Positions 1-64,000 of a DNA stretch of 64,000 bases are shown in pieces; within the stretch, counting starts at the first letter, position 1; each line of letters begins with the position of its first letter. The stretch lies in assembly GCA_026398275.1 (NCBI GenBank), contig JAPLTF010000014.1, positions 24,713-88,712 on the forward strand. The letters are read 5' to 3'. This DNA comes from Verrucomicrobiota bacterium (GTDB taxonomy: Bacteria; Verrucomicrobiota; Verrucomicrobiia; Chthoniobacterales; Terrimicrobiaceae). The notes below the pieces were generated by a model. That model had not been told where the DNA came from, ran no database searches, and worked only from the letters and a program-made list of their open reading frames with translations. The position numbers and the translations under genes are program-made.

Positions 1-2084
1 ACAGCAACCTTCTGGCCCTGGAAAAATCCGAGCAGCTGGATCTGCTCCGGGGCGCGGAGCTTTACAGGGACATGCTCGGGCATGTGGATCACGCCATCGG
101 GAGCACGGAGCTGATCACCGGGCGGCTGCGGGCGCTCGCCCCCGGGCAGGCGTTCACCGTGGAGAACGCGCTCGACCGCACCCTGCTTGACGCGGCGGAG
201 CGCCGGTTCCCGCGTGCGGCGTCCGCTCCCGTCACGATTGTGTATGGCAGCGGAACGAAGACCCACGATGCGGATTTTGCGCTGGTCGCGAACCCGCTCG
301 CCCGCGTGATGGCAGAGCATCCATCCGTCCGGCTCCTCCTGGCGGGCCCGCTTCTTTTGCCCGCCGCCCTGGAGCCGTTCCGGGAGCGGGTCATCCGGAT
401 TCCGCTCATGGGATTTGAGGACTATCTCTCCACGCTGGCCCGCTGCGACATCAACCTCGCGCCGCTGGAGCCGGGCCTGTTCAACGATGCCAAAAGCAAC
501 ATCAAATTTCTTGAGGCATCCGTCCTGGGGCTGCCCAGCATCTGCTCGCCCCGGGAGGAGTTCAAAAATGTGATCAGGGACGGGGAGAACGGGTTTCTTG
601 CCGGAGACGACGAGGAGTGGCACCGGAAGCTGACCGCCCTGGTGGCCGATCCGGACCTGCGGGCGGGCATGGGTCGGCGGGCGCGCCAGGAAGTGCTGGC
701 CACCCATGACCCGCAGATCCGGACGCGGCAGCAGCTCCAGCCGCTTCTTGAGGTGGCATTCCCGGCCGTCGAGGCGGCCGGAACGGAGCCTGGATCACCG
801 CTCAAGGTTCTTGTGGTCAACGTCCTCTTCGCGCCGACTTCCTTCGGCGGAGCAACCTGCGTGGCCGAGCAGATGAGCCTCGAGCTTTCCCGGCTTCCGC
901 AAACCGAAGTCGCGGTCTTCACAGGCACGGTCAATCCCGAAACGGAGATGAACTCCCTGCATTGCTACGAGTGGAACGGCATCCCCGTCTTTGCGGCGAA
1001 GCTTCCCGGCGCGGGCTCCCCGCGCGATGACTACGAGAACCCGGCGATGGCTCGCCTTTTCATGGAGGTGCTCGATTGCGTCCGCCCGGATGTCGTCCAT
1101 TTTCACTCCGTCCAGATTCTGTCGGCTGAACTGGCGCGAGTCTGCCAGTGGCGGGAACTACCCTACGTGATCACGCTTCATGATGCCTGGTGGATCTGCG
1201 AAAGGCAGTTCATGGTGATGGCGGACGGACACTATTGCGGCCAGCGTGGGGTGGATCCGCTGAAGTGTGTCGGCTGCACTGCGGACACGGGGATTACGAC
1301 GCGGCGCTTCAACTATCTTTGGGACATCCTCGCGAAAGCTCACCACCTTTTGACTCCGGGCGCATTTTTTCGGGAATTGTATATCCGGACCGGCGTGGAT
1401 GCGGACCATATCAGCGTCAATAAGAACGGGGTGCTGCAGCCGGCAGGCCGCCCGCGCCAGGCCCGGGATGAGGCGGCCGGACGCTGCGTGACATTTGCAT
1501 TTGTGGGAGGCCGCGCCACTCACAAGGGATACTTCTGGCTCCTCGAGATTTTCCGGGAGATCAGGGAAAGCAATTTCCGGCTGAAGATCGTCGATCTGGA
1601 CAGGAAGTTCGGCGGGCGGTCCGTTTTTGCCAGGGAATGGTCCGTAGCCGGGGAGGTGGTGATCGCGGAACCCTACACCCAGGACACCCTGGAAGACTTC
1701 TATTCCGACGTGGATGTCCTGCTCTTCCCTTCGCTGTGGAAGGAGAGCTTCGGGCTGACGGTCCGCGAAGCCCTGCTGCGGGACATCTGGGTCATCTCGA
1801 CGGACTGCGGGGGGCCGGCGGAGGATCTGCGCGACGGCGTGAATGCAAACATTGTTCCGATGGGCGACAGGGGCGCTTTCCGGGACGCGGTGGTCGCGAT
1901 TCTGCGGCAGCCAGAATGGCTCAGCGCTTATAGAAATCCGCACAAGTCGGAAGTTCGTTTGTTTCCGGAGCAGGCTCTCGAGACCAGGGAGTTTTTGGCC
2001 AGGGCGGCTCAAAGGCAAATGCCATCGGAAAAAGAGGAGCAAATTTCTCATATCGAACATCCGCAGGAATCCAATGATGAATAA
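1..2084 (+). CDS. Tandem-domain GT4 glycosyltransferase, 5'-truncated by window edge
   Basis: The frame is open from base 3 to the left edge, so the ATG at 72 is internal and the true start lies outside the window. Two GT-B glycosyltransferase units are visible. The first, about residues 1-220 of the tracked ORF, has a C-terminal nucleotide-sugar half with CDINLAPLEPG and NIKFLEASVLGLPSICSP. The second, about 240-610, starts with KVLVVNVLFAPTSFGGA, has TLHDAWW and ends with the GT4 signature PSLWKESFGLTVREALL. The first unit closely resembles the middle GT4 domain of the protein at 3510, so the two share an ancestor. The acidic tail is not recognised. The protein is probably cytoplasmic and adds sugars to a surface glycan; donor and acceptor cannot be read from sequence. 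Its stop overlaps the next gene's start. Confidence 0.85.
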   Translation, partial: SNLLALEKSEQLDLLRGAELYRDMLGHVDHAIGSTELITGRLRALAPGQAFTVENALDRTLLDAAERRFPRAASAPVTIVYGSGTKTHDADFALVANPLARVMAEHPSVRLLLAGPLLLPAALEPFRERVIRIPLMGFEDYLSTLARCDINLAPLEPGLFNDAKSNIKFLEASVLGLPSICSPREEFKNVIRDGENGFLAGDDEEWHRKLTALVADPDLRAGMGRRARQEVLATHDPQIRTRQQLQPLLEVAFPAVEAAGTEPGSPLKVLVVNVLFAPTSFGGATCVAEQMSLELSRLPQTEVAVFTGTVNPETEMNSLHCYEWNGIPVFAAKLPGAGSPRDDYENPAMARLFMEVLDCVRPDVVHFHSVQILSAELARVCQWRELPYVITLHDAWWICERQFMVMADGHYCGQRGVDPLKCVGCTADTGITTRRFNYLWDILAKAHHLLTPGAFFRELYIRTGVDADHISVNKNGVLQPAGRPRQARDEAAGRCVTFAFVGGRATHKGYFWLLEIFREIRESNFRLKIVDLDRKFGGRSVFAREWSVAGEVVIAEPYTQDTLEDFYSDVDVLLFPSLWKESFGLTVREALLRDIWVISTDCGGPAEDLRDGVNANIVPMGDRGAFRDAVVAILRQPEWLSAYRNPHKSEVRLFPEQALETREFLARAAQRQMPSEKEEQISHIEHPQESNDE

Positions 2085-3381
2085 CCTTTCCGCCCGGCCA
2101 TGGCATGTGTCGCTCCCGGCTCTCAGAAACTTTTGTTGCAGCTCCCGTGCGCTCTGGCTTCATGGATTTCTGATCATCTCGTTGACGGTGGCGCGCCAAC
2201 CCAAGGCGCTTTTTTCCGCACAGTTCTGGGCGGAGGACGGCACGTATTGGTATCGGGAAGCCTATGAGTCCGGATGGGCTTGCATTTTCGAGCCTCACAC
2301 TGGGTATCTCCAGTCGGCCTCCCGTTTAACGGCATTGCTCGCGGTTCAGTTTCCGCTTCTCTGGGGGCCTGTCCTCTTCGCACTTGTAGCCTTGATCATC
2401 CAAGTCCTGCCGCCGATCTTTTTGCTTTCATCACGGTTTGATGCAGTTTTGCCATCCCGCACCGCGCGTCTGGTTCTGGCCTATTTTTATGTCGCTCTAC
2501 CCAATTCCTGGGAGATCCACGTCAACCTCACCAATGCCCAATGGCACCTGGGGCTTCTAGGATTTCTGATCGTCGTTTCCCAGCGTCCCTCAGGCTGGGC
2601 GGAATGGGCGTTTGATCTCTTCTTTCTCACGCTCGCCGGTTTGTCCGGGCCATTTGTCATTATTTTGGCCCCACTTGCGTGGCTGCACTGTTTTCAGAAG
2701 CACAGCCGCCATGGGGTGGTTCGCGCACTGTTACTCAGCGCACTGGCTGTCGCCCAGATTCTGTTCCTTGTGTTTGCCACGCGCCCGGCTTACTCGCTTG
2801 GCGCGAGCGGCTTTCTCTTCACCCAGATCATTTCAAATCAGATCGTGCTGGGTGCTGGAATAGGAGAAAACTTCACGCGCCAGTTGATCGCCAGGCCGAT
2901 CTGGAGCCTGCCATGGATGCCGCTGTTTATGGCGCTGGCGGCAGGCTTGCTTGTCGTCGGAGCCTTGGTTCATGGGCCCCAGATTTATCGTCTGTTTGTT
3001 TTGTTTGCCTCTCTGCAACTTGCAGCGGCGCTGGTTTCTCCTCAAATATCGATGACCGAGCCTCAATGGCTATCGATGACCCTGCCTGGTTGCGGCGGGC
3101 GCTATTTCTTTCTGCCCATGCTCGCCTGGTTTGCTTCTCTGGTTGTCCTGGCTTCGATGCGCTGGCGGATAGCGCGGATCATCGCAATAGTCCTCATGGC
3201 TCTTAGCGTGATTGGAATCTTTGGCGATTGGAATCAGCATGTATCCCGGCAAGCCGGCTTTGAGGCGGCAGCGAGGGCTTTTGACAGGGCCGACGCCGGA
3301 GCCCAGATGACATTTCCGATCAATCCAGACGGCTGGTCGATGACATTGACCAAGCATCCGCCGGGCGAACGTGCCCGATGA
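2074..3381 (+). CDS. Polytopic membrane protein, GT-C glycosyltransferase-like
   Basis: A 435-residue protein with about ten hydrophobic segments. I start it at ATG 2074, which overlaps the upstream stop by 11 bases; the longer tracked ORF from 1843 only shadows the preceding gene. After the first membrane segment comes the loop QFWAEDGTYWYREAYESGW, with acidic residues placed as in the first external loop of GT-C (PMT/ArnT-like) enzymes, and later WEIHVNLTNAQWHLGLL. These features and its neighbours suggest a lipid-linked-sugar-dependent transferase or a glycan-processing membrane protein. No characterised family is recognised with certainty. The overlap with the GT4 gene indicates co-translation. 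Confidence 0.7.
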   Translation: MMNNLSARPWHVSLPALRNFCCSSRALWLHGFLIISLTVARQPKALFSAQFWAEDGTYWYREAYESGWACIFEPHTGYLQSASRLTALLAVQFPLLWGPVLFALVALIIQVLPPIFLLSSRFDAVLPSRTARLVLAYFYVALPNSWEIHVNLTNAQWHLGLLGFLIVVSQRPSGWAEWAFDLFFLTLAGLSGPFVIILAPLAWLHCFQKHSRHGVVRALLLSALAVAQILFLVFATRPAYSLGASGFLFTQIISNQIVLGAGIGENFTRQLIARPIWSLPWMPLFMALAAGLLVVGALVHGPQIYRLFVLFASLQLAAALVSPQISMTEPQWLSMTLPGCGGRYFFLPMLAWFASLVVLASMRWRIARIIAIVLMALSVIGIFGDWNQHVSRQAGFEAAARAFDRADAGAQMTFPINPDGWSMTLTKHPPGERAR

Positions 3382-3509
3382 CCCCGCCTTTTCCCGGCTT
3401 GTGCAGGAATCGTTTTCCTTTCAGGAATCGCCGGCATTCACTACGGTGACATCGAAAAATCCGACACCCCGAATGCCACCACCAACGAAGATTCTTTCCC
3501 GGACTGACG

Positions 3510-6500
3510 ATGGACGGTGATCTCCCAAGCAGCGGCTTTCCATTTCCCCTGATCTCCGGGGCGACTTTTTGGCGGCCCAACTGGGTCAGGATGTCTGCAT
3601 GGACCGAGCATGTCCCCTTTGCCTTCTGGGTGACCGAGGCCCTGCGGCCGGGTGTGTTCGTCGAGCTCGGCACCCACGCCGGAACATCCTACTGCGCGTT
3701 CTGCCAGGCGGTGGACACGCTGAACTCGGAAAGCAGATGCTTCGCCATCGACACCTGGGAGGGGGACGCCCATGCGGGCTTCTACGGGGAAGAGGTGTTT
3801 GACGCGCTCTCGCGTCACAACGAAATCAACTACCTGCATTTTTCCACCCTGGTCCGCGCGAAATTCGACGATGCGGTCTCCCGTTTTGCGGATGCTTCCA
3901 TCGATCTCCTGCACATCGACGGGTATCATGGCTATGATGTTGCGCGGCACGATTGGGAGACGTGGGCACCGAAGCTCTCGTCCCGGGCGGTTGTTCTGTT
4001 TCACGATACGAACGCCCGCAATGACGGTTTCGGAATCCACCGCCTGTGGTCGGAGTTGACCCCGGACCATCCTCACTTCGAGTTTTACCACGGCAGCGGC
4101 CTTGGGGTGCTTGGAGTCGGGCCGGATGTGCCGGAGAGCGTCCTCGCCCTCTTCAGAGCCTCGGGCGATGCCGCACAGAGCACTTTGATCCGGGGGGTTT
4201 ATGCCCGCCTTGGAGGTGAGATCAGACGGGGGTGGATGGACGGCAATCACATTCGGGAAATGGACACCCTGTTCGCAGAGCAGGCGGGGCATATCGACCG
4301 GCAGAAGGAATTGATCGATGTGCTGACCATCGACCTCCGGGCCAGGGAGAGCCGCGTGGCGGCGCTGGAAAAATCCCTGTCGCGGGAGCGCTCGGAGTTT
4401 TTTATCCTGCGTTCGCAGCTGGATCAGCGAACCGCCCGATTGTCCGGCCAATCCGATGCCCTGCGCGCCCAGCTGTCCGCGGAATCCGGCGCATTGCGCA
4501 CGCAGTTGGAAAATCTGAGCGCGCTCCAGTCGATGCCGCACGGGCGATGGGAGCATTTTCTCAAGAAATGGGGAACGAGCCTTCGGAAGCGCCGGCAGGA
4601 GGTTCGGGATTCGATGTTCAGAGCCATGGTTGCCGCGGGGTTAACCAGACGCCACAGGAAATTTCAACGCCAGCGGAAACTCATCAAACAATCGGGGTTG
4701 TTCGACAAGGGATTTTACAGGCACGAATACAAGCCGCTGCTCTCACGGGCGGCCGATCCGGTGCTGCACTACCTGCGTTGCGGGGCGGCGATGAACTGCA
4801 ATCCGAGCCCGGAGTTTGACACGCAATGGTATCTGGGCAGGCATCCCGAAGTGGGCGCAGCCATGCAGAATCCGCTCGTCCACTTCATCGAGCACGGGGC
4901 CGATGAGGGGATGGAGGACGAAGGAAATCCCAAGGATCCCTGGGCGCTGGCCGGGAACAAAATCCGCGTGGCATTTTTGACGGGCGAGCCGGATACTCCG
5001 GGCTCGGTCTACCGCGTGGAAATGCCTGCGGAGGCCCTCAATTCCAGGGATTACCATGTCCTGATCGTCCGGGGCGACCAGGTCGGCGCGCATCGCGACG
5101 CGCTCAGCTGCGCGCAGGTTTTGGTGATCTGGCGAATGCCTTGGAGCGGGGAGCTGGAAGAGCTGCTGCGCCGGAGCCGGGATGCCGGACAGAAGATCAT
5201 CTTCGATGCCGACGACTACCTCTTCGAGCCGGAGATCGCCAAGGTGCGGATCATCGACGGCATTCGAACCCAGGGCCTTGCCGAGGACGCGGTCGCTGAC
5301 CTGTTTGGCGGGTTTCAAAAGACCCTGCAGGCGGCCGATTTTTGCACGGCCCCCACCGGGACTCTCGCCGCCCGGATGCAGGCGTTCCGCAAGCCCGCCC
5401 ACGTGATTCCCAACGGCTTCGACCGGAAAACCTACAAGACAAGCCGGCTGGCGCTCGCCGAATGCAGATCGCGACAAAGCGACGGAAAAATCCGGATCGG
5501 ATACGCCGGCGGCACGAGGACCCACCAAAAGGATTTCCTGCGGGCCTCGGCGGCGGTCGCACGGATTCTTCGCAAGCACCCGAACTCGCTGCTCGTCCTG
5601 TTCTTTCAAAATTCCCAGCCCGCAGTGCGACGCTGTTTGGAGATTGCGGAATACCCGGAGTTTGCGGGGCTGGAGTCCCGGATCGAATGGCGGCAAAGCG
5701 TTCCGTTCCGTCAGTTGCCGGAGGAACTCGCCCGCTTCGACATCAACCTCGCACCGTTGGAAACCGGGAATATTTACTGCGAGGCGAAGAGCGAGCTGAA
5801 GTATTTCGAGGCGGCGCTGGTCGAGGTGCCCACGATCGCCTCCCCGACGCTGCCCTATGAGGAGGCCATCCGGCACGGGGAGACGGGATTTCTTGCGCGA
5901 ACCGAAGATGACTGGTTCGAGTGTCTCGACGTGCTCGTCACCCGGAACGATGTCCGCGAGCGGGTGGGAAAAAATGCCTTCCTGGATATCTTGTGGAAAT
6001 TCGGGCCGGAACGCCGGGCCAGGCAGATGGGTGGCCTCATCCGGCAGCTTTTGGGGGGGGAACCGGCCGCCGCCGGATTCTTCGGGGCGGAGATTTCCCG
6101 CTCCCGTTCCGCGAGGCCTTCGCTTCCCGTGATTCCCGGGCTTGAGGTGATATTTGCGGACGGGGACCGGTCGGCGTCCGAAGCGGACATCATTGTTCCG
6201 CTCTTCAATTACGAGCAATACATTGAGGAGACGCTCGATTCGATCGGGGCGCAGTCCCTGGAGGCCAAAGGCCTGATCGTGATTGACGACTGCTCCCCGG
6301 ACAGCTCGCGCGCGCTGGCTCAGCAATGGATCGGGCGGAACAGGCACGCCTTCCGGCATGTCGCCCTGCTCAAAACCAAGGCCAACGCCGGACTGGCGCT
6401 GGCGCGGAACGCCGGGTTTTCATTTTCCGATGCACCTTTTGTGATGCCGGTGGATTCGGACAACCTCCTCCAACCCGACTGCCTCTCAAGATGTCTGGAG

Positions 6501-6890
6501 GCGCTGGCCCACAGCGAGGCGGCGGCGGCCTACCCGTCCATTCACGAATTCGGGGAGCACGAGGGCGTGCGAAGCTGCGGGGAATGGCATCCCAGCCGGT
6601 TTGTCGCAGGCAACTTTATCGACGCCATGGCTTTGATCAGGCGCTCCGCCTGGGCCGCCGTGGGAGGGTATGAGCCGATGCTCGGCTGGGAAGATTACGA
6701 CCTCTGGGCGAAATTCGTTGAGAATGAGTTTTGGGGGATCTGGGTGAGAGATGCGAGCGCGCTCTACCGAACCCATGGCGAATCCATGTCCCGCACAATG
6801 ACCGATCCGGAGCTTAAGGAAAAGCTTGTCGCGGCCATGCGGTCGAAACATCCGTGGATTCAGAATCCGTTCGGATCAAGCGTCTGTTGA
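3510..6890 (+). CDS. Methyltransferase / GT4 / GT2 trifunctional fusion protein
   Basis: An 1126-residue multidomain protein. Residues about 1-230 form a class I SAM methyltransferase of the Methyltransf_24 type: FVELGTHAGTSYCAF is the SAM loop, DLLHIDGYHGYD the acidic motif, and VVLFHDT follows. About 265-345 is a Leu/Arg/Gln-rich coiled coil. About 385-470 carries repeats around HYLRCGA and HFIEHGA with WYLGRHPEV, a module often attached to glycosyltransferases. About 485-850 is a GT4 unit with DADDYLFEPEIA, VIPNGFDR and a C-terminal half matching the first gene of the window. About 890-1126 is a GT2 domain with ADIIVPLFNYEQY, the DxD-type VDSDN and GWEDYDLW. The order suggests one polypeptide that transfers two sugars and methylates the chain, as in O-antigen capping systems. 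That role is inference. Confidence 0.85.
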   Translation: MDGDLPSSGFPFPLISGATFWRPNWVRMSAWTEHVPFAFWVTEALRPGVFVELGTHAGTSYCAFCQAVDTLNSESRCFAIDTWEGDAHAGFYGEEVFDALSRHNEINYLHFSTLVRAKFDDAVSRFADASIDLLHIDGYHGYDVARHDWETWAPKLSSRAVVLFHDTNARNDGFGIHRLWSELTPDHPHFEFYHGSGLGVLGVGPDVPESVLALFRASGDAAQSTLIRGVYARLGGEIRRGWMDGNHIREMDTLFAEQAGHIDRQKELIDVLTIDLRARESRVAALEKSLSRERSEFFILRSQLDQRTARLSGQSDALRAQLSAESGALRTQLENLSALQSMPHGRWEHFLKKWGTSLRKRRQEVRDSMFRAMVAAGLTRRHRKFQRQRKLIKQSGLFDKGFYRHEYKPLLSRAADPVLHYLRCGAAMNCNPSPEFDTQWYLGRHPEVGAAMQNPLVHFIEHGADEGMEDEGNPKDPWALAGNKIRVAFLTGEPDTPGSVYRVEMPAEALNSRDYHVLIVRGDQVGAHRDALSCAQVLVIWRMPWSGELEELLRRSRDAGQKIIFDADDYLFEPEIAKVRIIDGIRTQGLAEDAVADLFGGFQKTLQAADFCTAPTGTLAARMQAFRKPAHVIPNGFDRKTYKTSRLALAECRSRQSDGKIRIGYAGGTRTHQKDFLRASAAVARILRKHPNSLLVLFFQNSQPAVRRCLEIAEYPEFAGLESRIEWRQSVPFRQLPEELARFDINLAPLETGNIYCEAKSELKYFEAALVEVPTIASPTLPYEEAIRHGETGFLARTEDDWFECLDVLVTRNDVRERVGKNAFLDILWKFGPERRARQMGGLIRQLLGGEPAAAGFFGAEISRSRSARPSLPVIPGLEVIFADGDRSASEADIIVPLFNYEQYIEETLDSIGAQSLEAKGLIVIDDCSPDSSRALAQQWIGRNRHAFRHVALLKTKANAGLALARNAGFSFSDAPFVMPVDSDNLLQPDCLSRCLEALAHSEAAAAYPSIHEFGEHEGVRSCGEWHPSRFVAGNFIDAMALIRRSAWAAVGGYEPMLGWEDYDLWAKFVENEFWGIWVRDASALYRTHGESMSRTMTDPELKEKLVAAMRSKHPWIQNPFGSSVC

Positions 6891-6907
6891 GGGGGCCCGA
6901 CCATCGG

Positions 6908-8353
6908 ATGAGCAATCACGACATCAACCCCGGGCCCGGGCGGAAAATCCCCTCTTGGATTTTCAGCGTGCCGCCGCTGTTTGTCTTCCTGCTCTGGTGG
7001 GCGGCTCTGTTCCCGGGAATGATGAACGCCGATTCCATTTACATGTGGGGGGAGGTCGTGTCGGGTTCCTTCGATGAAATGCACACGGCGTTCGTCCCCA
7101 TTCTCTATTCGGTCCTGGCGAAAGTCTGGGGAACCCCGGCGGTGGTCGGCCTGGCTCAAATCCTGTTCCTCGTCCTCGTTCTCAACTATCTCTTCCGGGT
7201 GTTGAAATCGATGGGGGCACCGGACGGGGCGCTCGCTCTGATCTCCCTCTATTTTTGTGTTTCGCCGATGATCGGCGCGACCCTTGTGACATTGGAAAAG
7301 GACATCCCGTTCGGCGTTCTGATGCTTCTGCTTTCCGCGTATGGGATCCGCATCGTCGAATCCGGCGGCAGGTGGCTCGGATCCACCCGGAACCTGGCGT
7401 GCCTGTCTGCTTCGCTGGCTCTCCTGTCACTCTGCCGGCACGAGGGAATTATTCCGGCCGTGGCATTTGTCATCGCCCTGCTGGTGTTTTACTTCCCGGA
7501 ATGGAGGCGCATCACGGCCGTCCTGGCGTCTGGCGCGCTGTGCGCGCTCATCGTCCGCGGCCCCATCTATGAGTGCTATCATGTGAACCGGGATATTTAT
7601 CGCCAGGTTGCCATCAAGGAGTGGTGTGATCTGGCGGTAGCTCGCGCCAATGGCGGCACGTTTTCCGACGCTGAAAGGGCCGTTTTCAGCAGCATGATGC
7701 CGGAAGAGGCCAATAAGCCGGCATTCGATAACTACAGGCCTTTTGCCAGCATGATGTCGGCCAAAGTAAATCTTCCAGAGCTGTATGAGGGACATCGGGA
7801 AATTCATTCCATTTGGAGGCGGTCCTTGAGAAACAACTGGCCGGTCCTGTTGGGGAATCTCCCGAAGTCCGGGTCGCTTGTCTGGCAGATCTTTGAACCG
7901 CCGGGCTGCTGGACCTACACCGTGCACCTGGTCCCCGTGCCGCAGGGCATCGATGACAGCAGCCTGGGGCTCCATCTGGCCCACCCTCTTCCGCTGGTCG
8001 AAGGAATCCTCAGGCGGCTCCTGGAAATCACCGACGCACGGTTTTGGAAGTCCGTGCTCTACCGGCCGGCGCTGTATTTATACGCGTCTGTTTTTTCCGT
8101 TTTGACCGCCTGCATTCTTGAGAGAAAGCCCGCGCTATCATTGCTGGTGCTTCCCCTGCTGGCGCATGCCATGTTCCTGTTCCTATACATCTCCGACCAG
8201 CATTCCCGGTATCTGTTTTATGCATTTCTCATGGCCCCGGGCCTGGTGGCTTATTCCCTGATAAAAGTCCGGTCCCCCGGTGCCGGGACTCCGGCGCTCA
8301 CGGGTGCCGGGCGCTTTTGTCGATCCGCTTCCGGATGGAACGGATCAAGTTGA
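6908..8353 (+). CDS. Polytopic membrane protein of surface-glycan locus
   Basis: Start chosen at ATG 6908, 17 bases after the previous stop; the tracked start at 6854 lies inside the preceding gene. The 481-residue product has about ten transmembrane segments. The loop after the first contains NADSIYMWGEVVSGSFDEMH, with the acidic residues expected in GT-C-fold proteins, followed by DIPFGVLMLLLSAYG and CRHEGIIPAVAF. A soluble insert lies around residues 230-360. It resembles DUF6020-type membrane proteins, but I cannot assign a reaction. The last 56 bases run antisense through the end of the convergent gene at 8298, where the encoded tail (RSPGAGTPALTGAGR) is low-complexity. Confidence 0.65.
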   Translation: MSNHDINPGPGRKIPSWIFSVPPLFVFLLWWAALFPGMMNADSIYMWGEVVSGSFDEMHTAFVPILYSVLAKVWGTPAVVGLAQILFLVLVLNYLFRVLKSMGAPDGALALISLYFCVSPMIGATLVTLEKDIPFGVLMLLLSAYGIRIVESGGRWLGSTRNLACLSASLALLSLCRHEGIIPAVAFVIALLVFYFPEWRRITAVLASGALCALIVRGPIYECYHVNRDIYRQVAIKEWCDLAVARANGGTFSDAERAVFSSMMPEEANKPAFDNYRPFASMMSAKVNLPELYEGHREIHSIWRRSLRNNWPVLLGNLPKSGSLVWQIFEPPGCWTYTVHLVPVPQGIDDSSLGLHLAHPLPLVEGILRRLLEITDARFWKSVLYRPALYLYASVFSVLTACILERKPALSLLVLPLLAHAMFLFLYISDQHSRYLFYAFLMAPGLVAYSLIKVRSPGAGTPALTGAGRFCRSASGWNGSS

Positions 8354-9236
8354 AAACCGGCACGGCCGGCTTGTAGAGCATGAGCTGCAGCAAGTAGCGC
8401 CAGCGCTTCATCGACTGCATGGCGAGGTCATGTGCCTCCAGCGCGCCGGGGGATGTTCCGGCGTTTTTTTTCATCCCTCTTAAAAATAGAAACAGGGCGC
8501 GGTCTCTCCGCCACCACGATCCCCCCACCGGTATGAGCGCGCACGTCGTCTGGATGTAGCGGCCGACCGGCGAAGAGCGGTATTTCCGACAGACCGCCTG
8601 GTAGCTCTCCAGAAACGAGGCGTCATATTTTCCGGTGCTCTTGTGAAGAAGGTGGAAATCAACCACCCAGGCGGTCAATCCGCGGGATTGTGCGGCCTGG
8701 CAAAGCTCGGTTCCATAGAAGTGAAAGCCATGGAGACCGGGGGAGAGGCGCAGGCTCGCGGACCGCTTGATCAGAATAAAGTTCTCATCGAGGGACTGGA
8801 CCCGTGCCGGAAATTTCCCCGATTTTCGCTCGTCCCCGCCGGCATGCGTGATCCTTACCGCAAAGTGGCCGGGCCTGATCCCTCCGGCGTTTCCCAGCAA
8901 CCCCCAGTCCGCGTCCCGCGCGTCCATTTCCCGAATGATGCGTTCGAGTTTGTCGATCCGATCGAAGTTGAGCAGGACATCCTGGTGGCAAAAAATGAGG
9001 TATTCACCACGGGCCGAATCGAGAAACGCATTGCAGCCCGCAAAGGCGTCGAGCTGGTTGGATCTGCTGTTGTCGCAGTAGAGATATTCGCAGAGGCCGG
9101 GGCGAAATCCCGCCCGGAGAAAGGATTCGACCATTTCCCCATATTCCGACGGATTGGAGACGAGCGTGCAGATCGAATACCGGCAGCCTGCTGCGGCAGC
9201 ATCGCCGACGGGCCTGGCAATAGCGGGAAAGCTCAT
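8298..9236 (-). CDS. Glycosyltransferase family 2-like protein
   Basis: A 312-residue protein with the YSICTLVSN start and EYLIFCHQDVLL motif of the Glyco_tranf_2_5 group (GT-A fold), where the HQDV acidic residue takes the place of the DxD metal ligand. FHFYGTELCQAAQSRG matches the acceptor-side motif, followed by VVDFHLLHKSTGKYD. The C-terminus is basic. It is last in the minus-strand set lpxB-like, GT4, GT2, with its ATG overlapping the GT4 stop by four bases. It probably transfers one sugar to LPS core or a related glycan; donor unknown. Confidence 0.8.
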   Translation of the reverse strand: MSFPAIARPVGDAAAAGCRYSICTLVSNPSEYGEMVESFLRAGFRPGLCEYLYCDNSRSNQLDAFAGCNAFLDSARGEYLIFCHQDVLLNFDRIDKLERIIREMDARDADWGLLGNAGGIRPGHFAVRITHAGGDERKSGKFPARVQSLDENFILIKRSASLRLSPGLHGFHFYGTELCQAAQSRGLTAWVVDFHLLHKSTGKYDASFLESYQAVCRKYRSSPVGRYIQTTCALIPVGGSWWRRDRALFLFLRGMKKNAGTSPGALEAHDLAMQSMKRWRYLLQLMLYKPAVPVFNLIRSIRKRIDKSARHP

Positions 9237-10393
9237 GGTCCTGCGTCCGGTGACACCGCCCTGTTCTTGCGGGAAACGACTTCCTGATAAAGTGCGAGGA
9301 ACCTGCCGGTTTGGTGGTTCAAGGAATGCTGCCCGGCCAGCCTGCGCGCGGACGCTCCCATCTTCGAGCGCAGGGCCGGATCGAGCAGCACCCGCATCTT
9401 TTCGGCGAGCGCCGCAACGTCGGCGGGATCGGCGAGAAGGAACCCCTCCTCCCCGTCAGTCATCAGCTCCGAGACACCGTTGAAGCGCGTTGTGATGAGC
9501 GGAAGCCCGCAGGCCAGCGCCTCAATGGCCACAAGGCTGCAGGGATCATACCACGTGGGATGCACGCAGACATCGGCCGCCGCGTAGCAGGGGCGGATAT
9601 CGCCGAGAGCTTCCAGGAATGTGACGCGGTCCGAAATGCCCAGCTTCCGCGCCAGCTCCACAAATGGCCCGGGCCGCTTTCCGCCCGCAATCACAAGGCG
9701 GGCCGGGGCACCCCCGGCGGCCAGCACGGCAAGCGCCCGGATCGCCGACTCCGCGTTCTTGAGCCGGAGGTTGTGCGCGACAAGGAGGAAGACCGTTTCG
9801 TCGCCGGAGGCACCGGTCATCCTGCGCGAGGCCTCCCGAATTGCGGCGCAATGCTGCGGCGAAAACCGCTCCTCATCCACGCCGTTGTGGATCAGGCGCA
9901 GGCGCTCCCGCGGGATGCCGTGCAGCGCGTGAAAATGCTCCAGCACCATCTGCGACACCGCCACCACGAGGGCCGCCGGATCGGCGAGCTCGCGCCGCTC
10001 GATCTCCGCCTGCTCGCGATACCGCCGCTCGCGCCAGAACCGGATCTGCCTCCAGCGCGGGATCCGCATGAGATTGTGTTCCCGGAACGCCCTGGTCGAG
10101 CCGCCGTGCGGGTGATAAAGATCGGCATACCAACCGCATCCCATGTCATGGATCACATCGAGCCGCAGGGAGCGCAATACCTGCTCAAACCTTGCGGCCC
10201 GCAGCACGGGAGACGTGACATATTCCACCGGATGCAATACCGGCACCCTTCCGGTGGCCGACGAGGCAAAATCGCACGCGATGACATGCACCTCGTGGCC
10301 AAGCTCCTCCAGTCGCTCCGCAAACTGCCATGTCCAGTTCTCCAGCCCGCCCCTCTGCGGATCAAAATGCTCCAGCACCAGGCCGATTTTCAT
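9233..10393 (-). CDS. GT4 glycosyltransferase, LPS-core type
   Basis: A 386-residue GT-B enzyme. The N-terminus MKIGLVLEHFDPQRGGLENW and the HPHGGSTRAF segment resemble core-LPS glycosyltransferases of the WaaG group. The C-terminal half has LLVAHNLRLKN, a phosphate-binding region, and VHPTWYDPCSLVAIEALACG, the EX7E donor-binding motif of family GT4. It is flanked by 4-base ATGA overlaps with the LpxB-like gene upstream and the GT2 gene downstream, so all three should be one transcriptional and translational unit building the inner part of a lipid-A-linked glycan. Sugar specificity is not deducible. Confidence 0.85.
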   Translation of the reverse strand: MKIGLVLEHFDPQRGGLENWTWQFAERLEELGHEVHVIACDFASSATGRVPVLHPVEYVTSPVLRAARFEQVLRSLRLDVIHDMGCGWYADLYHPHGGSTRAFREHNLMRIPRWRQIRFWRERRYREQAEIERRELADPAALVVAVSQMVLEHFHALHGIPRERLRLIHNGVDEERFSPQHCAAIREASRRMTGASGDETVFLLVAHNLRLKNAESAIRALAVLAAGGAPARLVIAGGKRPGPFVELARKLGISDRVTFLEALGDIRPCYAAADVCVHPTWYDPCSLVAIEALACGLPLITTRFNGVSELMTDGEEGFLLADPADVAALAEKMRVLLDPALRSKMGASARRLAGQHSLNHQTGRFLALYQEVVSRKNRAVSPDAGP

Positions 10394-11571
10394 GGGCGGG
10401 CGGGCGGTTCGCCGAGCATCTCCTCGAGGATTTCCACGGTCCGCCCGGTGGCGCGGAACGGCAGATTTTCTCCAAGGTGGGCGCGGATTTCCTTGTAGCC
10501 CTCCTCCATCAACCGCCGGTCCTCCTTATTTTCGAGCAACCTTTTCACCCCGGCGGCAATGGCATCCGGGCGGCAGTTCAGTCCCAGAAGTTCGGGCACG
10601 AGCGGGCGCTGGAGGATGATGTTCGGCATGGCGATGAACGGGATCTTCTTCCACATCCAGAGGAGCAGCCATTCGATCCGGCTCACCCAGCCAAGGTCAT
10701 AAACGGTCACCTGCGGAGCGCCGGCGACGGCGGCCTCCAGCGTCGCCGAGCCGGTTTTGACCACGGCAACATCGCACGCCAGCAGAGCGTCGGTCGCGCG
10801 GTCGACGACGACCTGGATGGAAGGCGGGAAGTGGGCCCGGGCCATCCGCACCAGCGGAGCGGGCACCGGCACGAGGAATTTGATCGAGGGATCGCGTGAC
10901 AGGACCCTTGCCGCAGCCGCAAGGCGCGGGCCGAGGACCCGGATTTCCGAAGGCCGCGATCCCGGAAGAAGCGCGACCAATTTCTCTCCCGCCTCCACGC
11001 CGAACTCCCTCCTCAGGAGCTCGCGGCTGCGCGATCCCCGGACAGATTCCAGAAGCGGGTGACCCACCCAGTCCGCACGGCAGCCCGCATCCGATAACCG
11101 TTTTGCCGACCACTCAAATGGCGTTGCCACCCGGGTGACGAGGGGCGCGAATTGAAGCCCGGCTTTCCCGGTTCTCTGCCAGGACCTCGGGGGGAAAAAG
11201 TAGAGGGTGGGCACGCCTGCCTTCCGGAAAAATGTCAGCTTTCTGCAATTGAATCCGCCCCAGTCGCAGAGCACTGCCGCATCGATCGGGTGGGCGTGCA
11301 AAAACCGGTGCAGCTTGAACGACAGCCATCGCGCCCGCAGGTAGATGAGCAGGACCGAGATCAGGCCGATGGCGCTGCAGTTTGTCGTGTCGGCAATCCA
11401 CGTGCCGCCGGAGCGCTTCACGACCCCGCCCAATCGCCTGCCCCCGAGCGCATGGAGGACGATGTCCGGGTGCCGCTCCGCCAGACGTTCGGCGAGTTGC
11501 GCGGTGCAGGCATCCCCGGACAGATCGCCGGCGATAAACAGGACTGAGCGGCGGTGGTTGGAACCGGGCAT
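10390..11571 (-). CDS. lpxB: Lipid-A-disaccharide synthase (LpxB family)
   Basis: A 393-residue protein of GT19/LpxB type. LpxB joins UDP-diacylglucosamine and lipid X to form the lipid A disaccharide at the inner membrane. Visible family motifs are LFIAGDLSGDACTAQL (usual AGExSGD), CDWGGFNCRKL, WVGHPLLESV, LLPGSRPSEIRVL, KTGSATLEAAVAGAPQVTVY and a C-terminal PNIILQRPLVPELL. The canonical central PSVWAW..R block is replaced by YFFPPRSWQRTGKAG, so this may be a divergent or paralogous member. It heads a coupled three-gene unit. Other lipid A genes (lpxK, lpxD) sit elsewhere in this window in unrelated contexts. Confidence 0.78.
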   Translation of the reverse strand: MPGSNHRRSVLFIAGDLSGDACTAQLAERLAERHPDIVLHALGGRRLGGVVKRSGGTWIADTTNCSAIGLISVLLIYLRARWLSFKLHRFLHAHPIDAAVLCDWGGFNCRKLTFFRKAGVPTLYFFPPRSWQRTGKAGLQFAPLVTRVATPFEWSAKRLSDAGCRADWVGHPLLESVRGSRSRELLRREFGVEAGEKLVALLPGSRPSEIRVLGPRLAAAARVLSRDPSIKFLVPVPAPLVRMARAHFPPSIQVVVDRATDALLACDVAVVKTGSATLEAAVAGAPQVTVYDLGWVSRIEWLLLWMWKKIPFIAMPNIILQRPLVPELLGLNCRPDAIAAGVKRLLENKEDRRLMEEGYKEIRAHLGENLPFRATGRTVEILEEMLGEPPARP

Positions 11572-11590
11572 GGCGGAACAATGGATTTAC

Positions 11591-11651
11591 CCCGAAAACG
11601 GCGATTCTTGTAGAGGAATTCTGAAAGAATTTCTCAATCCCCGTTTTCGGG
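11591..11651. repeat. 11-bp inverted repeat upstream of lpxB-like gene
   Basis: CCCGAAAACGG at 11591-11601 is matched exactly by CCGTTTTCGGG at 11641-11651, with a 39-base spacer. It lies 20 bases before the lpxB-like start codon, on the promoter side, and downstream of the PAP2-like gene. It could be an operator, an attenuator stem or the remnant ends of a small element; no T-run follows on either strand. Confidence 0.6.
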
Positions 11652-11720
11652 TTTACAGAACCGCTTCACCAACGGCAAAGAAATATGGCGGGGAGCCACG
11701 CCGGAAATCTCACGGTCGCG

Positions 11721-11793
11721 TTGTAGGGGTGCTCTCTGAGCGCCCATCCGCGCTTGCCTGCCGGGCGATCCGGGGTCACGGACCCCGGCTACA
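11721..11793. repeat. REP-like double-hairpin repeat (CTACA-ended family)
   Basis: About 73 bases with inverted ends (TTGTAG...CTACAG). The right arm is a perfect hairpin CCGGGGTC-ACG-GACCCCGG. The left arm read on the minus strand, GGCGCTC-AGA-GAGCACC, is a hairpin with one mismatch. Each arm is followed on its own strand by a CTACA sequence, as in the elements at 31694 and 46150. Two inverted hairpins of this size look like a REPIN. Confidence 0.6.
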
Positions 11794-11834
11794 GCCTTGC
11801 GGCCTCCCAAACCGGAGTGTGTGAGATATGCGAA

Positions 11835-12275
11835 CTAATTCGGCTCCGGGTTGCCGCGTCCCCCGGAACTCCGGTGGCACAGAAGGGTCACCGGGATGGC
11901 GAGGGCAACCGCGCCCAGAAGATCCAGCCACGAATGGTAGCCGAGAAACACGATGAGCCACCCGTAGAGCGCAGCGGCTGGAACGGTAAGCAGTGCCGAC
12001 CGGCGATCGAGCAGAAAAAAGGAAGTCGCCAGCGTGAGAAAAAATGTCATGTGGCCGCTCGGAAACCCCCGGTGCTCCGCCCACAGCGGCATCCAGTGGT
12101 TGATGTGCGCGAGAAGATACGTCACCAGAAGCGCAATTCCGGCGCGGGACATTAATGCCGTCACGCGACCCCTGTTCCCTCGAAGCATTGCCACGCCGCA
12201 GACGAGAAAAACGCAAATCAGGGCCGGGTTTACGGCATCGGCGATCCAGTCCAATTGTTGATGACTCATGCCCAT
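11835..12275 (-). CDS. PAP2-like membrane phosphatase family protein, short
   Basis: A 146-residue polytopic protein with four or five hydrophobic segments. GFPSGHMTFFLTLA is the second PAP2 motif (PSGH) and GYHSWLDLLGAVALA sits where the third motif (SR.....H...D) should be. The first motif (K......RP) is absent and the protein is shorter than usual PAP2 enzymes, so catalytic activity is doubtful. If active it would dephosphorylate a lipid phosphate at the membrane, consistent with the adjacent lipid A and polysaccharide genes. ATG codons at 12275 and 12269 are both plausible. Confidence 0.6.
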   Translation of the reverse strand: MGMSHQQLDWIADAVNPALICVFLVCGVAMLRGNRGRVTALMSRAGIALLVTYLLAHINHWMPLWAEHRGFPSGHMTFFLTLATSFFLLDRRSALLTVPAAALYGWLIVFLGYHSWLDLLGAVALAIPVTLLCHRSSGGRGNPEPN

Positions 12276-12373
12276 GGGATCGCGCGCCGACGCCGCCCGG
12301 GTCGCGGGAGACTTGCTTCAGGTATGGACGCCGCTGCCGGCAGCACACAAAACCGGCGCGCCAGCACGGGTTC

Positions 12374-13969
12374 CTACACCTTTCCGCAGATCGCGACCTT
12401 GAGGCCCAGCTCGTTCATCGCGGCGGCCTTCGCGTAGAGCGCGCGGCGGGCACCGGCTTTGCTCGGGGCGTAGGCGACCTGAATGTGGTTGCTTTTGTGG
12501 CGGGCCATCATCTGGTCGCGGGTCACCCCTTGAAGGACGGCATGCATGATCGGCCACTGCGGGGTAGTCAAATTCCAGCGGTCCTCGGTCTCCGCCTGCG
12601 GAAGTTCGACGACTTCAGCGAGGCCGGTATCGAATTTCAAAACCCCATCGGCGACAAAAACCCGGCTCCAGACAATCCAGCCCGGCTTACTGATCCCCTT
12701 GAGCGTCCCTCCGCCGAGGCGGAAATACATCGAGGGCTGGCGCTCGCTGGAGGCTCCGGCCCATCCGCCGGTGAAATGCTCCGGAGGCGCGGCTCCGCTG
12801 ATGAGAAACACCCAGACATAGGCGTCGAGCTTGTCGTCCGTATACTGGCGTCCCCAGCGCAGATCGTGGAGCGTATTTTCGGGGGCATATCCCAGCTCCT
12901 TCCAGATCCGGTTGGTGATCAGCCCGTCGAGCCCGGCGCATTCGTCCACCTCGTTGAAGTGGGGGATCGCCTCGCCGGCAAAAAGCTCGCGGCCGTCCTC
13001 GGAATAAACCGGCGGACGATCCACGTTGTTCAGCGTGCCCTCAACGAGGTCGGATGCCGGCGCGAGGTCCTTGAGCCCCTGCTGGTATTGGATGCCGATC
13101 GTCGCGCAGCCGAATTCGTCGGCGATCCGCACGGCGGCGATATACATTTTGCACTGCTGGAGGATCTGGTGCTCGGTGAGGTCTGTTTCCTCGTTCCCGC
13201 CGAGGCGGAACTGAAGGCCCCTGTCCTTATACCAGTTGAAGACCGCCCAGGCTTCCTCGTCGCGGACGGTCAGCATCTTCGCATACAGCGACGACTGGCT
13301 GAGGCGCTCCTTGTAGACGCCCGTCTTGTGGAGGAGTTCGTCGGGGATGATCGCGTTATACATGCCCATGCAGCCTTCGTCGAAAATTCCCATGATCGCC
13401 TTCTCGCGGCGGAGCTTGCGGGCGAATTTCTTGCCGAGGGACGAGGAGCTTTCCGGCACATCGGCCTTTTTGAACGGCACCACATGGGACTCGTCGTGTT
13501 TGACCTTTCCCTTTCTCAGCCAGCGGCGGAGGCCGTTGAGAAAATATTCGTCGGTGAAGTCCTCGCTCCAGAGCGTGCTGTAGTTCACCCCGGCCTTGGT
13601 GAGCGAACCGTTGAGGTTGAGCATGCCCACGAGGCCCGGCCATGTGCCGCTCCAGTTGGCGAGCGTAAGGATCGGTCCCTCGTGCGAGATGAGCCCGTGA
13701 AGCAAGTGGTGGCTGTATTGCCAGACCGCCTCGGCGACGATGAGCGGGGCATCCGCCGGAATGTCGCGGAAGACCTGCATGCCATACTTCTGGCTGTCGA
13801 TGAAACCGTGTCCCTTCTCCGGAATAAATGAGTGGGCGCGCTTCACCGACCAGCCTTCCTTCTCGAGCGCCGCGGTGATCTGCTGCTCCATCGCGGCTTG
13901 CGCCGCTTCGCATTTTTGGTTGGCCGAGGTTCGGAGATCGCCATTGGCGACGAGATAGACAGTGTTCAT
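12374..13969 (-). CDS. L-fucose/arabinose isomerase-like protein
   Basis: A 531-residue soluble protein of the FucI/AraA ketol-isomerase superfamily. The N-terminal region has [15 protein letters not shown] and [15 protein letters not shown] (substrate-lid region). The C-terminal half has [19 protein letters not shown] and EGTLNN, where the metal-binding acidic residues of fucose isomerases lie. Substrate is unknown; in this locus it could supply a deoxysugar or recycle one. It is divergently arranged with alr across 65 bases that must hold both promoters. Confidence 0.7.
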
Positions 13970-14034
13970 AATCGGGAGATAATGGAGATTGGATCATAAC
14001 GGTTCTGTGTGCAAAATGAAGAGGAATCACTGAC

Positions 14035-15138
14035 ATGCCATTGTTTTTCGTCTCCTCCGCTCTTCGCTCATGGGTCGAAGTCGATCCCGGCGCACTCCGC
14101 CACAACCTGGCTTTTGTCCGGAAGACCATCGGGCCAAAACCGGAGATCCTCGCCGTGGTCAAAGCGAACGCCTACGGTCACGGAACTGCGCAGGTGGCAA
14201 AGGCGCTCGCGCATGATGTGGCGGTTTTTGGCGTGGCCAACCTCTCTGAGGCGCACGCGGTCCTCGCTGCGGACACCGGCCGGCCGGTCATGCTCCTAAG
14301 CCCGTGCCTTCCCTCGGAGCGCGAGGAGGCTGTGGCGGCGGGGCTGATCGTCACTGTTTCGAGCGCGGACGAGGCGGAGGGGTTCGCGGCCATAGGCCCG
14401 GCGGTGGTGAACTTCAAAGTCGATACCGGCATGGGCCGCATTGGATTTCACGGCGAGGCCGCAGCGCAGGAAATCGCCCGCATCGCCGGACGGGTGCGCA
14501 TCCACAGCATCTCGACCCATCTGCCGTGCTCGGATGAGGACGAGGCATTCACCCGGAGCCAGCTCGAAAGGTTTTCCGGGATGCTCGCGGACTTCCGCAG
14601 GCTTGTTCCTGAAGCCAGGATCCATTCGCTCAACAGCGCGGGGATTTTGAGGTTTCCGGAACACGCGGAGGACATCGTCCGGGCCGGGCTGATCCTCTAC
14701 GGGCACTCGCCGCTCCCGGAGTTTCAAAGCGAACTCCGGCCGTCACTCACCTGGAAGACGCGCGTGACCTTGGTGAAGGATCTGCCGGAAGGCGCAGGCG
14801 TCTGCTACGGCCGCACGTTCATCACGACGCGCCCGACCCGCACGGCAGTTCTCGCCGTGGGTTACGCGGATGGATTTCCCCGCCAGGTCTCCGGCAAGGG
14901 AGCCTGCGTGCTGATCCGCGGCCGCCGCTGCGCGCTGCTCGGCCGGGTGACCATGGACCAAATCGTCGTGGATGTGACCGGCATCGGCGACGTCAGCCCG
15001 GGCGAGGAGGCGGTCATCCTCGGCAGCCAGGGCCGCGAAACCATCACCGCCGACGACCTCGCCGCCCAGGCGGACACCATCTCCTGGGACATCCTCACCG
15101 GCATCAAAGGCCGCGTCGCAAGGATCTATCCGGACTGA
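14035..15138 (+). CDS. alr: Alanine racemase
   Basis: A 367-residue PLP enzyme that interconverts L- and D-alanine for peptidoglycan. The PLP lysine is K43 in VVKANAYGHG. The barrel continues with VDTGMGRIGFH and ISTHLPCSDE. The C-terminal domain supplies the second catalytic residue, the Tyr in GVCYGRTF, followed by AVGYADGFPRQ and GRVTMDQIVVDVT. Length is typical. It is a monocistronic plus-strand gene, convergent with udk 6 bases downstream. Confidence 0.95.
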   Translation: MPLFFVSSALRSWVEVDPGALRHNLAFVRKTIGPKPEILAVVKANAYGHGTAQVAKALAHDVAVFGVANLSEAHAVLAADTGRPVMLLSPCLPSEREEAVAAGLIVTVSSADEAEGFAAIGPAVVNFKVDTGMGRIGFHGEAAAQEIARIAGRVRIHSISTHLPCSDEDEAFTRSQLERFSGMLADFRRLVPEARIHSLNSAGILRFPEHAEDIVRAGLILYGHSPLPEFQSELRPSLTWKTRVTLVKDLPEGAGVCYGRTFITTRPTRTAVLAVGYADGFPRQVSGKGACVLIRGRRCALLGRVTMDQIVVDVTGIGDVSPGEEAVILGSQGRETITADDLAAQADTISWDILTGIKGRVARIYPD

Positions 15139-15144
15139 TCTTTT

Positions 15145-15765
15145 TTACTGCGGCCCGCACGGAATGTGCGGCAGGATCCCGGCGACCAGATCGCCCATGG
15201 GAAGCGTGCCATCGAGCACAAGATCCGCTTGAGATTTCTGCGGAAGAACCCAGCTTTTCACCGATGGCCTGACCCATTGGTCGAACTGCGCCCTCACGCC
15301 GGCTTCGTCGCGTCCGCGATCGTGAACATCCCGCGCCAGGCGGCGGGCGAGGCAGACCTCCACATCGACGTCCACGTAGATCCGCAGATCGAGCAGCGCC
15401 GAAACTTCGGGAAAACAAAAAACAAAGATCCCCTCGATGATGACAACCGGCATGGCGGCGAACGACGCGGACTCCGGTTTCCGGGAGTGGGTGGCAAAAT
15501 CGTAAACCGGCACGTCGATGGAGAATCCGCCTTTCAGCCGCTCCAGATCGGCCCGCATCCGGCCGGCATCGAGCGCGGCGGGCTGGTCGAAATTGTTTTT
15601 ACTTCGATCCTCAACCGGCAGGTGACCGAGATCGCGGTAGTAGGAATCCAGGGAAAGCACCCCGCAAGTCGCTTCTCCCAGCTTGTGCTGCAAGGCCGTC
15701 GCCAGGCAGGATTTCCCGCTGCCCGAAGGTCCGGCAAGGCCGATGAAATACGGTTTCGGCGTCAT
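15145..15765 (-). CDS. udk: Uridine kinase
   Basis: A 206-residue P-loop kinase of the uridine/cytidine kinase family, phosphorylating uridine or cytidine with a nucleoside triphosphate. Walker A is GPSGSGKS at residues 12-19. LSLDSYYRD, NFDQPAALDAGRM (usual FDHPxAFD) and DVPVYDFATHSR are the nucleoside-binding signatures. VVIIEGIFVFCFPEV is the Walker B region. It is the last gene of the exopolysaccharide operon and its ATG overlaps the phosphodiesterase stop. This points to salvage supply of UDP-sugar precursors, though simple read-through association is equally possible. Confidence 0.9.
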   Translation of the reverse strand: MTPKPYFIGLAGPSGSGKSCLATALQHKLGEATCGVLSLDSYYRDLGHLPVEDRSKNNFDQPAALDAGRMRADLERLKGGFSIDVPVYDFATHSRKPESASFAAMPVVIIEGIFVFCFPEVSALLDLRIYVDVDVEVCLARRLARDVHDRGRDEAGVRAQFDQWVRPSVKSWVLPQKSQADLVLDGTLPMGDLVAGILPHIPCGPQ

Positions 15766-16934
15766 GGAACCGCTCGCCCGGCAGGCGGCTCAATCCCGGT
15801 GCTTTCGCACATGAGGCCGAAGATTTGCTGGATCTTCTGCAGCCCCTGCGGCAGCGGGCGGTTGCTGCAGATCATGGCTTTCGAGTCGGGGTCGGACGGA
15901 TGGAATCCGTGCATCCCCTTGATCGCTTTCCGGCCCATGAAGCTCGGCGCGATCTGCAGGCCGGGGTTCATCAGAAAAATCAGATCTCCGTATTGGGCGT
16001 CCGGAAAATAGACACCGAGCTCGTCGAGTTCATCGTCCGGAAGAATCCGCCCGGCGGGGTGATTGCCCAGAAAGACCTCAAGCTTTCGGCAGGCTTCGGC
16101 ATTGAGGCACCAGAACCGCCCCATCGTGGAATCGTAGAACGCGGCATAGTCGGTCCCGAACTTTAGCCCGAGCGTTTCGATTTCTTTTTGGAGATCCCAC
16201 CCCTGCCGGATGTCGTGCATGCCGTGGTCGGTGAAGACATACAGCCGGACATCTCCGTAGTTTTTCTTCGCGAGTTCGACGAGGTGACGGATGCGGCCGT
16301 CATACCACTTCAGCAGGTCGCCGACTTTCGGGGTCTGCGTGCCTTCGGCATGCATGAGCGCGTCGAGTTTTCCGAGGGAAATGTAAGCCAGCGAGATCTT
16401 CCCCTCGCCGAGCGACGCCTCGAGGTCGGCGAGCTTTCCCTCGTCTCCCTTGTTGCTGTCGTGGACATACCAGGATTTTCCCGCAGCCTGGAGCATGTCG
16501 AATATGCTCGTCCCCTCGGGCAGTCCGCCCGGAACCCAGATCCGCTTCCACTCGGCATAGTGGAAGATCGGGAGCAGGCGGAACGGCACGTTGTAGAGCT
16601 GGAAATATCCCGTGATCCCGCAGACTTTTTTCACCAGCTTCGACAGGTAATGCCGGACGCGCGCCCGCTCGGTGAGCCGCTCCGGGAGGAACCCCAGCCA
16701 TCGCACCCAGTCGAACGGCGAGCGGCGGCCGGGCACGAAGTAATACGACGACCAAAGCTTGTGGCCGGATGGCGTGAGGCCGGAAATGATCGAAGGATCG
16801 CAGGCGGAGGAATAGCCGAGAATCGTCTCCAGCGGCCGCCGGTCGGGAGCGATGTCGGAGAGAAATTCCGGATGCCGCCGCAGCACCTCCCAGCCCAGCG
16901 CGTCGATGAAGACAAAGAGCCCGAGCGTCTTCAT
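15762..16934 (-). CDS. Alkaline phosphatase-superfamily phosphodiesterase/nucleotide pyrophosphatase-like protein
   Basis: A 390-residue protein with metal-site motifs of the type I phosphodiesterase superfamily: FIDALGW near residue 10, the Ser-bearing YSSACDPSIISG as nucleophile region, LDALMHAEG, VFTDHGMHD, and GMHGFHPSD near the end. No signal peptide is apparent, so it may act in the cytoplasm on nucleotides or phospho-sugars. It lies between GT2 and uridine kinase with 4-base overlaps on both sides, implying a coordinated role in polysaccharide precursor handling. The substrate is unknown. Confidence 0.78.
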   Translation of the reverse strand: MKTLGLFVFIDALGWEVLRRHPEFLSDIAPDRRPLETILGYSSACDPSIISGLTPSGHKLWSSYYFVPGRRSPFDWVRWLGFLPERLTERARVRHYLSKLVKKVCGITGYFQLYNVPFRLLPIFHYAEWKRIWVPGGLPEGTSIFDMLQAAGKSWYVHDSNKGDEGKLADLEASLGEGKISLAYISLGKLDALMHAEGTQTPKVGDLLKWYDGRIRHLVELAKKNYGDVRLYVFTDHGMHDIRQGWDLQKEIETLGLKFGTDYAAFYDSTMGRFWCLNAEACRKLEVFLGNHPAGRILPDDELDELGVYFPDAQYGDLIFLMNPGLQIAPSFMGRKAIKGMHGFHPSDPDSKAMICSNRPLPQGLQKIQQIFGLMCESTGIEPPAGRAVP

Positions 16935-17782
16935 TTCAACCCCCGGGCTTTGCGCTCCTCACAGATGCCGAGATAGAGCGCGCGGTGGATCGTGTAGCGA
17001 TGGGCGAGGTTGAACGGGATCGTGTCGAGCCGCCCCTTGCGCACGGCATAGAGGAGATCGCGGACCATCTCCTTCGCGCATTGGACGGTCTGTTTGAACG
17101 GCTCGGGTTTGGATCCGAAGATGTCCACATACGCCCGCCCGTGGCGGTAGCGCTTTTTGTGCAGCCCGGGCAGCGTGAAATTGTGCGAGTGCTCGACGCG
17201 CGAATCGGCGACGAGGCGGAACCGCGCGCCGGCCTGCCGGCATTCCCTCGCCCACGCGAGATCTTCGGAATAGCCCTTGTCCTTGAACGGATGCTTCTCC
17301 CACAGGTCCCTGCGGAAACAGCACGCCACCGCGGAAAAAAAGTCCTCGTTCTCCTCCTTGATGTTCTTCGGGTCGTAGGCTCGCGCATAGTCATAGGCGA
17401 CGATAAAATCCGCGTCCTCCCTAGCCACCTGGACGCTCATCGCCGCCTCGACATCGCCGCGCTCCACCGGCGCGACCAATGTCGAAAGCCAGTCGTCGCT
17501 GAGCGGGATCGCATCGGCATTGAGAAAAACTATGATCGGTTCTTTTGTCATCCCCACCATCCGGTTGAGCACCGGGCCGGGCTCGTAGTCCTCGGGCGCG
17601 ATCTGGACGAGCTCATCGGGAGGAAACGCTTGGATCTCCTCCAGCGATCCATCGGTGGACCCGGAGTCGATCGCGTAAAGCCTCCAGCCCTTCCGGCGCT
17701 GGGTGCGCAGCGCGGTGAGCGTGCGCCGCGTGTAGGGCATCTCGTTTTTTGCCCGCATGATGATGGCGAGGGGTGTGCTCAT
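16931..17782 (-). CDS. GT2 glycosyltransferase
   Basis: A 283-residue protein. Start placed at ATG 17782, which overlaps the upstream stop (ATGA), instead of the tracked 18037 inside the neighbouring GT4 gene. GT-A features: PLAIIMRAKNEMPYTRRTL, AIDSGSTDGSLE, the DxD-type FLNADAIPLSDDW, and the acceptor-binding KGYSEDLAWARECRQAG. ADSRVEHSHNFTLPG follows. It resembles rhamnosyl- or similar transferases of exopolysaccharide clusters and probably adds a sugar to the lipid-linked repeat unit at the inner membrane. Confidence 0.88.
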   Translation of the reverse strand: MSTPLAIIMRAKNEMPYTRRTLTALRTQRRKGWRLYAIDSGSTDGSLEEIQAFPPDELVQIAPEDYEPGPVLNRMVGMTKEPIIVFLNADAIPLSDDWLSTLVAPVERGDVEAAMSVQVAREDADFIVAYDYARAYDPKNIKEENEDFFSAVACCFRRDLWEKHPFKDKGYSEDLAWARECRQAGARFRLVADSRVEHSHNFTLPGLHKKRYRHGRAYVDIFGSKPEPFKQTVQCAKEMVRDLLYAVRKGRLDTIPFNLAHRYTIHRALYLGICEERKARGLK

Positions 17783-19032
17783 GGCTGGAATTCCGGTTTT
17801 GGGTAGAGGGAGAGGAGCTGTCGCGCGATCGCCGGCCAATCGTAGCGCATTTCCGCAAGATGGAATCCATTCTTTGCCAGGCTGGATCGCAAGCCGGGCG
17901 ATCCCGCGAGCGTGCGGAGCTTTTCGGCCATGGCTTCGGACTCTCCGCTGGGAGTCAGTAAAATATTCTCCGCATCGGTTGTAAAACCAGGTATCCCGCC
18001 CACGCGCGTGGCGATCACGGGCAGCGAGGCGGCCCAAGCCTCAAGGATCACAATCCCGAACGGCTCGTGCGCGCTCGGGAGCACAAAGACCTCGGCCGCG
18101 CGGAATGCGCCGGGCAGGGAAGGATCGTTGGGCGCGAGCCCCGGGATCCATGTCGCGCGGCGCTGCAATCCGCGCGCAGCGATTTCCTCACGCAGCTTGC
18201 GGCCGTATTCCTCCACGACCTCGGCACCAATCAGGACAAGGTGGTGGTCCGGAAGGCTCGCGGCCACGCTGGCAAACGCTTCGACGAGGAGGAGCTGGTT
18301 TTTTTGGGGATCGACCCGCGAGACGCAGAGGATGATCCGCTTCCCGCGAAGCTGCGGGAATTGATGGAAAAAATCTTCCGCCTGCGCGTCGCGAAACCTG
18401 GGGAGGTCCACGCCGTTCGGCTGGTAGTGCACCGACTGGCCGGGCCGCTCCTGGCGCATCGCATCATACTCATCCTGCCCGACGCAAAAGATCGCGCCGG
18501 CATCATCGAGGGTGTGGCGAGCCCCGAGAAGCAGGCCCGCCGCTTTTCCCCATTCGATCGTGCCCTTGGTGGGAGCCAGCATCTGCCGCGTCTGCTCGCC
18601 GGGAAGCGTGTGGTGTCCGCCATGGATCGAAACCGCATAGGGAATCCCGAGGCGTCTTGCCGCGAAGCGCACGCTCCCCCCCAGCCGGTGCTGCACATGG
18701 GCGTGAAAGAGGCTCGCAGATTTCTCCCGCCGGAGCGCATTGAGAAGCGACAGGGAAAAAGGATTCCCGCCTTTCAGCTCGAGCGCATGCCGCGCTTCGG
18801 GCGTCAACCCCCACCAGGGGAGCGAGTAGGGGAACCGGTGAATCTCGACGCCGCGAACCGTCTCCTTTCCCTCGCGCGCGAACATCGATGTCGCGTAGAT
18901 CGGGCTCTCGATTCCCAGCCGTGAGAACTCCCTCGCCAGATGAAAAACCACGCTCTCTGTCCCGCCCCACTTCGCCGGCACAAAGCGGCGCATCACGTGG
19001 ACGATCCGGCGGAAAGCGGGCGGCTCGCTCAT
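17779..19032 (-). CDS. GT4 glycosyltransferase
   Basis: A 417-residue GT-B enzyme. The start is ATG 19032 in an ATGA overlap with the pyruvyl transferase; the 300 extra residues in the track are frame shadow. RRFVPAKWGGTESVVFHLA is the acceptor-domain glycine loop, HAHVQHRLGG follows, and IILCVSRVDPQKNQLLLVEA with LPSAHEPFGIVILEAWA are the GT4 donor-binding signatures (EX7E). It is part of the coupled exopolysaccharide operon and probably acts on the undecaprenyl-linked repeat unit. Sugar not determinable. Confidence 0.9.
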   Translation of the reverse strand: MSEPPAFRRIVHVMRRFVPAKWGGTESVVFHLAREFSRLGIESPIYATSMFAREGKETVRGVEIHRFPYSLPWWGLTPEARHALELKGGNPFSLSLLNALRREKSASLFHAHVQHRLGGSVRFAARRLGIPYAVSIHGGHHTLPGEQTRQMLAPTKGTIEWGKAAGLLLGARHTLDDAGAIFCVGQDEYDAMRQERPGQSVHYQPNGVDLPRFRDAQAEDFFHQFPQLRGKRIILCVSRVDPQKNQLLLVEAFASVAASLPDHHLVLIGAEVVEEYGRKLREEIAARGLQRRATWIPGLAPNDPSLPGAFRAAEVFVLPSAHEPFGIVILEAWAASLPVIATRVGGIPGFTTDAENILLTPSGESEAMAEKLRTLAGSPGLRSSLAKNGFHLAEMRYDWPAIARQLLSLYPKPEFQP

Positions 19033-20249
19033 GGAGGATCGCGGTGCAGCGCCTCGCGCAAAAGGCTTCTCGCCCGGCTCAAACGGGTCATGAGATCCGC
19101 GCGAACGGCCTTGCTGGTTTCCGAATAGGCGGCCCTCCCCGCCAGCAGCCGACGGGTTTCGCGCACGAGTGCCGGGAAATCGCAGGACTCGACCGAGCCG
19201 ACCGCCTGGAGCCCGAACGGCGCGAGAAAATTGTCCACCTTCGACCCCCGGCTGATTCCGATCAGCGGCACATGATGGATCGATGCGAGGATGAGCAGAT
19301 GCAGGCGGCTGCTGATGATCACATCCATCCGGCGGGCGAGAGCCGTGATGTCGGCGGGTTCGGTGACCCCGGCAACGATCTGAAATGCTTCCGGCTTCAC
19401 GACGGCGGCCTGGAGCTTTTGCAGGAGGGCGAGATCGGTGATCGGATTCATCGGCAGCCCGACAATTTCCATGCCCGGGGTTTCGAGGATTTGATCGAGC
19501 GCCCCGACGAGTTCGCTCCAGCGCGTGATCTCGCGCTGCGCGCTGACGCAAAGCGCCACCCGCTGCACCCCCGGCTTTTCCAGGCGGGCAGTATCCGCAG
19601 CCGGCACCATCGGGAGCGGCCAGGGAGAGTCCGGCTGCAGCAGCGCGGAATCCGCGCCCGTCACGATGCGTTTGGGATCCAGGCCGCATCCGGCCAGCTC
19701 CCGTGCGCTCTCCGGATCGCGGGTCACGATCAACGAACAGGTCTCGAGCTCGGCGCGCAGTCCGGCCCGTGCTTTCGCCTCCATCGATGCCTCGATCGAG
19801 CGCCGGATTTTCAGGACGCCACCGGTGAGCCGGTCGGCAGTTTCCGCGAGCGCGAGCTTTTTTCCGCGAAGCTGATACTTGGCGGGATTGAGCTCGGTGT
19901 TCATTCCGACATTCCAGACGATCCGGCGGCATCCGGCTTCACGCGCGGCAGCGAGCAGCTCGCAGGCACGGTCCGGGTAGTCGGACAGCCCGGTCGCGCC
20001 GGCCCAGACGTAGACGTCATTCCGCGCGAGGACCTCCCGCATGGTCTCGGCGGAATACGGCACGACATCGAAACCGAACAGCGGACAGACATCCACCCCC
20101 AGCCTCTCCGCCGTGGCGGGATCATCCGTGCTCACCGTCAGCCGCGCCTCCGGCGCTTCCTCGCGCAGGATTTGAACGACGCAGGCCAGGATCGCCTCGT
20201 CGCCAATGTTGTTCCGCCCGAAGGGCACTCCTCCCACGAGAATTTTCAT
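19029..20249 (-). CDS. Polysaccharide pyruvyl transferase family protein
   Basis: A 406-residue protein of the WcaK/CsaB family, which adds ketal-linked pyruvate from phosphoenolpyruvate to glycan sugars. Recognisable are VGGVPFGRNNIGDEAIL at the N-terminus, VWAGATGLSDYP, SLIVTRDPESARELAGCG, IVTGADSALL, and near the end IISSRLHLLILASIHHVPLIGIS, a strongly conserved block of the family. Its presence predicts a pyruvylated, acidic polysaccharide. ATGA overlaps couple it to the flippase upstream and the GT4 downstream. Confidence 0.87.
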   Translation of the reverse strand: MKILVGGVPFGRNNIGDEAILACVVQILREEAPEARLTVSTDDPATAERLGVDVCPLFGFDVVPYSAETMREVLARNDVYVWAGATGLSDYPDRACELLAAAREAGCRRIVWNVGMNTELNPAKYQLRGKKLALAETADRLTGGVLKIRRSIEASMEAKARAGLRAELETCSLIVTRDPESARELAGCGLDPKRIVTGADSALLQPDSPWPLPMVPAADTARLEKPGVQRVALCVSAQREITRWSELVGALDQILETPGMEIVGLPMNPITDLALLQKLQAAVVKPEAFQIVAGVTEPADITALARRMDVIISSRLHLLILASIHHVPLIGISRGSKVDNFLAPFGLQAVGSVESCDFPALVRETRRLLAGRAAYSETSKAVRADLMTRLSRARSLLREALHRDPP

Positions 20250-21787
20250 GCTTGTTTTCCGACCAGCAGATCAAGAAGCCGGTTGAGTTTTCCAAATTGA
20301 AGTCCGCGCAGCTCCTCGACGTCCCGGTGTTCGAGCAGTCTTGCATAACGAAGGGCGACAAAAAAGATCAGAAAATAGACCGCCGCCGCAAGCAGCAGTC
20401 CGGGAATCGACAGCCCGGGCAGCAGCCAGTGGACAGCGACGGCAATCAGCGGGCAGGCGACCGAAAACTTGATGAAGAATACGGCCGGAAATTGAAACCC
20501 GCCGAGCACGGATCGAATCAACTTCAGGCGGAACGGAAATGTCAGCGCAAATGTCAGCACCACCGCCGCGAGCGCCCCCATGATCTCAAACCGCGGGATC
20601 AGGAGCCAGTCGAGCAGCAAGTTGAATCCCACCCGGATGTAGAGCAGCGGCAGGAAGTCTTTCACCTTCTCCTTCGCGCCGATCGCCAGGGAAAACGGAA
20701 TCGCAATCATCGGCAGCAGGTTGATCACGCAAAATGCCGCAGCCACCCACCCGGCCCCGGCCATTTCCTTTCCATAAAAAAGAATGACCGCCTGCGGTGC
20801 AAAAAAGACCCCGAACGCCGCGACCGGCACGGAGAGGAGAATCAGAATCTTGTAGAGCGATCCGACCAGGCGCGGCAGGCAGTCCGGATCCTTCACATAC
20901 GCCTCGGCCAGCCCGCTTGAGAAGATCGTCTGCAGGGCCATCGGAAAAAATGTGATGACGAGCATTGTGGACGAATATCCGAGGTCGTAGATGGCCACCA
21001 CCGATGGGGTGAAATAGAACCCGAGAAAAAATGTCTCGGTATATTTCATCATAAACGCGCGGCCGATGCTGCCGCCCCAGACCGCGAGGCCGAGGTTCCA
21101 GACGCGGGTGCGCCCGATCCCCTGCGGCGGCGACTTCCAGTCGATCGCCCGCAGGTGGCGGACGAGGATGACCGTCGCCAGCGTTCCCGCGACACCAATC
21201 GAGACGAGCTCCACCATGATGATGGTCATGACATCCGCCCCGCCACGGCCAACCAGCCAGCCCAGCAGGGCCGCCCAAAGCAGCCCCTGCACAAGCGAGA
21301 TCAGCGCGACGGATTTTCCAAGAAACAAGCTCGTGAGCACGTCATTATACCAGGACTTCGCGAGGATGAACCCGACCGAGATCGCGGAGATCAGGATCAG
21401 ATACCCGAACTCCACCCCGAACCACTTGCTCAGGAGCGGGGTCATCGGTGTGAGGACCGCGATGGCAAGCACACTCGCTCCGAATTGGATGGCGGCAGAT
21501 TTCCATAGCAGGCGCAGCAGGCCGGCGCGGTTGTGCTTGACCGCAAGTTCCGGCACGAAGCGGAGGATCGCCGAATTCATCCCGAGCCCGCCGAGGATCA
21601 CCACCACATCCACAATGTTTTTGCAAAGCGCGAAGACCCCGTATTGCTGCTTGCCGAGCGCCCGGACGATCAGGATCGAAATCCCGAAGTAGACGAAAAA
21701 CAGGATGACCTTGGAGGCGACGATCCATGGCACCGCCCCCACGGACTCGCGGGAGAAAAAGACTTTCTGTGAGGCGGGAGTGCTCAT
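20246..21787 (-). CDS. Polysaccharide flippase (Wzx/MOP family)
   Basis: A 513-residue polytopic membrane protein with about 13-14 hydrophobic helices. The start is ATG 21787 in the ATGA overlap with the ligase gene; the track's upstream 85 residues are shadow. KVILFFVYFGISILIVRALGKQ is the conserved first-helix region of MOP exporters, followed by FALCKNIVDVVVILGGLGM and repeated Pro/Gly-rich helices. It should translocate the lipid-linked repeat unit across the inner membrane, before polymerisation by the adjacent Wzy/ligase-type protein. Confidence 0.87.
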   Translation of the reverse strand: MSTPASQKVFFSRESVGAVPWIVASKVILFFVYFGISILIVRALGKQQYGVFALCKNIVDVVVILGGLGMNSAILRFVPELAVKHNRAGLLRLLWKSAAIQFGASVLAIAVLTPMTPLLSKWFGVEFGYLILISAISVGFILAKSWYNDVLTSLFLGKSVALISLVQGLLWAALLGWLVGRGGADVMTIIMVELVSIGVAGTLATVILVRHLRAIDWKSPPQGIGRTRVWNLGLAVWGGSIGRAFMMKYTETFFLGFYFTPSVVAIYDLGYSSTMLVITFFPMALQTIFSSGLAEAYVKDPDCLPRLVGSLYKILILLSVPVAAFGVFFAPQAVILFYGKEMAGAGWVAAAFCVINLLPMIAIPFSLAIGAKEKVKDFLPLLYIRVGFNLLLDWLLIPRFEIMGALAAVVLTFALTFPFRLKLIRSVLGGFQFPAVFFIKFSVACPLIAVAVHWLLPGLSIPGLLLAAAVYFLIFFVALRYARLLEHRDVEELRGLQFGKLNRLLDLLVGKQA

Positions 21788-23190
21788 GCAGGAACGGGTT
21801 CGGCGCTTTGCTCCATGGCTTGATGCTGCGCCTGCCAGTTTCGTGCAAGCGCGGAGACGATGGCGAGCGAAATCATGATCAGGAAAAAGATCGGCGTCTG
21901 CCGGAACGAAAGCTGGACCATCGCCTGCACATGGCAGACCAGGCAGAGGAGGGTCGCCCCTGTCAGCGCGGCGAGCTCCATGCCTTTGAGTCGCCAGAGA
22001 ATGAAAGGTGCCGCCATGCTGAAAAATCGCAGCCAGAGGCACATAAAAACAATGAGCCCCGGATACCCGGTTTCGCCGAGCGTGAGGAACCAGATGTTGT
22101 GCGCCGGCGTGCCGGGCGGGTTGTCGGGATCAACCATCGCCGCATAGCGGTCCCAGGAAAGCGCCGAGAAATTCCCCCCCCCCACACCGAATGGCCTCTC
22201 GCGCGCCATGATCTTGGCCTGGTTGTTATAATACATCCGGTATTCCAAATCCCCCGCCGCATCCTGCTGGCCCACGAAGCGAGCCAGCAGGGTGTCGGCT
22301 GCGGCGATGAGCACGACCACGGCTGCAAGCGCTCCGAGGATGACGATGATGATGTTTTTGGCGCAGATGTTCCGCCAGCCCAAAAGGAGAAAGCTGAATG
22401 TCAGCCCGATCACGAGCGCGCCCAGCCCCCCGCGCGAGATCGTCATGACGACGCTCAACCCGGCCAGCGCAAGGGCAAAGATCTGCATAAGGATCCTTGC
22501 CAGCCGCTTCTCCGCGAGCAGCGCGGAGAAGATCAGCGTCGCAGACATGGCCATATACGTGGCGAGCGCGTTCGGGTGCGGCAGCGTCGCCTTGACCCGG
22601 TTGATGTGGTGGATGTAGCGGTCGCTCATCACGACCAGCCCGAGATAGATGGTGGCGAAGCAGATCGCGAACAGGACGATGTCGAGATTCTCCGGCTTGC
22701 GCAGGTAGTAGTAGATCGCCAGGAAGAGGAGAAACCCGCGAAGCCACTTGCTCGTCTCGAACAGCGGGTAGAGCTTCGTTTCAAAATTGTCGTAAGGGAT
22801 CGCGAACGGATGCTCCTGGGCCGCCAGGGGAACCGGCACCGACATCGGGGCGGTCACCCACGAGAGAAGGTAGGTCACGAGGATCAGGACAAAGAGGATC
22901 GACAGTGGCGGCAGGCCGGGCGCGTTGTATTCGTCGCGCTTGAGGTAGATGCTCCCGAGGAGGACCAGCGCGGTCAGGTCGCCGAGGCTGATCTCGAATC
23001 CCTTCGTCAGCGCAAAGTAGAACTCGCGGGAGCAGAAGTTGATGCCGGTGTCGTCAGGAACCACCGTGCTGAAGACCAGGAAGATGACCACCAGCTTTTC
23101 GACCAGCGGATGCTTGTTCGACAAGATGATCCCGAGCGGCACCCCCACGATGAGGACCGCGAAGAATATCAGGTATTTGAACTGGGCCAT
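21784..23190 (-). CDS. O-antigen ligase/polymerase family membrane protein (Wzy_C)
   Basis: A 468-residue protein with about 11-12 membrane segments. The Wzy_C core is seen as VVMTISRGGLGALVIGLTF, then the large periplasmic loop containing FGVGGGNFSALS and AHNIWFLTLGETGYPGLIV, where the family's catalytic Arg/His residues lie. In this Wzy-dependent locus it most likely polymerises the exported repeat unit; ligation to lipid A is the alternative. It is preceded by a 6-base gap from the SLBB lipoprotein gene and overlaps the flippase start. Confidence 0.87.
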   Translation of the reverse strand: MAQFKYLIFFAVLIVGVPLGIILSNKHPLVEKLVVIFLVFSTVVPDDTGINFCSREFYFALTKGFEISLGDLTALVLLGSIYLKRDEYNAPGLPPLSILFVLILVTYLLSWVTAPMSVPVPLAAQEHPFAIPYDNFETKLYPLFETSKWLRGFLLFLAIYYYLRKPENLDIVLFAICFATIYLGLVVMSDRYIHHINRVKATLPHPNALATYMAMSATLIFSALLAEKRLARILMQIFALALAGLSVVMTISRGGLGALVIGLTFSFLLLGWRNICAKNIIIVILGALAAVVVLIAAADTLLARFVGQQDAAGDLEYRMYYNNQAKIMARERPFGVGGGNFSALSWDRYAAMVDPDNPPGTPAHNIWFLTLGETGYPGLIVFMCLWLRFFSMAAPFILWRLKGMELAALTGATLLCLVCHVQAMVQLSFRQTPIFFLIMISLAIVSALARNWQAQHQAMEQSAEPVPA

Positions 23191-23196
23191 GGATGC

Positions 23197-24345
23197 CTAT
23201 TGCGCGGGAGCCGGAGCCGGCTGGCTCTGATTCGAGTTTTGATTCGATCCCGAGTCGAGCTGGAGCTGGACCCCGACCGATCCGGCGTCCACCCCTTTCA
23301 CGACGCGGATTCCCTCGTTGGCCGCCATGGTGCTCACGGCGGTATTGAGAACCACATCGATGTAGCTTTCGATCCGCTCCCAAGGGGTCCTCGGCACCCA
23401 GATGATATCGCCCGGCAACACCGCGACATCCCGGTGTTTGCCTTTGACGATGGAATCGTAGTTCAGGATCGCCACGCGGGGCTTGGTAAAGCTGCCGCGC
23501 ACCAGAAGAATTCTCTGCACATACGCCCCCTTCTTCGGGCCCTGCGCCTCGGCCATCGCGGCGACGATCCCCATGCCCTCACGCCATCCCACGGCTTTCG
23601 ACACGCCCACCGCGCCGAGGACCATGATTTCCTTTGTGCTCTTCGGCGGCAGAAAAATAAAATCCTGATTCTGGATATAGACGTTGTAGCGCGCATCGCC
23701 CTGGCGGATCAGCGCCTCAAAGTTCAGCGGAAGGATTTTCCCGTTCCGCACCAGGAAGCTGCGCGACAGGTCCGCCAGCTCCTCCGTGGTTCCGGTCCCG
23801 CCCATCAGTTCCATTCCGCCCGCCCGGGCGATCGCGTCCAGCAGCGTGGTCGGTTGGTTGAGCGGGTAAATGTTCGGCGCGGACACTTTTCCGAGGATCC
23901 AATACCGGCGGCTCTTCGCCGCGCTCAGCGCCACCGAGACCTCCGGCCGCTTGTAGAATGGCCGCAGCGCCTCGGTGAGTTCCTTGGAAAGCTCCGTCAC
24001 CGACTTTCCCAGCGCAACGACCGGCGGAGCCAGATCGAAGTGGACCTTCCCGTCCGGCATGATGAACGTTTTCAGGCTCGCGTTCGGGTCGGTTTCCTTG
24101 GCGTTCAGCCGGTAGATGATGATCTCGTCTCCGGCCCCGAGGAGATAGGGCCCCTCGGTCGGCTTGAGATCCAGCGGCGGAGCGGACTCGCGGTTCACCG
24201 CCTCGGTCTTCGCGTTATCGAGCGCCTCGGCCCGCGGGTTGAATCGCACCGAGGGTCTTGGCCCGAGGACACAGCCGCCCAGCGCGAGCAGACCGACAAA
24301 AATCACGGCGGTGGAAAAGGATCGGAAACGCAAGGCGTTGCTCAT
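23197..24345 (-). CDS. Polysaccharide export lipoprotein (Wza-like, SLBB)
   Basis: A 382-residue secreted lipoprotein with a signal peptide ending in the lipobox LLALGGC, lipidated Cys at 25. A Poly_export domain (LLGAGDEIIIYRLN...GKVHFDL) is followed by SLBB-type domains (YWILGKVSAPNIYPLNQPTT and IMVLGAVGVSKAVG). It should form part of the outer-membrane channel for polysaccharide secretion. The Gln/Pro/Ser-rich tail may be surface-exposed. It is paired with a second export protein whose stop overlaps its ATG, so the locus encodes two Wza-like proteins in tandem. Confidence 0.9.
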   Translation of the reverse strand: MSNALRFRSFSTAVIFVGLLALGGCVLGPRPSVRFNPRAEALDNAKTEAVNRESAPPLDLKPTEGPYLLGAGDEIIIYRLNAKETDPNASLKTFIMPDGKVHFDLAPPVVALGKSVTELSKELTEALRPFYKRPEVSVALSAAKSRRYWILGKVSAPNIYPLNQPTTLLDAIARAGGMELMGGTGTTEELADLSRSFLVRNGKILPLNFEALIRQGDARYNVYIQNQDFIFLPPKSTKEIMVLGAVGVSKAVGWREGMGIVAAMAEAQGPKKGAYVQRILLVRGSFTKPRVAILNYDSIVKGKHRDVAVLPGDIIWVPRTPWERIESYIDVVLNTAVSTMAANEGIRVVKGVDAGSVGVQLQLDSGSNQNSNQSQPAPAPAQ

Positions 24346-25370
24346 TTCGGCGGCGTCTGATTATACGGGCTATAAGGCAGGAGTGCGTTATAGAACAAGA
24401 TCGGCGCATTGGCACCGGTCCACGTCGCGACCGCACTCTGCAAAAAGACATTGACCGCCGAATCCATGATTTCCTCGGCCTTCTTCCATGGCCGGTTGCT
24501 CACGTAAACGATGTCCTTCGGCTGGAGCGCAAAGTCCTTCTGCGAGCCTTTCAAAATCGCGTCGGCGTTCACCACGATCACCTCCGGATCGCTCATACTC
24601 CCACGCACAACCAGCACCCGCTCCCGATAGGCCTCGTCCTGAAAGCCAAGACGCTTCGCGATCGCCGCGATCACGGACGCCCCTTCCGTGAACCCCTCGC
24701 GGCCGGGCTTGCGCACGGAGCCCAGCACGAAATAATCGTTGGAGAGCGCCGAGGCGACCTGGATGTAATCGCCCGGCGCCAGCGCGACGTTCTGAGTCAT
24801 GTCCCCTTCCAGCATCAGCTTCCGGAAATTCACCGGAAGGCGCTTGCCGTCGCGCAGGATAAAACTCCGCTCCAGGTCGGCCAGATCCACATAGCGCCTG
24901 TCGAAGAGGCCGGATACCGTCCCGCCGGAGCGGGCCAGGGCCTCGATCAGCGTGATCGGCTGCACGAGCGGAAAAACCCCGGAATTCTTCACCATGCCCA
25001 TGATCGTATAATTTTTACTCAGGAGCTGGATCGGGGTGACGATGATTTTCGGGTTGCGGTAAAAGCTGGTGAGCGTGGCCTCGATGACCCCGCGCGCCTC
25101 ATCAATCGTTTTTCCCCGGACCTCGACGCCGGTGGCCGACAAATAGGAAACCGTGCCGTCCGGAGCAACGGTCACCAGCGGGCGGGTCAGTTCGGGGCGT
25201 CCGTAAAACTGAATGGAGAGGACGTCGCCGGCCCCGAGCCGATACGGCATCTCCCCGTAGCCGGGACCGATTTCGCCGGCCTTGGGCGCAGTGGCTTCCT
25301 CTGCGGAAACGAAAGCCATTTGACACAAAAGCAATCCGGTCAGGAGGCGGAGCGCATGGGAAAATCTCAT
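24342..25370 (-). CDS. Second polysaccharide export protein (SLBB), periplasmic
   Basis: A 342-residue paralogue of the neighbouring lipoprotein. It has a Sec signal (MRFSHALRLLTGLLLCQMAFVSAEE) but no clear lipobox. The Poly_export domain is YRLGAGDVLSIQFYGRPEL..TVSYLSATG. SLBB repeats are YTIMGMVKNSGVFPLVQPIT and YFVLGSVRKPGREGF, closely parallel to the downstream protein. It starts 5 bases after the Wzz stop. The pair may form a hetero-oligomeric exporter, or a periplasmic adaptor plus outer-membrane pore; that is inference. Confidence 0.88.
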   Translation of the reverse strand: MRFSHALRLLTGLLLCQMAFVSAEEATAPKAGEIGPGYGEMPYRLGAGDVLSIQFYGRPELTRPLVTVAPDGTVSYLSATGVEVRGKTIDEARGVIEATLTSFYRNPKIIVTPIQLLSKNYTIMGMVKNSGVFPLVQPITLIEALARSGGTVSGLFDRRYVDLADLERSFILRDGKRLPVNFRKLMLEGDMTQNVALAPGDYIQVASALSNDYFVLGSVRKPGREGFTEGASVIAAIAKRLGFQDEAYRERVLVVRGSMSDPEVIVVNADAILKGSQKDFALQPKDIVYVSNRPWKKAEEIMDSAVNVFLQSAVATWTGANAPILFYNALLPYSPYNQTPPK

Positions 25371-25375
25371 ACGAT

Positions 25376-27460
25376 TCAGCCAAGAGCCACGACGCCGCGG
25401 AGCGGACGGTTCGTCGCCAGCAATGTCCGCTGCGTGTGCCAGAATTTCCGGTCCGCCGCACCGAGCGCGCAGAGAAGGATCGTCTCGGAAAATTCCCTGC
25501 TCACCGAAGCGGCCGGCTCCCGAACCAGCCCGGCGGTCTCGATCCAGATTTCCTGGTAGGCCGGCTGCGCCGCCTTGACCAGCGCCGAGATTTCGCGGCC
25601 CTGCTCGGTGGTGAGGTCGCCGGGAAGCTCGAGCAGGACGACGCGCTCATCATGCGGCGGCGATTGCAGCTGCCGGGGGGCAATCCGCGGCAGCGCGGAA
25701 AGCTCTGCGGGGACCTCGCCGGCAAGGTGGACGAGCAGGATGCGCAGATCCATGCTCCGGCCGGCTTCGAGCAGGGTATCCCAGAACTGTCCCGCCCGCG
25801 CGGCGGCGACCGGCGCCCAAAAAACCCGCGTCTTCCCCGTCGAAAGAGCCCCGATGACATCGGCCCAGAGCTGCTGTGGGCGAAGCGTGGAGGGGTCCTC
25901 TTTTTGTTTCGCACCGTGCAGATGCGCGAGGCACGGGGACTGGAGCGCAACCTCGGCTTCTGCCGCCGTCCGGACTGTGGAATCCAGGAACTCCAATCCG
26001 GCGGCGGCGAGCAATCCCAACGCAAAAAACGCAAAGCCTCCGAGCATCGCGACGACGATCAGTTTGCCTTTCCGCGAGCTGACGGTCACATCCCGCGCGG
26101 TGGGCGTTTTGAACAGCCGGTAATACCCGGGCGCGACTTCTTCAAATACCGCCACCTCCTGCAGCCGCTTGGTCAGAACATCCTTGGCCGCGCGCAGCGA
26201 CTGGCTGGTCTCGAGCAGCGGCCCGGCAATCATCGCCTTCTCGGGGAGATCCTTCAGCTTCTCGCGCTCGGACTTGCGCGTCTCTTCGAGCTGCGTCCGC
26301 TGCAGGAGCAGGTTCTTGTGCTTGGATTCCAAGTCGAGGATCTGGAGGTAGAGGGCATTCCCGACATAGGTGCCGGTAAAATCCGAGAGCGGCACGTCGC
26401 TCGACGAGAGCTCTTTTTCGACTTTGGCGCGGAGGGTTTTCACCCGCTCGATCTCCTCCTGGTAGATCGGATTCTGGTCGGTGTAGATGTCCGACATTTC
26501 CTGCATCTTCGCCTCCTCGGTCTTGAGCTCTTCAAAGCTCGGGCTGTGCTTGGGAATTTCCTTCCGCAGCGCCGCAAGCTGGTATTCCACGGACTCCAGA
26601 TCGATGCGCGCCGTCTCGTAGCGCAGGTCGAGGTCGCCGAGGGATTTGAGATAGACGTCGATCTCCTTCTCCACATCGACCACCCCGGCCTCCCTCCGCA
26701 TCGCGATGATCTCCTTGTTCACGCGCTCCAGCTCGGCATCCGTCCGGCGGAGCTGTTCCTTGAGATACCGGTTCATCTCCGCGCTCTCATCCGACTGCAG
26801 CCGGCTGGTGAATGTCATCGCCTCCTGAGCCCAGAGGGCACCGAGCTTCGCCGTCTCCTGAGCATCGAATGGGGTCGTGACAACGATGTCCACGAAGTCC
26901 GTCTTCCGCACTTCCTGGACCTCGACCATTTTTAAAAGCTGGCCGGACGTGAATTCCTTGCCGAACTGATCGGCCACCTCCCGCGCAACCTGCGGCGAAG
27001 CCAGCGCCCCGAGCAGCGTCGCCCCCTGGAGGCGGGACGGGACATAGGATGTCGTGCTCACCGCAAAGCTCTGGGGGTTCCTCGCCATCAGGCGCACCGA
27101 AACGGTCGACGAGACCTCGAAGACGTGCAGCCCGGCGAGCAGGCCGAGAACCATCCCTCCAACAAAAAGCGGCACAGGAATCCACCATCTTCGCAGCAGA
27201 CCGCCGGGAATGCGGAGAAGGTCAAAACCCTGGAAAATCGTGGGCGGGCTTTTGCGGAGCGGAGCGGATGCGCGGACCGCCTGCTGAACGTCGGGCGCGG
27301 ACTCCCCGGCGGGTTGTTGTTGCGGCCGTTCCTGCGGAGGCCCGGCCGCCGGAGTGGTGGAGCCATACGCGGCGGGCGGGGCGATGGGCGGAACCGGGGG
27401 CGGGGCTTCCTTCCCCGCACCGGACCATTCACTGAGGCGAAGCGGGAGAGGCTCTTTCAT
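25376..27460 (-). CDS. Wzz/GumC-type chain-length determinant with degenerate kinase-like domain
   Basis: A 694-residue inner-membrane protein. A Pro/Ala-rich cytoplasmic N-terminus (residues 1-80) leads to TM1 near 95 (WWIPVPLFVGGMVLGLLAGL). A long periplasmic coiled-coil section (about 200-430) includes YLKEQLRRTDAELERVNKE. TM2 lies near 475-500 (VVAMLGGFAFFALGLLAAAG). The C-terminal 180 residues are placed like a BY-kinase or GumC ATPase domain, but the expected Walker A is missing: KTRVFWAPVAAARAGQFWD stands there. It probably controls polymer length and couples synthesis to export. It overlaps the upstream ATPase gene by four bases, which may supply the missing nucleotide-binding activity. 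Confidence 0.87.
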   Translation of the reverse strand: MKEPLPLRLSEWSGAGKEAPPPVPPIAPPAAYGSTTPAAGPPQERPQQQPAGESAPDVQQAVRASAPLRKSPPTIFQGFDLLRIPGGLLRRWWIPVPLFVGGMVLGLLAGLHVFEVSSTVSVRLMARNPQSFAVSTTSYVPSRLQGATLLGALASPQVAREVADQFGKEFTSGQLLKMVEVQEVRKTDFVDIVVTTPFDAQETAKLGALWAQEAMTFTSRLQSDESAEMNRYLKEQLRRTDAELERVNKEIIAMRREAGVVDVEKEIDVYLKSLGDLDLRYETARIDLESVEYQLAALRKEIPKHSPSFEELKTEEAKMQEMSDIYTDQNPIYQEEIERVKTLRAKVEKELSSSDVPLSDFTGTYVGNALYLQILDLESKHKNLLLQRTQLEETRKSEREKLKDLPEKAMIAGPLLETSQSLRAAKDVLTKRLQEVAVFEEVAPGYYRLFKTPTARDVTVSSRKGKLIVVAMLGGFAFFALGLLAAAGLEFLDSTVRTAAEAEVALQSPCLAHLHGAKQKEDPSTLRPQQLWADVIGALSTGKTRVFWAPVAAARAGQFWDTLLEAGRSMDLRILLVHLAGEVPAELSALPRIAPRQLQSPPHDERVVLLELPGDLTTEQGREISALVKAAQPAYQEIWIETAGLVREPAASVSREFSETILLCALGAADRKFWHTQRTLLATNRPLRGVVALG

Positions 27461-28317
27461 GGCCTGTTGGCAAAGACCGCCGGCAGCGACTGGTGGCGCC
27501 TCAAGTCCTCCACCACGCTGTTCACCTGCGCGTGGTCCACAAACGAAATTCCGGAAGACGCCGCCGATTCGAGCGAGAGCTTCGCGATGCGGTTGATGTC
27601 GCGCGGAACCCCGCGGCTCGCCTGATACAGAAGCGCGGCCGCGTCCGGTGTGAAGATGTCGCTCGTCGCATGCCCGGCCACCCGGAGGCGGTGGCGCAGG
27701 TAGGACTCGACCTCGTCGCGCGCGAGGTTCGGGAGGTGGAATCTCAGGCTGATCCTCTGGTCGAGCGGCGGAACACTGGCGGTCTGCTCGCGCAGCTCGG
27801 GCTGGCCGATCAGGACCATCGTGATCCGTCCCTCGATCTCGCCGTTCAAATTCGACAGCCGCTTCAAGTGCAGGAGGTTTTCCTCGGTCAGATCCTGCGC
27901 CTCGTCAAAGATCAGAACAAGCTGCCGCCGCTGGACCCTGTGCAGCTCGGTGACAAGGATCGTGACCGCTTCAAAAAGCCGGGCCAGGCCGCCTGCGGCC
28001 TCGATATCCCGGCGCTGCTGCCCGGACTTGACCAGCAGGTGCACCATGAGCTCGGCAAAAGAAAATCCGGAGTTCTCGAACTCGACCACGTAATGCCGCT
28101 GCCAGTCGATCTGGGACGAAAACACTTTCCGGGTCAGCGATTTTCCGCTTCCGATCTCGCCGGTGAGCATGCCGAAATACATCGACTGCTGGTCGACGAG
28201 ATATGTGAGGCGGGCGAGCGCCTCGCGGTGCTCGCGGCTCGCATAATAAAACCGGGGATCGGTCACGATCTCGAAAGGCCGCTCTTGCAGACCAAAATGT
28301 TTGAGATGCGAATCCAT
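27457..28317 (-). CDS. ExeA-type AAA ATPase of polysaccharide locus
   Basis: A 286-residue AAA protein started at ATG 28317 (MDSHLKHFGLQERPFEI), 5 bases after the GT4 stop; the tracked longer start lies inside that gene. Walker A is TGEIGSGKS at 52-60, Walker B LVLIFDEAQDL, sensor region ITMVLIGQPELREQ, and the lid FLPNL-type region with SRGVPRDINRIAKLSL. This family (general secretion protein A / exosortase-associated ATPase) often accompanies exopolysaccharide genes. Its place directly before the kinase-dead Wzz protein suggests it energises or regulates polymer assembly. Confidence 0.88.
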   Translation of the reverse strand: MDSHLKHFGLQERPFEIVTDPRFYYASREHREALARLTYLVDQQSMYFGMLTGEIGSGKSLTRKVFSSQIDWQRHYVVEFENSGFSFAELMVHLLVKSGQQRRDIEAAGGLARLFEAVTILVTELHRVQRRQLVLIFDEAQDLTEENLLHLKRLSNLNGEIEGRITMVLIGQPELREQTASVPPLDQRISLRFHLPNLARDEVESYLRHRLRVAGHATSDIFTPDAAALLYQASRGVPRDINRIAKLSLESAASSGISFVDHAQVNSVVEDLRRHQSLPAVFANRP

Positions 28318-28322
28318 GCCGT

Positions 28323-29516
28323 TCAGCCAGTAGACTTGTTCCTCCTCGGCCCTGTCAAAGCATTCCCCTCGGCGCGGCGGTAGATCTCCACGGTTTCCGA
28401 CGCGCAGCGGCTCCACTCGAATACCGCCGCCCGCGCCAGCCCGGCGGCCCGCAGGGCGGCCTGCTTCGCTGGATCACTGCAAAGGTCCCGCATGGCTTGA
28501 ACCATTCCGGCGGTATCCTCCGGATCAAAAAGCACGGCCGCCCCACCGGTCACTTCCTTCAAGGACCCACGATCCGAACAGAGAACCGGGCACCCGCACG
28601 CCATCGCCTCGACAGGCGGCAGGCCGAACCCCTCGAAGAGCGATGGAAAAATCAACCCCTTCGCACCGGAATACCACGCCGGCAAATCCTCCTCGGGCAC
28701 GAAGCCGGCGCAATGGATCCGCTCGCGGACGGGAGAGCTCTCGATCGCCCGGTGAATCACCTCCGCCCCGTGCCAGTCCGCTCCCGCCAGCACCAGGCGT
28801 CCGGCATCGCCCGACCTCTCCGCGCAGAGCTGCGCAAAGGCCTCGAGCAGCCGCAGGTGGTTTTTCCCGGGGTGCTCCAGCCTCGCCACGTAGACCCACC
28901 AGCCGTCCTGCCATGCAGCGGTCACCGGCAGCTTGGCGCGAACGGCCTCCGGGGTTTGCGGAAAGAACCGGCCGTGGTTGATTCCGTTGTAGATCACGGT
29001 GATCCTCTCCGCCCGGACTCCAAAAAATTCCCGGACATCCGCAGCGGTCGCCTCGCTCACGGCGATCACCTCCTGCGTCCGTCGCGCCAGGCGGGTCACC
29101 ATCTGCCTGCCGTAAAACATCCGGAATTGATCGTATTTCCCCTGAAGGCGGAACGGCGCGCAATCGTGCACGGTCACGACCTGCGGGATCCCTGGAAGCG
29201 CGACCATCCGGCGGTAGCTCGGAATGTGGAGCAGATCGCAGCTGTGCCGGCGCAGCAATCCGGGCAGCCGGGTTTGATGCCAGAGGATGTTGGCCACCGC
29301 CGGACGGAATTTCTCCGGAACCCCGACCCACGTGCACCTGTCGAGCCAAGGCGCAAACCACGCCTTGTCATCCTCCAATCCAAACAGGACCACTTCCACA
29401 GGCCAGCCATTTGCGGCGAGACCCCGCAGCAGCCCGGCCACATAGGTCGCCACGCCGGATTTGCCACGCTGAATCACCGAAACGGAAAGCCCGATTTTCA
29501 TAGGCGGTCCGGCCAT
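28323..29516 (-). CDS. GT4 glycosyltransferase, first gene of exopolysaccharide operon
   Basis: A 397-residue GT-B enzyme. ATG 29516 and the in-frame ATG 29501 (MKIGLSVSV) are both possible; the second matches family N-termini better. Motifs: QRGKSGVATYVAGLLRGL, VTVHDCAPFRLQGKY, VIAVSEATAADV, YVARLEHPGKNHLRLLEAF and FPSLFEGFGLPPVEAMACG (EX7E). It is the promoter-proximal gene of the 12-gene operon that ends at udk. About 200 bases without a gene lie upstream, before the end of lpdA, and contain a CTTGGTTTT direct repeat but no convincing promoter consensus. Confidence 0.88.
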   Translation of the reverse strand: MAGPPMKIGLSVSVIQRGKSGVATYVAGLLRGLAANGWPVEVVLFGLEDDKAWFAPWLDRCTWVGVPEKFRPAVANILWHQTRLPGLLRRHSCDLLHIPSYRRMVALPGIPQVVTVHDCAPFRLQGKYDQFRMFYGRQMVTRLARRTQEVIAVSEATAADVREFFGVRAERITVIYNGINHGRFFPQTPEAVRAKLPVTAAWQDGWWVYVARLEHPGKNHLRLLEAFAQLCAERSGDAGRLVLAGADWHGAEVIHRAIESSPVRERIHCAGFVPEEDLPAWYSGAKGLIFPSLFEGFGLPPVEAMACGCPVLCSDRGSLKEVTGGAAVLFDPEDTAGMVQAMRDLCSDPAKQAALRAAGLARAAVFEWSRCASETVEIYRRAEGNALTGPRRNKSTG

Positions 29517-29719
29517 CTCCGCGCCATGGCCATGATCGGGCGATCAATTGGTTTCGGTATTGCGACGGGCATCACTGGTTCGGGAGAGTGAGCATGGGTT
29601 TTCAACGTCGCAGAAACCCCTGAGATGTCTGAAAGAAGATCCGCAACGGGAAGCCATTACTAACATCCCGCCTCCGGAAAACCAAGCAAAACCAAGTATT
29701 GTGCCCCGGGCGCTCCCCG

Positions 29720-31099
29720 TCAGAAGTGGATCGCGTGCCCCTGCGAGGCGTGCGCGGCCTCGTGGACGGCCTCGCTCAGAGTCGGGTGGGCGTGGATCGT
29801 GGCGATGAGCTCCTCGTAGGTCGCCTCCATGGTGATCGCGAGCCCGAGCTCGGCGATCATCTCGGTGGCGTCGGCACCGATGATGTGAGCGCCAAGGATC
29901 TCGCCGTGCTTTTCGCCGATGATGAGCTTCACGAAGCCCTCGCTCTCGCCGACGGCCTGGGCTTTGCCGCTCGCCATGAACGGAAATTTTCCGACCTTGA
30001 ACGCCAGTCCTTTTTCCTTCGCGGCGCGCTCGGTGAGCCCGACGCTGGCGACCTGCGGCTGGCAGTAGGTGCAGCCTGGGAAGACGCTGACCTTGCGGGG
30101 CTTCTTCCCGGCAAACATCCCCTCGACCGCCTGGACCGCCTCGAAGCTGGCGACATGGGCAAGCCACGGAGGCCCGATGATGTCTCCGGCCCCGTAGATC
30201 CCCTTGACGCTGGTCTCGTATTTGTCATCGGTCTTGATCCAGCCCTTCGCGTCGGTCTCGAGCTTGATTCCCTGCGGCATGAGCGGGCTCACGCCGATCG
30301 CGACAAGCGCGATGGCGGCCTCGATGGTCTCGTTGGCTTTTCCGCTCACGGCCAGGCGCACGCCCTTGTTCGTGGTCTCGGCCTTCTCGACCTTCGTGCC
30401 GGCAAGGATCTTGATCCCCTGCTTGGCGAGGGATTTTTCGAGCGTCACGCTGACTTCGGTATCCTCGATGGGGAGGATGTTCGGAAGCATTTCGACCAGC
30501 GTGACCTTCGTGCCGAAGGAGTTGAAAAAATACGCGAACTCGACCCCGATCGCACCGGCGCCGATGATGATGATGTCCTTCGGCTGCTCGGCGATCACCA
30601 TCGCCTGCTTGCTGCCGATGACGCTCTTGCCGTTGAAGGGAAACCCGGGCATCTCGCGGGCGACGACGCCGGTCGAAACCAGGATCTTCGCACCTTTGAT
30701 CTCCGACTTTTTGCCGTCCTTGTCAGTCACTTCGACGACCCCGGCCTTCGGGATCGCAGCCTCGCCGCGGATGTAGTCGACCTTGTTCTTTTTGAAGAGC
30801 ATCTCGATCCCGCCGGCGAGACGGTCCGCGACTTTGCGGCTGCGCCCGATGACCTTTTCCCACTCGTAGCTGAGCCCCTCGACCTTGATCCCGAAGTCGG
30901 CGGCGTGGCGGCTGAGAAGCTGGTAGACCTCGGCGTTTTTCAGGAGCGACTTCGTCGGGATGCACCCCCAGTTCAGGCAGGTTCCCCCGGCGCGGTCCAT
31001 CTCGACGCACGCCACTTTTTTTCCGAGCTGCGCCGCGCGGATCGCTCCCACGTATCCGGCAGGTCCGCCGCCCACAACAATCAAATCGTAATCAGCCAT
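29720..31099 (-). CDS. lpdA: Dihydrolipoyl dehydrogenase
   Basis: A 459-residue flavoprotein, E3 of the 2-oxoacid dehydrogenase complexes, which re-oxidises dihydrolipoamide with NAD+. Start at ATG 31099 (MADYDLIVVGGGPAGYVG). FAD site GGGPAGYVG; redox-active disulfide C41/C46 in CLNWGCIPTK; NAD site IIIIGAGAIGVEFAYFF; YGAGDIIG second FAD contact; C-terminal catalytic His-Glu in HAHPTLSEAVHEAAHA. No E1 or E2 gene is adjacent. Confidence 0.95.
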   Translation of the reverse strand: MADYDLIVVGGGPAGYVGAIRAAQLGKKVACVEMDRAGGTCLNWGCIPTKSLLKNAEVYQLLSRHAADFGIKVEGLSYEWEKVIGRSRKVADRLAGGIEMLFKKNKVDYIRGEAAIPKAGVVEVTDKDGKKSEIKGAKILVSTGVVAREMPGFPFNGKSVIGSKQAMVIAEQPKDIIIIGAGAIGVEFAYFFNSFGTKVTLVEMLPNILPIEDTEVSVTLEKSLAKQGIKILAGTKVEKAETTNKGVRLAVSGKANETIEAAIALVAIGVSPLMPQGIKLETDAKGWIKTDDKYETSVKGIYGAGDIIGPPWLAHVASFEAVQAVEGMFAGKKPRKVSVFPGCTYCQPQVASVGLTERAAKEKGLAFKVGKFPFMASGKAQAVGESEGFVKLIIGEKHGEILGAHIIGADATEMIAELGLAITMEATYEELIATIHAHPTLSEAVHEAAHASQGHAIHF

Positions 31100-31283
31100 A
31101 TGTTTAAATGAAGCACATGGACCTTGAACGCAAACGGAACCGGTTGCAACTGCGAACCTCCCCAAACCCGCGCGAGTCCGGGCCCGTGCCAACCCGGAAT
31201 CTGTGCCGCCTGCGGGCGCGCCAGCGATCACCCGGGCGATTGATTTGCTTGCCCAACCGGACCGCAGCAGCCAGAAAGAAGCC

Positions 31284-31676
31284 ATGCGCCGACTGATCCT
31301 GCTGCTCGCGATTCTGTGTCCGGTTTTCATCCGGGCCGAACTCCCGCCCTCCGCCTACGAGAGGATGCAGAAGGCGGCAACGGACGTTGTCGAGATCGAG
31401 GTGCTCCGTGTGGACATCGAGCCGGGGGAGGCTCCAGGAAGCCAGAACCTCCACATCACGGCACTGGTCAACAAAGTCACGCGCACCACGAATGTGAAGG
31501 AGAACGATATCATCAAGATCCAGTATCTCGTCACCACGCGTGAAAAAGGGTGGGCGGGCCCCGGGGAAATTCCCATTCTTGAGGAGAAGCAAAAAACTCT
31601 GGCCTACCTCGTCAAGGACCCGGGCAGCGAGGAGTTTCACCCTGCCGCCGGGGCGATGAGCTTCCGCAATTTCTAG
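31284..31676 (+). CDS. Small secreted protein of unknown function
   Basis: A 130-residue protein started at ATG 31284, preceded by AGAAAGAAG as a ribosome-binding site. It begins with a Sec signal MRRLILLLAILCPVFIRAE. The mature part is a compact, mostly beta-like sequence with VVEIEVLRVDIEP and KENDIIKIQYLVTTREKGWAGPGEIP, reminiscent of small periplasmic proteins that bind metal or form OB-like folds. No family is recognised. It is divergent from lpdA. Confidence 0.6.
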   Translation: MRRLILLLAILCPVFIRAELPPSAYERMQKAATDVVEIEVLRVDIEPGEAPGSQNLHITALVNKVTRTTNVKENDIIKIQYLVTTREKGWAGPGEIPILEEKQKTLAYLVKDPGSEEFHPAAGAMSFRNF

Positions 31677-31693
31677 AACGGTTTCCGTTTTCC

Positions 31694-31760
31694 TGGAGCC
31701 GCGGCGCTGTGTCGCCGCGTCGGCAGAACGCCTTGACACAGCAGGGCGGCTACAATTCCA
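31694..31760. repeat. REP-like double-hairpin repeat (CTACA family)
   Basis: Left arm GCGGCG-CTGTGT-CGCCGC is a perfect 6-bp hairpin. The right arm is GCCTTGACACAGCAGGGC followed by GGCTACAATTCCA. The reverse complement of the left arm (GACACAGCGCCGCGGCTC) matches the arm at 46200 in the nuo operon. It lies in the 159-base gap between the small secreted gene and ppnP. Confidence 0.55.
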
Positions 31761-31835
31761 GCGGCCACGATATTTGTTAAACCGCTCCAGTCATACCAAC
31801 CCGCGATGGTAGGGATGCCGCGCGGGCGGGAGCCA

Positions 31836-32150
31836 TCAATCCAGGAACGAGCAGACGTATTGACAGATCCCGTCGTTCACGGTGATCGTGAAGCCGGAAT
31901 TGGCGGGCACGCGGAATTCGGTGCCGGATGCGTAGGAGGATTTCAGCTCCGTGCCGTCGGGGACGACCGAGCAGCAGCCGTCCACGATCTGCATGAGCTC
32001 CGCCGCGGCTGTCCCGAAGTGGTATGTCCCGGGATAGATGAGGCCGAGGGTGCGCTTCGATCCGTCCGCCGAGAGGATCGTATGCGAGACAACGCGTCCC
32101 TCGAAATAGACGTTGGCTTTTGCGACAGCGGTGACGTTTGGGAATTCCAT
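31836..32150 (-). CDS. ppnP: Pyrimidine/purine nucleoside phosphorylase (PpnP, DUF1255)
   Basis: A 104-residue cupin-like protein. I place the start at the internal ATG 32150 (MEFPNVTAVAKANVYFEG), since family members begin near NxYFxGKVxS; the tracked upstream 12 residues are optional. VVSHTILSADGSKRTLGLIYPGTYHFGTA, AELMQIVDGCCSVVPDGTE and FRVPANSGFTITV match the family. It cleaves nucleosides with phosphate. It is only 35 bases from the lpxK stop, so it may end that operon. Confidence 0.88.
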   Translation of the reverse strand: MEFPNVTAVAKANVYFEGRVVSHTILSADGSKRTLGLIYPGTYHFGTAAAELMQIVDGCCSVVPDGTELKSSYASGTEFRVPANSGFTITVNDGICQYVCSFLD

Positions 32151-32187
32151 GCCCTGCAAATGGCGGAAGGAGGCGCGGCTTGGCAAG

Positions 32188-33378
32188 TCAATAAAACCGG
32201 TGCGGCGCCATCACGGGCTGCCGCTGCGTCAGGCGTTCGACGAAGCGCTCCCATGAGGCCTGGCCGGCGAGAATTTCGATTTCCACCCGCAGGTAATACA
32301 CCGGGACCTCCGGCTCCAGGATGCGCGGGATGCGGACGGCGTCTTTCTCGGTGGTCAGGATCGCGTCCAGCTCCCGGCGGCCGCACCGGCGGATGAACGA
32401 CTCGATCTCCTTCGGCGTGAACCGGTGGTGGTCGGCGTAGGATTTCGAGATTTCGATCTCGGCGTCGAGTTTTCTGAGGGCGTTCTCGAAGCTTTCCGGG
32501 ACGGCGATCCCGCAGATCGAGCCGATGCGCAGGCCGCGCAGAAACTCGAGCGGCTTGATCTCGCCGGTCACAAAGTTCCGGAGGTGCTTCGGCCGGTGCG
32601 AGCATTCGATGATGTCGGCGGTGCGGTTGTATCCGCGGATGCGTTTGATGATATCCGTGTTGTCCGTGCCGTCGCATTTCGTGAGAAAAATGTGGGTGGC
32701 GCGGCAGAGATGGCGCGGAGACTCGCGCAGCGTGCCGCGCGGGAGCAGAAACTCGTTTCCGAACGGGGCCTGCCGGTCGACGAGAACCACCTCCAGCCCG
32801 TGGCGCATTCGGATGTATTGGAACCCGTCGTCCAGGATCAGGGTGTCCGCCTGGAATTCCTTCACGGCGTAAGCGCCGCTCTTGACGCGGTCGCGGTCGA
32901 CAAGGACCACGACCCCGCGAAGGTTGTTCGCGAGCATGAACGGCTCGTCGCCGGCGGTCCGCGAATCGAGCAGCAGGGACTGGCCGTCGCTGACGACGCG
33001 CGGGATGAACACCGCTTTCTTCTTTGTGATTTTATCGGCCAGCCGCAGGAGCAGCGGGCGAGGGACGCTCTTGTATCCGCGGCTGAGGATGGCGACGCGG
33101 CGTCCGCCTTCCTGGAGCGCGCGGGCGAGGAGTTCGACGACCGGCGTCTTGCCGGTGCCTCCGACGGTCAGGTTCCCCACGCTGATCACGAGGCAGCCGT
33201 GGGAGTGGCTCCGGAAAACCCGGTTCCTGTAGAGGGCGAGCCGGGTATTGACGGCCCCTCGGTAAAACCACGACAGGATCCACAGGAGCCCCCGCAGCAG
33301 ATCGGCGCGACGGCCATACCGCCGGTCGAGAATGACGTCGATCAGAAAGGATTCGAGCCCCTCGATCCAACGTCTCAT
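32188..33378 (-). CDS. lpxK: Tetraacyldisaccharide 4'-kinase
   Basis: A 396-residue inner-membrane kinase that phosphorylates the 4' position of the lipid A precursor. Start at ATG 33378 in an ATGA overlap with thrB; the tracked start reads into thrB. An N-terminal amphipathic/membrane segment (LLRGLLWILSWFYRG) precedes the P-loop VGNLTVGGTGKTP, then VAILSRGYKS, GDEPFMLA, DTLILDDGFQYIRM (Walker B) and LLPRGTLRES. The C-terminal domain has SYADHHRFTPKEIE and ILTTEKDAVRI. The substrate is the LpxB product. Confidence 0.93.
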   Translation of the reverse strand: MRRWIEGLESFLIDVILDRRYGRRADLLRGLLWILSWFYRGAVNTRLALYRNRVFRSHSHGCLVISVGNLTVGGTGKTPVVELLARALQEGGRRVAILSRGYKSVPRPLLLRLADKITKKKAVFIPRVVSDGQSLLLDSRTAGDEPFMLANNLRGVVVLVDRDRVKSGAYAVKEFQADTLILDDGFQYIRMRHGLEVVLVDRQAPFGNEFLLPRGTLRESPRHLCRATHIFLTKCDGTDNTDIIKRIRGYNRTADIIECSHRPKHLRNFVTGEIKPLEFLRGLRIGSICGIAVPESFENALRKLDAEIEISKSYADHHRFTPKEIESFIRRCGRRELDAILTTEKDAVRIPRILEPEVPVYYLRVEIEILAGQASWERFVERLTQRQPVMAPHRFY

Positions 33379-34217
33379 GGGAGGATTTGGACGCCGGCAT
33401 TGTCGGCGCCCACGACGACGGCCACCGCGGAATCCAGCTCCGACCCCACAATCATCGCATTCGCCACGTTTTCCGGGTTGCCGAGGGTCGCGCAAGCGAT
33501 TGTGGATCCCGAGCCGCTGAGCCAGCCCCCGAGCGCTCCCGCTTTGCAGGCGGCCTGGATAACGGGGGAGAGAAACGGGATGAGCGGCTCGCGGTAGGGC
33601 TGGTGGAGGCGGTCGCCAAAACACCCTGCAAGGCTCCGGTAATTCCGGGTTGCAAACGCCGCGGAGATCGCCGCCGCGCACCCGGCGCTGAAGACCGCAT
33701 CGCGCAGGGGAATTTTCCCCGGCAGGGCTTCCCTGGCCGCAGGGGTGGAGATTTCAAACTCAGGAATCAACAGGGCAAAGCGCAGGGTTTTTTCAATCTT
33801 GTAGCGCTGGAGCCGGCCCACGGGAGGGGCGATCGTGAATCCCCCGAACGCGGCCGCCGCGGCATTGTCCGGATGCCCCTCCAGCATGGCGCAGAGACGA
33901 AATATGCCGGTCCGGCCAAGCGGACGCCCGGCCAGCTCGTTCAGTCCATGCAGCACGCCGAGCCGGACGGTGACGCTGCTGCCGAGGCCGCGGGAGCGCG
34001 GCACCGAGCCCTCGACCTCCCAGTGAAACGCAAACGCCCGGATCCCGGCCTCGCGAAAAAAGAGCTCTGCCGCCTCCTCCGCCATCTCGCCCTTCGCCGG
34101 CCCCCGCCCGCGCCGCACGGTCGTCGTATTGTAGAGCCGGAGAGCAATTCCCAGGCAGTCAAAACCCGGGCCCAGATTCGCCGTCGAGGCGGGAACACGC
34201 ACGCGCACTTCATTCAT
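33375..34217 (-). CDS. thrB: Homoserine kinase
   Basis: A 280-residue GHMP kinase that phosphorylates homoserine for threonine synthesis. I choose ATG 34217 because MNEVRVRVPASTANLGPGFD fits the family N-terminus exactly; ATG 34229 adds four residues. The ATP-binding motif PRSRGLGSSVTVRLG is the GHMP signature, and AGALGGWLSGSGSTIACA is the C-terminal motif 3. It overlaps lpxK by four bases, a pairing with no obvious metabolic logic. No other threonine gene is near. Confidence 0.92.
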   Translation of the reverse strand: MNEVRVRVPASTANLGPGFDCLGIALRLYNTTTVRRGRGPAKGEMAEEAAELFFREAGIRAFAFHWEVEGSVPRSRGLGSSVTVRLGVLHGLNELAGRPLGRTGIFRLCAMLEGHPDNAAAAAFGGFTIAPPVGRLQRYKIEKTLRFALLIPEFEISTPAAREALPGKIPLRDAVFSAGCAAAISAAFATRNYRSLAGCFGDRLHQPYREPLIPFLSPVIQAACKAGALGGWLSGSGSTIACATLGNPENVANAMIVGSELDSAVAVVVGADNAGVQILP

Positions 34218-34266
34218 GCGCCGGATCATGCCGCAACAACCCGCACCCGGAAAAGAACATATCTAC

Positions 34267-35802
34267 TCACATCATCTGCGCGCCCATCTCGGCGAGGGCG
34301 CTGCGCTCGCCTTTGCTGAGCGAGATGTGGGCGGTGATGCTCTGGCCGCGGAGGCGGTTGCGGGCGTAGACGAGCCCGTTCGAGCGGCTGTCCACGTAGG
34401 GATTGTCGATCTGGGCGGGGTCGCCGACCATCACGAGCTTCGAGCCTTTGGACATGCGGGTGACGACGGTTTTGGCCTCGAGCGGGGTGAGTTGCTGCGC
34501 CTCGTCGAGGACGAAGAACCGGTTCGGGATCGAGCGGCCGCGGATGTAGCAGAGGGCTTCAATCTCCAGGAGTCCGCGTTCGATCAGCTGCTCATACGGT
34601 TTGACGACCGCATGGTGGGCGTGCGGGTTGGGATGCGCGTGAGGCTGGTGGTGATCCTGCTTTTTGCGGTCGGAGGCGTTGCGGGGCTTGCCCTCGGGCG
34701 GCGGAGGGTTCAGCGGCAGGAGCACTTCGAAGGCATCGTAGATCGACTGCAGCCACGGATGCATTTTTTCCTGGAGGGTTCCCGGCAGGAATCCGAGCGT
34801 GTCGCCCATCGCCACGACCGGGCGGCTGACGGTCATGCCATTGAAAACCCGCTGGCCGGTGAGGTAGAGCCCGGCGGCGACGGCGAGCAGGGTCTTGCCG
34901 GTTCCGGCCTGGCCATAGCAGGTGATGAGCGAGATGTCCGGGTCGAGCAGCGCGTCCAGAAAGCACTGCTGCCCGGGATTGGCCGGCCGGAGCTCGATCC
35001 CCTTCGGCATCTGCAGGGTCGGCGGGATATTGAGCCGCACGAAATGCCCGTTGCCCATGTGCCGGGCGGGCATCAGCTTGTGCGCATCCACCGCGAGCAG
35101 GACGTATTCGTTGAGCTCGATCGGGCCGGTGCGCGAGGCGTCGAGATCCAGCGAGCGCGAGCTTCCGAACCTCTGGAGCTCATGCGCCTCGACCTGGATC
35201 GAGCGGGTGTCGTATCCCTCCGCATCCTTAACCGCGACCTTGTCGTTGAGGTAATCCTCGCACGTCAGCCCGATGGCCATCGCCTTGAGCTGCATATTGA
35301 GGTCCTTGGTCACCAGAATCGTCTGGCGGTCCTCGTTTTCCTGGAGCGACAGGCAGGCGCCCATGATCCGGTGATCCATCCGCTCCTGGTCGGGAAAAAT
35401 TTTCAAAAACCGCCGCATAGCGGGCGACGTCCCGCTTTTTCCGAGGGCCTCGTTGATGAGGATCCGCACCGATCCCCCGCCGGCGGTCGTGACCCCGCGG
35501 GTGACTTTTTTCGCATTCTGCCCGAAGACCTGATTGAGAAAACGGTGGACCTTCCGGGCATTCGCCCCGCGCTCGGTCTGCTCGTTTTTGAACCGGTCCA
35601 GCTCGGACAGCACCTCGACCGGGATGAACACGTGGTTGTTCTCAAACCGGTTGATGCTGTGCGGATCGTGAAGCAGGACGTTCGTGTCGATGACGAAGTT
35701 CTTCACGGCTCCCGCCGCCGGCCGCCGGCCCGAAGATTTTTCGACGCTCGGAAAAAACAGACTTTGCTCCTCGGGGGATTCGATCGCGGATGGCAGATGC
35801 AT
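34267..35802 (-). CDS. PIN-domain PhoH family ATPase
   Basis: A 511-residue protein of the PhoH2/YlaK type, combining an N-terminal PIN ribonuclease domain (residues 30-190: NFVIDTNVLLHDP, ILVTKDLNMQLKA) with a C-terminal PhoH ATPase (YGQAGTGKTLLAVAAG Walker A, RFFVLDEAQQLTP Walker B, KLVMVGDPAQID). Such proteins are RNA helicase/nucleases. Start at ATG 35802, because the tracked upstream residues are low-complexity and overlap a region of hairpins. Unusual is a His/Pro-rich insertion (DHHQPHAHPNPHAHH) between the Walker motifs, which may bind metal. Confidence 0.9.
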   Translation of the reverse strand: MHLPSAIESPEEQSLFFPSVEKSSGRRPAAGAVKNFVIDTNVLLHDPHSINRFENNHVFIPVEVLSELDRFKNEQTERGANARKVHRFLNQVFGQNAKKVTRGVTTAGGGSVRILINEALGKSGTSPAMRRFLKIFPDQERMDHRIMGACLSLQENEDRQTILVTKDLNMQLKAMAIGLTCEDYLNDKVAVKDAEGYDTRSIQVEAHELQRFGSSRSLDLDASRTGPIELNEYVLLAVDAHKLMPARHMGNGHFVRLNIPPTLQMPKGIELRPANPGQQCFLDALLDPDISLITCYGQAGTGKTLLAVAAGLYLTGQRVFNGMTVSRPVVAMGDTLGFLPGTLQEKMHPWLQSIYDAFEVLLPLNPPPPEGKPRNASDRKKQDHHQPHAHPNPHAHHAVVKPYEQLIERGLLEIEALCYIRGRSIPNRFFVLDEAQQLTPLEAKTVVTRMSKGSKLVMVGDPAQIDNPYVDSRSNGLVYARNRLRGQSITAHISLSKGERSALAEMGAQMM

Positions 35803-36109
35803 GGGCTTGGTTAGGGAGAGGGGGTTTGGTGGGTTGAGGATGGAAATTGGAGAAGCTGGCCGCTTGGGAGGTGACCGGAACGGGGGGCTCTCGAAAAAAA
35901 TGAGGCGGAGAGCCAAGAAATCCAAGTCAGGGTGCCCGTGGGATTCCCGACACAGATCGAAGCGTTCTGGAAGTCAGAGCGGTTCAAGAGGCCTCTGTAT
36001 CGCACCTCTTGCGAACTGGCGCAATCCCAAACTTTGCGGTTCGCAAAAAAAGCGAACACAAGCGGTGGTGGTCGGGACTCCGAACCGCAGAAAATCCCCT
36101 GTTTTCCGC
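35803..36109. promoter_or_regulatory. Intergenic leader with several inverted repeats before phoH-like gene
   Basis: No gene is seen in these 307 bases. On the strand read into the PhoH gene there is a set of competing stems. TGCGGTTCG (36035-36043) pairs exactly with CGAACCGCA (36081-36089), while GTTCGC (36039-36044) can also pair with GCGAAC at 36011 or 36052, the latter closing a 7-base A loop. A further 7-bp stem GGCTCTC/GAGAGCC spans 35886-35914. Mutually exclusive stems suggest an RNA leader, or a decayed terminator after the SDR gene. Confidence 0.4.
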
Positions 36110-36964
36110 TCAACGACTCTCTGAATAGTCGGTAGGCTCACCGACCGCCGCCCAGGCATCGAGTTCGCGTTGTGCGGCCGCGATTTTTTTCCGTGATTTG
36201 TCGGTCGCATATTTGCCCAGCACAAGCCGAAGTGGAGGCCGATCCGAGAGGACCGCTGCAATGATGGCTTCGGCTGCTTTTTCCGGATCGCCGGGCTGTT
36301 TGCCCTCCATGTTCTCGAGATAGTGGGCAAACTTTCCACTCGTCGGGGCGTAATCCGCCATCACTCGATCAGCCCTCTCCTGCGACCGGGTGAGGAAATC
36401 GGTGCGAAACGGCCCGGGCTGCACGAGCAGGACCTTCAGGCCGAGCGGCCGAACCTCTGCCGCCAGCGCCTCGGAAGCGCCTTCGAGTGCCCACTTCGTC
36501 GCGCCGTATATGGAAAAGCCCGCGTAATTCGAAATGACCGCGGCCGCGCTGATATTGACGATATGCCCGCTGCCCTGCGCGCGCAGAATCGGCAATGCCG
36601 CGCGGATCACGCGCAGAGCGCCGAAGAAATTGGTTTCAAAATTGCGCGCGATCTGCTCGTCGCCCAATTCCTCCAGCGCGCCGACCAGCCCGTAGCCGGC
36701 ATTGTTCACAACGACATCGAGCCTGCCAAACGCGGACGCCGCCTCTGCGACGACGGCTTGCACCTGATCCGGCAACGTGACATCGAGCGCAAACGCACGG
36801 CAGTGCGCGGGATGGCCTGCCACCAGATCGGCAAGCGTGTCCGGCTGCCGGGCAGTGGCCACGACACGATGGCCCCGGGCCAGAGCACGCAGCGCAAGCG
36901 CGCGGCCGAGTCCGCTCGAGCAACCGGTGATGAACCATACCGGGGAAATGCTTTGTTCGTTCAT
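36110..36964 (-). CDS. Short-chain dehydrogenase/reductase
   Basis: A 284-residue classical SDR. Start at ATG 36964, overlapping the DUF2071 stop (ATGA); the tracked extension is shadow. NAD(P) motif WFITGCSSGLGRALAL, structural VVNNAGYGL, catalytic Ser in NISAAAVISNYAGFS, YGATK (YxxxK) and VQPGPFRTDFL. The fold assignment is firm but the substrate is unknown. It resembles oxidoreductases often annotated as DltE-like or ketoreductase. It forms a two-gene unit with the DUF2071 protein. Confidence 0.88.
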   Translation of the reverse strand: MNEQSISPVWFITGCSSGLGRALALRALARGHRVVATARQPDTLADLVAGHPAHCRAFALDVTLPDQVQAVVAEAASAFGRLDVVVNNAGYGLVGALEELGDEQIARNFETNFFGALRVIRAALPILRAQGSGHIVNISAAAVISNYAGFSIYGATKWALEGASEALAAEVRPLGLKVLLVQPGPFRTDFLTRSQERADRVMADYAPTSGKFAHYLENMEGKQPGDPEKAAEAIIAAVLSDRPPLRLVLGKYATDKSRKKIAAAQRELDAWAAVGEPTDYSESR

Positions 36965-37770
36965 GAGGAAAATGCTTTCGCAGGTGCGCCGGTTTTGAGG
37001 GGACTCAACGGAAAGATGGAAACGTCCACCGCCGCGGCGCCGAGCAGCGAGACAGGTTCGCCGGTCAGGAAAAATCCCGCCTGCCGGCCCGGCCCGGCCG
37101 AAAACTGCGTGACCTCGGGGGCGAAGAGCCGGTATGGCGCATGATGCACACGTCCCTCGAACAGCCGGCCTGCCGGGTCGGCGGCAAAAAGCAGGTAGCG
37201 CTCGGCCAAAAAGAATTCGAGCGAACCCGGCTGGGCGGGCGAGGATCCGGGTCCGGATCTCCAGGCATATTCGCAAACCGGCGCGCCTGCCGCGCAGCGC
37301 TGCGATCTGTAAAAGACCGTTCCGTCGCGAATCCCCGACGACATCTCCGCATGAAAATACGGGAGGTGGAAAAAGCGCCTCGCAAGGGACACCGCGACCG
37401 GTTGGTTGCAGTCCAGCGAGTAAAACCAAACGCCCGGACGGCCCCCGGCATCAAAAACGTAAGTCCGCACGTTGAGTTCAAGAAACCAGGAAATCGCTGG
37501 AAGCGGCGGTAGCCAAGCCGGACGGACGCGCTGCATAAAAAATGGCACGACACCGAGATAGGCATCGCCTTCGAACGTATCGACAAACAATCCCGGCGGC
37601 AGCGTCGCCTGAATCTCCGCCGCGGCGATTTTCCAGTGACAAAAGAGCAAATGGTTCCAGCGTTGCCGGCCGACCACGAACGATGCGGGTCGCTCGCGCA
37701 GCGCCAGCCGCTGCGCCATGGACGGCTGTTCACTCAGGTTCGCCGGAAAAGACTCGGAACAAATCGTCAC
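36961..37770 (-). CDS. DUF2071 family protein (YqjF-like)
   Basis: A 269-residue soluble protein with the family pattern NHLLFCHWKIAAAEIQATLPPGLFVDTFEGDAYLGVVPF (N-terminal half), VRTYVFDAGGRPGVWFYSLD, HLPYFHAEM, and ERYLLFAADPAGRLFEGRVHH. The biochemical role of this family is not established. ATGA coupling to the SDR suggests a shared small-molecule pathway or stress function. Confidence 0.82.
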   Translation of the reverse strand: MTICSESFPANLSEQPSMAQRLALRERPASFVVGRQRWNHLLFCHWKIAAAEIQATLPPGLFVDTFEGDAYLGVVPFFMQRVRPAWLPPLPAISWFLELNVRTYVFDAGGRPGVWFYSLDCNQPVAVSLARRFFHLPYFHAEMSSGIRDGTVFYRSQRCAAGAPVCEYAWRSGPGSSPAQPGSLEFFLAERYLLFAADPAGRLFEGRVHHAPYRLFAPEVTQFSAGPGRQAGFFLTGEPVSLLGAAAVDVSIFPLSPLKTGAPAKAFSS

Positions 37771-37828
37771 ACTGGGAGCAGTATCACGATCAGCGGGAAT
37801 AACAACGGGGCAGACCTATTGGCTCCCT

Positions 37829-38227
37829 TCAGCCATGTGCCGGCCGTCGCTTTTCCAGAACCAGTCGGGTGCCCTTCGCCTGCGGCAGGTAGGCGACATG
37901 GTCGAAGGCCTGCTGGATGATATGGACGCCGAGGCCGCCGGGGCGGATGTCCTCGAGCTTGCGGCTCTTGATTTTCTTTGGATCGCAGGAGCGGCCGTAA
38001 TCGCGGAGGACAAACCGGACGAGCTTGTGCAGGCCGGTCATCTCGAGCCGCACCGGTTTGCATTCGTGGGCGTATGCGTGGCGGATCACGTTCGTGCAGG
38101 CCTCATCGAGGGCGAGCACCATCAGCTCGGTCGCGCACTCATCGAAGCCATTCTTTGCCAGAAACCCCCGCACCGCTTTGCGAACCTTTGCGAGGTGGCA
38201 TGTGTCGCTTGTGAAGGTGATTTTCAT
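37829..38227 (-). CDS. RsbW-like anti-sigma/serine kinase (HATPase_c)
   Basis: A 132-residue single-domain GHKL ATPase. N-box LALDEACTNVIRHAY, G1 region LRDYGRSCDP and G2 GGLGVHIIQQAF are clear. Proteins of this type phosphorylate STAS anti-anti-sigma factors or bind a sigma factor. No STAS or sigma gene is adjacent, so the partner lies elsewhere. Its ATG overlaps the stop of the RsbU-like phosphatase gene, so kinase and phosphatase are made together. Confidence 0.85.
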   Translation of the reverse strand: MKITFTSDTCHLAKVRKAVRGFLAKNGFDECATELMVLALDEACTNVIRHAYAHECKPVRLEMTGLHKLVRFVLRDYGRSCDPKKIKSRKLEDIRPGGLGVHIIQQAFDHVAYLPQAKGTRLVLEKRRPAHG

Positions 38228-39495
38228 TCGAAGCCTCCCACAAGAACCGTCAGGTCATCGAGCTGGCGTCCGTCCCCGCGGTGCCGGAGTTCGGCATTCA
38301 CAAGCCGGTTGAGGAGGGTAACCGTGTCGGCGGCCGGCCCGGATGCATGATCGAGCAGGCCTTCGTCGAACTGCGAATCCCCGCCTTCCTTGCGCGACTC
38401 GCTGAGACCGTCAGTGTAGACAACGATTCGATCCCCCGGCCCCAGAACCAGTGCCCCGTGGTGGTAGCCGGCATTCGGGAGGATCCCCAGCGGCAGCGCG
38501 GCGGGAGTCTCGATCCTCATCGCCGAGCCGTTGGCCTTGACCAGCAGCGGCTGGCAATGTCCCGCGCTCGCGATCTCCACCCGGCGGGTGGCGGGGATCA
38601 TCCGGCCGATGATCGTCGTGACAAACATCCCGCGGATAACGTTCGCATAGAGAGTTTCGTTCAGCCGGGCGAGCGCGGTGTCCGGGCCGGTCGTCCCGGC
38701 GAGGACGAACTGCATCGCACTCAGCGTCTGCGCCATGAGCAGCGCGGCGGAGATCCCCTTTCCCGACACATCGCCGATCGCGAAGCAGATCTCATCGGCG
38801 TTGCGCACAAACACCCCGTAAAAATCTCCGCCGACATTCGCGGCCGGGCTGTTGTGGGCGGAAAACACCGCGCCCTGAACGTCCTTGGGGATCGCGCGGG
38901 AGAGCAGCTCGCTCTGGATCTCGGCTGCAATCGCGAGATCGCGCTCGACCCGCTCCTGCGCGCGGATTTTTTCCAGCGTCCGAAGCTTTTCAATCGCGGT
39001 CGCCGTCAGGTTGGCATACGCGCAGAACCCCTCGAAATCCTCCGCCTCGAAGGCCGGCTTCTCGCGTGGGTTCAGGACTTGCAGGACCCCGAGGATCTGG
39101 GACTCGCTCTTCAGCGGCACGCAGATGATCGAGCGCGTGATGAACCCGGTCTTTTTGTCCGCCTCCTTGAAAAACCTCTCGTCCTGGTAGGCATCCGGGA
39201 TCAGCAGCGGCTCGTCGTGCTCGAAGACCCATCCGGCGATCCCCTTGCCGCGCGGAATCGAAAGTTTCGGCTCGACGTAGCCGGTTTCGCCGCGGGTCGC
39301 GATCGCGAGCTCCAGGCCCCCGGTTTCCGGATCCACCAGAAACAACGACGCCGCCTCCGCACGGATCACCCGCCGCGCCACGTCGAGGATCGCCCGCAGC
39401 AGCTCGCCGTAGTCGGTGATCGAATTGATCAGCCCGCTGACTTCGACGAGCCCTTTGTAAATCTGCAGGGATTTGCGGAGGGATTCATCCGGCAT
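38224..39495 (-). CDS. GAF-domain PP2C phosphatase (RsbU/SpoIIE-like)
   Basis: A 423-residue protein: an N-terminal GAF sensor domain (residues 20-180; EAASLFLVDPETGG, GIAGWVFEHDEPLLI, SIICVPLKSESQILGVLQVLN), a short coiled linker (IRAQERVERDLAIAAEIQSELL), then a SpoIIE-type PPM phosphatase (NVGGDFYGVF, CFAIGDVSGKGISAALLMA, VVYTDGLSES, DDLTVLV) with metal-binding Asp residues intact. It should dephosphorylate a STAS antagonist in response to a ligand or redox cue sensed by GAF, opposing the downstream RsbW-like kinase. Confidence 0.9.
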   Translation of the reverse strand: MPDESLRKSLQIYKGLVEVSGLINSITDYGELLRAILDVARRVIRAEAASLFLVDPETGGLELAIATRGETGYVEPKLSIPRGKGIAGWVFEHDEPLLIPDAYQDERFFKEADKKTGFITRSIICVPLKSESQILGVLQVLNPREKPAFEAEDFEGFCAYANLTATAIEKLRTLEKIRAQERVERDLAIAAEIQSELLSRAIPKDVQGAVFSAHNSPAANVGGDFYGVFVRNADEICFAIGDVSGKGISAALLMAQTLSAMQFVLAGTTGPDTALARLNETLYANVIRGMFVTTIIGRMIPATRRVEIASAGHCQPLLVKANGSAMRIETPAALPLGILPNAGYHHGALVLGPGDRIVVYTDGLSESRKEGGDSQFDEGLLDHASGPAADTVTLLNRLVNAELRHRGDGRQLDDLTVLVGGFE

Positions 39496-39608
39496 GCCCG
39501 GAATGTTTCACAGCGGATCGCACATTGCCAGCCTCCGATGATCGCCGGGACAGAAACCGCGTCGATTTTCCATTGGAAGAAATCCGCCTCATGGTGAATG
39601 ATGCCGGC

Positions 39609-40316
39609 ATGTTGCGCCACGTATTCTGTCTCACGCTTGTAACGGCTGCGGGACTTGCTGCGGCTCCGGCAGGCCAGGTTCTCTCCGGCCTCAAAGCCAT
39701 CGAATCCCAGCCCTATGCCGCCACGGCAAAAGTGGTCGAAATTCACGGCGAACGGGGAGATCCGCAGCCGAAAGAGTGGGTCTATCTTCTGAGCGATTCT
39801 TCCGCGCGCGGCGGGGTGCGCGAGATCGCGGTGGCCGATGGCAAAATCACTTCCGAGCGGACACCTCTCCGGGGGATGGCCGAAGTCGCCGGCATGGCGC
39901 CGATTGATACCCGCGCACTTTCCGTCGATGCCGGGGAGGTTTTTCGCATCGCCCACAAGGAAGCCGAAAAGAACGAGCTGGGATTTGACTGGATCGACTA
40001 CACGCTCCGCACGGACGCCGACAGCAACGCCCCGGTCTGGATCGTGAAGCTCTCTGACAACATGGGCGCCCCCGTGGGAACCGTCCGCATTTCCGCCAAG
40101 GGCGGCACGGTGGTGAGCGCCCTCCAACCCGACCCCGATGCCAAGGCCCGCGCCGGCGCCACGCCGGTCAGCAAGGACGGCGGGATCCTGGGCAGTGTCA
40201 GCAAGGCGGCCGGCCGCGCCGCAAAGAGCACCTCGGACTCGACGCTCCATTTCATCGGCACCCTGCAGGAGGAAATCGTGGGCGAGCGCACGATCGGACC
40301 CAAGGAAAACGAATGA
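39609..40316 (+). CDS. Secreted protein of unknown function paired with NfeD
   Basis: A 235-residue protein begun at ATG 39609, which gives a signal peptide MLRHVFCLTLVTAAGLAAAP; an in-frame ATG at 39591 is the alternative. The mature region (KAIESQPYAATAKVVEIHGERGDPQPKEW, LGFDWIDYTLRTDAD, VRISAKGGTVVSAL) suggests a small periplasmic domain of PepSY-like size, but I do not recognise a family. It is coupled to the NfeD-like membrane protein by an ATGA overlap and is divergent from rsbU. Confidence 0.6.
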   Translation: MLRHVFCLTLVTAAGLAAAPAGQVLSGLKAIESQPYAATAKVVEIHGERGDPQPKEWVYLLSDSSARGGVREIAVADGKITSERTPLRGMAEVAGMAPIDTRALSVDAGEVFRIAHKEAEKNELGFDWIDYTLRTDADSNAPVWIVKLSDNMGAPVGTVRISAKGGTVVSALQPDPDAKARAGATPVSKDGGILGSVSKAAGRAAKSTSDSTLHFIGTLQEEIVGERTIGPKENE

Positions 40317-40780
40317 TCGGACAGGCGATCATCGTTCTCGTCGTCGTCGGTTTTTTGATGATCGCCGCCGAGGTCTTTGTTCCCGGCCTCGTGCTCGGAA
40401 CTCTGGGCGGCCTCTGCCTCATCGGCGCGGTCGTGCTCTGCTACGTCTCCTACGGAGCGCTCCTCGGAACCGTCGCCTTCGCATCGCTCGCCGTTCTCAG
40501 CATCCTCGGATTTTTCCTCTGGCTCAGGCTTTTCCCGCATACGCCGCTCGGAAAAAAGATGATGCTCAACAAGTCCCTCGCCTCCCGCAACTCCCTGCCA
40601 ACCTCCAACTTGATCGGAGAAACCGGCGAGGCGGTCACCCCCCTCCGCCCGGCAGGAACCGCCATCATCCATGGCCGGCGCATGGATGTCGTGGCCGAGA
40701 GCGGGCTCATCGAATCCGGGGAAAAAATCACCGTGGTTTCCCAGGAGGGAATCCGGATTGTCGTCCGCCTGCTCGCCTGA
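40313..40780 (+). CDS. NfeD-like membrane protein
   Basis: A 155-residue protein with two or three N-terminal hydrophobic helices (IIVLVVVGFLMIAAEVFVPGLVLGTLGGLCLIGAVV, then LLGTVAFASLAVLSILGFFLW) followed by a C-terminal OB-fold domain (LIGETGEAVTPLRPAGTAIIHGRRMDVVAESGLIESGEKITVV) typical of NfeD proteins, usually partners of membrane proteases or stomatin-like proteins. No stomatin is next to it; the partner here is the secreted protein just upstream. Confidence 0.85.
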   Translation: MIGQAIIVLVVVGFLMIAAEVFVPGLVLGTLGGLCLIGAVVLCYVSYGALLGTVAFASLAVLSILGFFLWLRLFPHTPLGKKMMLNKSLASRNSLPTSNLIGETGEAVTPLRPAGTAIIHGRRMDVVAESGLIESGEKITVVSQEGIRIVVRLLA

Positions 40781-40845
40781 CCGGATTTGTGGAAAATCCC
40801 GCCGACTACAGGATTCTATTGACGCGGGTCATAAAACGAATGGTT

Positions 40846-40873
40846 TTGCGTCGCCGCGGGAATTTGATATAAG
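40846..40873 (+). promoter_or_regulatory. Possible sigma-70-type promoter for nuo operon
   Basis: In the 113 bases before nuoB, TTGCGT and TATAAG are separated by 16 bases, ending about 20 bases before the nuoB ATG. An A/T-rich stretch (AACTTATAAAATTT) follows. The match is partial and not tested. Confidence 0.25.
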
Positions 40874-40893
40874 GCAAACTTATAAAATTTCCG

Positions 40894-41514
40894 ATGCTGG
40901 ACGAAGAACTCAAAGCCGATTTGCAAAAGCGCGGAATCTTCGTGGCCTCGTTTGAGGACCTCTACAACTGGGGCCGGAAGAATTCGCTTTGGCCGCTGCA
41001 GTTCGGGCTCGCGTGCTGCGCGATCGAGATGATTGCGACTGCGGCGGCGCGTTTTGACATGGCGCGGTTCGGGGCCGAGGTGTTCCGTCCGTCTCCACGG
41101 CAGGCCGATCTCATGATCATCGCGGGCACGGTGACAAAGAAGATGGCCCCGCTCGTCGTGCGTCTTTACAACCAAATGCCGGAGCCGAAATATGTGATCG
41201 CCATGGGCGCGTGCGCGATCTCGGGCGGGCCGTTCAAGGAAGGCTACAATGTTTTGAAAGGGATCGACCGGTTTATCCCTGTGGACGTCGCGATTCCGGG
41301 ATGCCCACCCCGCCCGGAGGCGCTCCTCGAGGGGCTCATCAAGCTTCAGGAAAAGATTGCGGGCCAGCGGCTGTTCGGGCCGAACCGCGCGCGACATGCC
41401 GATACCCGCGATGCGGCGGACTACCCGGTTCCGGCCTACGGCACCCACGATCTCGAGCCCGCGTTGAACCCCAGGATTTTCCAGCCCGATCCGCCACGGA
41501 GGGATGGGGAATGA
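40894..41514 (+). CDS. nuoB: NADH-quinone oxidoreductase subunit B
   Basis: A 206-residue subunit of the complex I peripheral arm that carries cluster N2, the last iron-sulfur centre before quinone. Cluster ligands are seen as the tandem Cys in [10 protein letters not shown] (C41/C42), MGACAISGG and IPGCPPRPE. The C-terminal 50 residues are longer than the core. It is the first gene of the cluster, with no nuoA immediately upstream. GGAGG before the nuoC start lies inside its end, and the stop overlaps nuoC (ATGA). Confidence 0.95.
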
Positions 41515-42122
41515 CCGGAGTGCTCGAAGCCATCAGGGACGCATTGCCGTCAGCCGGGGTGGAGGTTCTCAAAAACTCCAGCCCGTGCGCACAGGACTCG
41601 CTTGTCGTCAGCGCGAAAGACGCCCGCGCGGTCGCGGAATTTCTGCGCGATTCGCTGGGATACGATTATTGCTCGAACGTGAGCGGCGTGGACTGGCCTG
41701 CGAGGAAGGTCAAGGAGGAGGTCGTTCACAAGGAGTCGGTGGAGGGGGTGGAATCCGAAGTCAAAGAGACCGTCGAGCGCGAGATTCCCGGGTGCCTCGA
41801 GGCTGTCTACCACCTCTACTCCATCGCCAAAAGATCCGGCCTCCTGACCCTGCGCGTGCGGACGGGCGACCGGAAGAACTCCGTGACGATCCCCTCGCTC
41901 ACGCCGGTTTGGAAGAGCGCGGACTTTCAGGAGCGCGAGGCGTTTGACCTCTTTGGGATTCATTTTGAAGGCCACCCCGATCTGCGCCGGCTCCTGATGT
42001 GGGAAGAGTTTGCCGATTTTCCGATGCGCAAGGACTACGTGCCGCCGGACGACTTTGAATACGAGCCGACCCCGCACGATGCGATCCTGGCGAAGGTGAA
42101 AGCACGAACGGAGGCCGCATGA
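41511..42122 (+). CDS. nuoC: NADH-quinone oxidoreductase subunit C
   Basis: A 203-residue 30-kDa-type subunit. Start at ATG 41511 in an ATGA overlap, preceded by GGAGGGATGGGGA; the tracked ORF start at 41211 is shadow. Core motifs: [46 protein letters not shown] and FPMRKDYVP. Between SGVDWP and EAVYHLYS there is a charged insertion (about 25-30 residues, rich in Lys/Glu/Val) not usual for the family. It binds NuoD; the two are coded adjacently with an ATGA overlap. Confidence 0.92.
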
Positions 42123-43342
42123 GCACATCTGCGAACACCGCGACCATCAGCCCAGGGGGCATGGGCGTCCCGCCCGTGTGCGGCGCTGGCTCCGCATCGC
42201 CGGCCAATCTCCAAACAGGCGGGACGCCTGTTCTCCCTGAGAGGAACCAAACGATCGACGTCTCCCTCGGGCCGCAACACCCCTCGACGCACGGCGTTTT
42301 CCGCATGAACGTCACGCTCGACGGCGAGACGGTCACGAAGCTCCAGCCGGTCTTCGGATACCTCCACCGCAACCACGAAAAAATTGCCGAAGGCAACTCG
42401 TGGCTGGCCGCGATGCCCTACACCGACCGCCTCGATTACATCTGCCCGCTCACGAACAACTGGGCGTATGCGCTTGCGGTGGAAAAGCTCGCGGGTATCG
42501 AGGTCGCCGAGCGCGCGGAATACATCCGCGTCATCACCGCCGAGCTCACCCGCCTTCAAAACCACACCGTATTTCTCGGCTTCATCCTCGGCGACATGGG
42601 CGCCTGGGGGTCGGCCCTCATGTATGCGTTCCGCGAGCGCGAAAAAATCCTCGACCTCTTCGAGTCGCTCACCGGCGCCCGCATGATGTGCAACTACATG
42701 CGCTTCGGCGGATGCCGCTGCGACCTGCCGGCCGGATGGATCCAGTCCGCCCGCAAGCTCGTGGACGGATTCCCTGCGTTCCTCGACGAGATGGAGGCGC
42801 TGCTCACCGGCAATGAAATCCTCCTCGCCCGCCTCCAGGGCATCGCCCCCCTGACCGCCGAACGCGCGATCAACGGCGGCCTGTCGGGCCCGTGCCTCCG
42901 CGCCTCGGGCGTGGACTACGACATCCGCAAGGTCGAGAACTACGGTGTCTACAACCGGTTCAAGTTCCGCGTGCCGCGCGGCTCGACCGGAGATTGCTAC
43001 GACCGCTTTATGATCCGCGTCCTCGAGGCCCGCGAGTCGGTGGAGATCCTCAAACAGGCGATCGCCGGAATTCCCGAAGGCCCGATCGTCAACCCGAAAG
43101 CGAAGCAGCGCGGGTTCCGCCCGCCGGCCGGCGAAGCCTACGGGCGCATTGAAGGCCCGAAGGGCGAACTCGGATTCTACCTCATCAGCAACGGCAGCGA
43201 CCGCCCCTACCGGTTCCGCATCCGTCCGCCAAGCCTCATCAATCTCACCCTGCTTGAAGAGCTCAGCATCGGCACCAAAATCGCCGACGTCATGGTCATC
43301 CTCGGCTCCATCGACATCGTTCTCGGGGAGGTGGACCGGTGA
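42119..43342 (+). CDS. nuoD: NADH-quinone oxidoreductase subunit D with repeat-derived N-terminal segment
   Basis: A 407-residue 49-kDa subunit that forms much of the quinone cavity. Core begins at [19 protein letters not shown] with the conserved His, then [37 protein letters not shown] and the C-terminal [25 protein letters not shown]. Residues about 13-41 ([18 protein letters not shown]...GGTPVLPE) come from an in-frame 85-bp hairpin repeat and are absent from normal NuoD. The insertion lies before the conserved domain and probably forms a disordered N-terminal extension. Downstream nuoI starts at a GTG overlapping its stop. Confidence 0.94.
42154..42238. repeat. 85-bp double-hairpin repeat inside nuoD
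   Basis: Left arm GGGCG-TCC-CGCCC and right arm ACAGGCG-GGA-CGCCTGT are hairpins in opposite orientation. The right 24 bases (AAACAGGCGGGACGCCTGTTCTCC) are identical to those of the copy at 45728. The length is a near multiple of three with no stop in the nuoD frame, so the gene stays open. Confidence 0.85.
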
Positions 43343-43950
43343 ACATCCCCGGATCCGGCATCATCAAAGGGCTCGCGGTCACCGCGCGGAATTTCCTGGG
43401 AAGCTATGTCGAAAAGGACCGTCTCACGACCGAGCAGTATCCCGAGGAGCGCCCGAAGCTTCCGGAAAATGCCCGCAGCTTCCCGTTCCTGGTTTTCGAC
43501 GGCGAGGATCCCGAGGCGGGCATGCGGTGCGTCTCGTGCAAAATCTGCGAAAAGGAATGCCCGCCGCAATGCATTTACATTGTGCAGGACCGCGACGCGG
43601 CCGGCAAGGCGATCAAGCGCCCGAAGGTTTTCGACATCGACATCTCGGTCTGCATGAGCTGCCAGATCTGCGTCGAGGTCTGCCCGTTTGAATCGATCCG
43701 CATGGACCAGGACTACGAGCTGAGCTCGTTCGACCGCTTCGGGTCGCTCGTCCTCGGCAAGTCTAGGCTTCTGAAATCGAACACCTACTACCGGAACATC
43801 CACCCGACCGAGGCAGCCGAGACGGACGCCCGGCTCGAAGCCGACCGGAAAAAGAAGGAGGCTGCTGCAGCCGCCAAGGCCGCAGCCGCTGAGAAAGCGG
43901 CCGCTGAAAAAGCCGCCAAGGCTGCCGTCGAACCGGAGGTCAAAGCCTGA
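43339..43950 (+). CDS. nuoI: NADH-quinone oxidoreductase subunit I
   Basis: A 203-residue ferredoxin-like subunit carrying two 4Fe-4S clusters: [15 protein letters not shown] and [15 protein letters not shown]. It starts with GTG at 43339, overlapping the nuoD stop by four bases, with GGGGAGG just upstream. The C-terminus is an Ala/Lys/Glu-rich tail of about 45 residues, longer than usual. Position between nuoD and nuoH departs from the common G-H-I order. Confidence 0.94.
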
Positions 43951-45155
43951 TGGACCTCCTCGAACGCGCACCCATCGAACTCAAAAGCTGGTTCCTGAAC
44001 CTGCTCGGATCGTTTGGCGTTCCTCAAGGGATCCTGTCCGTCCTCTCCGCAGTCATCATCATCGGCACGGTCATCGGAGTTTTTCTCGGTCTCTTCGCGC
44101 TCATGTCGGTGATGGAGCGCAAGATCCTCGCACGGGCGCAGAACCGTTACGGCCCGAACCGCGTCGGCTTTTTCCGCTGGCGGCTGTTCGGCCTCTTCCA
44201 GCCGGTTGCGGACGGCATCAAGATGATCACCAAGGAAGACCTCGTGCCCCGCACCTCGGACCGGGCGGTCCACTTTCTCGCGCCGGTTGTGATGATGATT
44301 CCTGCGCTCCTTGTCCTCGCGATCCTTCCTTACGGGCGCGACATGGTGCCCGCGGAGCTCGATGCCGGGATCCTCTATTTCTTCGCGGTCGGGGCCGGGA
44401 CCGAAGTCGCGGTCTTCATGGCCGGGTGGGCGAGCAATAACAAGTATTCCGTGCTCGGCGCCATGCGCGCGATCGCCCAGATGATCAGCTACGAAATCCC
44501 GCTCGTCATGGCCGCGATCATCGCGGCGATGATCTCGGGCTCGCTGTCGCCCTCGGCCATCGTCGCCGCGCAGGGGGGATTCGCGTGGGGGTTCGTGCCG
44601 CAATGGTTTGTGCTCACACCGTGGGGATTTACCGCCGGCCTCCTGTTTTATATCGCGGCGCTGGCGGAATCAAACCGCAGCCCGTTTGACCTGCCGGAGG
44701 GGGAATCCGAGCTTGTGGCCGGACACCTCACCGAATATTCCGGCTTCAAATACGCGACGTTTTTTATGGCTGAATATATCGGGATGTTCGCGGTCTGCGG
44801 TCTGCTGGTCACCCTCTTCCTCGGCGGATGGCAGGCCCCGCTCCCGTTCCTGACGATCATCCCGTCCTGGTGCTGGTTTTTCGGCAAAGTCTGCTTCGTC
44901 GCGTTCACGATGGTCTGGGTCCGCGCGACCCTGCCGCGGCTGCGGATCGATCACATGCTCGCCTTCGCGTGGAAATTTCTGCTGCCCATGAGCTTCGCCG
45001 CGTTCCTCTCGGCCGCCTGCTGGCACTATGCCGGGCGCGGCCCCTTGGCCTGGCTGCTCTCGCTCGCCATCGTCGGGATCCCCTACCTGATCCTCGGCAC
45101 CGCGTTCACCAACCGCTTCGCCATCTCGCGGCGGACCTACCAATTTTCCGAATGA
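43950..45155 (+). CDS. nuoH: NADH-quinone oxidoreductase subunit H
   Basis: A 401-residue membrane subunit that links the quinone site to the proton-pumping arm. MERKILARAQNRYGPNRVG and AESNRSPFDLPEGESELVAG are the family signatures, and eight or nine helices are visible. An extended loop (SPSAIVAAQGGFAWGF) sits between two helices. ATG 43950 overlaps the nuoI stop by one base (TGATG). Confidence 0.95.
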   Translation: MDLLERAPIELKSWFLNLLGSFGVPQGILSVLSAVIIIGTVIGVFLGLFALMSVMERKILARAQNRYGPNRVGFFRWRLFGLFQPVADGIKMITKEDLVPRTSDRAVHFLAPVVMMIPALLVLAILPYGRDMVPAELDAGILYFFAVGAGTEVAVFMAGWASNNKYSVLGAMRAIAQMISYEIPLVMAAIIAAMISGSLSPSAIVAAQGGFAWGFVPQWFVLTPWGFTAGLLFYIAALAESNRSPFDLPEGESELVAGHLTEYSGFKYATFFMAEYIGMFAVCGLLVTLFLGGWQAPLPFLTIIPSWCWFFGKVCFVAFTMVWVRATLPRLRIDHMLAFAWKFLLPMSFAAFLSAACWHYAGRGPLAWLLSLAIVGIPYLILGTAFTNRFAISRRTYQFSE

Positions 45156-45700
45156 CCTGCGAATTTCTGAAAGCCTGCTCCGCCGATCCGATGAAGTTCC
45201 TCGGGGAATGGTTCGTTCTGCTTCCGGCGCTGGTCCTTCTTATGGCCGCCGGCGCAGCGGTCGTCATGCGGAACCTGATCCACGCCGCGCTCTGCCTCAC
45301 GCTCAGCTTCATCGCGCTCGGCATCGTCTTCATCGCGCTCGGCGCGGAATTCGTCGGCTTCGTCCAGCTCCTCGTCTATGTCGGAGCCGTGGCCATGGTC
45401 ATCGTCTTCGCCATCCTCCTCACCAAACCGGAACGCCTCACAAAATCCGTCTCGGCGTTCTCCGGCCTCGGCCCCGCAGGCGGTGCGGCCGTGGGATTTG
45501 TGGTCCTCGCCGCCCTCCTGGGATTCATCTTTACGAGCCCGCTGGCAAAAAAGCCGCTGCCGACCCCGGCCTCCGCTCCAGTGGCAGACATCGGCCAGGC
45601 GCTCATGGGCGACTACGTCGTTGCGCTCATCGCGATCGGCGTCCTGCTCACCGCCGCACTCGTCGGGGCCGCCGTCATCGCCATGGAGGACAAACCATGA
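45152..45700 (+). CDS. nuoJ: NADH-quinone oxidoreductase subunit J
   Basis: A 182-residue membrane subunit with five helices. Start at ATG 45152 (ATGA overlap with nuoH); the tracked longer ORF is shadow. VVMRNLIHAALCLTLSFIALGIVFIALGAEFVGFVQLLVYVGAVAMVIVF contains the conserved pi-bulge helix region. The gene ends in ATGA, whose ATG begins a repeat-borne ORF instead of nuoK directly. Confidence 0.93.
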   Translation: MTCEFLKACSADPMKFLGEWFVLLPALVLLMAAGAAVVMRNLIHAALCLTLSFIALGIVFIALGAEFVGFVQLLVYVGAVAMVIVFAILLTKPERLTKSVSAFSGLGPAGGAAVGFVVLAALLGFIFTSPLAKKPLPTPASAPVADIGQALMGDYVVALIAIGVLLTAALVGAAVIAMEDKP

Positions 45701-45840
45701 TGAGAGTGGATTGCATTCGATCTTCTCAGGGGGCACGGGCGTCCCGCCCGTGTGCAGCACTGTCTTCGCTGAGAACCTCAGTCCCAAAACAGGCGGGACG
45801 CCTGTTCTCCTTTAACTCCAACGGCGCACCCCTCCCATGA
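45697..45840 (+). CDS. Bridge ORF between nuoJ and nuoK (repeat-derived, 47 codons)
   Basis: An ORF that begins at the ATG overlapping the nuoJ stop (ATGA) and ends at the TGA overlapping the nuoK start (ATGA). Its middle is the 85-bp hairpin repeat, reading GARASRPC and KQAGRLFSF. No homology to a known protein is seen, and the product is probably not functional. The interest is that ribosomes could pass from J to K through it by stop-start coupling. Two more junctions in this operon have the same arrangement. Confidence 0.35.
   Translation: MMRVDCIRSSQGARASRPCAALSSLRTSVPKQAGRLFSFNSNGAPLP
45728..45812. repeat. 85-bp double-hairpin repeat between nuoJ and nuoK
   Basis: Left arm CACGGGCG-TCC-CGCCCGTG, right arm ACAGGCG-GGA-CGCCTGT, same family as 42154 and 48084. 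Left arms of this copy and the nuoD copy differ at one base over about 28; right arms are identical over 24. Confidence 0.85.
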
Positions 45841-46145
45841 CGCTCCAGATCCTTCTCGCCATCTCCGCGATCCTCTTCGCCTTCGGCCTCGCCGCCACGC
45901 TCTCGCGCTCAAATGCAATCATGATCCTCATCGGGATCGAGCTCATGCTCGGCGCGGCGAACCTGAATTTTGTCGCCTTCTGGAGATTTTCTGAAAACCC
46001 GGCCGCCATGACCGGCGTCCTGTTCGCGATCTTCTCGATCGCCGTCGCCGCCGCCGAAGCCGCCGTCGGCCTCGCCATCATCATCCTCGTCCACCGCAGG
46101 ATCAAAAGCGTCGAGGCGGATGACGCGTCGAATTTGAAAGGATGA
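45837..46145 (+). CDS. nuoK: NADH-quinone oxidoreductase subunit K
   Basis: A 102-residue, three-helix membrane subunit. The conserved helix-2 motif GIELMLGAANLNFVAF contains the key Glu of the proton path, and a second Glu occurs in AAAEAAVGLAIIILV. Length is normal. Both ends are in ATGA overlaps with bridge ORFs. Confidence 0.94.
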   Translation: MTLQILLAISAILFAFGLAATLSRSNAIMILIGIELMLGAANLNFVAFWRFSENPAAMTGVLFAIFSIAVAAAEAAVGLAIIILVHRRIKSVEADDASNLKG

Positions 46146-46456
46146 AGACAAAGCGGAAAGCGGAAAGCGGAAAGCGGAAATGGGGCGCAAGCGCCCGCGT
46201 GCCGCTTCGCGGAGTTGGACGGACACGGCGGCACAGCGCCGTGGCTACAACGCTGCCGTCCTTGTCACGCTGTGCGTTTGATGCCCCGCTGGCGTTCCGG
46301 ATGGCTGCCCGCCTACACACTCGAATCTCCCTTATTGACACGAGGCGCTGGCGCGCTGGTGTTGTAGCCGCCCCGCTGTGCCGGGGCGTGATCGCGGCTT
46401 TGCCGCCACTTCTTTCCTCTTTCCGGCTTCCGATTTCCCATTTCCGCCTTCCATGA
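46142..46456 (+). CDS. Bridge ORF between nuoK and nuoL (repeat-derived, 104 codons)
   Basis: Starts at the ATG overlapping the nuoK stop and ends at the TGA overlapping the nuoL start. It has no stop through 104 codons of repeat DNA. The sequence is Arg/Ser-rich (MKTKRKAESGKRKWG..., ending SSFRLPISHFRLP) and matches no family. As in the other two bridges, the spacing from one ATG to the next is 2 modulo 3, which is what coupling requires. Protein function is doubtful. Confidence 0.35.
   Translation: MKTKRKAESGKRKWGASARVPLRGVGRTRRHSAVATTLPSLSRCAFDAPLAFRMAARLHTRISLIDTRRWRAGVVAAPLCRGVIAALPPLLSSFRLPISHFRLP
46150..46449. repeat. Composite repeat between nuoK and nuoL
   Basis: Fills a 307-base gap without a conserved gene. 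The left end is a tandem heptamer (AAAGCGG four times, then AAATGGGG). The right end, read on the minus strand, has GGCGGAAATGGGAAA, so the ends are inverted repeats. Inside lie two hairpins with inverted flanks: CACGGCG-GCACAG-CGCCGTG followed by GCTACAAC, and GTTGTAGC followed by CGCCCCG-CTGTGC-CGGGGCG. The loops are reverse complements. This is the CTACA family seen at 11721 and 31694. Confidence 0.7.
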
Positions 46457-48564
46457 TTTCCCTGATCCCCATCCTCCCGCTGCTTGCCGCCGGTGTGACC
46501 GCCTTGATGAAGCGCGGCCAGCGCGCGCCGGCCGCGACTTTGGTGATCGCCGCGCAGGCGGCTTCGACGGTTCTCAGCCTGCTGGCATTTCTCCAGACGC
46601 TTGGGGCGGAAGCTGTGCATGGTGATGTGGCGCGGACGTATTTCAATTTCCCCTGGCTGAGCGTCGGGGGCGAAACCCTGAGCCTCGGGCTGCTCCTTGA
46701 TCCGCTCGGCGCGGGCATGGTGCTGATGGTCTCGTTCGTCTCGCTGCTGATCTTCATCTACAGCGTCGGCTACATGAAGGAGGACGCGAACTTCACGCGG
46801 TTCTTCTGCTTCCTGTCGCTGTTTTCCGCCGCGATGCTCGGAGTCGTCCTCTCGAACAGCCTGCTGCTCACGTTCATCTGCTGGGAGCTCGTCGGCCTGG
46901 CGTCGTATCTCCTCATCGGATTCTGGTTCCACAAGCCCGAGGCGGCTGCGGCCGCGAAGAAGGCGTTCCTCACGACCCGCATCGGCGACATGGGTTTCCT
47001 GCTCGGAATGCTCTGGCTCTACTCCGCTTCCGGAACGCTGCTCTTCTACGATCATGGGAACGGCTGCCTCGAACAGGCCGCGCTCACGGCGATAGCCACG
47101 AAGACCGCCTGCATCGGACTCGCCGTCTCCAACTGCATCGCCCTCCTCATCTTTTGCGGGGCCGCAGGAAAATCCGGCCAGTTCCCGCTCCACGTCTGGC
47201 TGCCGGATGCCATGGAGGGTCCGACTCCGGTCAGCGCGCTCATCCACGCGGCCACGATGGTGGCGGCGGGCGTCTATCTCGTCGCCCGCATGTTCCCGAT
47301 TTTCTCCGCGACCGGCAATGTCTCGGTCGCGCTCACAACCGTGGCCTGGGTCGGCGCCTTCACCGCCCTCTTCGCCGCGCTGATCGCCGTCGCGCAGACC
47401 GACATCAAGCGGATCCTCGCGTATTCGACCGTCTCCCAGCTCGGCTTCATGATGCTCGCGCTCGGGGTCGGCAGCGTCACGGCGGCCATGGTCCACCTGA
47501 TCGCCCACGCGTTTTTCAAGGCGCTCCTCTTCCTCGGCGCGGGCTCGGTCATCCACGGTGTCCACGAGGAGCAGGACATCCGGAACATGGGCGGCCTGCG
47601 GAAATACATGCCGGTCACATTCATCACCTACGCCATCGGCATGATGGCCCTCTGCGGCGTCCCGTTCTTTTTCTCGGGCTTCTGGAGCAAGGATGAAATC
47701 CTTCACGTCGCCCACCAGTGGCCGGTCTCGCAACTGCCATTCTTCATGGCCGCCGCCGCCGCATTCCTCACCGCGTTCTACATGACCCGCCAGATGTGCT
47801 ACGTGTTTGGCGGATCGTATCGCGGCCACGCCCACCCGCACGAAAGCCCGGCGGTGATGACCATCCCGCTCGGGATCCTCGCCGGTGCCGCCGTCCTCAT
47901 GTCCATCCCCGCAACTCCCGCATGGCCGTGGTTCCATGGGTATCATACGGGCGAAGACATCGCGCTGGATTTCGCCCGCCTGATCGAACACGATTTCCTC
48001 ACCATTGCCGGGCTCTCGATCGTGATCGTGACCGCCGGAATCGGCATCGGCTGCCTCCTCTACCGGCGCATCGGAATCGAAAGCCAGGGGGAACGGGCGT
48101 CCCGCCCGTTTGGGCAGGAGACATCGCAAGCGCTGAGCCATACACGGGCGGGACGCCCGTGCCCCCTGGATCATTCCAATGCTGCACCGTCTGTAGATCC
48201 GCTCCAAAAACTTTTGCCGGGGCTGTATTCCGCGCTTGCGAACCGGCTCTATGTGGACGAACTCTACAACGCGACCGTCGTCCGCGCGCTCGGGCTGCTC
48301 GGCTGCCTCGCCGCATGGATCGACCGCTGGATCTTCTCCGGCATCGTCCGACTGGTCGGCGCGCTTTCGCTCCTCGCCTCCGCGCTCAGCGACCTCTTCG
48401 ACCGGTTCGGGATCAACCTCGGATTCGACAGCCTCTGTGGCGGACTCCGCAACGGGGGGCGGGTGTTCTCCTCGTGGGAAAGCGGGCGCGTGCAGGGCTA
48501 CCTGCGGTTCCTGAGCGTCGGGGCCGTTCTCCTTCTTATCATTCTCGGATGGCTGCTCACATGA
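46453..48564 (+). CDS. nuoL: NADH-quinone oxidoreductase subunit L, elongated
   Basis: A 703-residue antiporter-like subunit; E. coli NuoL is about 613. Start at ATG 46453 (MISLIPILPLL). Core motifs: FICWELVGLASYLLIGFW, KKAFLTTRIGDMGFLLG, KSGQFPLHVWLPDAMEGPTPVSALIHAATMVAAG and KRILAYSTVSQLG. Two C-terminal oddities. A 29-residue segment (about 545-573, GERASRPF...) is encoded by an in-frame hairpin repeat. The following amphipathic lateral helix (from RLYVDELYNA to VQGYLR, about 88 residues) is roughly 25-30 residues longer than usual. The longer helix fits a complex with an extra antiporter subunit. Confidence 0.93.
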   Translation: MISLIPILPLLAAGVTALMKRGQRAPAATLVIAAQAASTVLSLLAFLQTLGAEAVHGDVARTYFNFPWLSVGGETLSLGLLLDPLGAGMVLMVSFVSLLIFIYSVGYMKEDANFTRFFCFLSLFSAAMLGVVLSNSLLLTFICWELVGLASYLLIGFWFHKPEAAAAAKKAFLTTRIGDMGFLLGMLWLYSASGTLLFYDHGNGCLEQAALTAIATKTACIGLAVSNCIALLIFCGAAGKSGQFPLHVWLPDAMEGPTPVSALIHAATMVAAGVYLVARMFPIFSATGNVSVALTTVAWVGAFTALFAALIAVAQTDIKRILAYSTVSQLGFMMLALGVGSVTAAMVHLIAHAFFKALLFLGAGSVIHGVHEEQDIRNMGGLRKYMPVTFITYAIGMMALCGVPFFFSGFWSKDEILHVAHQWPVSQLPFFMAAAAAFLTAFYMTRQMCYVFGGSYRGHAHPHESPAVMTIPLGILAGAAVLMSIPATPAWPWFHGYHTGEDIALDFARLIEHDFLTIAGLSIVIVTAGIGIGCLLYRRIGIESQGERASRPFGQETSQALSHTRAGRPCPLDHSNAAPSVDPLQKLLPGLYSALANRLYVDELYNATVVRALGLLGCLAAWIDRWIFSGIVRLVGALSLLASALSDLFDRFGINLGFDSLCGGLRNGGRVFSSWESGRVQGYLRFLSVGAVLLLIILGWLLT
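48084..48169. repeat. 86-bp double-hairpin repeat inside nuoL
   Basis: The clearest copy of the family: ends CCAGGGGG and CCCCCTGG are perfect inverted repeats, with inner hairpins ACGGGCG-TCC-CGCCCGT and ACGGGCG-GGA-CGCCCGT. It reads through in the nuoL frame between the last core helix before the lateral arm and the arm itself. Confidence 0.9.
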
Positions 48565-48668
48565 CTCTCCTCACGCTGATTCCACGGGAGCGCGGGCGTC
48601 CCGCCCGCATCGTAAAACATAGCGGGCAAGATGCCCGCGCTCCTTTACAAACCCGGAGCCGACAATGA
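48561..48668 (+). CDS. Bridge ORF between nuoL and nuoM1 (35 codons)
   Basis: Begins at the ATG overlapping the nuoL stop (ATGA) and ends with the TGA overlapping the nuoM1 ATG. Its first eight residues MTLLTLIP are identical to the NuoM1 N-terminus because the first 24 bases of nuoM1 are duplicated here. The rest (RERGRPARIVKHS...) is repeat-derived. It represents the original nuoM1 start separated from its gene by an insertion. It is translatable but unlikely to be functional. Confidence 0.4.
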   Translation: MTLLTLIPRERGRPARIVKHSGQDARAPLQTRSRQ

Positions 48669-48688
48669 CTCTCCTCACGCTGATTCCA
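48561..48688. repeat. 24-bp direct repeat flanking a short hairpin element
   Basis: ATGACTCTCCTCACGCTGAT plus TCCA occurs exactly at 48561-48584 and 48665-48688. Between them 48586-48644 is a 59-bp hairpin pair (GCGGGCG-TCC-CGCCCGC and GCGGGCA-AGA-TGCCCGC, ends GGGAGCGC and GCGCTCCT), then a 20-base tail carrying GGAG six bases before the second ATG. The copy is consistent with a long target-site duplication, or with slippage during insertion. Confidence 0.85.
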
Positions 48689-50131
48689 TTTGTCGGAGCC
48701 CTACTGGTCGCCCTGCTTCCGTCGCACCGCGCGGCGCGCATGTCCGGCCTCGTGTTGATGGCTGGCGTCCTCGGCCTTACCATCTCGCTGGCGCTCGGCT
48801 ACGACCGGGCTGCCGGCGGAATCCAGTTCATCGAGCGCCACGCTTGGATCCCCTCGCTTGGCGTGGACTACTTCGTCGGCACCGATGGCATGAGCCTGAT
48901 GCTGCTTCTGCTGACGGCGATCATCACGCCGTTCGCCCTGCTGTCCGCCGGGCCCGGAATTTCCAGGCTGCAAGTCGTGCTGATCCTGCTCCTCGAGACG
49001 GCGCTCATTGGAACATTCACCGCGCTCAATTTCATCCACTGGTTCGTGTTTTACGAATTGAGCCTCGTCCCCGCTTTCCTGCTCATCCGCTCGGCGGGAA
49101 CGAAGGAGTCGACGACCGCAGCCCTCCGGTTCTTTATCTACACCCTGCTCGGCGGGCTCGCGATGCTCATCGGGTTCCTGGCCATCCAAATTGCCGCCGG
49201 GACATTTGATCTCATCAAGCTTGGAGAAATGGGCGCGTCGCTCGACAGCAAGCTGGCCGCAGCATTCGGATGGCCGTCGGCGGGCCTCCTCGTCTTCTGC
49301 TGCATTTTCTTGGGCCTGGCGGTGAAAGTGCCCGTCGTGCCTTTCCACACCTGGCTGCCGGACGCCTACTCGGAGGCTCCGTCTCCGGTCACCATGCTCC
49401 TCACCGGCCTGATGTCGAAGATGGGCGTCTACGGATTTCTGCGGCTGCTCGTGCCGCTGTTTCCGCAACGCATGCAGGAACTCGCCGCTCCGCTTCTCTG
49501 GCTGGCGCTCGCCACGATCATCTTCTCCGCCTTTGCCGCGCTCGCGCAGACCGACCTCAAGCGGATCTTCGCGTATTCGTCGGTCAACCACCTCGGCTAT
49601 TGCCTGCTTGGGATCTTTGCCGTCGCGGCTGTCCCGATGGGCGCTCCCGCCGCCCGCGCGGCGGCAACCAACGGCGTCCTGCTCCAGATTTTCAACCACG
49701 GCCTCACCGCCGCCGCCCTCTTCTGCTTCGTCGGATTCCTCGAACGCCGCTCGGGCGGGCTGCGCGGGATGGCCGGCTTCGGCGGACTGCGCGCGGCAGC
49801 TCCCGTGTTCGCCGGGCTCATGGGCATCGCGATCTTCTCCTCGCTCGGCCTCCCTGGACTGAACGGGTTCGTCGGGGAGTTTCTGATTTTCAGCGGGACC
49901 TTCAAACTCGTCTGGTGGTCGGCGGCGCTCGCCGCCATCGGCCTCTTCGTCACCGCGGTCTTCCTGCTGAACATCATCCAGAAAGTCTTCACCGGCCCGC
50001 TGCCGGAGCGGTGGTCAAAATTCCCCGACCTCACCTCCGCTGAAATCCTCACCGTCGCGCCCGCGATCGCCCTGATGTTTGTCCTCGGCATCTACCCGCA
50101 GGTGCTCATCGTCCTTTTCAATAAGCCATGA
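48665..50131 (+). CDS. nuoM: NADH-quinone oxidoreductase subunit M, first copy
   Basis: A 488-residue antiporter-like subunit. WFVFYELSLVPAFLLI contains the conserved Glu of helix 5; KVPVVPFHTWLPDAYSEAPSPVTMLLTGLMSKMGVYG and KRIFAYSSVNHLGYCLLG are NuoM signatures. Translation starts at ATG 48665 with GGAG six bases before. The gene is followed by a second NuoM-type gene in an ATGA overlap. Confidence 0.94.
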   Translation: MTLLTLIPFVGALLVALLPSHRAARMSGLVLMAGVLGLTISLALGYDRAAGGIQFIERHAWIPSLGVDYFVGTDGMSLMLLLLTAIITPFALLSAGPGISRLQVVLILLLETALIGTFTALNFIHWFVFYELSLVPAFLLIRSAGTKESTTAALRFFIYTLLGGLAMLIGFLAIQIAAGTFDLIKLGEMGASLDSKLAAAFGWPSAGLLVFCCIFLGLAVKVPVVPFHTWLPDAYSEAPSPVTMLLTGLMSKMGVYGFLRLLVPLFPQRMQELAAPLLWLALATIIFSAFAALAQTDLKRIFAYSSVNHLGYCLLGIFAVAAVPMGAPAARAAATNGVLLQIFNHGLTAAALFCFVGFLERRSGGLRGMAGFGGLRAAAPVFAGLMGIAIFSSLGLPGLNGFVGEFLIFSGTFKLVWWSAALAAIGLFVTAVFLLNIIQKVFTGPLPERWSKFPDLTSAEILTVAPAIALMFVLGIYPQVLIVLFNKP

Positions 50132-51627
50132 TCCTCACCGCGACATTCCTTTCCGCCTTCGCAGGTGCCGCTCTCATCCTCCTGCTTCCGGAGCGCCTCG
50201 CGCAACTCGCCAAGTGGATCGCCCTCCTCGCCGCGCTCGTCGGACTGGCTTTTGCAAAGACCGCATTCCTGGGTTACGACAACTCGCCCGCCGCACCGCA
50301 TTTCCAATTTCTCACGAAAATCCCGTGGGTCCCCCGGCTCGGCATCTCGTTCTCGACCGGGGCCGATGGGATCAGCGTGGTCATGCTTCTGCTCACCGGA
50401 ATCATCGCCGTGGCGGGCATCCTATTTTCATGGAATGTCACTCACCGGCCGCGTGCGTTCTTCGCGTTTTATCTCATCATCATCGGCGGGGTTTACGGCG
50501 TCTTCCAGAGCTTCGATCTGTTCCTGCTCTTTGTCTTCTACGAGATCGTCATCATCCCGAAATATTTCCTGATCGCGGCGTGGGGGTCCACCAACCGCGA
50601 ATACGGCGCGATGAAGCTGACGATGTATTCCGTCGCCGGCAGCGCGCTGGTTTTGCTTGCGATGATCGCGACCTACGCCGTATCCGGCGCGCATTCGTTC
50701 GATCTCTTCACCCTTGCCGATCCCTCGAAAGCACACTTTTCCCCCGCCTTCCAGGCCTGGACATTTCCCGTGATGTTCACCGGCTTCGCCGTGCTGGCAG
50801 GTCTCTGGCCGCTGCACACATGGGCACCGACCGGTCACGTAGCCGCGCCGACCGCCGTCTCCATGCTTCTCGCCGGGGTCGTGATGAAGCTCGGCTCGTA
50901 TTCCGCGCTCCGCGTGGCCATGACGCTTTTTCCCCAGGGCCTCGACCAGTGGCGGATCGCCATCGCCGGGCTCGCGACCGCAGGCATCGTCTTCGGCGCG
51001 CTCGTCGCCCTCGCGCAGAAGGATCTGAAATTCACCGTCGGCTACTCGAGCATCGCCCACATGGGATTCGTCCTCCTCGGCCTCATGACGCTGAACCTGC
51101 CAGGCCTCGGCGGATCCGTCCTCCAGATGTTCTCCCACGGCATCATCGGCGGGCTGCTCTTCGCTGTCGTCGGGCGCATGATCTACGACCGCACGCACAC
51201 GCGCGACATCGCGGAGCTCGGAAAAATGGACCTTGCCAAGGCGCTCCCGTTTGCCGCCCTCACATTCACCGTCGCATCCGTCGCCTCGATGGGCCTGCCG
51301 GGCTTCAGTGGATTCATCGCCGAGTTCACGATCCTCAAGGGTTCGTGGAATTCCCTGCCCCTGTTCCTCATCCCCGCCGGCATCGGGGTTGTCATCACGG
51401 TGGCGTTCACCCTTCGCGCGCTCCAGCGGACATTCTATCCATCCGGTGGACCCTCCGCGCACGCGCACCCATTCGACCCGATCACGCTTCCGGAAAAGCT
51501 CGGCGCGCTCATGCTCATGGCAGCGACCCTGTTTGTCGGCCTGTTTCCCTCGGCGCTCCTCGATCCCATTCTGCGCAGCTTCCAGAGCCCTTTGATGCAC
51601 CGGCTTATCCAGGAGGCCGGGAAGTAG
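50128..51627 (+). CDS. NADH-quinone oxidoreductase subunit M, second copy
   Basis: A 499-residue antiporter-like subunit, clearly NuoM-type and not NuoN: FVFYEIVIIPKYFLIAAWGSTNREYGAMKL, ATLWPLHTW-like AGLWPLHTWAPTGHVAAPTAVSMLLAGVVMKLGSY, KDLKFTVGYSSIAHMGFVLLG and GFSGFIAEF. It has about 14 helices. It is diverged from the first copy rather than a recent duplicate. It would add one more proton channel to the membrane arm. No nuoN follows; the next gene is convergent fabF. Confidence 0.9.
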   Translation: MILTATFLSAFAGAALILLLPERLAQLAKWIALLAALVGLAFAKTAFLGYDNSPAAPHFQFLTKIPWVPRLGISFSTGADGISVVMLLLTGIIAVAGILFSWNVTHRPRAFFAFYLIIIGGVYGVFQSFDLFLLFVFYEIVIIPKYFLIAAWGSTNREYGAMKLTMYSVAGSALVLLAMIATYAVSGAHSFDLFTLADPSKAHFSPAFQAWTFPVMFTGFAVLAGLWPLHTWAPTGHVAAPTAVSMLLAGVVMKLGSYSALRVAMTLFPQGLDQWRIAIAGLATAGIVFGALVALAQKDLKFTVGYSSIAHMGFVLLGLMTLNLPGLGGSVLQMFSHGIIGGLLFAVVGRMIYDRTHTRDIAELGKMDLAKALPFAALTFTVASVASMGLPGFSGFIAEFTILKGSWNSLPLFLIPAGIGVVITVAFTLRALQRTFYPSGGPSAHAHPFDPITLPEKLGALMLMAATLFVGLFPSALLDPILRSFQSPLMHRLIQEAGK

Positions 51628-51660
51628 GAGGCGCGGGGAGGTGTCGGGCGAAATGTTTTG

Positions 51661-52893
51661 TCAGAGCTGCCGCCACAACAGAATCGTGTTGTGCCCGCCA
51701 AAGCCGAACGCCGCCGAGAGCGCGACATTTAACCGCGAGGGACGGGCCGCGCCGCGGATCACATCGGCTGCACATGCCGGATCGATCTCCCGGCAGTTGA
51801 TGGTCGGGGGCATGATCTGATCGCGCAAGGCCATCACGCAAAATATTCCGGCCACCGCGCCTGCCGCGCCCAGCATGTGGCCCGTGGTCGACTTCGTGGA
51901 GCTCAAGGGCGGGAGGTCGTCGCCGAACACCTGGCGATAGGCTCTGATTTCCAGCGGGTCGCCAACCGGCGTGCCCGTGGCATGAGCGTTGATGTAGTCA
52001 ACCTGTGCGGGGTCAAGGCCAGCCTTGCCGAGGGCGCGCAGAACCGCCCTTGCGGCCTGGCGGGCATTCGGGTCGGGAGCTGTCGGGTGCGTGCCGTCGG
52101 AAGTTCCGGCGCAGGAAACCAGTTCCGCCAGGGGCTCAGCCCCCCGCCGCTCCGCATGCTCCAGCGATTCCAAAACCAAAACCCCAGCCCCCTCGCTCAC
52201 CACGAAGCCGTCCCGAAGGGAATCAAACGGACGGCTCGCTTCCTTTGGGGAATCGTTCCTCCGCGAAAGGGCGCCCATGTTGTCGAAGCCTGCGATTCCC
52301 AGCGGGTGCACCGCCGCCTCCGCACCGCCGGCGATCATCACCTCGGCATCTCCTCGCACGATCGTTTCAAATGCCACGACGAGCGCGTCCGCTCCGGAGG
52401 CGCACGCGGAGGCGATACCGAAGCTCGGCCCGTGCAAACCGTATTTCATCCCCACCTGCACGCCGGCCGCATCAACGATCTCCATCGGGATCAACATGGG
52501 ATTCATCTTCCGCGGCCCGCGCAAATTCATCACCGCCTGCTGCGCGGAATACGTCCAGATCCCTCCCGACCCGGAACCGATGATTGAGCCGATGTCGTCG
52601 GCGTTTGCGGCAGAGATCGAGAGGCGGGCCTGTTCGATGGCCTGGGCGGAGGCGGCCAGGGCGAACTGGGCATTCCGGTCGGCGCGGCGGGCTTCCTTCG
52701 CGCTCATATAGTCGAGCGGATCAAACCCCCACGCCTCGCCCGCGATCTTCACCCTCCAATCCTCACCGCTCACATCGAACAGGGTGATGCCGCCGATGCC
52801 GGAACATCCCTGCATGACATTCGCCCAGGCCGCCGGCACATCCAAGCCCACGGGCGAGATCATGCCCATTCCGGTCACGACGACACGACGCAT
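51661..52893 (-). CDS. fabF: Beta-ketoacyl-ACP synthase II
   Basis: A 410-residue thiolase-fold enzyme extending acyl-ACP in fatty acid synthesis. Catalytic C164 lies in GIASACASGADAL (usual TACATG), the histidines in INAHATGTPVGD and STKSTTGHMLGAAGA, and GFGGHN at the end is the gatekeeping loop. It has its own promoter region, shared divergently with lpxD (141 bases with a run of eight G). No acpP or fabG is near. Confidence 0.93.
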   Translation of the reverse strand: MRRVVVTGMGMISPVGLDVPAAWANVMQGCSGIGGITLFDVSGEDWRVKIAGEAWGFDPLDYMSAKEARRADRNAQFALAASAQAIEQARLSISAANADDIGSIIGSGSGGIWTYSAQQAVMNLRGPRKMNPMLIPMEIVDAAGVQVGMKYGLHGPSFGIASACASGADALVVAFETIVRGDAEVMIAGGAEAAVHPLGIAGFDNMGALSRRNDSPKEASRPFDSLRDGFVVSEGAGVLVLESLEHAERRGAEPLAELVSCAGTSDGTHPTAPDPNARQAARAVLRALGKAGLDPAQVDYINAHATGTPVGDPLEIRAYRQVFGDDLPPLSSTKSTTGHMLGAAGAVAGIFCVMALRDQIMPPTINCREIDPACAADVIRGAARPSRLNVALSAAFGFGGHNTILLWRQL

Positions 52894-53034
52894 ATTGATA
52901 GAAGAATCATCAGGGGGGGGAATAATTATGAATCCGCCTCAACGGTGGTAATCAATCGCGGCGGACTTGGTCAAAATCATTCGCTCCGATTATTGGCGTT
53001 TGCTCTTCACTTGTGGATCAGGTAGCACGCGGGA

Positions 53035-54108
53035 ATGTCGACAACACTTGGATGGCTCGCATCGGAACTCGGGGGGGAACTGCTGGGAAATCCCGAAATA
53101 GAAATCCGCCGTGTCGTCCACCCGTCGCACGCGGAGAACGAGCATGATCTCGCGCTCGTCTATAGCGCGTCTGTCGCCCCGATCGTCAAGGAGCGGGCGG
53201 TGCAGACCGCCATGGTTCCGCTTTCGCCGGATGTCCCAGGAATCCCGAACCAGATCAAAGTGCAGCGCCCCCGGGTCTCGCTGGCCCGGTTGCTGGAGAT
53301 TTTTGCCCGCCCCCCCGTTGTGCCGACCGGCATCCATCCCACCGCGTTTGTTGATCCCGCCTCCGAGATCGCGGCGGACGTCTCGATCGGACCATTGTGC
53401 CGGATCGGGCCGGGCGCGAAGATCGGGGCCGGAACCCGCCTTGTCTCCGGAGTCCAGATCGGGGCGGAGGTCGAGATCGGCTCCGGCTGCCTGCTCTTTT
53501 CAGGCGTGTGCGTCGGGGACCGCGTCCGGATCGGAAACCGGGTGATCATCAAGGCGAATGCGGCGATCGCAAATGACGGCTTCAGTTTCCAGACCGTCGA
53601 GCCCGGAAGCGCCGAGGTGGTCAGAAAGACGGGGAAAGTTCAGCCCACCGAATCCCGCATCCTGCGGATCAATTCCGTGGGGACCGTGGTGATCGGGGAC
53701 GATGTCGAGGTCGGTGCCTGCACGTGCATCGACCGCGCGACGCTGCATGAGACGCGGATCGGCAACGGCACAAAAATCGACAACCTGGTCCAGATCGCCC
53801 ACAATGTTCAGATCGGGGAAAATTGCGTGATCGTCGCGATGGCGGGCATTGCAGGCAGCGCCACAATCGGAAACCGGGTGGTGATCGCGGCCCAGGCGGG
53901 GATTCCCGACCATACGACCGTCGGCGACGACTCCCTGATCATGCCCCAGGCCGGCGTCACCGGCCACCTGCCGGCCCGGTCGTATGTCGGAGGAACCCCC
54001 GCCATGCCGCGAAAGCAGGCGCTGCAGGATCTCATGCAGGTGAAGCGGATCAAAGGACTTGGCAAGAGGATCAAGGAACTCGAAGCGCGCCTCGATCAAA
54101 TGGCCTAG
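53035..54108 (+). CDS. lpxD: UDP-3-O-acylglucosamine N-acyltransferase
   Basis: A 357-residue trimeric left-handed beta-helix acyltransferase, third step of lipid A synthesis. N-terminal uridine-binding domain (residues 1-100) ends at [22 protein letters not shown]; hexapeptide repeats follow; the catalytic His region is [36 protein letters not shown] closes the helix. A C-terminal helix ([18 protein letters not shown]) is typical. Monocistronic, with a mobile-element scar directly behind it. Confidence 0.94.
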
Positions 54109-54160
54109 TGTAGTCCGCCTTACAGATTGCATATTATAATATTTCTGCTGCTTTTCGTGA

Positions 54161-54325
54161 ATGAGAGTAGCCCCGGCCATCAATCTGAGCATGCAAGAGC
54201 GTCGAAAACTGGAAGCTATCAAACGGGGACGAGCCTCTTCGGTTCGTGCCAAGGAGAGGTCTGCCATAGTGCTTCTTGCTGCCGACGGTCTCCAGAACAG
54301 GGAGATTGCAGATCGCCTGGGCGAA
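54161..54325 (+). pseudogene. IS630-family transposase N-terminal fragment
   Basis: The ORF from ATG 54161 opens with LSMQERRKLEAIKRGRASSV and RSAIVLLAADGLQNREIADRLG, the helix-turn-helix start of IS630/Tc1-type transposases. After about 55 residues the similarity stops and the frame enters DNA antisense to an integrase fragment. The DDE catalytic domain is missing. The AT-rich 50 bases between lpxD and this start may hold the left end of the element. Confidence 0.7.
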
Positions 54326-54643
54326 GATGTCAGGCCAGTGAGCAACGACTTTCGCATGGTAGCCCTCGACTTTCTTGAGTGTCTTCTCCGCCGCATTGCT
54401 GTAGCGGTCCAACTCCTCTTGAGAAAAATCCTCCACCGTTCGGGCCGCCTGCTTGCGCTGGACCTTGAACCCGGTTCTGATGACATCCCGTGCCTCACGC
54501 CTGGCCGACTGGAGGTCGGAGTTTTTCAACTTGTGCCAGACCGGCTTGCCCGCTAGCCTGCACCGGAGATAAAATCCTCCGCTCTTGTAGCGGCAGATGC
54601 CTTCCGCAACCCGTGAAAACCGACTTTCATTCTTCTCGCTCAT
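54325..54643 (-). pseudogene. Integrase/recombinase N-terminal fragment beside tRNA-Thr
   Basis: On the minus strand, MSEKNESRFSRVAEGICRYKSG starts an arm-binding-type domain (FYLRCRLAGKPVWHKLKNSDLQSARREA) of phage-type tyrosine integrases, continuing to EKTLKKVEGYHAKVVAHWPDIF. Similarity ends where the IS630 fragment begins, so no catalytic domain remains. The ATG is about 95 bases from the tRNA gene, a classic integration position. Read with the IS630 piece, this is a decayed integrated element. Confidence 0.6.
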
Positions 54644-54737
54644 TTGCTCCCACCTGCTTTCTCCACTCTCCCAAGTGTGCCCAAAGCATGCGTGTAGAAA
54701 ATGGCGATTCGTAAAGTCGTTGATGCAGAGTAGTCTC

Positions 54738-54809
54738 GCCGACATAGCTCAGTGGTAGAGCAACGGTTTTGTAAACCGTCGGTCCTCGGTTCGAATCCGA
54801 GTGTCGGCT
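54738..54809 (+). tRNA. tRNA-Thr (anticodon UGU)
   Basis: Cloverleaf folds cleanly: acceptor GCCGACA/TGTCGGC, D-arm GCTC..GAGC, anticodon stem ACGGT/ACCGT with loop TTTGTAA (anticodon TGT), five-base variable loop, T-arm CTCGG-TTCGAAT-CCGAG, discriminator T. CCA is not encoded. yebC starts 56 bases downstream and an integrase remnant lies upstream. Confidence 0.95.
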
Positions 54810-54864
54810 CCCCCTCTCAAATGGAATTGCACCCGTGAGGGGAGATGGGTAGGCTGCAATCCCT

Positions 54865-55596
54865 ATGGGAAGACAGTGGTTGCACGCAAAGCGTGAGGTC
54901 GCGAACCTCAAGAAGGGTCAGGTTGTCGGCAAGCTGGTCAAGGAGATGATGGTGGCCGCCAAGCTGGGCGGCCCGGATGTCGAGAGCAACGCGCGGCTGT
55001 TTGCCGTGGTGGAGAAGGCCCGGCGGGCTTCGGTGACGAGGGATGCCATCGAGCGGGCGATCAAGAAAGGAGCGGGGATCGGCGGGGAGAAGCTCGTGCT
55101 CGATCACTTGGTCTTCGAGGGATACGCCCCGCACAAGGTTCCGGTTATCGTCGAGGTTCTCACCGACAACAACAACCGCACGGCCCCGGAGATCCGGGTG
55201 CTCTTCAAGCGCGGCCAGCTCGGCACGCCGGGGAGCAATAAATTTTTATTCGACCATGTCGGGATCGTCGAGGCGCACCATCCGGATGCTGCGACCGACA
55301 TCGAAGCCGCGGCGATCGAGGCCGGCGCGAATGACGTCGTTTCGCTCGCGCATGCCGAGAACGATGACATTCCCGAGGGCGTGACGGGCGCGCGGTTTCT
55401 CACCGAGCGCACGGCAACCGCGGCGGCATCGAAATGGCTGACCGCGAATGGCTGGTCGGTCGTGACCAGCGAGCTCGGCTACGTGGCGAAGCAGTTTCCG
55501 ACATTGTCCGATGAAGACCGCGGCGATGTGGGCGAGTTCCTCCAGGAGCTCGAGGACCACGATGATGTCCACCGCGTCTGGGCTGCCGTGAAATAG
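54865..55596 (+). CDS. yebC: YebC/PmpR family protein
   Basis: A 243-residue protein of the three-domain YebC/TACO1 family. KGQVVGKLVKEMMVAAKLGGPDVESNARL, RRASVTRDAIERAIKKGAG and YAPHKVPVIVEVLTDNNNRTAPEIRVLF are the conserved segments. The N-terminus MGRQWLHAKREVANLK is the variant form in place of MAGHSKWANIKHRK. Family members act as transcriptional regulators or help translation of proline-rich stretches. It is 7 bases before cca, likely one operon. Confidence 0.93.
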   Translation: MGRQWLHAKREVANLKKGQVVGKLVKEMMVAAKLGGPDVESNARLFAVVEKARRASVTRDAIERAIKKGAGIGGEKLVLDHLVFEGYAPHKVPVIVEVLTDNNNRTAPEIRVLFKRGQLGTPGSNKFLFDHVGIVEAHHPDAATDIEAAAIEAGANDVVSLAHAENDDIPEGVTGARFLTERTATAAASKWLTANGWSVVTSELGYVAKQFPTLSDEDRGDVGEFLQELEDHDDVHRVWAAVK

Positions 55597-55603
55597 CCTC
55601 CCG

Positions 55604-56932
55604 ATGGAAGCCACCGCCACGCGGATCGTCCGGCGCCTGCGTGCCGCGGGGCACGAGGCCTATTTCGCGGGCGGATGCGTGAGGGACCGCCTGCTCGGGC
55701 GCGCGGCTCACGACATCGACGTGGCCACCAGCGCCCGCCCGGAGGATGTTCAAAAGCTGTTTCCGCGAACCGTTGCTGTGGGTGCGCAGTTCGGCGTGAT
55801 CGTCGTGCTGGAAGACGGCGCGGAGTTCCAGGTCGCGACGTTCCGGGCCGATGGCGTCTACATCGACGGGCGGCGTCCGGAATCGGTGACGTTCACCACG
55901 GCCGAGGGCGATGCGCATCGGCGGGACTTCACTGTCAACGGGCTTTTCTTCGATCCGATCGAGGGACGGCTGCTGGACTTTGTCGGGGGAGAGGCGGATC
56001 TGAGGGCGGGGATCATCCGCTGCATCGGCGGGCCGGCCGACCGGTTTCGCGAGGACAAGCTGCGGCTGCTGCGGGGCGTCCGCTTTGCGGCCACGCTGGG
56101 ATTTCAGATCGATCCCGCCACATGGACAGCGCTCCGGGAACTCGCAGCCGCGATCACGGATGTCAGCGCGGAGCGGATCCGGGACGAACTCGTGAAAATT
56201 TTCCTCCATCCGTCCCGCGTGCGGGGATTCGACCTGCTCGATGAGTCCGGGCTGCTGGAGATCCTGCTGCCCGAAGTGACCCGGATGAAAGGATGCGAGC
56301 AGCCCCCGGAGTTTCATCCCGAGGGAGATGTCTTTGTGCACACGCGGCTGATGCTTTCGCTGCTGCCGGAGACGGTTTCGATTCCGCTGGTGTTTTCGGT
56401 GCTGCTCCACGACATCGGCAAGCCGCCGACCTGCCAGGTCGATGAGACCGGCCGGATCCGGTTCAACGGACACGAGTCCGCGAGCGCGGCGATGACCGGG
56501 CAGATCTTCGAGCGGCTGCGGTTTTCCAACGCGCAGACCGAGGCGACGGTGGTGTCGGTCAAAAACCACATGGCCTTCAAGGACGTGCAGCACATGCGCG
56601 TCGCGACCCTCAAGCGCTTTCTCGCCCGACCGACGATCGGCGACGAGCTGGAGCTCCACCGGGTCGATTGCCTCGGGTCCCACGGGCTGCTCGACAATTA
56701 CGATTTTCTTCTCGCGAAACAGGAGGAATTTTCGCGCCAGCCGCTGATCCCGCCGCCGCTTGTCACCGGGCGCGACCTGATCGCGCTCGGCTGGAAGCCC
56801 GGTCCGGATTTCAAAAAGATTCTGGATGCCGTGCAGGTCCGTCAGCTGGAGGGCGCGCTGACTTCCCGCGAAGAAGCGACGGACTGGATTGCATCGCAGC
56901 GCGATTTCGTGGAGAAAGGAGATGTCCCATGA
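55604..56932 (+). CDS. CCA tRNA nucleotidyltransferase / poly(A) polymerase family
   Basis: A 442-residue class II nucleotidyltransferase. The NT domain has YFAGGCVRDRLLGRAAHDIDVAT with both catalytic acidic residues, then RRDFTVNGLFFDP, and FREDKLRLLRGVRFAATLGF as nucleobase-interacting motif. An HD domain (LLHDIGKPPTC, HES..) follows. Such proteins add CCA to tRNA 3' ends or, in some lineages, act as poly(A) polymerase. The tRNA gene upstream lacks encoded CCA, so a CCA-adding activity is needed in this genome. Its stop overlaps the next start. Confidence 0.9.
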   Translation: MEATATRIVRRLRAAGHEAYFAGGCVRDRLLGRAAHDIDVATSARPEDVQKLFPRTVAVGAQFGVIVVLEDGAEFQVATFRADGVYIDGRRPESVTFTTAEGDAHRRDFTVNGLFFDPIEGRLLDFVGGEADLRAGIIRCIGGPADRFREDKLRLLRGVRFAATLGFQIDPATWTALRELAAAITDVSAERIRDELVKIFLHPSRVRGFDLLDESGLLEILLPEVTRMKGCEQPPEFHPEGDVFVHTRLMLSLLPETVSIPLVFSVLLHDIGKPPTCQVDETGRIRFNGHESASAAMTGQIFERLRFSNAQTEATVVSVKNHMAFKDVQHMRVATLKRFLARPTIGDELELHRVDCLGSHGLLDNYDFLLAKQEEFSRQPLIPPPLVTGRDLIALGWKPGPDFKKILDAVQVRQLEGALTSREEATDWIASQRDFVEKGDVP

Positions 56933-57810
56933 GCAAACGCCTGGTCCATGTCGCCCGCGATGGCAAAGTCCTCGGCCAGTATCCGCCGGAGCAACTCGCT
57001 GCCCTGATCGATACCGGCCATTTCCTGGACAGCGATCTCTGCTACAGCGAGAACCATCCGATCTGGACTCCGATGCCCCAGTTTCTGAAAAAAATTGAGG
57101 CCCCGAAATATTCGAGAGCACACAAGGATGACAGCCATGCCTCCGAGGTCGGTTATTCCAGGCGCGGCCACCGCTCGAAGAGGAACCTGCCAGTAGTGCT
57201 CTCGGGATGGATCGCCTTTCTGCTGGCGTTGTCGGCCCTGCTCGGCGCGGGCTTCTGGATCGCCGGCCTCTACGCCGAGATCGGTCGCCAGGCCTCGCAG
57301 GTCGCGGAGATGGACAAAACGCTTGTTCAGAAGGAAAAGGAAAACCAGCGCCTGCTTTTCATCTCCCGCGAGGTTGCGGAATCCGGAACCGTCCGCGGAA
57401 GCATCGTGATCCGCAACGAGGCGGGAAAGCGGGTTGCCATGCCGGGCGTTCAGGTTTTTCTCTTTCCCCGGAAAACCATCGAGAGCTACCTTGAGGCCCG
57501 GGCGGCAGATGTCGCGCGGATTCCCGCCGGAACCACCGTGGACGGCAACGAGTTTTTTACCGCCAGCCTTCCCTCGTCGGCGGCGAGCACGACCACCGAT
57601 GCCAGCGGGCGGTTCGAATTTTCCGTGCCCGATCCGGGCGAATATGTGCTTTTTACCCGGATGAACAGCTTCGCGCAGGGCGCCCAGGTGGCGAAGATCT
57701 GGTTTGTGGGCTTCAATTCCCAGGATCCCCTCAACACGCTGGTGCAAATCACTGAGGCCAACAGTGTCCAGCAGTTCGTTCCCAGCCTCATGATCGTCGA
57801 GGGACGCTGA
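56929..57810 (+). CDS. GYF_2-domain membrane protein with carboxypeptidase-regulatory-like C-terminus
   Basis: A 293-residue protein started at ATG 56929, ATGA-overlapping cca and preceded by AAGGAGAT. Residues 1-55 form a GYF_2/DUF4339-like domain (GKVLGQYPPEQLAALIDTGHF..WTPM). A basic linker leads to one transmembrane helix near 90-112 (VVLSGWIAFLLALSALLGAGFWIAG), then a short coiled coil (VAEMDKTLVQKEKENQRLL), then a beta-sandwich region (GTVRGSIVIRNEAGKRVAMPGVQVFLF, DASGRFEFSVPDPGEYVLF). It is probably an inner-membrane protein with a periplasmic sensory or structural domain. Function unknown. Confidence 0.75.
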   Translation: MSKRLVHVARDGKVLGQYPPEQLAALIDTGHFLDSDLCYSENHPIWTPMPQFLKKIEAPKYSRAHKDDSHASEVGYSRRGHRSKRNLPVVLSGWIAFLLALSALLGAGFWIAGLYAEIGRQASQVAEMDKTLVQKEKENQRLLFISREVAESGTVRGSIVIRNEAGKRVAMPGVQVFLFPRKTIESYLEARAADVARIPAGTTVDGNEFFTASLPSSAASTTTDASGRFEFSVPDPGEYVLFTRMNSFAQGAQVAKIWFVGFNSQDPLNTLVQITEANSVQQFVPSLMIVEGR

Positions 57811-57874
57811 GCAACCCACTCAGGGTTGATTCCCATTGGGTCAGAGACCCCGAAGCTTGCTTGGGCTTTGATGC

Positions 57875-57936
57875 TGGAGGGGCGGCCGCCGTGTCGTCCG
57901 CGGATAGCAACGGACCGGACAGAGCCGGTCCCTCCA
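57875..57936. repeat. 62-bp hairpin repeat, third family (TGGAGGG ends)
   Basis: Ends TGGAGGG and CCCTCCA are inverted repeats. The right arm GGACCGG-ACAGAG-CCGGTCC is a perfect hairpin; the left arm is GGGGCGGCCGCCGTG. Not the same sequence as the two nuo families but the same architecture. It lies in the 248-base gap before ctaD. Confidence 0.6.
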
Positions 57937-57940
57937 AATG

Positions 57941-57967
57941 CCTCGGGGCTTGCCCCGAGGTTTCTTT
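57941..57967 (+). terminator. Rho-independent terminator after cca operon
   Basis: CCTCGGGGC-TT-GCCCCGAGG, a perfect 9-bp stem with a 2-base loop, followed by TTTCTTT. It separates the yebC-cca-GYF unit from the oxidase genes. A second palindrome (GGGGAATTCCCC) follows at about 57977. Confidence 0.85.
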
Positions 57968-58058
57968 ACCGCCCTTCGGGGAATTCCCCCAGAAGAAATT
58001 TGTCCTGTGCAGGGAGCGCAGATTGGCTCTATGTTCGTAGGATTCTTGACCAAAATCA

Positions 58059-59822
58059 ATGATTTCCACGACCGCAGATTCCCCCCTTGTTGAGCAATCC
58101 GCGCATTCCCATGTGCAGGAAGGTTTTTTCCGAAAATACCTCTGGACCTTCGATCACAAGATGATCGGCCTCCAGTATTTCTGGACTGCGCTTTTCTTTC
58201 TCTTTGTTGGGGGGGCGCTGGCATTGGCGGTGCGCTGGCAACTCGCGATGCCCGGGACTGAGATTCCGGTGATCGGCCGGTTCCTGCCGCAGACGATCGC
58301 GGTCGACGGGGCGATTGTTCCCGGCGGATACAACATGCTGGTGACGATGCATGCGACGATCATGGTCTTCTTTGTGGTGATGCCGATTTTGATCGGGGCG
58401 TTCGGGAACTACCTGATTCCTCTGCAGATTGGGGCTGGGGACATGGCGTTTCCTTTGCTGAACGAGCTGAGCTACTGGCTTTACGTGGTGTCCGGCTTCG
58501 TGATCCTGGGAGCATTTTTTGCGCCCGGCGGCGCTCCGGGAACCGGCTGGACCGCCTACGCTCCGCTGAGCGCGGTGGCGGCATACAACGGGACGCGGGT
58601 CGGGCAGAGCATGTGGGGGATCGCGATTTTCATCAACGGGCTTTCATCGATCGCAGGCGCGACGAACTACATTACGACGATCGTGAATCTGCGGGCGCCG
58701 GGGATGAAGATGTTCCGCATGCCGCTGACCGTCTGGTCGCTTTTTGTGACGGCGATTCTTCTCGTGCTGGCCGTGCCGGTGCTCTCGGCCGCGGCGGCGA
58801 TGCTCTTTGCGGATCTGAACCTCGGGACGAGCTTCTTCAAGCCGGCCGGCGGAGGGCAGCCGCTTCTCTGGCAGCACCTGTTCTGGTTCTTCGGGCATCC
58901 GGAGGTTTACATCATGATCCTTCCTGCGATGGGGCTAGCCTCCGAGATCATCCCGGTGTTTTCGCGCAAGCCGATCTTCGGCTACAAGGCGATGGTCTAC
59001 GCGATGATGGCGATCGGGGTGCTGGGGTTCATGGTGTGGGGACACCACATGTTCGTGAGCGGGATGAACCTCACGCTCAGCGCGGCCTTCTCGGTCTCTA
59101 CGATGGTGATCGCCGTGCCGTCCGCGATCAAGACCTTCAACTGGCTCGGAACCGTGTGGAGGGGTTCGATCGAATTCAAGACCCCGATGTGCTTCGCGCT
59201 GGCATTCGTGTCGATGTTTGTGATCGGCGGGCTCAGCGGAATTTTCATGGCCTCGACCCCGGTCGACCTGTTCGTCCACCACACGTATTTCATCGTGGCT
59301 CACATCCACTACGTCCTCTTCGGGGGGAGCATCTTCGCGATTTTCGGCGCGGTGTATTTCTGGTTTCCGAAGATGTTCGGGAAGATGCTCAACGAGCCGC
59401 TCGGGAAGCTCCACTTCCTGCTGACGTTCGTGTTTTTCAATATGACGTTCTTTCCGATGCACAACCTCGGCCTCGGCGGAATGATGCGGCGCATCGCGGA
59501 TCCCACGGTTTACGAGCACCTGCGCCAGCTCCAGCCGCTGAACCAGGTCTGCACGATCGGCGCGATGGGGCTCGGCTTCACGACATTCATCTTCATCTGG
59601 AACATCATCTACTCGCTCCGCAATGGGCCGGCCGCCCCCGCCAATCCCTGGCATGCCAACACGCTGGAATGGACGGTGCCCTCGCCTCCGGGACACGGGA
59701 ATTTTCCGCACACGCCCACGGTCTATCACGGGGCCTACGAATACAGCGTGCCGGGGCTGGAGGAGGACTACCTTCCTCAGAACGTGCCCGCTCCCGATCA
59801 TGCGCGGCTGGAATCGCATTAG
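58059..59822 (+). CDS. ctaD: Cytochrome c oxidase subunit I (aa3-type)
   Basis: A 587-residue, 12-helix catalytic subunit of a heme-copper oxidase. The low-spin heme His lies in MHATIMVFF, CuB and cross-linked Tyr in FGHPEVYIMILP (with the Glu of A1-type enzymes), then HH in VWGHHMFVSG, and the two heme ligands in VHHTYFIVAHIHYVLF. The K-channel Lys is in PSAIKTFNW and the D-channel Asp in IGAGDMAFP. A Cys, Met and Pro-rich C-terminus (PNVPAPDHARL-like) ends the protein. Subunit II is not in the window. Confidence 0.95.
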   Translation: MISTTADSPLVEQSAHSHVQEGFFRKYLWTFDHKMIGLQYFWTALFFLFVGGALALAVRWQLAMPGTEIPVIGRFLPQTIAVDGAIVPGGYNMLVTMHATIMVFFVVMPILIGAFGNYLIPLQIGAGDMAFPLLNELSYWLYVVSGFVILGAFFAPGGAPGTGWTAYAPLSAVAAYNGTRVGQSMWGIAIFINGLSSIAGATNYITTIVNLRAPGMKMFRMPLTVWSLFVTAILLVLAVPVLSAAAAMLFADLNLGTSFFKPAGGGQPLLWQHLFWFFGHPEVYIMILPAMGLASEIIPVFSRKPIFGYKAMVYAMMAIGVLGFMVWGHHMFVSGMNLTLSAAFSVSTMVIAVPSAIKTFNWLGTVWRGSIEFKTPMCFALAFVSMFVIGGLSGIFMASTPVDLFVHHTYFIVAHIHYVLFGGSIFAIFGAVYFWFPKMFGKMLNEPLGKLHFLLTFVFFNMTFFPMHNLGLGGMMRRIADPTVYEHLRQLQPLNQVCTIGAMGLGFTTFIFIWNIIYSLRNGPAAPANPWHANTLEWTVPSPPGHGNFPHTPTVYHGAYEYSVPGLEEDYLPQNVPAPDHARLESH

Positions 59823-59853
59823 CCGCTTGCCTGGCTGCTGAAATCCGGCTCGA

Positions 59854-60903
59854 ATGTTTCGCGCAATGGCTGAACCAAGTTCCAGCAAGTCCCTGAAGTG
59901 GCTCCACCTCTGGGCCCTCCTGACCCTCGCGGCCACACTTCTCCTGCTCTGGAGCGGGGGTCTTGTGACCTCGAAAGGCGTGGGCATGTCGGTGCCCGAC
60001 TGGCCGACGACCTACGGCTACAACATGTTTTTGTTCCCGTTTTCGAAATGGGTGGGCGGGATATTTTACGAGCACAGCCACCGGCTGATCGCCTCTGGCG
60101 TGGGGCTGATGACGCTGGTCCTCGCGGTGTGGATCTTTGTTGCAGATCCGCGCCGCTGGGTGAAATTCCTCGGAGCGGCGGCGTTTGTCGCGGTCTGTCT
60201 GCAGGGGTTGCTCGGCGGGCTGAGGGTCACGCTTTACAAGGACGAGCTCGGGATATTTCACGCGCTGCTCGCCCAGTCGTTCCTGTGCGCCATCGGGATT
60301 CTTTCCGTGGCCACGAGCGCAAAATTTTTGCGCGGGGAGTGGGATATTTTCAACCCGGACCCGGTGCTCAGGAACCTGGTGCTGGCGACGACGGTCGTTG
60401 TCTTTTTCCAGCTCGGACTCGGCGCGACGATGCGGCACGAACATGCCGGGCTCTCGATTCCAGACTTTCCGCTGGCCTACGGAAAATGGATTCCCGACAC
60501 CTCGCCGGAAGCGCTGGCCGCGATCAATACCGCGCGGGCCGCTGAGGACCAGGTGCCCACGAACGCCCTGTTCATCTGGGTGCAGATGGCCCACCGCGCG
60601 CTGGCCGCGCTCGTTCTCCTTGGCGTCGTCGCAGTCTATCAAAGGGCGGCGACCGCCTCGCGGCTGCGCTCCACAAAAGCCTGGAGCTCGGTCTGGCTCG
60701 GCATGGTCGTGGTGCAGGCCGCGCTCGGCGCCTGGACGATCTGGTCGAATAAAGCGGCGGACATCGCCACCACGCATATGGCGCTCGGTGCACTGATCCT
60801 CCTGCTCGGCGCGCTGTTTTCCTTCAGGCTCTGCCGGGCCACGGAGGCGGAGCGGTTCCGCTTTCCGGATGTTTCCCCGGCCTTCGCCTCGAGAATCGCA
60901 TGA
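59854..60903 (+). CDS. ctaA: Heme A synthase (COX15/CtaA)
   Basis: A 349-residue, eight-helix membrane enzyme that oxidises heme O to heme A. SVPDWPTTYGYNMF and YEHSHRLIASGVGL in the first half and IPDFPLAYGKWIP with QMAHRALAALVLL in the second half show the internal duplication and its heme His ligands. ATG 59854 or 59866 (MAEPSSSK) could be the start. Coupled to ctaB by ATGA. Confidence 0.92.
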   Translation: MFRAMAEPSSSKSLKWLHLWALLTLAATLLLLWSGGLVTSKGVGMSVPDWPTTYGYNMFLFPFSKWVGGIFYEHSHRLIASGVGLMTLVLAVWIFVADPRRWVKFLGAAAFVAVCLQGLLGGLRVTLYKDELGIFHALLAQSFLCAIGILSVATSAKFLRGEWDIFNPDPVLRNLVLATTVVVFFQLGLGATMRHEHAGLSIPDFPLAYGKWIPDTSPEALAAINTARAAEDQVPTNALFIWVQMAHRALAALVLLGVVAVYQRAATASRLRSTKAWSSVWLGMVVVQAALGAWTIWSNKAADIATTHMALGALILLLGALFSFRLCRATEAERFRFPDVSPAFASRIA

Positions 60904-61784
60904 AATCCGCCACTGCCATCCCCCAGGAAAACTCCGTCGTCGGAGACGTGATGGAGCTGGTGAAGGCGCGGCTTTCGCTGCTGGTCCTGATCACGACGCT
61001 CGTGGGATTCCTGCTCGGCTCGCAGGGGCCGATGAACTGGCTGCTTCTCGCCGCCACGCTGACAGGCACCGCGCTTTGCGCCGGCGGGGCTGCTGCGCTC
61101 AACCAATGGTGGGAGCGCGACCTCGACGCGCTGATGAAGCGCACGCGTGCGCGGCCGCTGCCCGCGCATCGGATGCAGCCGCTCGACGCGCTGCTCTTCG
61201 GGCTGTTCTTCTCGGTGACCGGCGTCGCCATCCTCGGGCTCTTCACGAATCCGCGCGCCGCATTTCTGGCGTTTGCGACCATCGCCATCTACATCCTCGT
61301 CTACACCCCGATGAAGCGTTGGAGCTCGCTCAACACGCTGGTGGGAGCGGTTCCAGGCGCCCTGCCGCCGCTTATCGGCTGGGTCGCGGCGAGGGGCCGC
61401 TACGACCTGGAGGGATGCCTTCTTTTTGCCGTCCTCTGGTTCTGGCAGATGCCGCACTTTCTCGCCATCGCGTGGATGTATCGCGAGGACTATGCGAATG
61501 CCGGCTGCGTGATGATCTCCGGCAACGATCCTCGCGGCGACGTCACATCCCGGCAGGCGCTGCTGTATTCGCTCTGCCTCCTGATCATCACCCTGCTGCC
61601 CGGACTGATCGGGTTCAATTCCCCGCTGTATTTCTTCGCGGCGCTCGCCCTCGGAACCGCGTTCTGCGGGTTTGCGATGAACTTCGTTTTCCATCGCGAC
61701 CGGTCCGCCGCCCGCCGGCTGTTCTTCTGCTCGATCCTCTACCTTCCGGTCCTGCTCGGGGTCCTCGTCGCCACCACCCGATGA
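60900..61784 (+). CDS. ctaB: Protoheme IX farnesyltransferase (heme O synthase)
   Basis: A 294-residue UbiA-type prenyltransferase. The Asp-rich motifs are NQWWERDLDALMKRT (first) and YREDYANAG with the conserved Asp later; the family segment YTPMKRWSSLNTLVGAVPGALPPLIGW is intact. It makes heme O for the oxidase coded alongside. ATGA overlaps with ctaA before and the small peptide after. Confidence 0.94.
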   Translation: MKSATAIPQENSVVGDVMELVKARLSLLVLITTLVGFLLGSQGPMNWLLLAATLTGTALCAGGAAALNQWWERDLDALMKRTRARPLPAHRMQPLDALLFGLFFSVTGVAILGLFTNPRAAFLAFATIAIYILVYTPMKRWSSLNTLVGAVPGALPPLIGWVAARGRYDLEGCLLFAVLWFWQMPHFLAIAWMYREDYANAGCVMISGNDPRGDVTSRQALLYSLCLLIITLLPGLIGFNSPLYFFAALALGTAFCGFAMNFVFHRDRSAARRLFFCSILYLPVLLGVLVATTR

Positions 61785-61891
61785 AAATCTCGAACCTGCG
61801 CCTGATCCTGATGCTCTGGGGATTTGCCCTGGCCCTGGCGGCGACGATCATCTTCCTCATGATCCTCCGGGGTCCAGCCACAGCGCTCTAA
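61781..61891 (+). CDS. 36-residue membrane peptide in oxidase operon
   Basis: Too short for the ORF track as its own entry. ATG 61781 overlaps the ctaB stop (ATGA) and TAA 61889-61891 is 4 bases before ctaE. Product MKISNLRLILMLWGFALALA... is one hydrophobic helix with a basic N-terminus. Size and position fit a small accessory subunit (as in CoxIV-like or CcoQ-type peptides), an inference from context alone. Confidence 0.6.
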   Translation: MKISNLRLILMLWGFALALAATIIFLMILRGPATAL

Positions 61892-61895
61892 AATT

Positions 61896-62519
61896 ATGTC
61901 CACCGCCGTCCTCACCCACGATGCCCCCGCCCACCGCGGAGCCTCCCCCGCCACGTGCAAATTCGGAATGATCATTTTCCTGATCTCCGAGGGCATGCTG
62001 TTTGCCGGCCTGATCGCCGGATATTTTGTTCTCCGCTGGACGGCGAACGGGTTTCCCTGGCAGCCCGGCAGCGCATGGCCGCCCGATGCCTCTCTGCCTC
62101 ATCTCCCGGTCCTGCTGACATCGATCAACACGGTCTTTCTCGTCTCGAGCAGCATCACCTTCCACATCAGCGAGTCGGCTGTGCAGAAGGGAAGATCCGG
62201 CCTCGGATGGCTTGCGCTCACGATCCTGCTGGGGGCGACGTTCGTTGTGATCCAGGGGTTCGAATGGGTCCACCTGCACCACGAGGGGCTGTGGTTCGAC
62301 AAGGGCGGGATCTACGGGTCGTCGTTTTTTGTCATCACCGGATTCCACGGCATGCACGTGGCGATCGGCGTGCTGCTGATCACATGGTGCTTCCTGCGCC
62401 AGTCCGCGACGCGCTGCTTCACGCCGCAGCACCACCCGGCGCTCGCGAATGTGGCCCTCTACTGGCACTTTGTTGACGTCGTCTGGATCATCCTCTTCAC
62501 CCTGCTCTACTGGGTCTGA
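61896..62519 (+). CDS. ctaE: Cytochrome c oxidase subunit III
   Basis: A 207-residue, five-helix version of subunit III. FGMIIFLISEGMLFAGLIAGYFVLR, SSSITFHISESAVQKG, QGFEWVHLHHEGL, FVITGFHGMHVAIGVLLI and ALYWHFVDVVWIILFTLLYWV are all conserved. It stabilises subunit I and the oxygen path. Confidence 0.93.
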   Translation: MSTAVLTHDAPAHRGASPATCKFGMIIFLISEGMLFAGLIAGYFVLRWTANGFPWQPGSAWPPDASLPHLPVLLTSINTVFLVSSSITFHISESAVQKGRSGLGWLALTILLGATFVVIQGFEWVHLHHEGLWFDKGGIYGSSFFVITGFHGMHVAIGVLLITWCFLRQSATRCFTPQHHPALANVALYWHFVDVVWIILFTLLYWV

Positions 62520-62522
62520 GGG

Positions 62523-63161
62523 ATGGGAATGACCGGGGGGATTCCGCGCCTTGGCTGGGTGATCGCATTTCTCGGAGCCGCGACCCTGATCACGTTCGCG
62601 TGGTCCGGCCTCAGGGACATGCGCCCGGTGCCGGTTCCCACGCATCTGCAACCGATTACGGACGTCCCGGATTTTCAGCTCATCGATCAGGCGGGAAAGC
62701 CGTTCGGCCTCGGCGATCTGAAGGGAAAAATCTGGGTCGCCAGTTTCATTTTCACCCGCTGCAGCGGCCCCTGCCCGCTCATCAGCTCGCGCATGGCCGA
62801 GCTCAACAAGATGGTCGAGCGCGCGGGAAAAGGGGTCGAGCTGGTCAGCTTTTCGATCGATCCGGAATTCGACCGCCCGGATGTGCTGGACGCTTACGCA
62901 GACAAGCTTGGCGCGAATCCCGCGCGATGGAAATTTTTGACAGGAAGCAAGGAGGAGATCGAAGCCATCGTGGTAAAGGGCCTCCTCCAGCCGCTGGCAA
63001 AAGAGCCCGACGGCACGCCGGCCCACTCGACGCGGATCGTGCTCGTTGACCGGGAGGGCCGCCTGAGGGGATACGTGGACGGCAAAGATCCTGAGGCGGT
63101 CCAAAAGCTTCTCATGGACATCGGCGATCTCCTGCGCGAGGATTCCGGCAAGAAACCATGA
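62523..63161 (+). CDS. SCO1/SenC copper chaperone
   Basis: A 212-residue membrane-anchored thioredoxin-fold protein. One N-terminal helix (LGWVIAFLGAATLITFAW), then the copper site C80-x3-C84 in FTRCSGPCPLIS with the third ligand His in GTPAHSTRIVLVD. It delivers copper to the CuA site of subunit II, which makes the absence of coxB in this operon notable. Confidence 0.93.
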   Translation: MGMTGGIPRLGWVIAFLGAATLITFAWSGLRDMRPVPVPTHLQPITDVPDFQLIDQAGKPFGLGDLKGKIWVASFIFTRCSGPCPLISSRMAELNKMVERAGKGVELVSFSIDPEFDRPDVLDAYADKLGANPARWKFLTGSKEEIEAIVVKGLLQPLAKEPDGTPAHSTRIVLVDREGRLRGYVDGKDPEAVQKLLMDIGDLLREDSGKKP

Positions 63162-63397
63162 AACCCGCCTCGTTGATCACCGCCGCACTGCTGTTCCAAC
63201 ACAGCGCGATGGCCTGCGTCGGCTGCCGCGAGCCGGGTGCCTTCGGCCCCGACGAACCCCAGACCGTCATGGCCGGAATGGCCTTCTCGTGGAGCGTCCT
63301 CACCATGCTCGTCATCGTGGGTGCCGCCCTCGCCGGGCTCGGCTTTTACATCACAAAAACCTGCCGGCGGGTGGACCGCGAAAACGGCACCCGATGA
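63158..63397 (+). CDS. Small Cys-containing membrane protein after SCO
   Basis: A 79-residue protein, ATGA-coupled to SCO. Signal-like N-terminus MKPASLITAALLFQHSAMACVGCREPG with a CxxC-type pair, then one helix FSWSVLTMLVIVGAALAGLGFYI and a basic tail. The Cys pair at the mature N-terminus could bind copper. Family not recognised. The stop codon is part of an inverted repeat. Confidence 0.65.
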   Translation: MKPASLITAALLFQHSAMACVGCREPGAFGPDEPQTVMAGMAFSWSVLTMLVIVGAALAGLGFYITKTCRRVDRENGTR

Positions 63398-63870
63398 CGG
63401 ATCTCCGTCAAACCCTTCAAGGAAATCAACGATTCGTGATCTGAGAGGCTGGTTGCGGCGTTGTCGCTCAGCGACTGGATGCCGTCGAGGTGCAAATCCC
63501 ATTCATGCCGGGAGAAAATCTCTGCGGTTCTGTCGCTGATTGCTTTGAGCCCGCAAAGCATGAGTCCTCCACGGCATTTTGCCAGGGACGCTGCTGCCGT
63601 GTCGGAGAGATTTTTGATGCCGCACAATCCAAGGAGCCCTTGGTGTTGCCCGAGATGTTCTGCGACGGAATCGGGCAGATTTGTCAATCCGTCGAGATAG
63701 AGATCGCCGCGTTGTGTCGAAAGTAAGGCCGCCTGTTCATCGTTGAGGCAGGTGAGGCCACCCAGACTCAGGATGCCCGAATGCCGGGCAAGCGATCTTA
63801 AAACCGTATTGCTTGGGCAGGTTAGGCCGTCGAGAAGAAGAACTCCGCTGTGCTGGGAGTGAGGGTTCAC
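63346..63870 (-). pseudogene. LRR-like repeat protein, probably truncated at both ends
   Basis: The minus-strand ORF encodes about seven repeats of 22-23 residues with consensus LxLxGLxxLSDxAAxxLAxHxG (e.g. DLYLDGLTNLPDSVAEHL). This pattern forms an LRR-like solenoid common in Planctomycetes and Verrucomicrobia. The first repeat begins abruptly at SQHSGVLLLDGL after a non-repeat stretch that is antisense to a transposase. The last 17 residues (RHRVPFSR...) run antisense through the end of the oxidase operon. The tracked GTG start is therefore doubtful and the frame is open to the window edge. Likely a gene fragment. Confidence 0.6.
63395..63410. terminator. Palindrome at end of oxidase operon
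   Basis: TGACGGA-TC-TCCGTCA, 7-bp perfect arms, starts in the stop codon of the small membrane protein. There is no T-run, so it may be a weak or factor-dependent terminator. Confidence 0.4.
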
Positions 63871-64000
63871 CCGCAGGGTGAAGAGACTTTTGTGTTTCCA
63901 ACGGCAGGCGGGACCGTGCGGCTGAGCATGAGCGGGGACGCGCTGACGCCCTACGGCGGGATCGTTCCCTGGAGCGCGTTCGTGCGACGATGCGGCATCT
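63859..64000 (+). CDS. Probable transposase N-terminus, cut by window edge
   Basis: A plus-strand frame open from 63826 to the edge reads GVRVHPQGEETFVFPTAGGT, then VRLSMSGDALTPYGGIVPWS and AFVRRCGI. The LTPYGG..P...F..R.GI block resembles the start of DDE transposases of the IS1380/IS4 group. GTG at 63859 or 63850 could be the start. The start coincides with the abrupt left end of the LRR repeats, as expected for insertion into that gene. Only about 47 residues are available. Confidence 0.45.
   Translation, partial: MRVHPQGEETFVFPTAGGTVRLSMSGDALTPYGGIVPWSAFVRRCGI

Follow-up and report, generated by a model that had tools for sequence, protein, structure and literature searches.

The setting of surface sugar chain length is understood in a handful of enterobacterial systems. 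In ORF6 of Klebsiella pneumoniae O7, a methyltransferase (MT), a kinase, a CBM, a central coiled coil and two GT2 glycosyltransferases (GTs) follow one another in a single polypeptide, as shown biochemically, and the coil has been described as a molecular ruler (PMC11231755). WbbB of O12, going by its description in the same paper, likewise unites within one chain a terminator, a coil acting as ruler and a pair of polymerising GTs. The WbdD/WbdA system of Escherichia coli O8 and O9a combines methyl-type termination with a coiled-coil spacer and GT recruitment near the membrane end (PMC3482155). WsaE of Geobacillus stearothermophilus is presented, in the parts of PMC2943079 that we draw on, as one protein with an N-terminal MT and two GT domains that yields a methyl cap, its methylation being independent of chain length in vitro. 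Here we compare with these systems a fusion protein of a soil bacterium, encoded within a 64-kb stretch of DNA that was analysed as a whole (hereafter the window). By analogy, we propose at a confidence just short of even that it is a methyl-capping glycan assembly enzyme working like a coiled-coil chain terminator.

One reading frame encodes a methyltransferase, a predicted helical spacer and two glycosyltransferases

The fusion gene (3510..6890, + strand) reads as a single protein of 1126 aa, with an ATG start and no internal stop. An in-frame stop lies at 3447, no start codon occurs between it and the ATG, and a stop-free match to the frame was found in the whole assembly. Pfam placed Methyltransf_24 (PF13578; MT24) at residues 51-167 (3e-23; 83 bits against a gathering cut-off of 26.3), the C-terminal half of a GT4 (PF13692) at 662-801 (2e-8; 35 bits, cut-off 27) and a GT2 (PF00535) at 894-1020 (4e-24; 85.9 bits, cut-off 23.3), and returned no match in this protein to a kinase or CBM such as O7 ORF6 possesses. 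At the level of sequence, the MT, GT4 and GT2 assignments are certain. The complete layout is MT24 head, helix/coiled coil, basic helices, FDxxWYL repeats, GT4, GT2; the earlier note had proposed an MT, a coiled coil, a GT4 and a GT2 in one polypeptide, and the uninterrupted frame bears this out, with the coiled coil as the probable rather than certain member.

Pfam, motifs, alignment and AlphaFold2 concur on the MT24 head (residues 1-240; 3510..4229, +). It retains the class I SAM motifs, with VELGTHAGTSY, AIDTWEGD, acidic D81, LLHIDGYH (including HIDG) and FHD, such that SAM-binding and catalytic-type residues are intact. Fourteen head residues are invariant in 13 homologues, among them V51, E52, G54, S60, D81, I131, D132, L134, H135, D137, H140, D148 and D166. 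The SAM-binding residues, on which the earlier note had made its proposal depend, are thus all in place, both as motifs and in the 13-homologue alignment, and MT function is predicted. An AlphaFold2 model of residues 1-349 (12 homologues; mean pLDDT 85) showed a Rossmann MT fold and, behind it, a single helix at 245-340. Among solved structures, MeT1 of Mycobacterium hassiacum (6g7d/6g80) comes closest both by sequence profile and by fold. It is a polysaccharide O-methyltransferase that methylates methylmannose oligosaccharides, blocking a mannoside OH (PMC9883506); MeT1 differs in being a stand-alone enzyme and in acting on the reducing-end 1-OH of its substrates. We also considered the head as a direct homologue of WbdD and dropped the idea, since a profile of MT24 heads matched 6g7d and CmcI only at E ≤ 1 and returned no WbdD chain.

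The helix behind the head (4242..4529, +) comprises ~96 residues at a pLDDT of about 61-92 in the model of residues 1-349 and, at 0.15 nm per residue, would measure ~14 nm. A COILS-type score, computed with a matrix entered by hand rather than with the original program and checked against shuffles, marked 28 residues only, at a borderline P=0.53. The heptad signal of 245-341 exceeds what its own composition would give, being reached by 4 of 500 shuffles. A hydrophobicity-only heptad score of the spacer was no better than whole-protein shuffles, and the COILS-type matrix was used in its stead. The structure prediction and coil measurement suggested by the earlier note hence yielded one 96-residue helix with a weak COILS-type signal, and the spacer is probably a coiled coil of up to that length. 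AlphaFold2 of the full 1126-aa protein (mean pLDDT 68; pTM 0.39) was confident in the MT and GT2 only; because it was poor elsewhere, we made no use of relative domain placement.

Basic helices follow at residues 347-395 (WEHFLKKWGTSLRKRRQEVRD...; 4548..4694, +); they may contact the membrane or a partner, and they mark the junction at which heads and tails are swapped among relatives. By sequence, residues 398-470 (4701..4919, +) form two helical repeats of the type FDxxWYLxxxPEVxxxxxNPLxHFIxxGA. In the GT4 module (GT-B; residues 486-845; 4965..6044, +), the form EAKSELKYFEAA, conserved within its subfamily, replaces the classical EX7E. The GT2 module (GT-A; residues 890-1118; 6177..6863, +) carries DSD at 982-984, satisfying the DXD motif, and GWEDYD. 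Both GTs are present and may act as a polymerising pair.

The surrounding genes are LPS-like in appearance and lack a nearby Wzm/Wzt

The upstream neighbour (3..2084, +) is the 3' part of a 1223-aa protein that begins outside the window (L016:18126) and joins a sulfotransferase-like head, a coil and two GT4 domains; Sulfotransfer_3 matches its head at only 0.015, as opposed to 1e-10 in homologous heads. Two polytopic membrane proteins flank the fusion gene: one without family match (1843..3381, +; true start probably after 2084), and one overlapping its 3' end (6854..8353, +) that is GT-C-like by eye, with DUF6020 at only 0.18. An LpxB-like gene, the second of its family in the genome, lies at 10390..11571 (−). 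The locus further encodes a type I PKS, LpxL-, LpxA- and LptF/G-like proteins, an ABC protein resembling MsbA and a PMT-family protein; it looks lipid- or LPS-like, judging by its PKS, LpxA, LpxL, LpxB, MsbA-like and LptF/G content.

Much of this content lies upstream of the window (L016:3275-16877), where a type I PKS of 2075 aa, a gene for an LpxL-like acyltransferase whose C-terminal 154 aa have no family assignment, and LpxA-, LptF/G- and MsbA-like genes are found; LpxA- and LpxB-family genes also occur elsewhere in the genome. This cluster and the LpxB-like gene perhaps constitute a second, PKS-fed, lipid-A-like glycolipid pathway. In another genome (G007), a PKS-LpxL-LpxA-LptFG block precedes an MT11-coil-GT2-GT4 protein and a headless GT4-GT2 protein, so the association with such fusions is not confined to one genome. 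G010 has a PKS that is 61% conserved; LpxL, LpxA and LptFG were not found on the contig fragment that carries it, and they are absent from the loci of the 38% homologues (G006, G012, G051). As a separate observation, the MT24 protein has a sulfotransferase-like head beside it or close by in three lineages, namely G000 (window 3-2084 plus L016:18126-20000), G317 (L069:7847-9028) and G038 (L019:4274-7300), hinting at glycans that may be both sulfated and methylated.

Wzm/Wzt genes beside the fusion gene were searched for, and there are none in the 64-kb window or in the 20 kb upstream; the genome's Wzt loci sit on other contigs (C94 and C64). Given this absence from the locus, we do not claim membership in the ABC-dependent terminator family. 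The main rival to the capping reading builds on this setting: an LPS- or glycolipid-like oligosaccharide would receive one fixed sugar from GT4 and another from GT2, MT24 would methylate one of these sugars, and the coil would merely oligomerise or scaffold, with no length control. A locus with PKS, LpxA/LpxB/LpxL-, MsbA- and LptF/G-like genes and without Wzm/Wzt is consistent with such tailoring, as are the two neighbouring multi-GT proteins, whose caps differ, and the sulfotransferase-like partners recurring in G317 and G038. The second protein also speaks against capping in its own right, since with its sulfotransferase-like head and coil two 'terminators' would share one locus. We consider fixed-oligosaccharide tailoring plausible, if rather the less probable way for this protein to work.

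The architecture recurs in other lineages, some with an exporter alongside

We surveyed relatives together with a sample of the phylum. The closest named relative is a Chthoniobacter flavus MAG (Verrucomicrobiota), and a scan of genome contigs returned one relative only. Among other Verrucomicrobiota, the order MT24-spacer-GT4-GT2 is complete in G239 (1143 aa) and in G038 (1284 aa, with an additional C-terminal MT11). It is also complete in Roseomonas, an alphaproteobacterium (1514 aa, with an extra MT11; head 53%, tail 45%). As the four parts recur in the same order in these three, the fusion did not arise from misassembly; a frameshift or chimeric origin was ruled out by the absence of stops and by full-length relatives in other lineages. 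The coil is missing from the G317 and G412 relatives, so the family does not consistently include a ruler, and a coil that is short or missing in relatives again fits tailoring.

The neighbours of other MT24 proteins point the opposite way. A Wzt with the cap-binding domain Wzt_C adjoins them in four of 14 lineages (G412, G288, G172, G052), a count to be read knowing that glycan genes cluster anyway and that some flanks stop at contig ends; in G412 the MT24 and Wzt genes share a 4-bp overlap. In the full orthologue of G239, Wzm/Wzt are adjacent, without a CBM. We regard the adjacency as suggestive, and MT24 proteins beside a cap-reading Wzt in four lineages argue against tailoring without length control.

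Capsule homologues in E. coli differ chiefly in coil length

A plasmid search led to a protein with an MT24 head, a very long coil and FDxxWYL repeats that follows kpsDMTE in E. coli group 3 capsule loci. Via FAM21845 and its BHT24 tags, we matched it to the 'SAM-dependent methyltransferase' of TBA_3/7/8 in PMC10433991, a paper in whose text the word 'coiled' does not occur. This group 3B capsule region-2 methyltransferase (L180, L183-L189) is a true homologue of the window protein, with 42% identity over head and coil start (20-341) and FDxxWYL repeats in common (39% between the window repeats and its C-terminal ones); it differs in its coil region of 414-515 aa in the alleles read, in the lack of a fused GT and in its position directly after kpsDMTE.

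Matches occurred in 17 of 5426 E. coli genomes. The alleles read (L180, L183-L189 = NZ_CP145673, NZ_CP073978, NZ_CP017220, NZ_AP027705, NZ_CP172333, NZ_CP101012, NZ_CP100966, NZ_CP139197) encode proteins of 816, 840, 846, 880, 887, 912 and 917 aa, whose heads are 94-100% identical and whose C-termini are nearly constant, one diverging. Between the 816- and 912-aa alleles, the difference is essentially one clean in-frame indel of 96 residues within the coil, the rest being near-identical; the genes downstream of these two alleles are different. From the sequences, this variation would look as expected of a length-tuned spacer; repeat slippage without selection fits as well. That the alleles differ chiefly in coil length counts against tailoring. 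Collectively, they form a natural ruler-length series.

Heads and tails are exchanged around the coil

Comparison of relatives revealed one tail on differing heads and one head on differing tails, with exchange around the coil and basic helices. MT24 is joined to a GT2-GT4 pair in G010, G317 and G120; G007 carries that same pair behind Methyltransf_11, via a coil. G007 also has a window-type GT4-GT2 tail without a head, the adjacent gene encoding a Methyltransf_11-coil protein. Elsewhere, MT24 occurs with WsaF-type domains (G147) and with GT4 and RgpF (a Rhodospirillum rubrum plasmid). In another genus of the same class, MT24 proteins of ~821-840 aa with two to three coil segments and FDxxWYL-type repeats (L070-L073; G126, G205, G097, G109) adjoin proteins of 267 and 815 aa, with no Wzt nearby. 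Contigs filed as viral contain a 661-aa GT4-GT2 pair (IMGVR_UViG_3300036804_000075; L103:3896-5881; 42%) without MT head, as well as stand-alone MT24 domains of ~200-305 aa with up to 49% identity to the window head (L080-L100).

Exchange at the coil is what would be expected if a cap module were paired with changing polymerases. It could also reflect packaging only, that is, shuffled polysaccharide-locus modules that are co-translated while methylation and elongation stay uncoupled, as the extent of head/tail recombination, the headless tail of G007 and the stand-alone MT24 domains of viral contigs might suggest; we hold this to be improbable, given that the head-coil-GT order is retained in G000, G038, G239, G010 and Roseomonas and that the headless tail of G007 has a Methyltransf_11-coil protein as its neighbour. 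Methylation of a non-glycan substrate, for instance an acyl chain derived from a polyketide of the neighbouring PKS, is very improbable: PKS, acyltransferase and LpxA-like genes do lie upstream and Methyltransf_24 is a broad family that includes non-sugar members, but the head is found in capsule and O-glycan-type loci without PKS and its nearest fold is a polysaccharide methyltransferase.

A candidate mechanism for capping

If the protein does cap, it would be cytoplasmic, probably membrane-associated and oligomeric, and would build and methylate a surface glycan. A lipid-linked acceptor would receive two sugars from the C-terminal GT4 and GT2, possibly as a repeat, and the MT24 head would move a methyl group from SAM to a sugar hydroxyl at the growing end, most likely halting further addition. 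The 96-residue helix would hold the head ~14 nm from the GTs and so put it out of reach of chains below a certain length.

More broadly, and with a good deal less assurance, we suggest that MT24-headed coiled-coil capping modules may make up a family, widespread and as yet undescribed, in Verrucomicrobiota, Alphaproteobacteria and E. coli group 3 capsules. Such modules would set surface-glycan length via a spacer whose length is altered by recombination within the coil. The window organism would have joined its module to a GT4-GT2 pair and brought it into a PKS-containing, LPS-like pathway whose export does without Wzm/Wzt. A cap, a spacer and both GTs in one protein would make the simplest machine for relating ruler length directly to chain length. 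Nature also supplies controls: the GT tail occurs headless or next to a gene for another MT, the head is found on other tails, and in E. coli there are relatives with coils 96 residues apart and almost all else equal.

Comparison with known chain terminators

The earlier note had likened the protein to coiled-coil chain terminators and set it apart by its two fused GTs. The likeness holds for the layout, and is strengthened by MT24-coil proteins beside Wzt-CBM or KpsMT elsewhere and by the E. coli coil-length alleles; it falters on the window locus, which has no Wzm/Wzt, on a coil that is short, and absent in some relatives, and on an MT head without detectable homology to WbdD. The supposed distinction is not new, as O7 ORF6, WbbB and WsaE all combine a terminator with two GTs.

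O7 ORF6 resembles the window protein in its N-terminal MT, central coil and two C-terminal GTs, yet its coil is preceded by a kinase and a CBM, both of its GTs are GT2 rhamnosyltransferases and its locus includes wzm/wzt; the window protein instead has an MT24 head, FDxxWYL repeats and GT4 then GT2, without kinase, CBM or wzm/wzt. WbdD's GTs sit on a separate protein, and its coil-containing C-terminal domain spans ~250 aa versus 96 aa for the window helix. In WbbB, as PMC11231755 describes it, the terminator is a Kdo transferase rather than an MT. WsaE has two rhamnosyltransferase domains and wzm/wzt just upstream, the parts of PMC2943079 that we cite making no mention of a coiled coil. The overall design is hence known already. 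What is new, as far as sequence can tell, lies in the components, the relatives and the genomic surroundings: an MT24 head unrelated to WbdD at the sequence level, the FDxxWYL repeats, the GT4-GT2 tail and an LPS/PKS-like locus without Wzm/Wzt.

Follow-up and report, generated by a model that had tools for sequence, protein, structure and literature searches.

Bridge open reading frames span repeat inserts at stop-start overlaps of nuo genes in Verrucomicrobiota

Three interrupted junctions in the nuo operon

The window, the whole 64,000-nt stretch of DNA that was analysed, belongs to a 4.66 Mb assembly (G000) and carries a nuo operon with tightly packed genes. From nuoB to the second nuoM (M2), the junctions B-C, C-D, D-I, H-J, and M1-M2 overlap by 4 nt and the I-H junction by 1 nt, in agreement with the initial annotation, which stated that all nuo junctions other than three overlap directly. 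A 113-nt gap precedes nuoB, upstream of the operon, and the ORFs upstream of nuoB were rejected as further nuo genes, as they proved not to be nuo. At the nuoJ/nuoK, nuoK/nuoL, and nuoL/nuoM1 junctions, the genes are separated by repeat DNA, and an ORF, hereafter called a bridge, runs through each insert. The features are as follows:

42119..42237, plus strand: repeat of the GGGCGTCCCGCCC family in frame at the nuoD N-terminus, arms around 42163-42175 and 42217-42229
45152..45700, plus strand: nuoJ (Pfam Oxidored_q3); its start overlaps the nuoH stop by 4 nt and its stop TGA (45698-45700) lies within the ATGA at 45697-45700
45697..45840, plus strand: bridge 1, nuoJ to nuoK, 47 codons (47 aa), ATGA overlap at both ends
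45727..45810, no strand: palindromic repeat pair of the GGGCGTCCCGCCC family at J/K, arms 45730-45751 and 45789-45810
45837..46145, plus strand: nuoK (Pfam Oxidored_q2)
46142..46456, plus strand: bridge 2, nuoK to nuoL, 104 codons (104 aa)
46146..46452, no strand: composite hairpin insert at K/L, with short tandem repeats (AAAGCGG) as outer arms, the core GGGGCGCAAGCGCCC, and a nested second repeat
46453..48564, plus strand: nuoL (Pfam Proton_antipo_M/N)
48084..48169, no strand: palindromic repeat (GGGCGTCCCGCCC family) in frame inside nuoL; a diverged copy lies there in G001, absent in G002 and G003
48561..48668, plus strand: bridge 3, nuoL to nuoM1, 35 codons (35 aa), starting with the first 8 codons of nuoM
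48561..48584, plus strand: upstream copy of a perfect 24-bp direct repeat (ATGACTCTCCTCACGCTGATTCCA, family D6)
48585..48664, no strand: palindromic repeat pair at L/M, arms 48587-48608 and 48622-48643
48665..48688, plus strand: downstream copy of the perfect 24-bp direct repeat (family D6), which is the 5' end of nuoM1
48665..50131, plus strand: nuoM1 (TIGR01972)

All three bridges are open; each starts inside an ATGA shared with the upstream stop and ends inside an ATGA shared with the downstream start. The ATG-to-ATG distances (D) across the inserts are 140, 311, and 104, each 2 mod 3. Re-derived from the sequence, the coordinates and arithmetic first reported for the bridges proved correct to the base. 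With 4 nt of overlap at both ends of every bridge, each handover has the short stop-start overlap on which termination-reinitiation operates. None of the three bridge ORFs has a Pfam match.

The three inserts were initially taken for a single repeat element, which is wrong: the J/K and L/M inserts hold paired GGGCGTCCCGCCC palindromes, a dispersed family with 57 exact matches genome-wide (0 for the reversed control), and the K/L insert is a composite. Their predicted folding energies are -56 (J/K), -149 (K/L), and -49 kcal/mol (L/M), and the palindrome cores contain no stops in any frame. The core of the K/L insert is present about 2-3 times per genome and is almost confined to the nuo junctions of G000-G002; the core shared by D/I and K/L has almost no further genomic copies. 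No Rfam family matched up to an E of 0.1. The repeat at the nuoD N-terminus is the in-frame result when the element inserts close to an ATGA overlap. A clear flanking duplication, of 24 bp, exists only at L/M; elsewhere the excess is weak, and target-site duplication is at best weakly indicated as a general rule.

The comparison with related genomes that the initial annotation had suggested shows direct -4 overlaps in uninserted congeners (G001-G003; Chthoniobacterales, Verrucomicrobiota). G003 has such overlaps at J/K, K/L, and L/M and no hairpin inserts from I/H to M1/M2; in G001 and G002, J/K and L/M are direct and K/L carries a different insert. The G003 nuoL start ATGAAGAC is identical to the first 8 nt of bridge 2, at the upstream end of the G000 K/L insert; therefore, bridge 2 starts at the former nuoL start. 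Likewise, the first 24 bases of nuoM are perfectly duplicated around the L/M element, and bridge 3 therefore starts at the former nuoM start. All three junctions in the window were direct ATGA overlaps prior to insertion.

Frame and openness of inserts in related genomes

The analysis covered about 640 kb of loci. We collected the nuo loci of about 75 Chthoniobacterales genomes and counted the inserts of 38-520 nt behind an ATGA, GTGA, or TTGA stop (n=60). An exact bridge was defined as an ORF that begins in the upstream overlap and whose end overlaps the next start by 4 nt; downstream starts were called by homology, blind to bridging, and the expectation came from dinucleotide-shuffled inserts with a random frame. 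Exact bridges span 32 of the 60 inserts against 4.9 expected, and 29 of 57 against 4.6 once the window genome is left out. The shuffles yield an exact bridge 8% of the time, or 12% for the three window inserts, all of which (3/3) are bridged. With one insert per sequence cluster, which lowers but does not remove relatedness among genomes, 13/21 are exact (1.8 expected, p about 1e-9) and 17/21 are 2 mod 3; without G000, 10/18 are exact (1.5 expected, p about 4e-6) and 14/18 are 2 mod 3 (p about 1e-4). These cluster statistics omit the M1/M2 inserts longer than 150 nt, many of which hold an ORF6N-domain gene or pieces of it. The inserts fall into many unrelated sequence clusters, and the strictly bridged ones are 49 to 340 nt long. 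The pattern in the window is not chance, and it extends far beyond the window.

The nine genomes fetched last served as a hold-out and gave 2/10 exact bridges against 0.55 expected, with 2 mod 3 in 6/10; cases that carry an AT-rich hairpin family, GTTAAAA...TTTTAAC, fail for the most part. This family occupies nuoJ/K (19 inserts), contains stops in all frames, and forms a strict bridge in only 1 of its 12 NTGA cases, although several members are still 2 mod 3. Bridging is favoured but not obligatory, since these inserts are mostly unbridged although nuoK is retained. Outside this family, 47 of 58 inserts are bridged (11.4 expected) if a restart no more than 30 nt from the upstream stop is also accepted. 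Upstream stops that are not part of an NTGA are often followed within 30 nt by a start from which an exact bridge runs, such as the GTG 3 nt after the nuoK TAG in G124, G126, and G129. Shine-Dalgarno-like motifs precede 4% of the post-insert starts versus 25% of those at direct overlaps.

The openness is specific to one frame. Of the 35 inserts that are 2 mod 3, counted whether open or not and with the TTAAC family apart, 33 have an open bridge frame, and that frame contains 2 stops in about 1630 codons; read in the +1 and +2 frames, this DNA contains 44 and 41 stops, with 6 and 11 of the inserts open, respectively. Base composition cannot explain a stop depletion restricted to the bridge frame. 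Between homologous bridges, substitutions at codon positions 1, 2, and 3 amount to 0.24, 0.26, and 0.26; openness and frame are therefore kept while the peptide is free. Alignments show one element with in-frame indels across related species, and the bridge peptides of different genomes are unrelated. That paired bridges differ by a net multiple of 3 in 14/14 was set aside, as both members had been chosen beforehand as bridges.

Other Verrucomicrobiota orders show the same excess (15 of 32 independent loci bridged, 2.9 expected); outside the phylum, bridges occur in 1/10 inserts in Acidobacteriota and 0/9 in further phyla (1/19 together). A second operon is also affected, in that a bridge spans thyA-folA in both G000 (106 nt) and G003 (70 nt), the two inserts differing in sequence. 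According to the initial annotation, random spacing of repeats and frequent stops at other gene junctions of this genome would reduce the pattern to chance. Taken literally, such spacing is found outside nuo: repeats in 16 ordinary G000 gaps behind NTGA stops give 1/16 exact bridges, with D mod 3 = 0/1/2 in 6/3/7. However, these gaps are not established as ancestral overlaps, and thyA-folA is bridged. Scans of ATGA gaps in four genomes gave only a modest excess over shuffles; ordinary ATGA gaps are probably for the most part not ancestral overlaps.

Proposed ribosome handover and rival explanations

On the best reading, the loci very probably reflect purifying selection (or survivorship) that favours coupling by termination-reinitiation across the insert. 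In operons with tight coupling, repeats of many kinds would land on the downstream gene's start codon or directly behind it, so that the insert has the ancestral ATGA overlap at its upstream edge and another start, in most cases ATGA, at its downstream edge. Copies would persist if they are of a length (2 mod 3) that brings the ORF begun at the ancestral start into frame with the new ATGA and if this frame has no stop; subsequent stop-creating or frame-shifting mutations would be removed. The terminating ribosome would restart on the bridge, translate through it and melt the hairpin, terminate in the second ATGA, and restart on the next gene, so that ribosomes are probably handed from gene to gene via the bridge. 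As judged from sequence, the bridges may thus be translated and deliver ribosomes by reinitiation; the benefit may lie in reinitiation itself, in stoichiometry, or in protection from Rho-dependent polarity. In reporter work, about 20 nt between genes nearly abolishes termination-reinitiation, and overlaps are enriched among complex subunits (PMC10666635); because of both, an insert of at least 100 nt would need a relay. An unbridged insert should hurt, because termination-reinitiation depends steeply on distance (PMC6728339, PMC10666635).

The initial annotation had left two options, selection that keeps ribosomes flowing or an element that regenerates ATGA at both of its ends. The former is strongly supported by the many unrelated families and lengths, by the 2 mod 3 spacing, and by stops that are gone only from the bridge frame; regeneration may help, the 24-bp duplication at L/M being an example, yet it cannot determine the frame across elements of 49 to 340 nt. 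A built-in element length is excluded, because the inserts span many unrelated repeat families and lengths.

Another explanation, unlikely but worth keeping in view, holds that the inserts are domesticated intercistronic hairpins that set mRNA processing, stability, or subunit ratios, the bridge merely letting ribosomes pass. Hairpins recur at D/I and K/L in G001, G002, and G054, with a different sequence in G054, and the core at these junctions is almost free of other genomic copies; bridged inserts also have the stronger predicted folds (median -50 kcal/mol, against -26 kcal/mol for unbridged ones, a comparison confounded by GC and length). It is conceivable, though doubtful, that in Verrucomicrobiota the same nuo junctions repeatedly took up unrelated hairpin repeats, which were domesticated as translated spacers tuning subunit expression, with bridge and hairpin forming a regulatory module instead of tolerated junk. 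Against domestication, the presence and position of hairpins differ between congeners, the whole region from I/H to M1/M2 being free of them in G003, and the Rfam comparison revealed no conserved RNA family.

Insertion mechanics alone, in which elements target and duplicate ATGA and their lengths and stop-free sequence happen to bridge without host selection, is improbable. The perfect L/M duplication contains ATGA, no frame of the palindrome cores has a stop, and copies of the element lie in frame within NuoL and NuoD, all as mechanics would have it; but strictly bridged inserts vary widely in length and belong to many unrelated clusters, about 20 times more stops occur in the other two frames of the same inserts, and flanking duplication is weak except at L/M. 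That the bridges encode functional small proteins is very improbable: some are 100 codons long, and one family of the order has a real ORF6N-domain gene between nuoM1 and the next gene, sometimes with -4 junctions, but the three window bridges lack Pfam matches, the three codon positions are substituted equally, and the peptides differ between genomes. Chance or a start-codon artefact, suggested by three cases chosen by eye and by the scarcity of stops in GC-rich repeats, can practically be discarded given the excess in genomes other than that of the window and starts called by homology, blind to bridging.

Known systems and significance

The initial annotation knew of no described system of this kind; this was mistaken, as ORFs of mycobacterial interspersed repetitive units (MIRUs) coupled at -4 nt had been described. 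As outlined in the passages of a 2025 review that cite Supply et al. 1997, MIRUs insert at the start codon with their ORF and the gene coupled at -4 nt, and this layout is suggested to allow insertion with little harm (PMC12548453). The ORFs of the nuo inserts likewise overlap the neighbouring gene at -4 nt. However, MIRUs form a single family, present at about 40 loci in M. tuberculosis, whereas the nuo inserts are many unrelated palindromes and hairpins of free length, without a single dispersed conserved family (the K/L core has so few copies per genome); they occur in Verrucomicrobiota, not mycobacteria, and several times per operon, and their frame and openness are kept while the sequence drifts. 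The 1997 work is said to place MIRUs also at DTGA stop-start overlaps in operons.

In integrons, attC may carry a short ORF that relieves the hairpin block by termination-reinitiation, and the peptide of the attI ORF-11 hardly matters (PMC8876359). Here too, a short ORF through or beside a hairpin would support the next gene, a likeness of mechanism only, as attC is a recombination site between cassettes and the nuo inserts are repeats between fixed operon genes. The proposed mechanism is that of termination-reinitiation at ATGA overlaps, with complex subunits favoured (PMC6728339, PMC10666635); it has been described for adjacent genes, whereas here a relay ORF passes through an insert. Palindromic structure is shared with REP/CGTC repeats and the palindromic elements of Rickettsia (PMC3733652), some of which lie in frame within coding regions like the NuoL and NuoD insertions; the text of that paper does not mention operons, and its passages on these elements do not mention bridge ORFs. 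The GGGCGTCCCGCCC arms hold CGTC and are likened, by description only, to the GTAG/CGTC REP families, stem-loops with a terminal GTAG or CGTC tag. The nuo bridges work like the ORFs of MIRUs and attC and are not MIRUs, given the lack of a single family and the other phylum. We found no literature description of bridged inserts in Verrucomicrobia. The new part is a convergent, sequence-independent solution, selected on frame and openness and repeated within one operon.

Overlapping genes that receive insertions of free length serve as natural experiments in translational coupling. Across a phylum, a meaningless ORF has kept its frame and stayed open, and this is evidence from evolution that the handover of ribosomes between complex I genes matters in nature; until now, the evidence for handover has been mainly reporters in a few species and overlap statistics. 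A layout known from one mycobacterial repeat is extended to many unrelated repeats, which shows a route for repeats to spread inside operons. In annotation, such ORFs of 35-100 aa are probably relays, not proteins.

Palindrome pairs within NuoD and NuoL

Two Nuo proteins contain in-frame insertions of the GGGCGTCCCGCCC palindrome pair:
42150-42237, palindrome pair at the N-terminus of NuoD, in-frame insertion
48084-48169, palindrome pair in NuoL, in-frame insertion
This mode of insertion within proteins is similar to that of the Rickettsia palindromic elements, and a diverged counterpart of the NuoL copy is also present in the congener G001. At four loci of the window's genome, G000 (L053, L057, L063, and L068), the pair is enclosed by a larger element, AATGCTGTTCACTT...AAGTGAACAGCATT, with apparent flanking direct duplications of roughly 9-11 bp near CTAG, which makes this family a probable MITE-like mobile element.

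Hairpins at nuo junctions

The nuoD/nuoI hairpin resembles the nuoK/nuoL hairpin of the same genome in the congeners G001 and G002 (L039 and L040) and in the related genome G054 (L042), but the sequences are unrelated from one genus to the other (G001/G002 versus G054), which suggests that conversion, or else repeated recruitment, has acted at this pair of junctions. At nuoJ/nuoK, AT-rich GTTAAAA...TTTTAAC hairpins without bridge ORFs are found in G121, G129, G163, G164, G180, and other genomes, forming the largest insert sequence cluster. The distinct lengths 97, 100, 103, 109, 121, and 145 among them all give the start-to-start spacing of 2 modulo 3 that suits a bridge frame, and stops break this frame in nearly all of these inserts.

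The nuoM region

Two nuoM-type genes are consecutive in the window:
48665-51627, two nuoM-type genes, TIGR01972 being the best match for both
In other genomes of the order (L119, L126, L162, and numerous family f8 loci), the nuo operon holds a real ORF6N-domain gene (PF10543, ~190 aa) between nuoM1 and the next gene. The gene has -4 overlaps at both ends in some loci, and fragments of it persist in some genomes.
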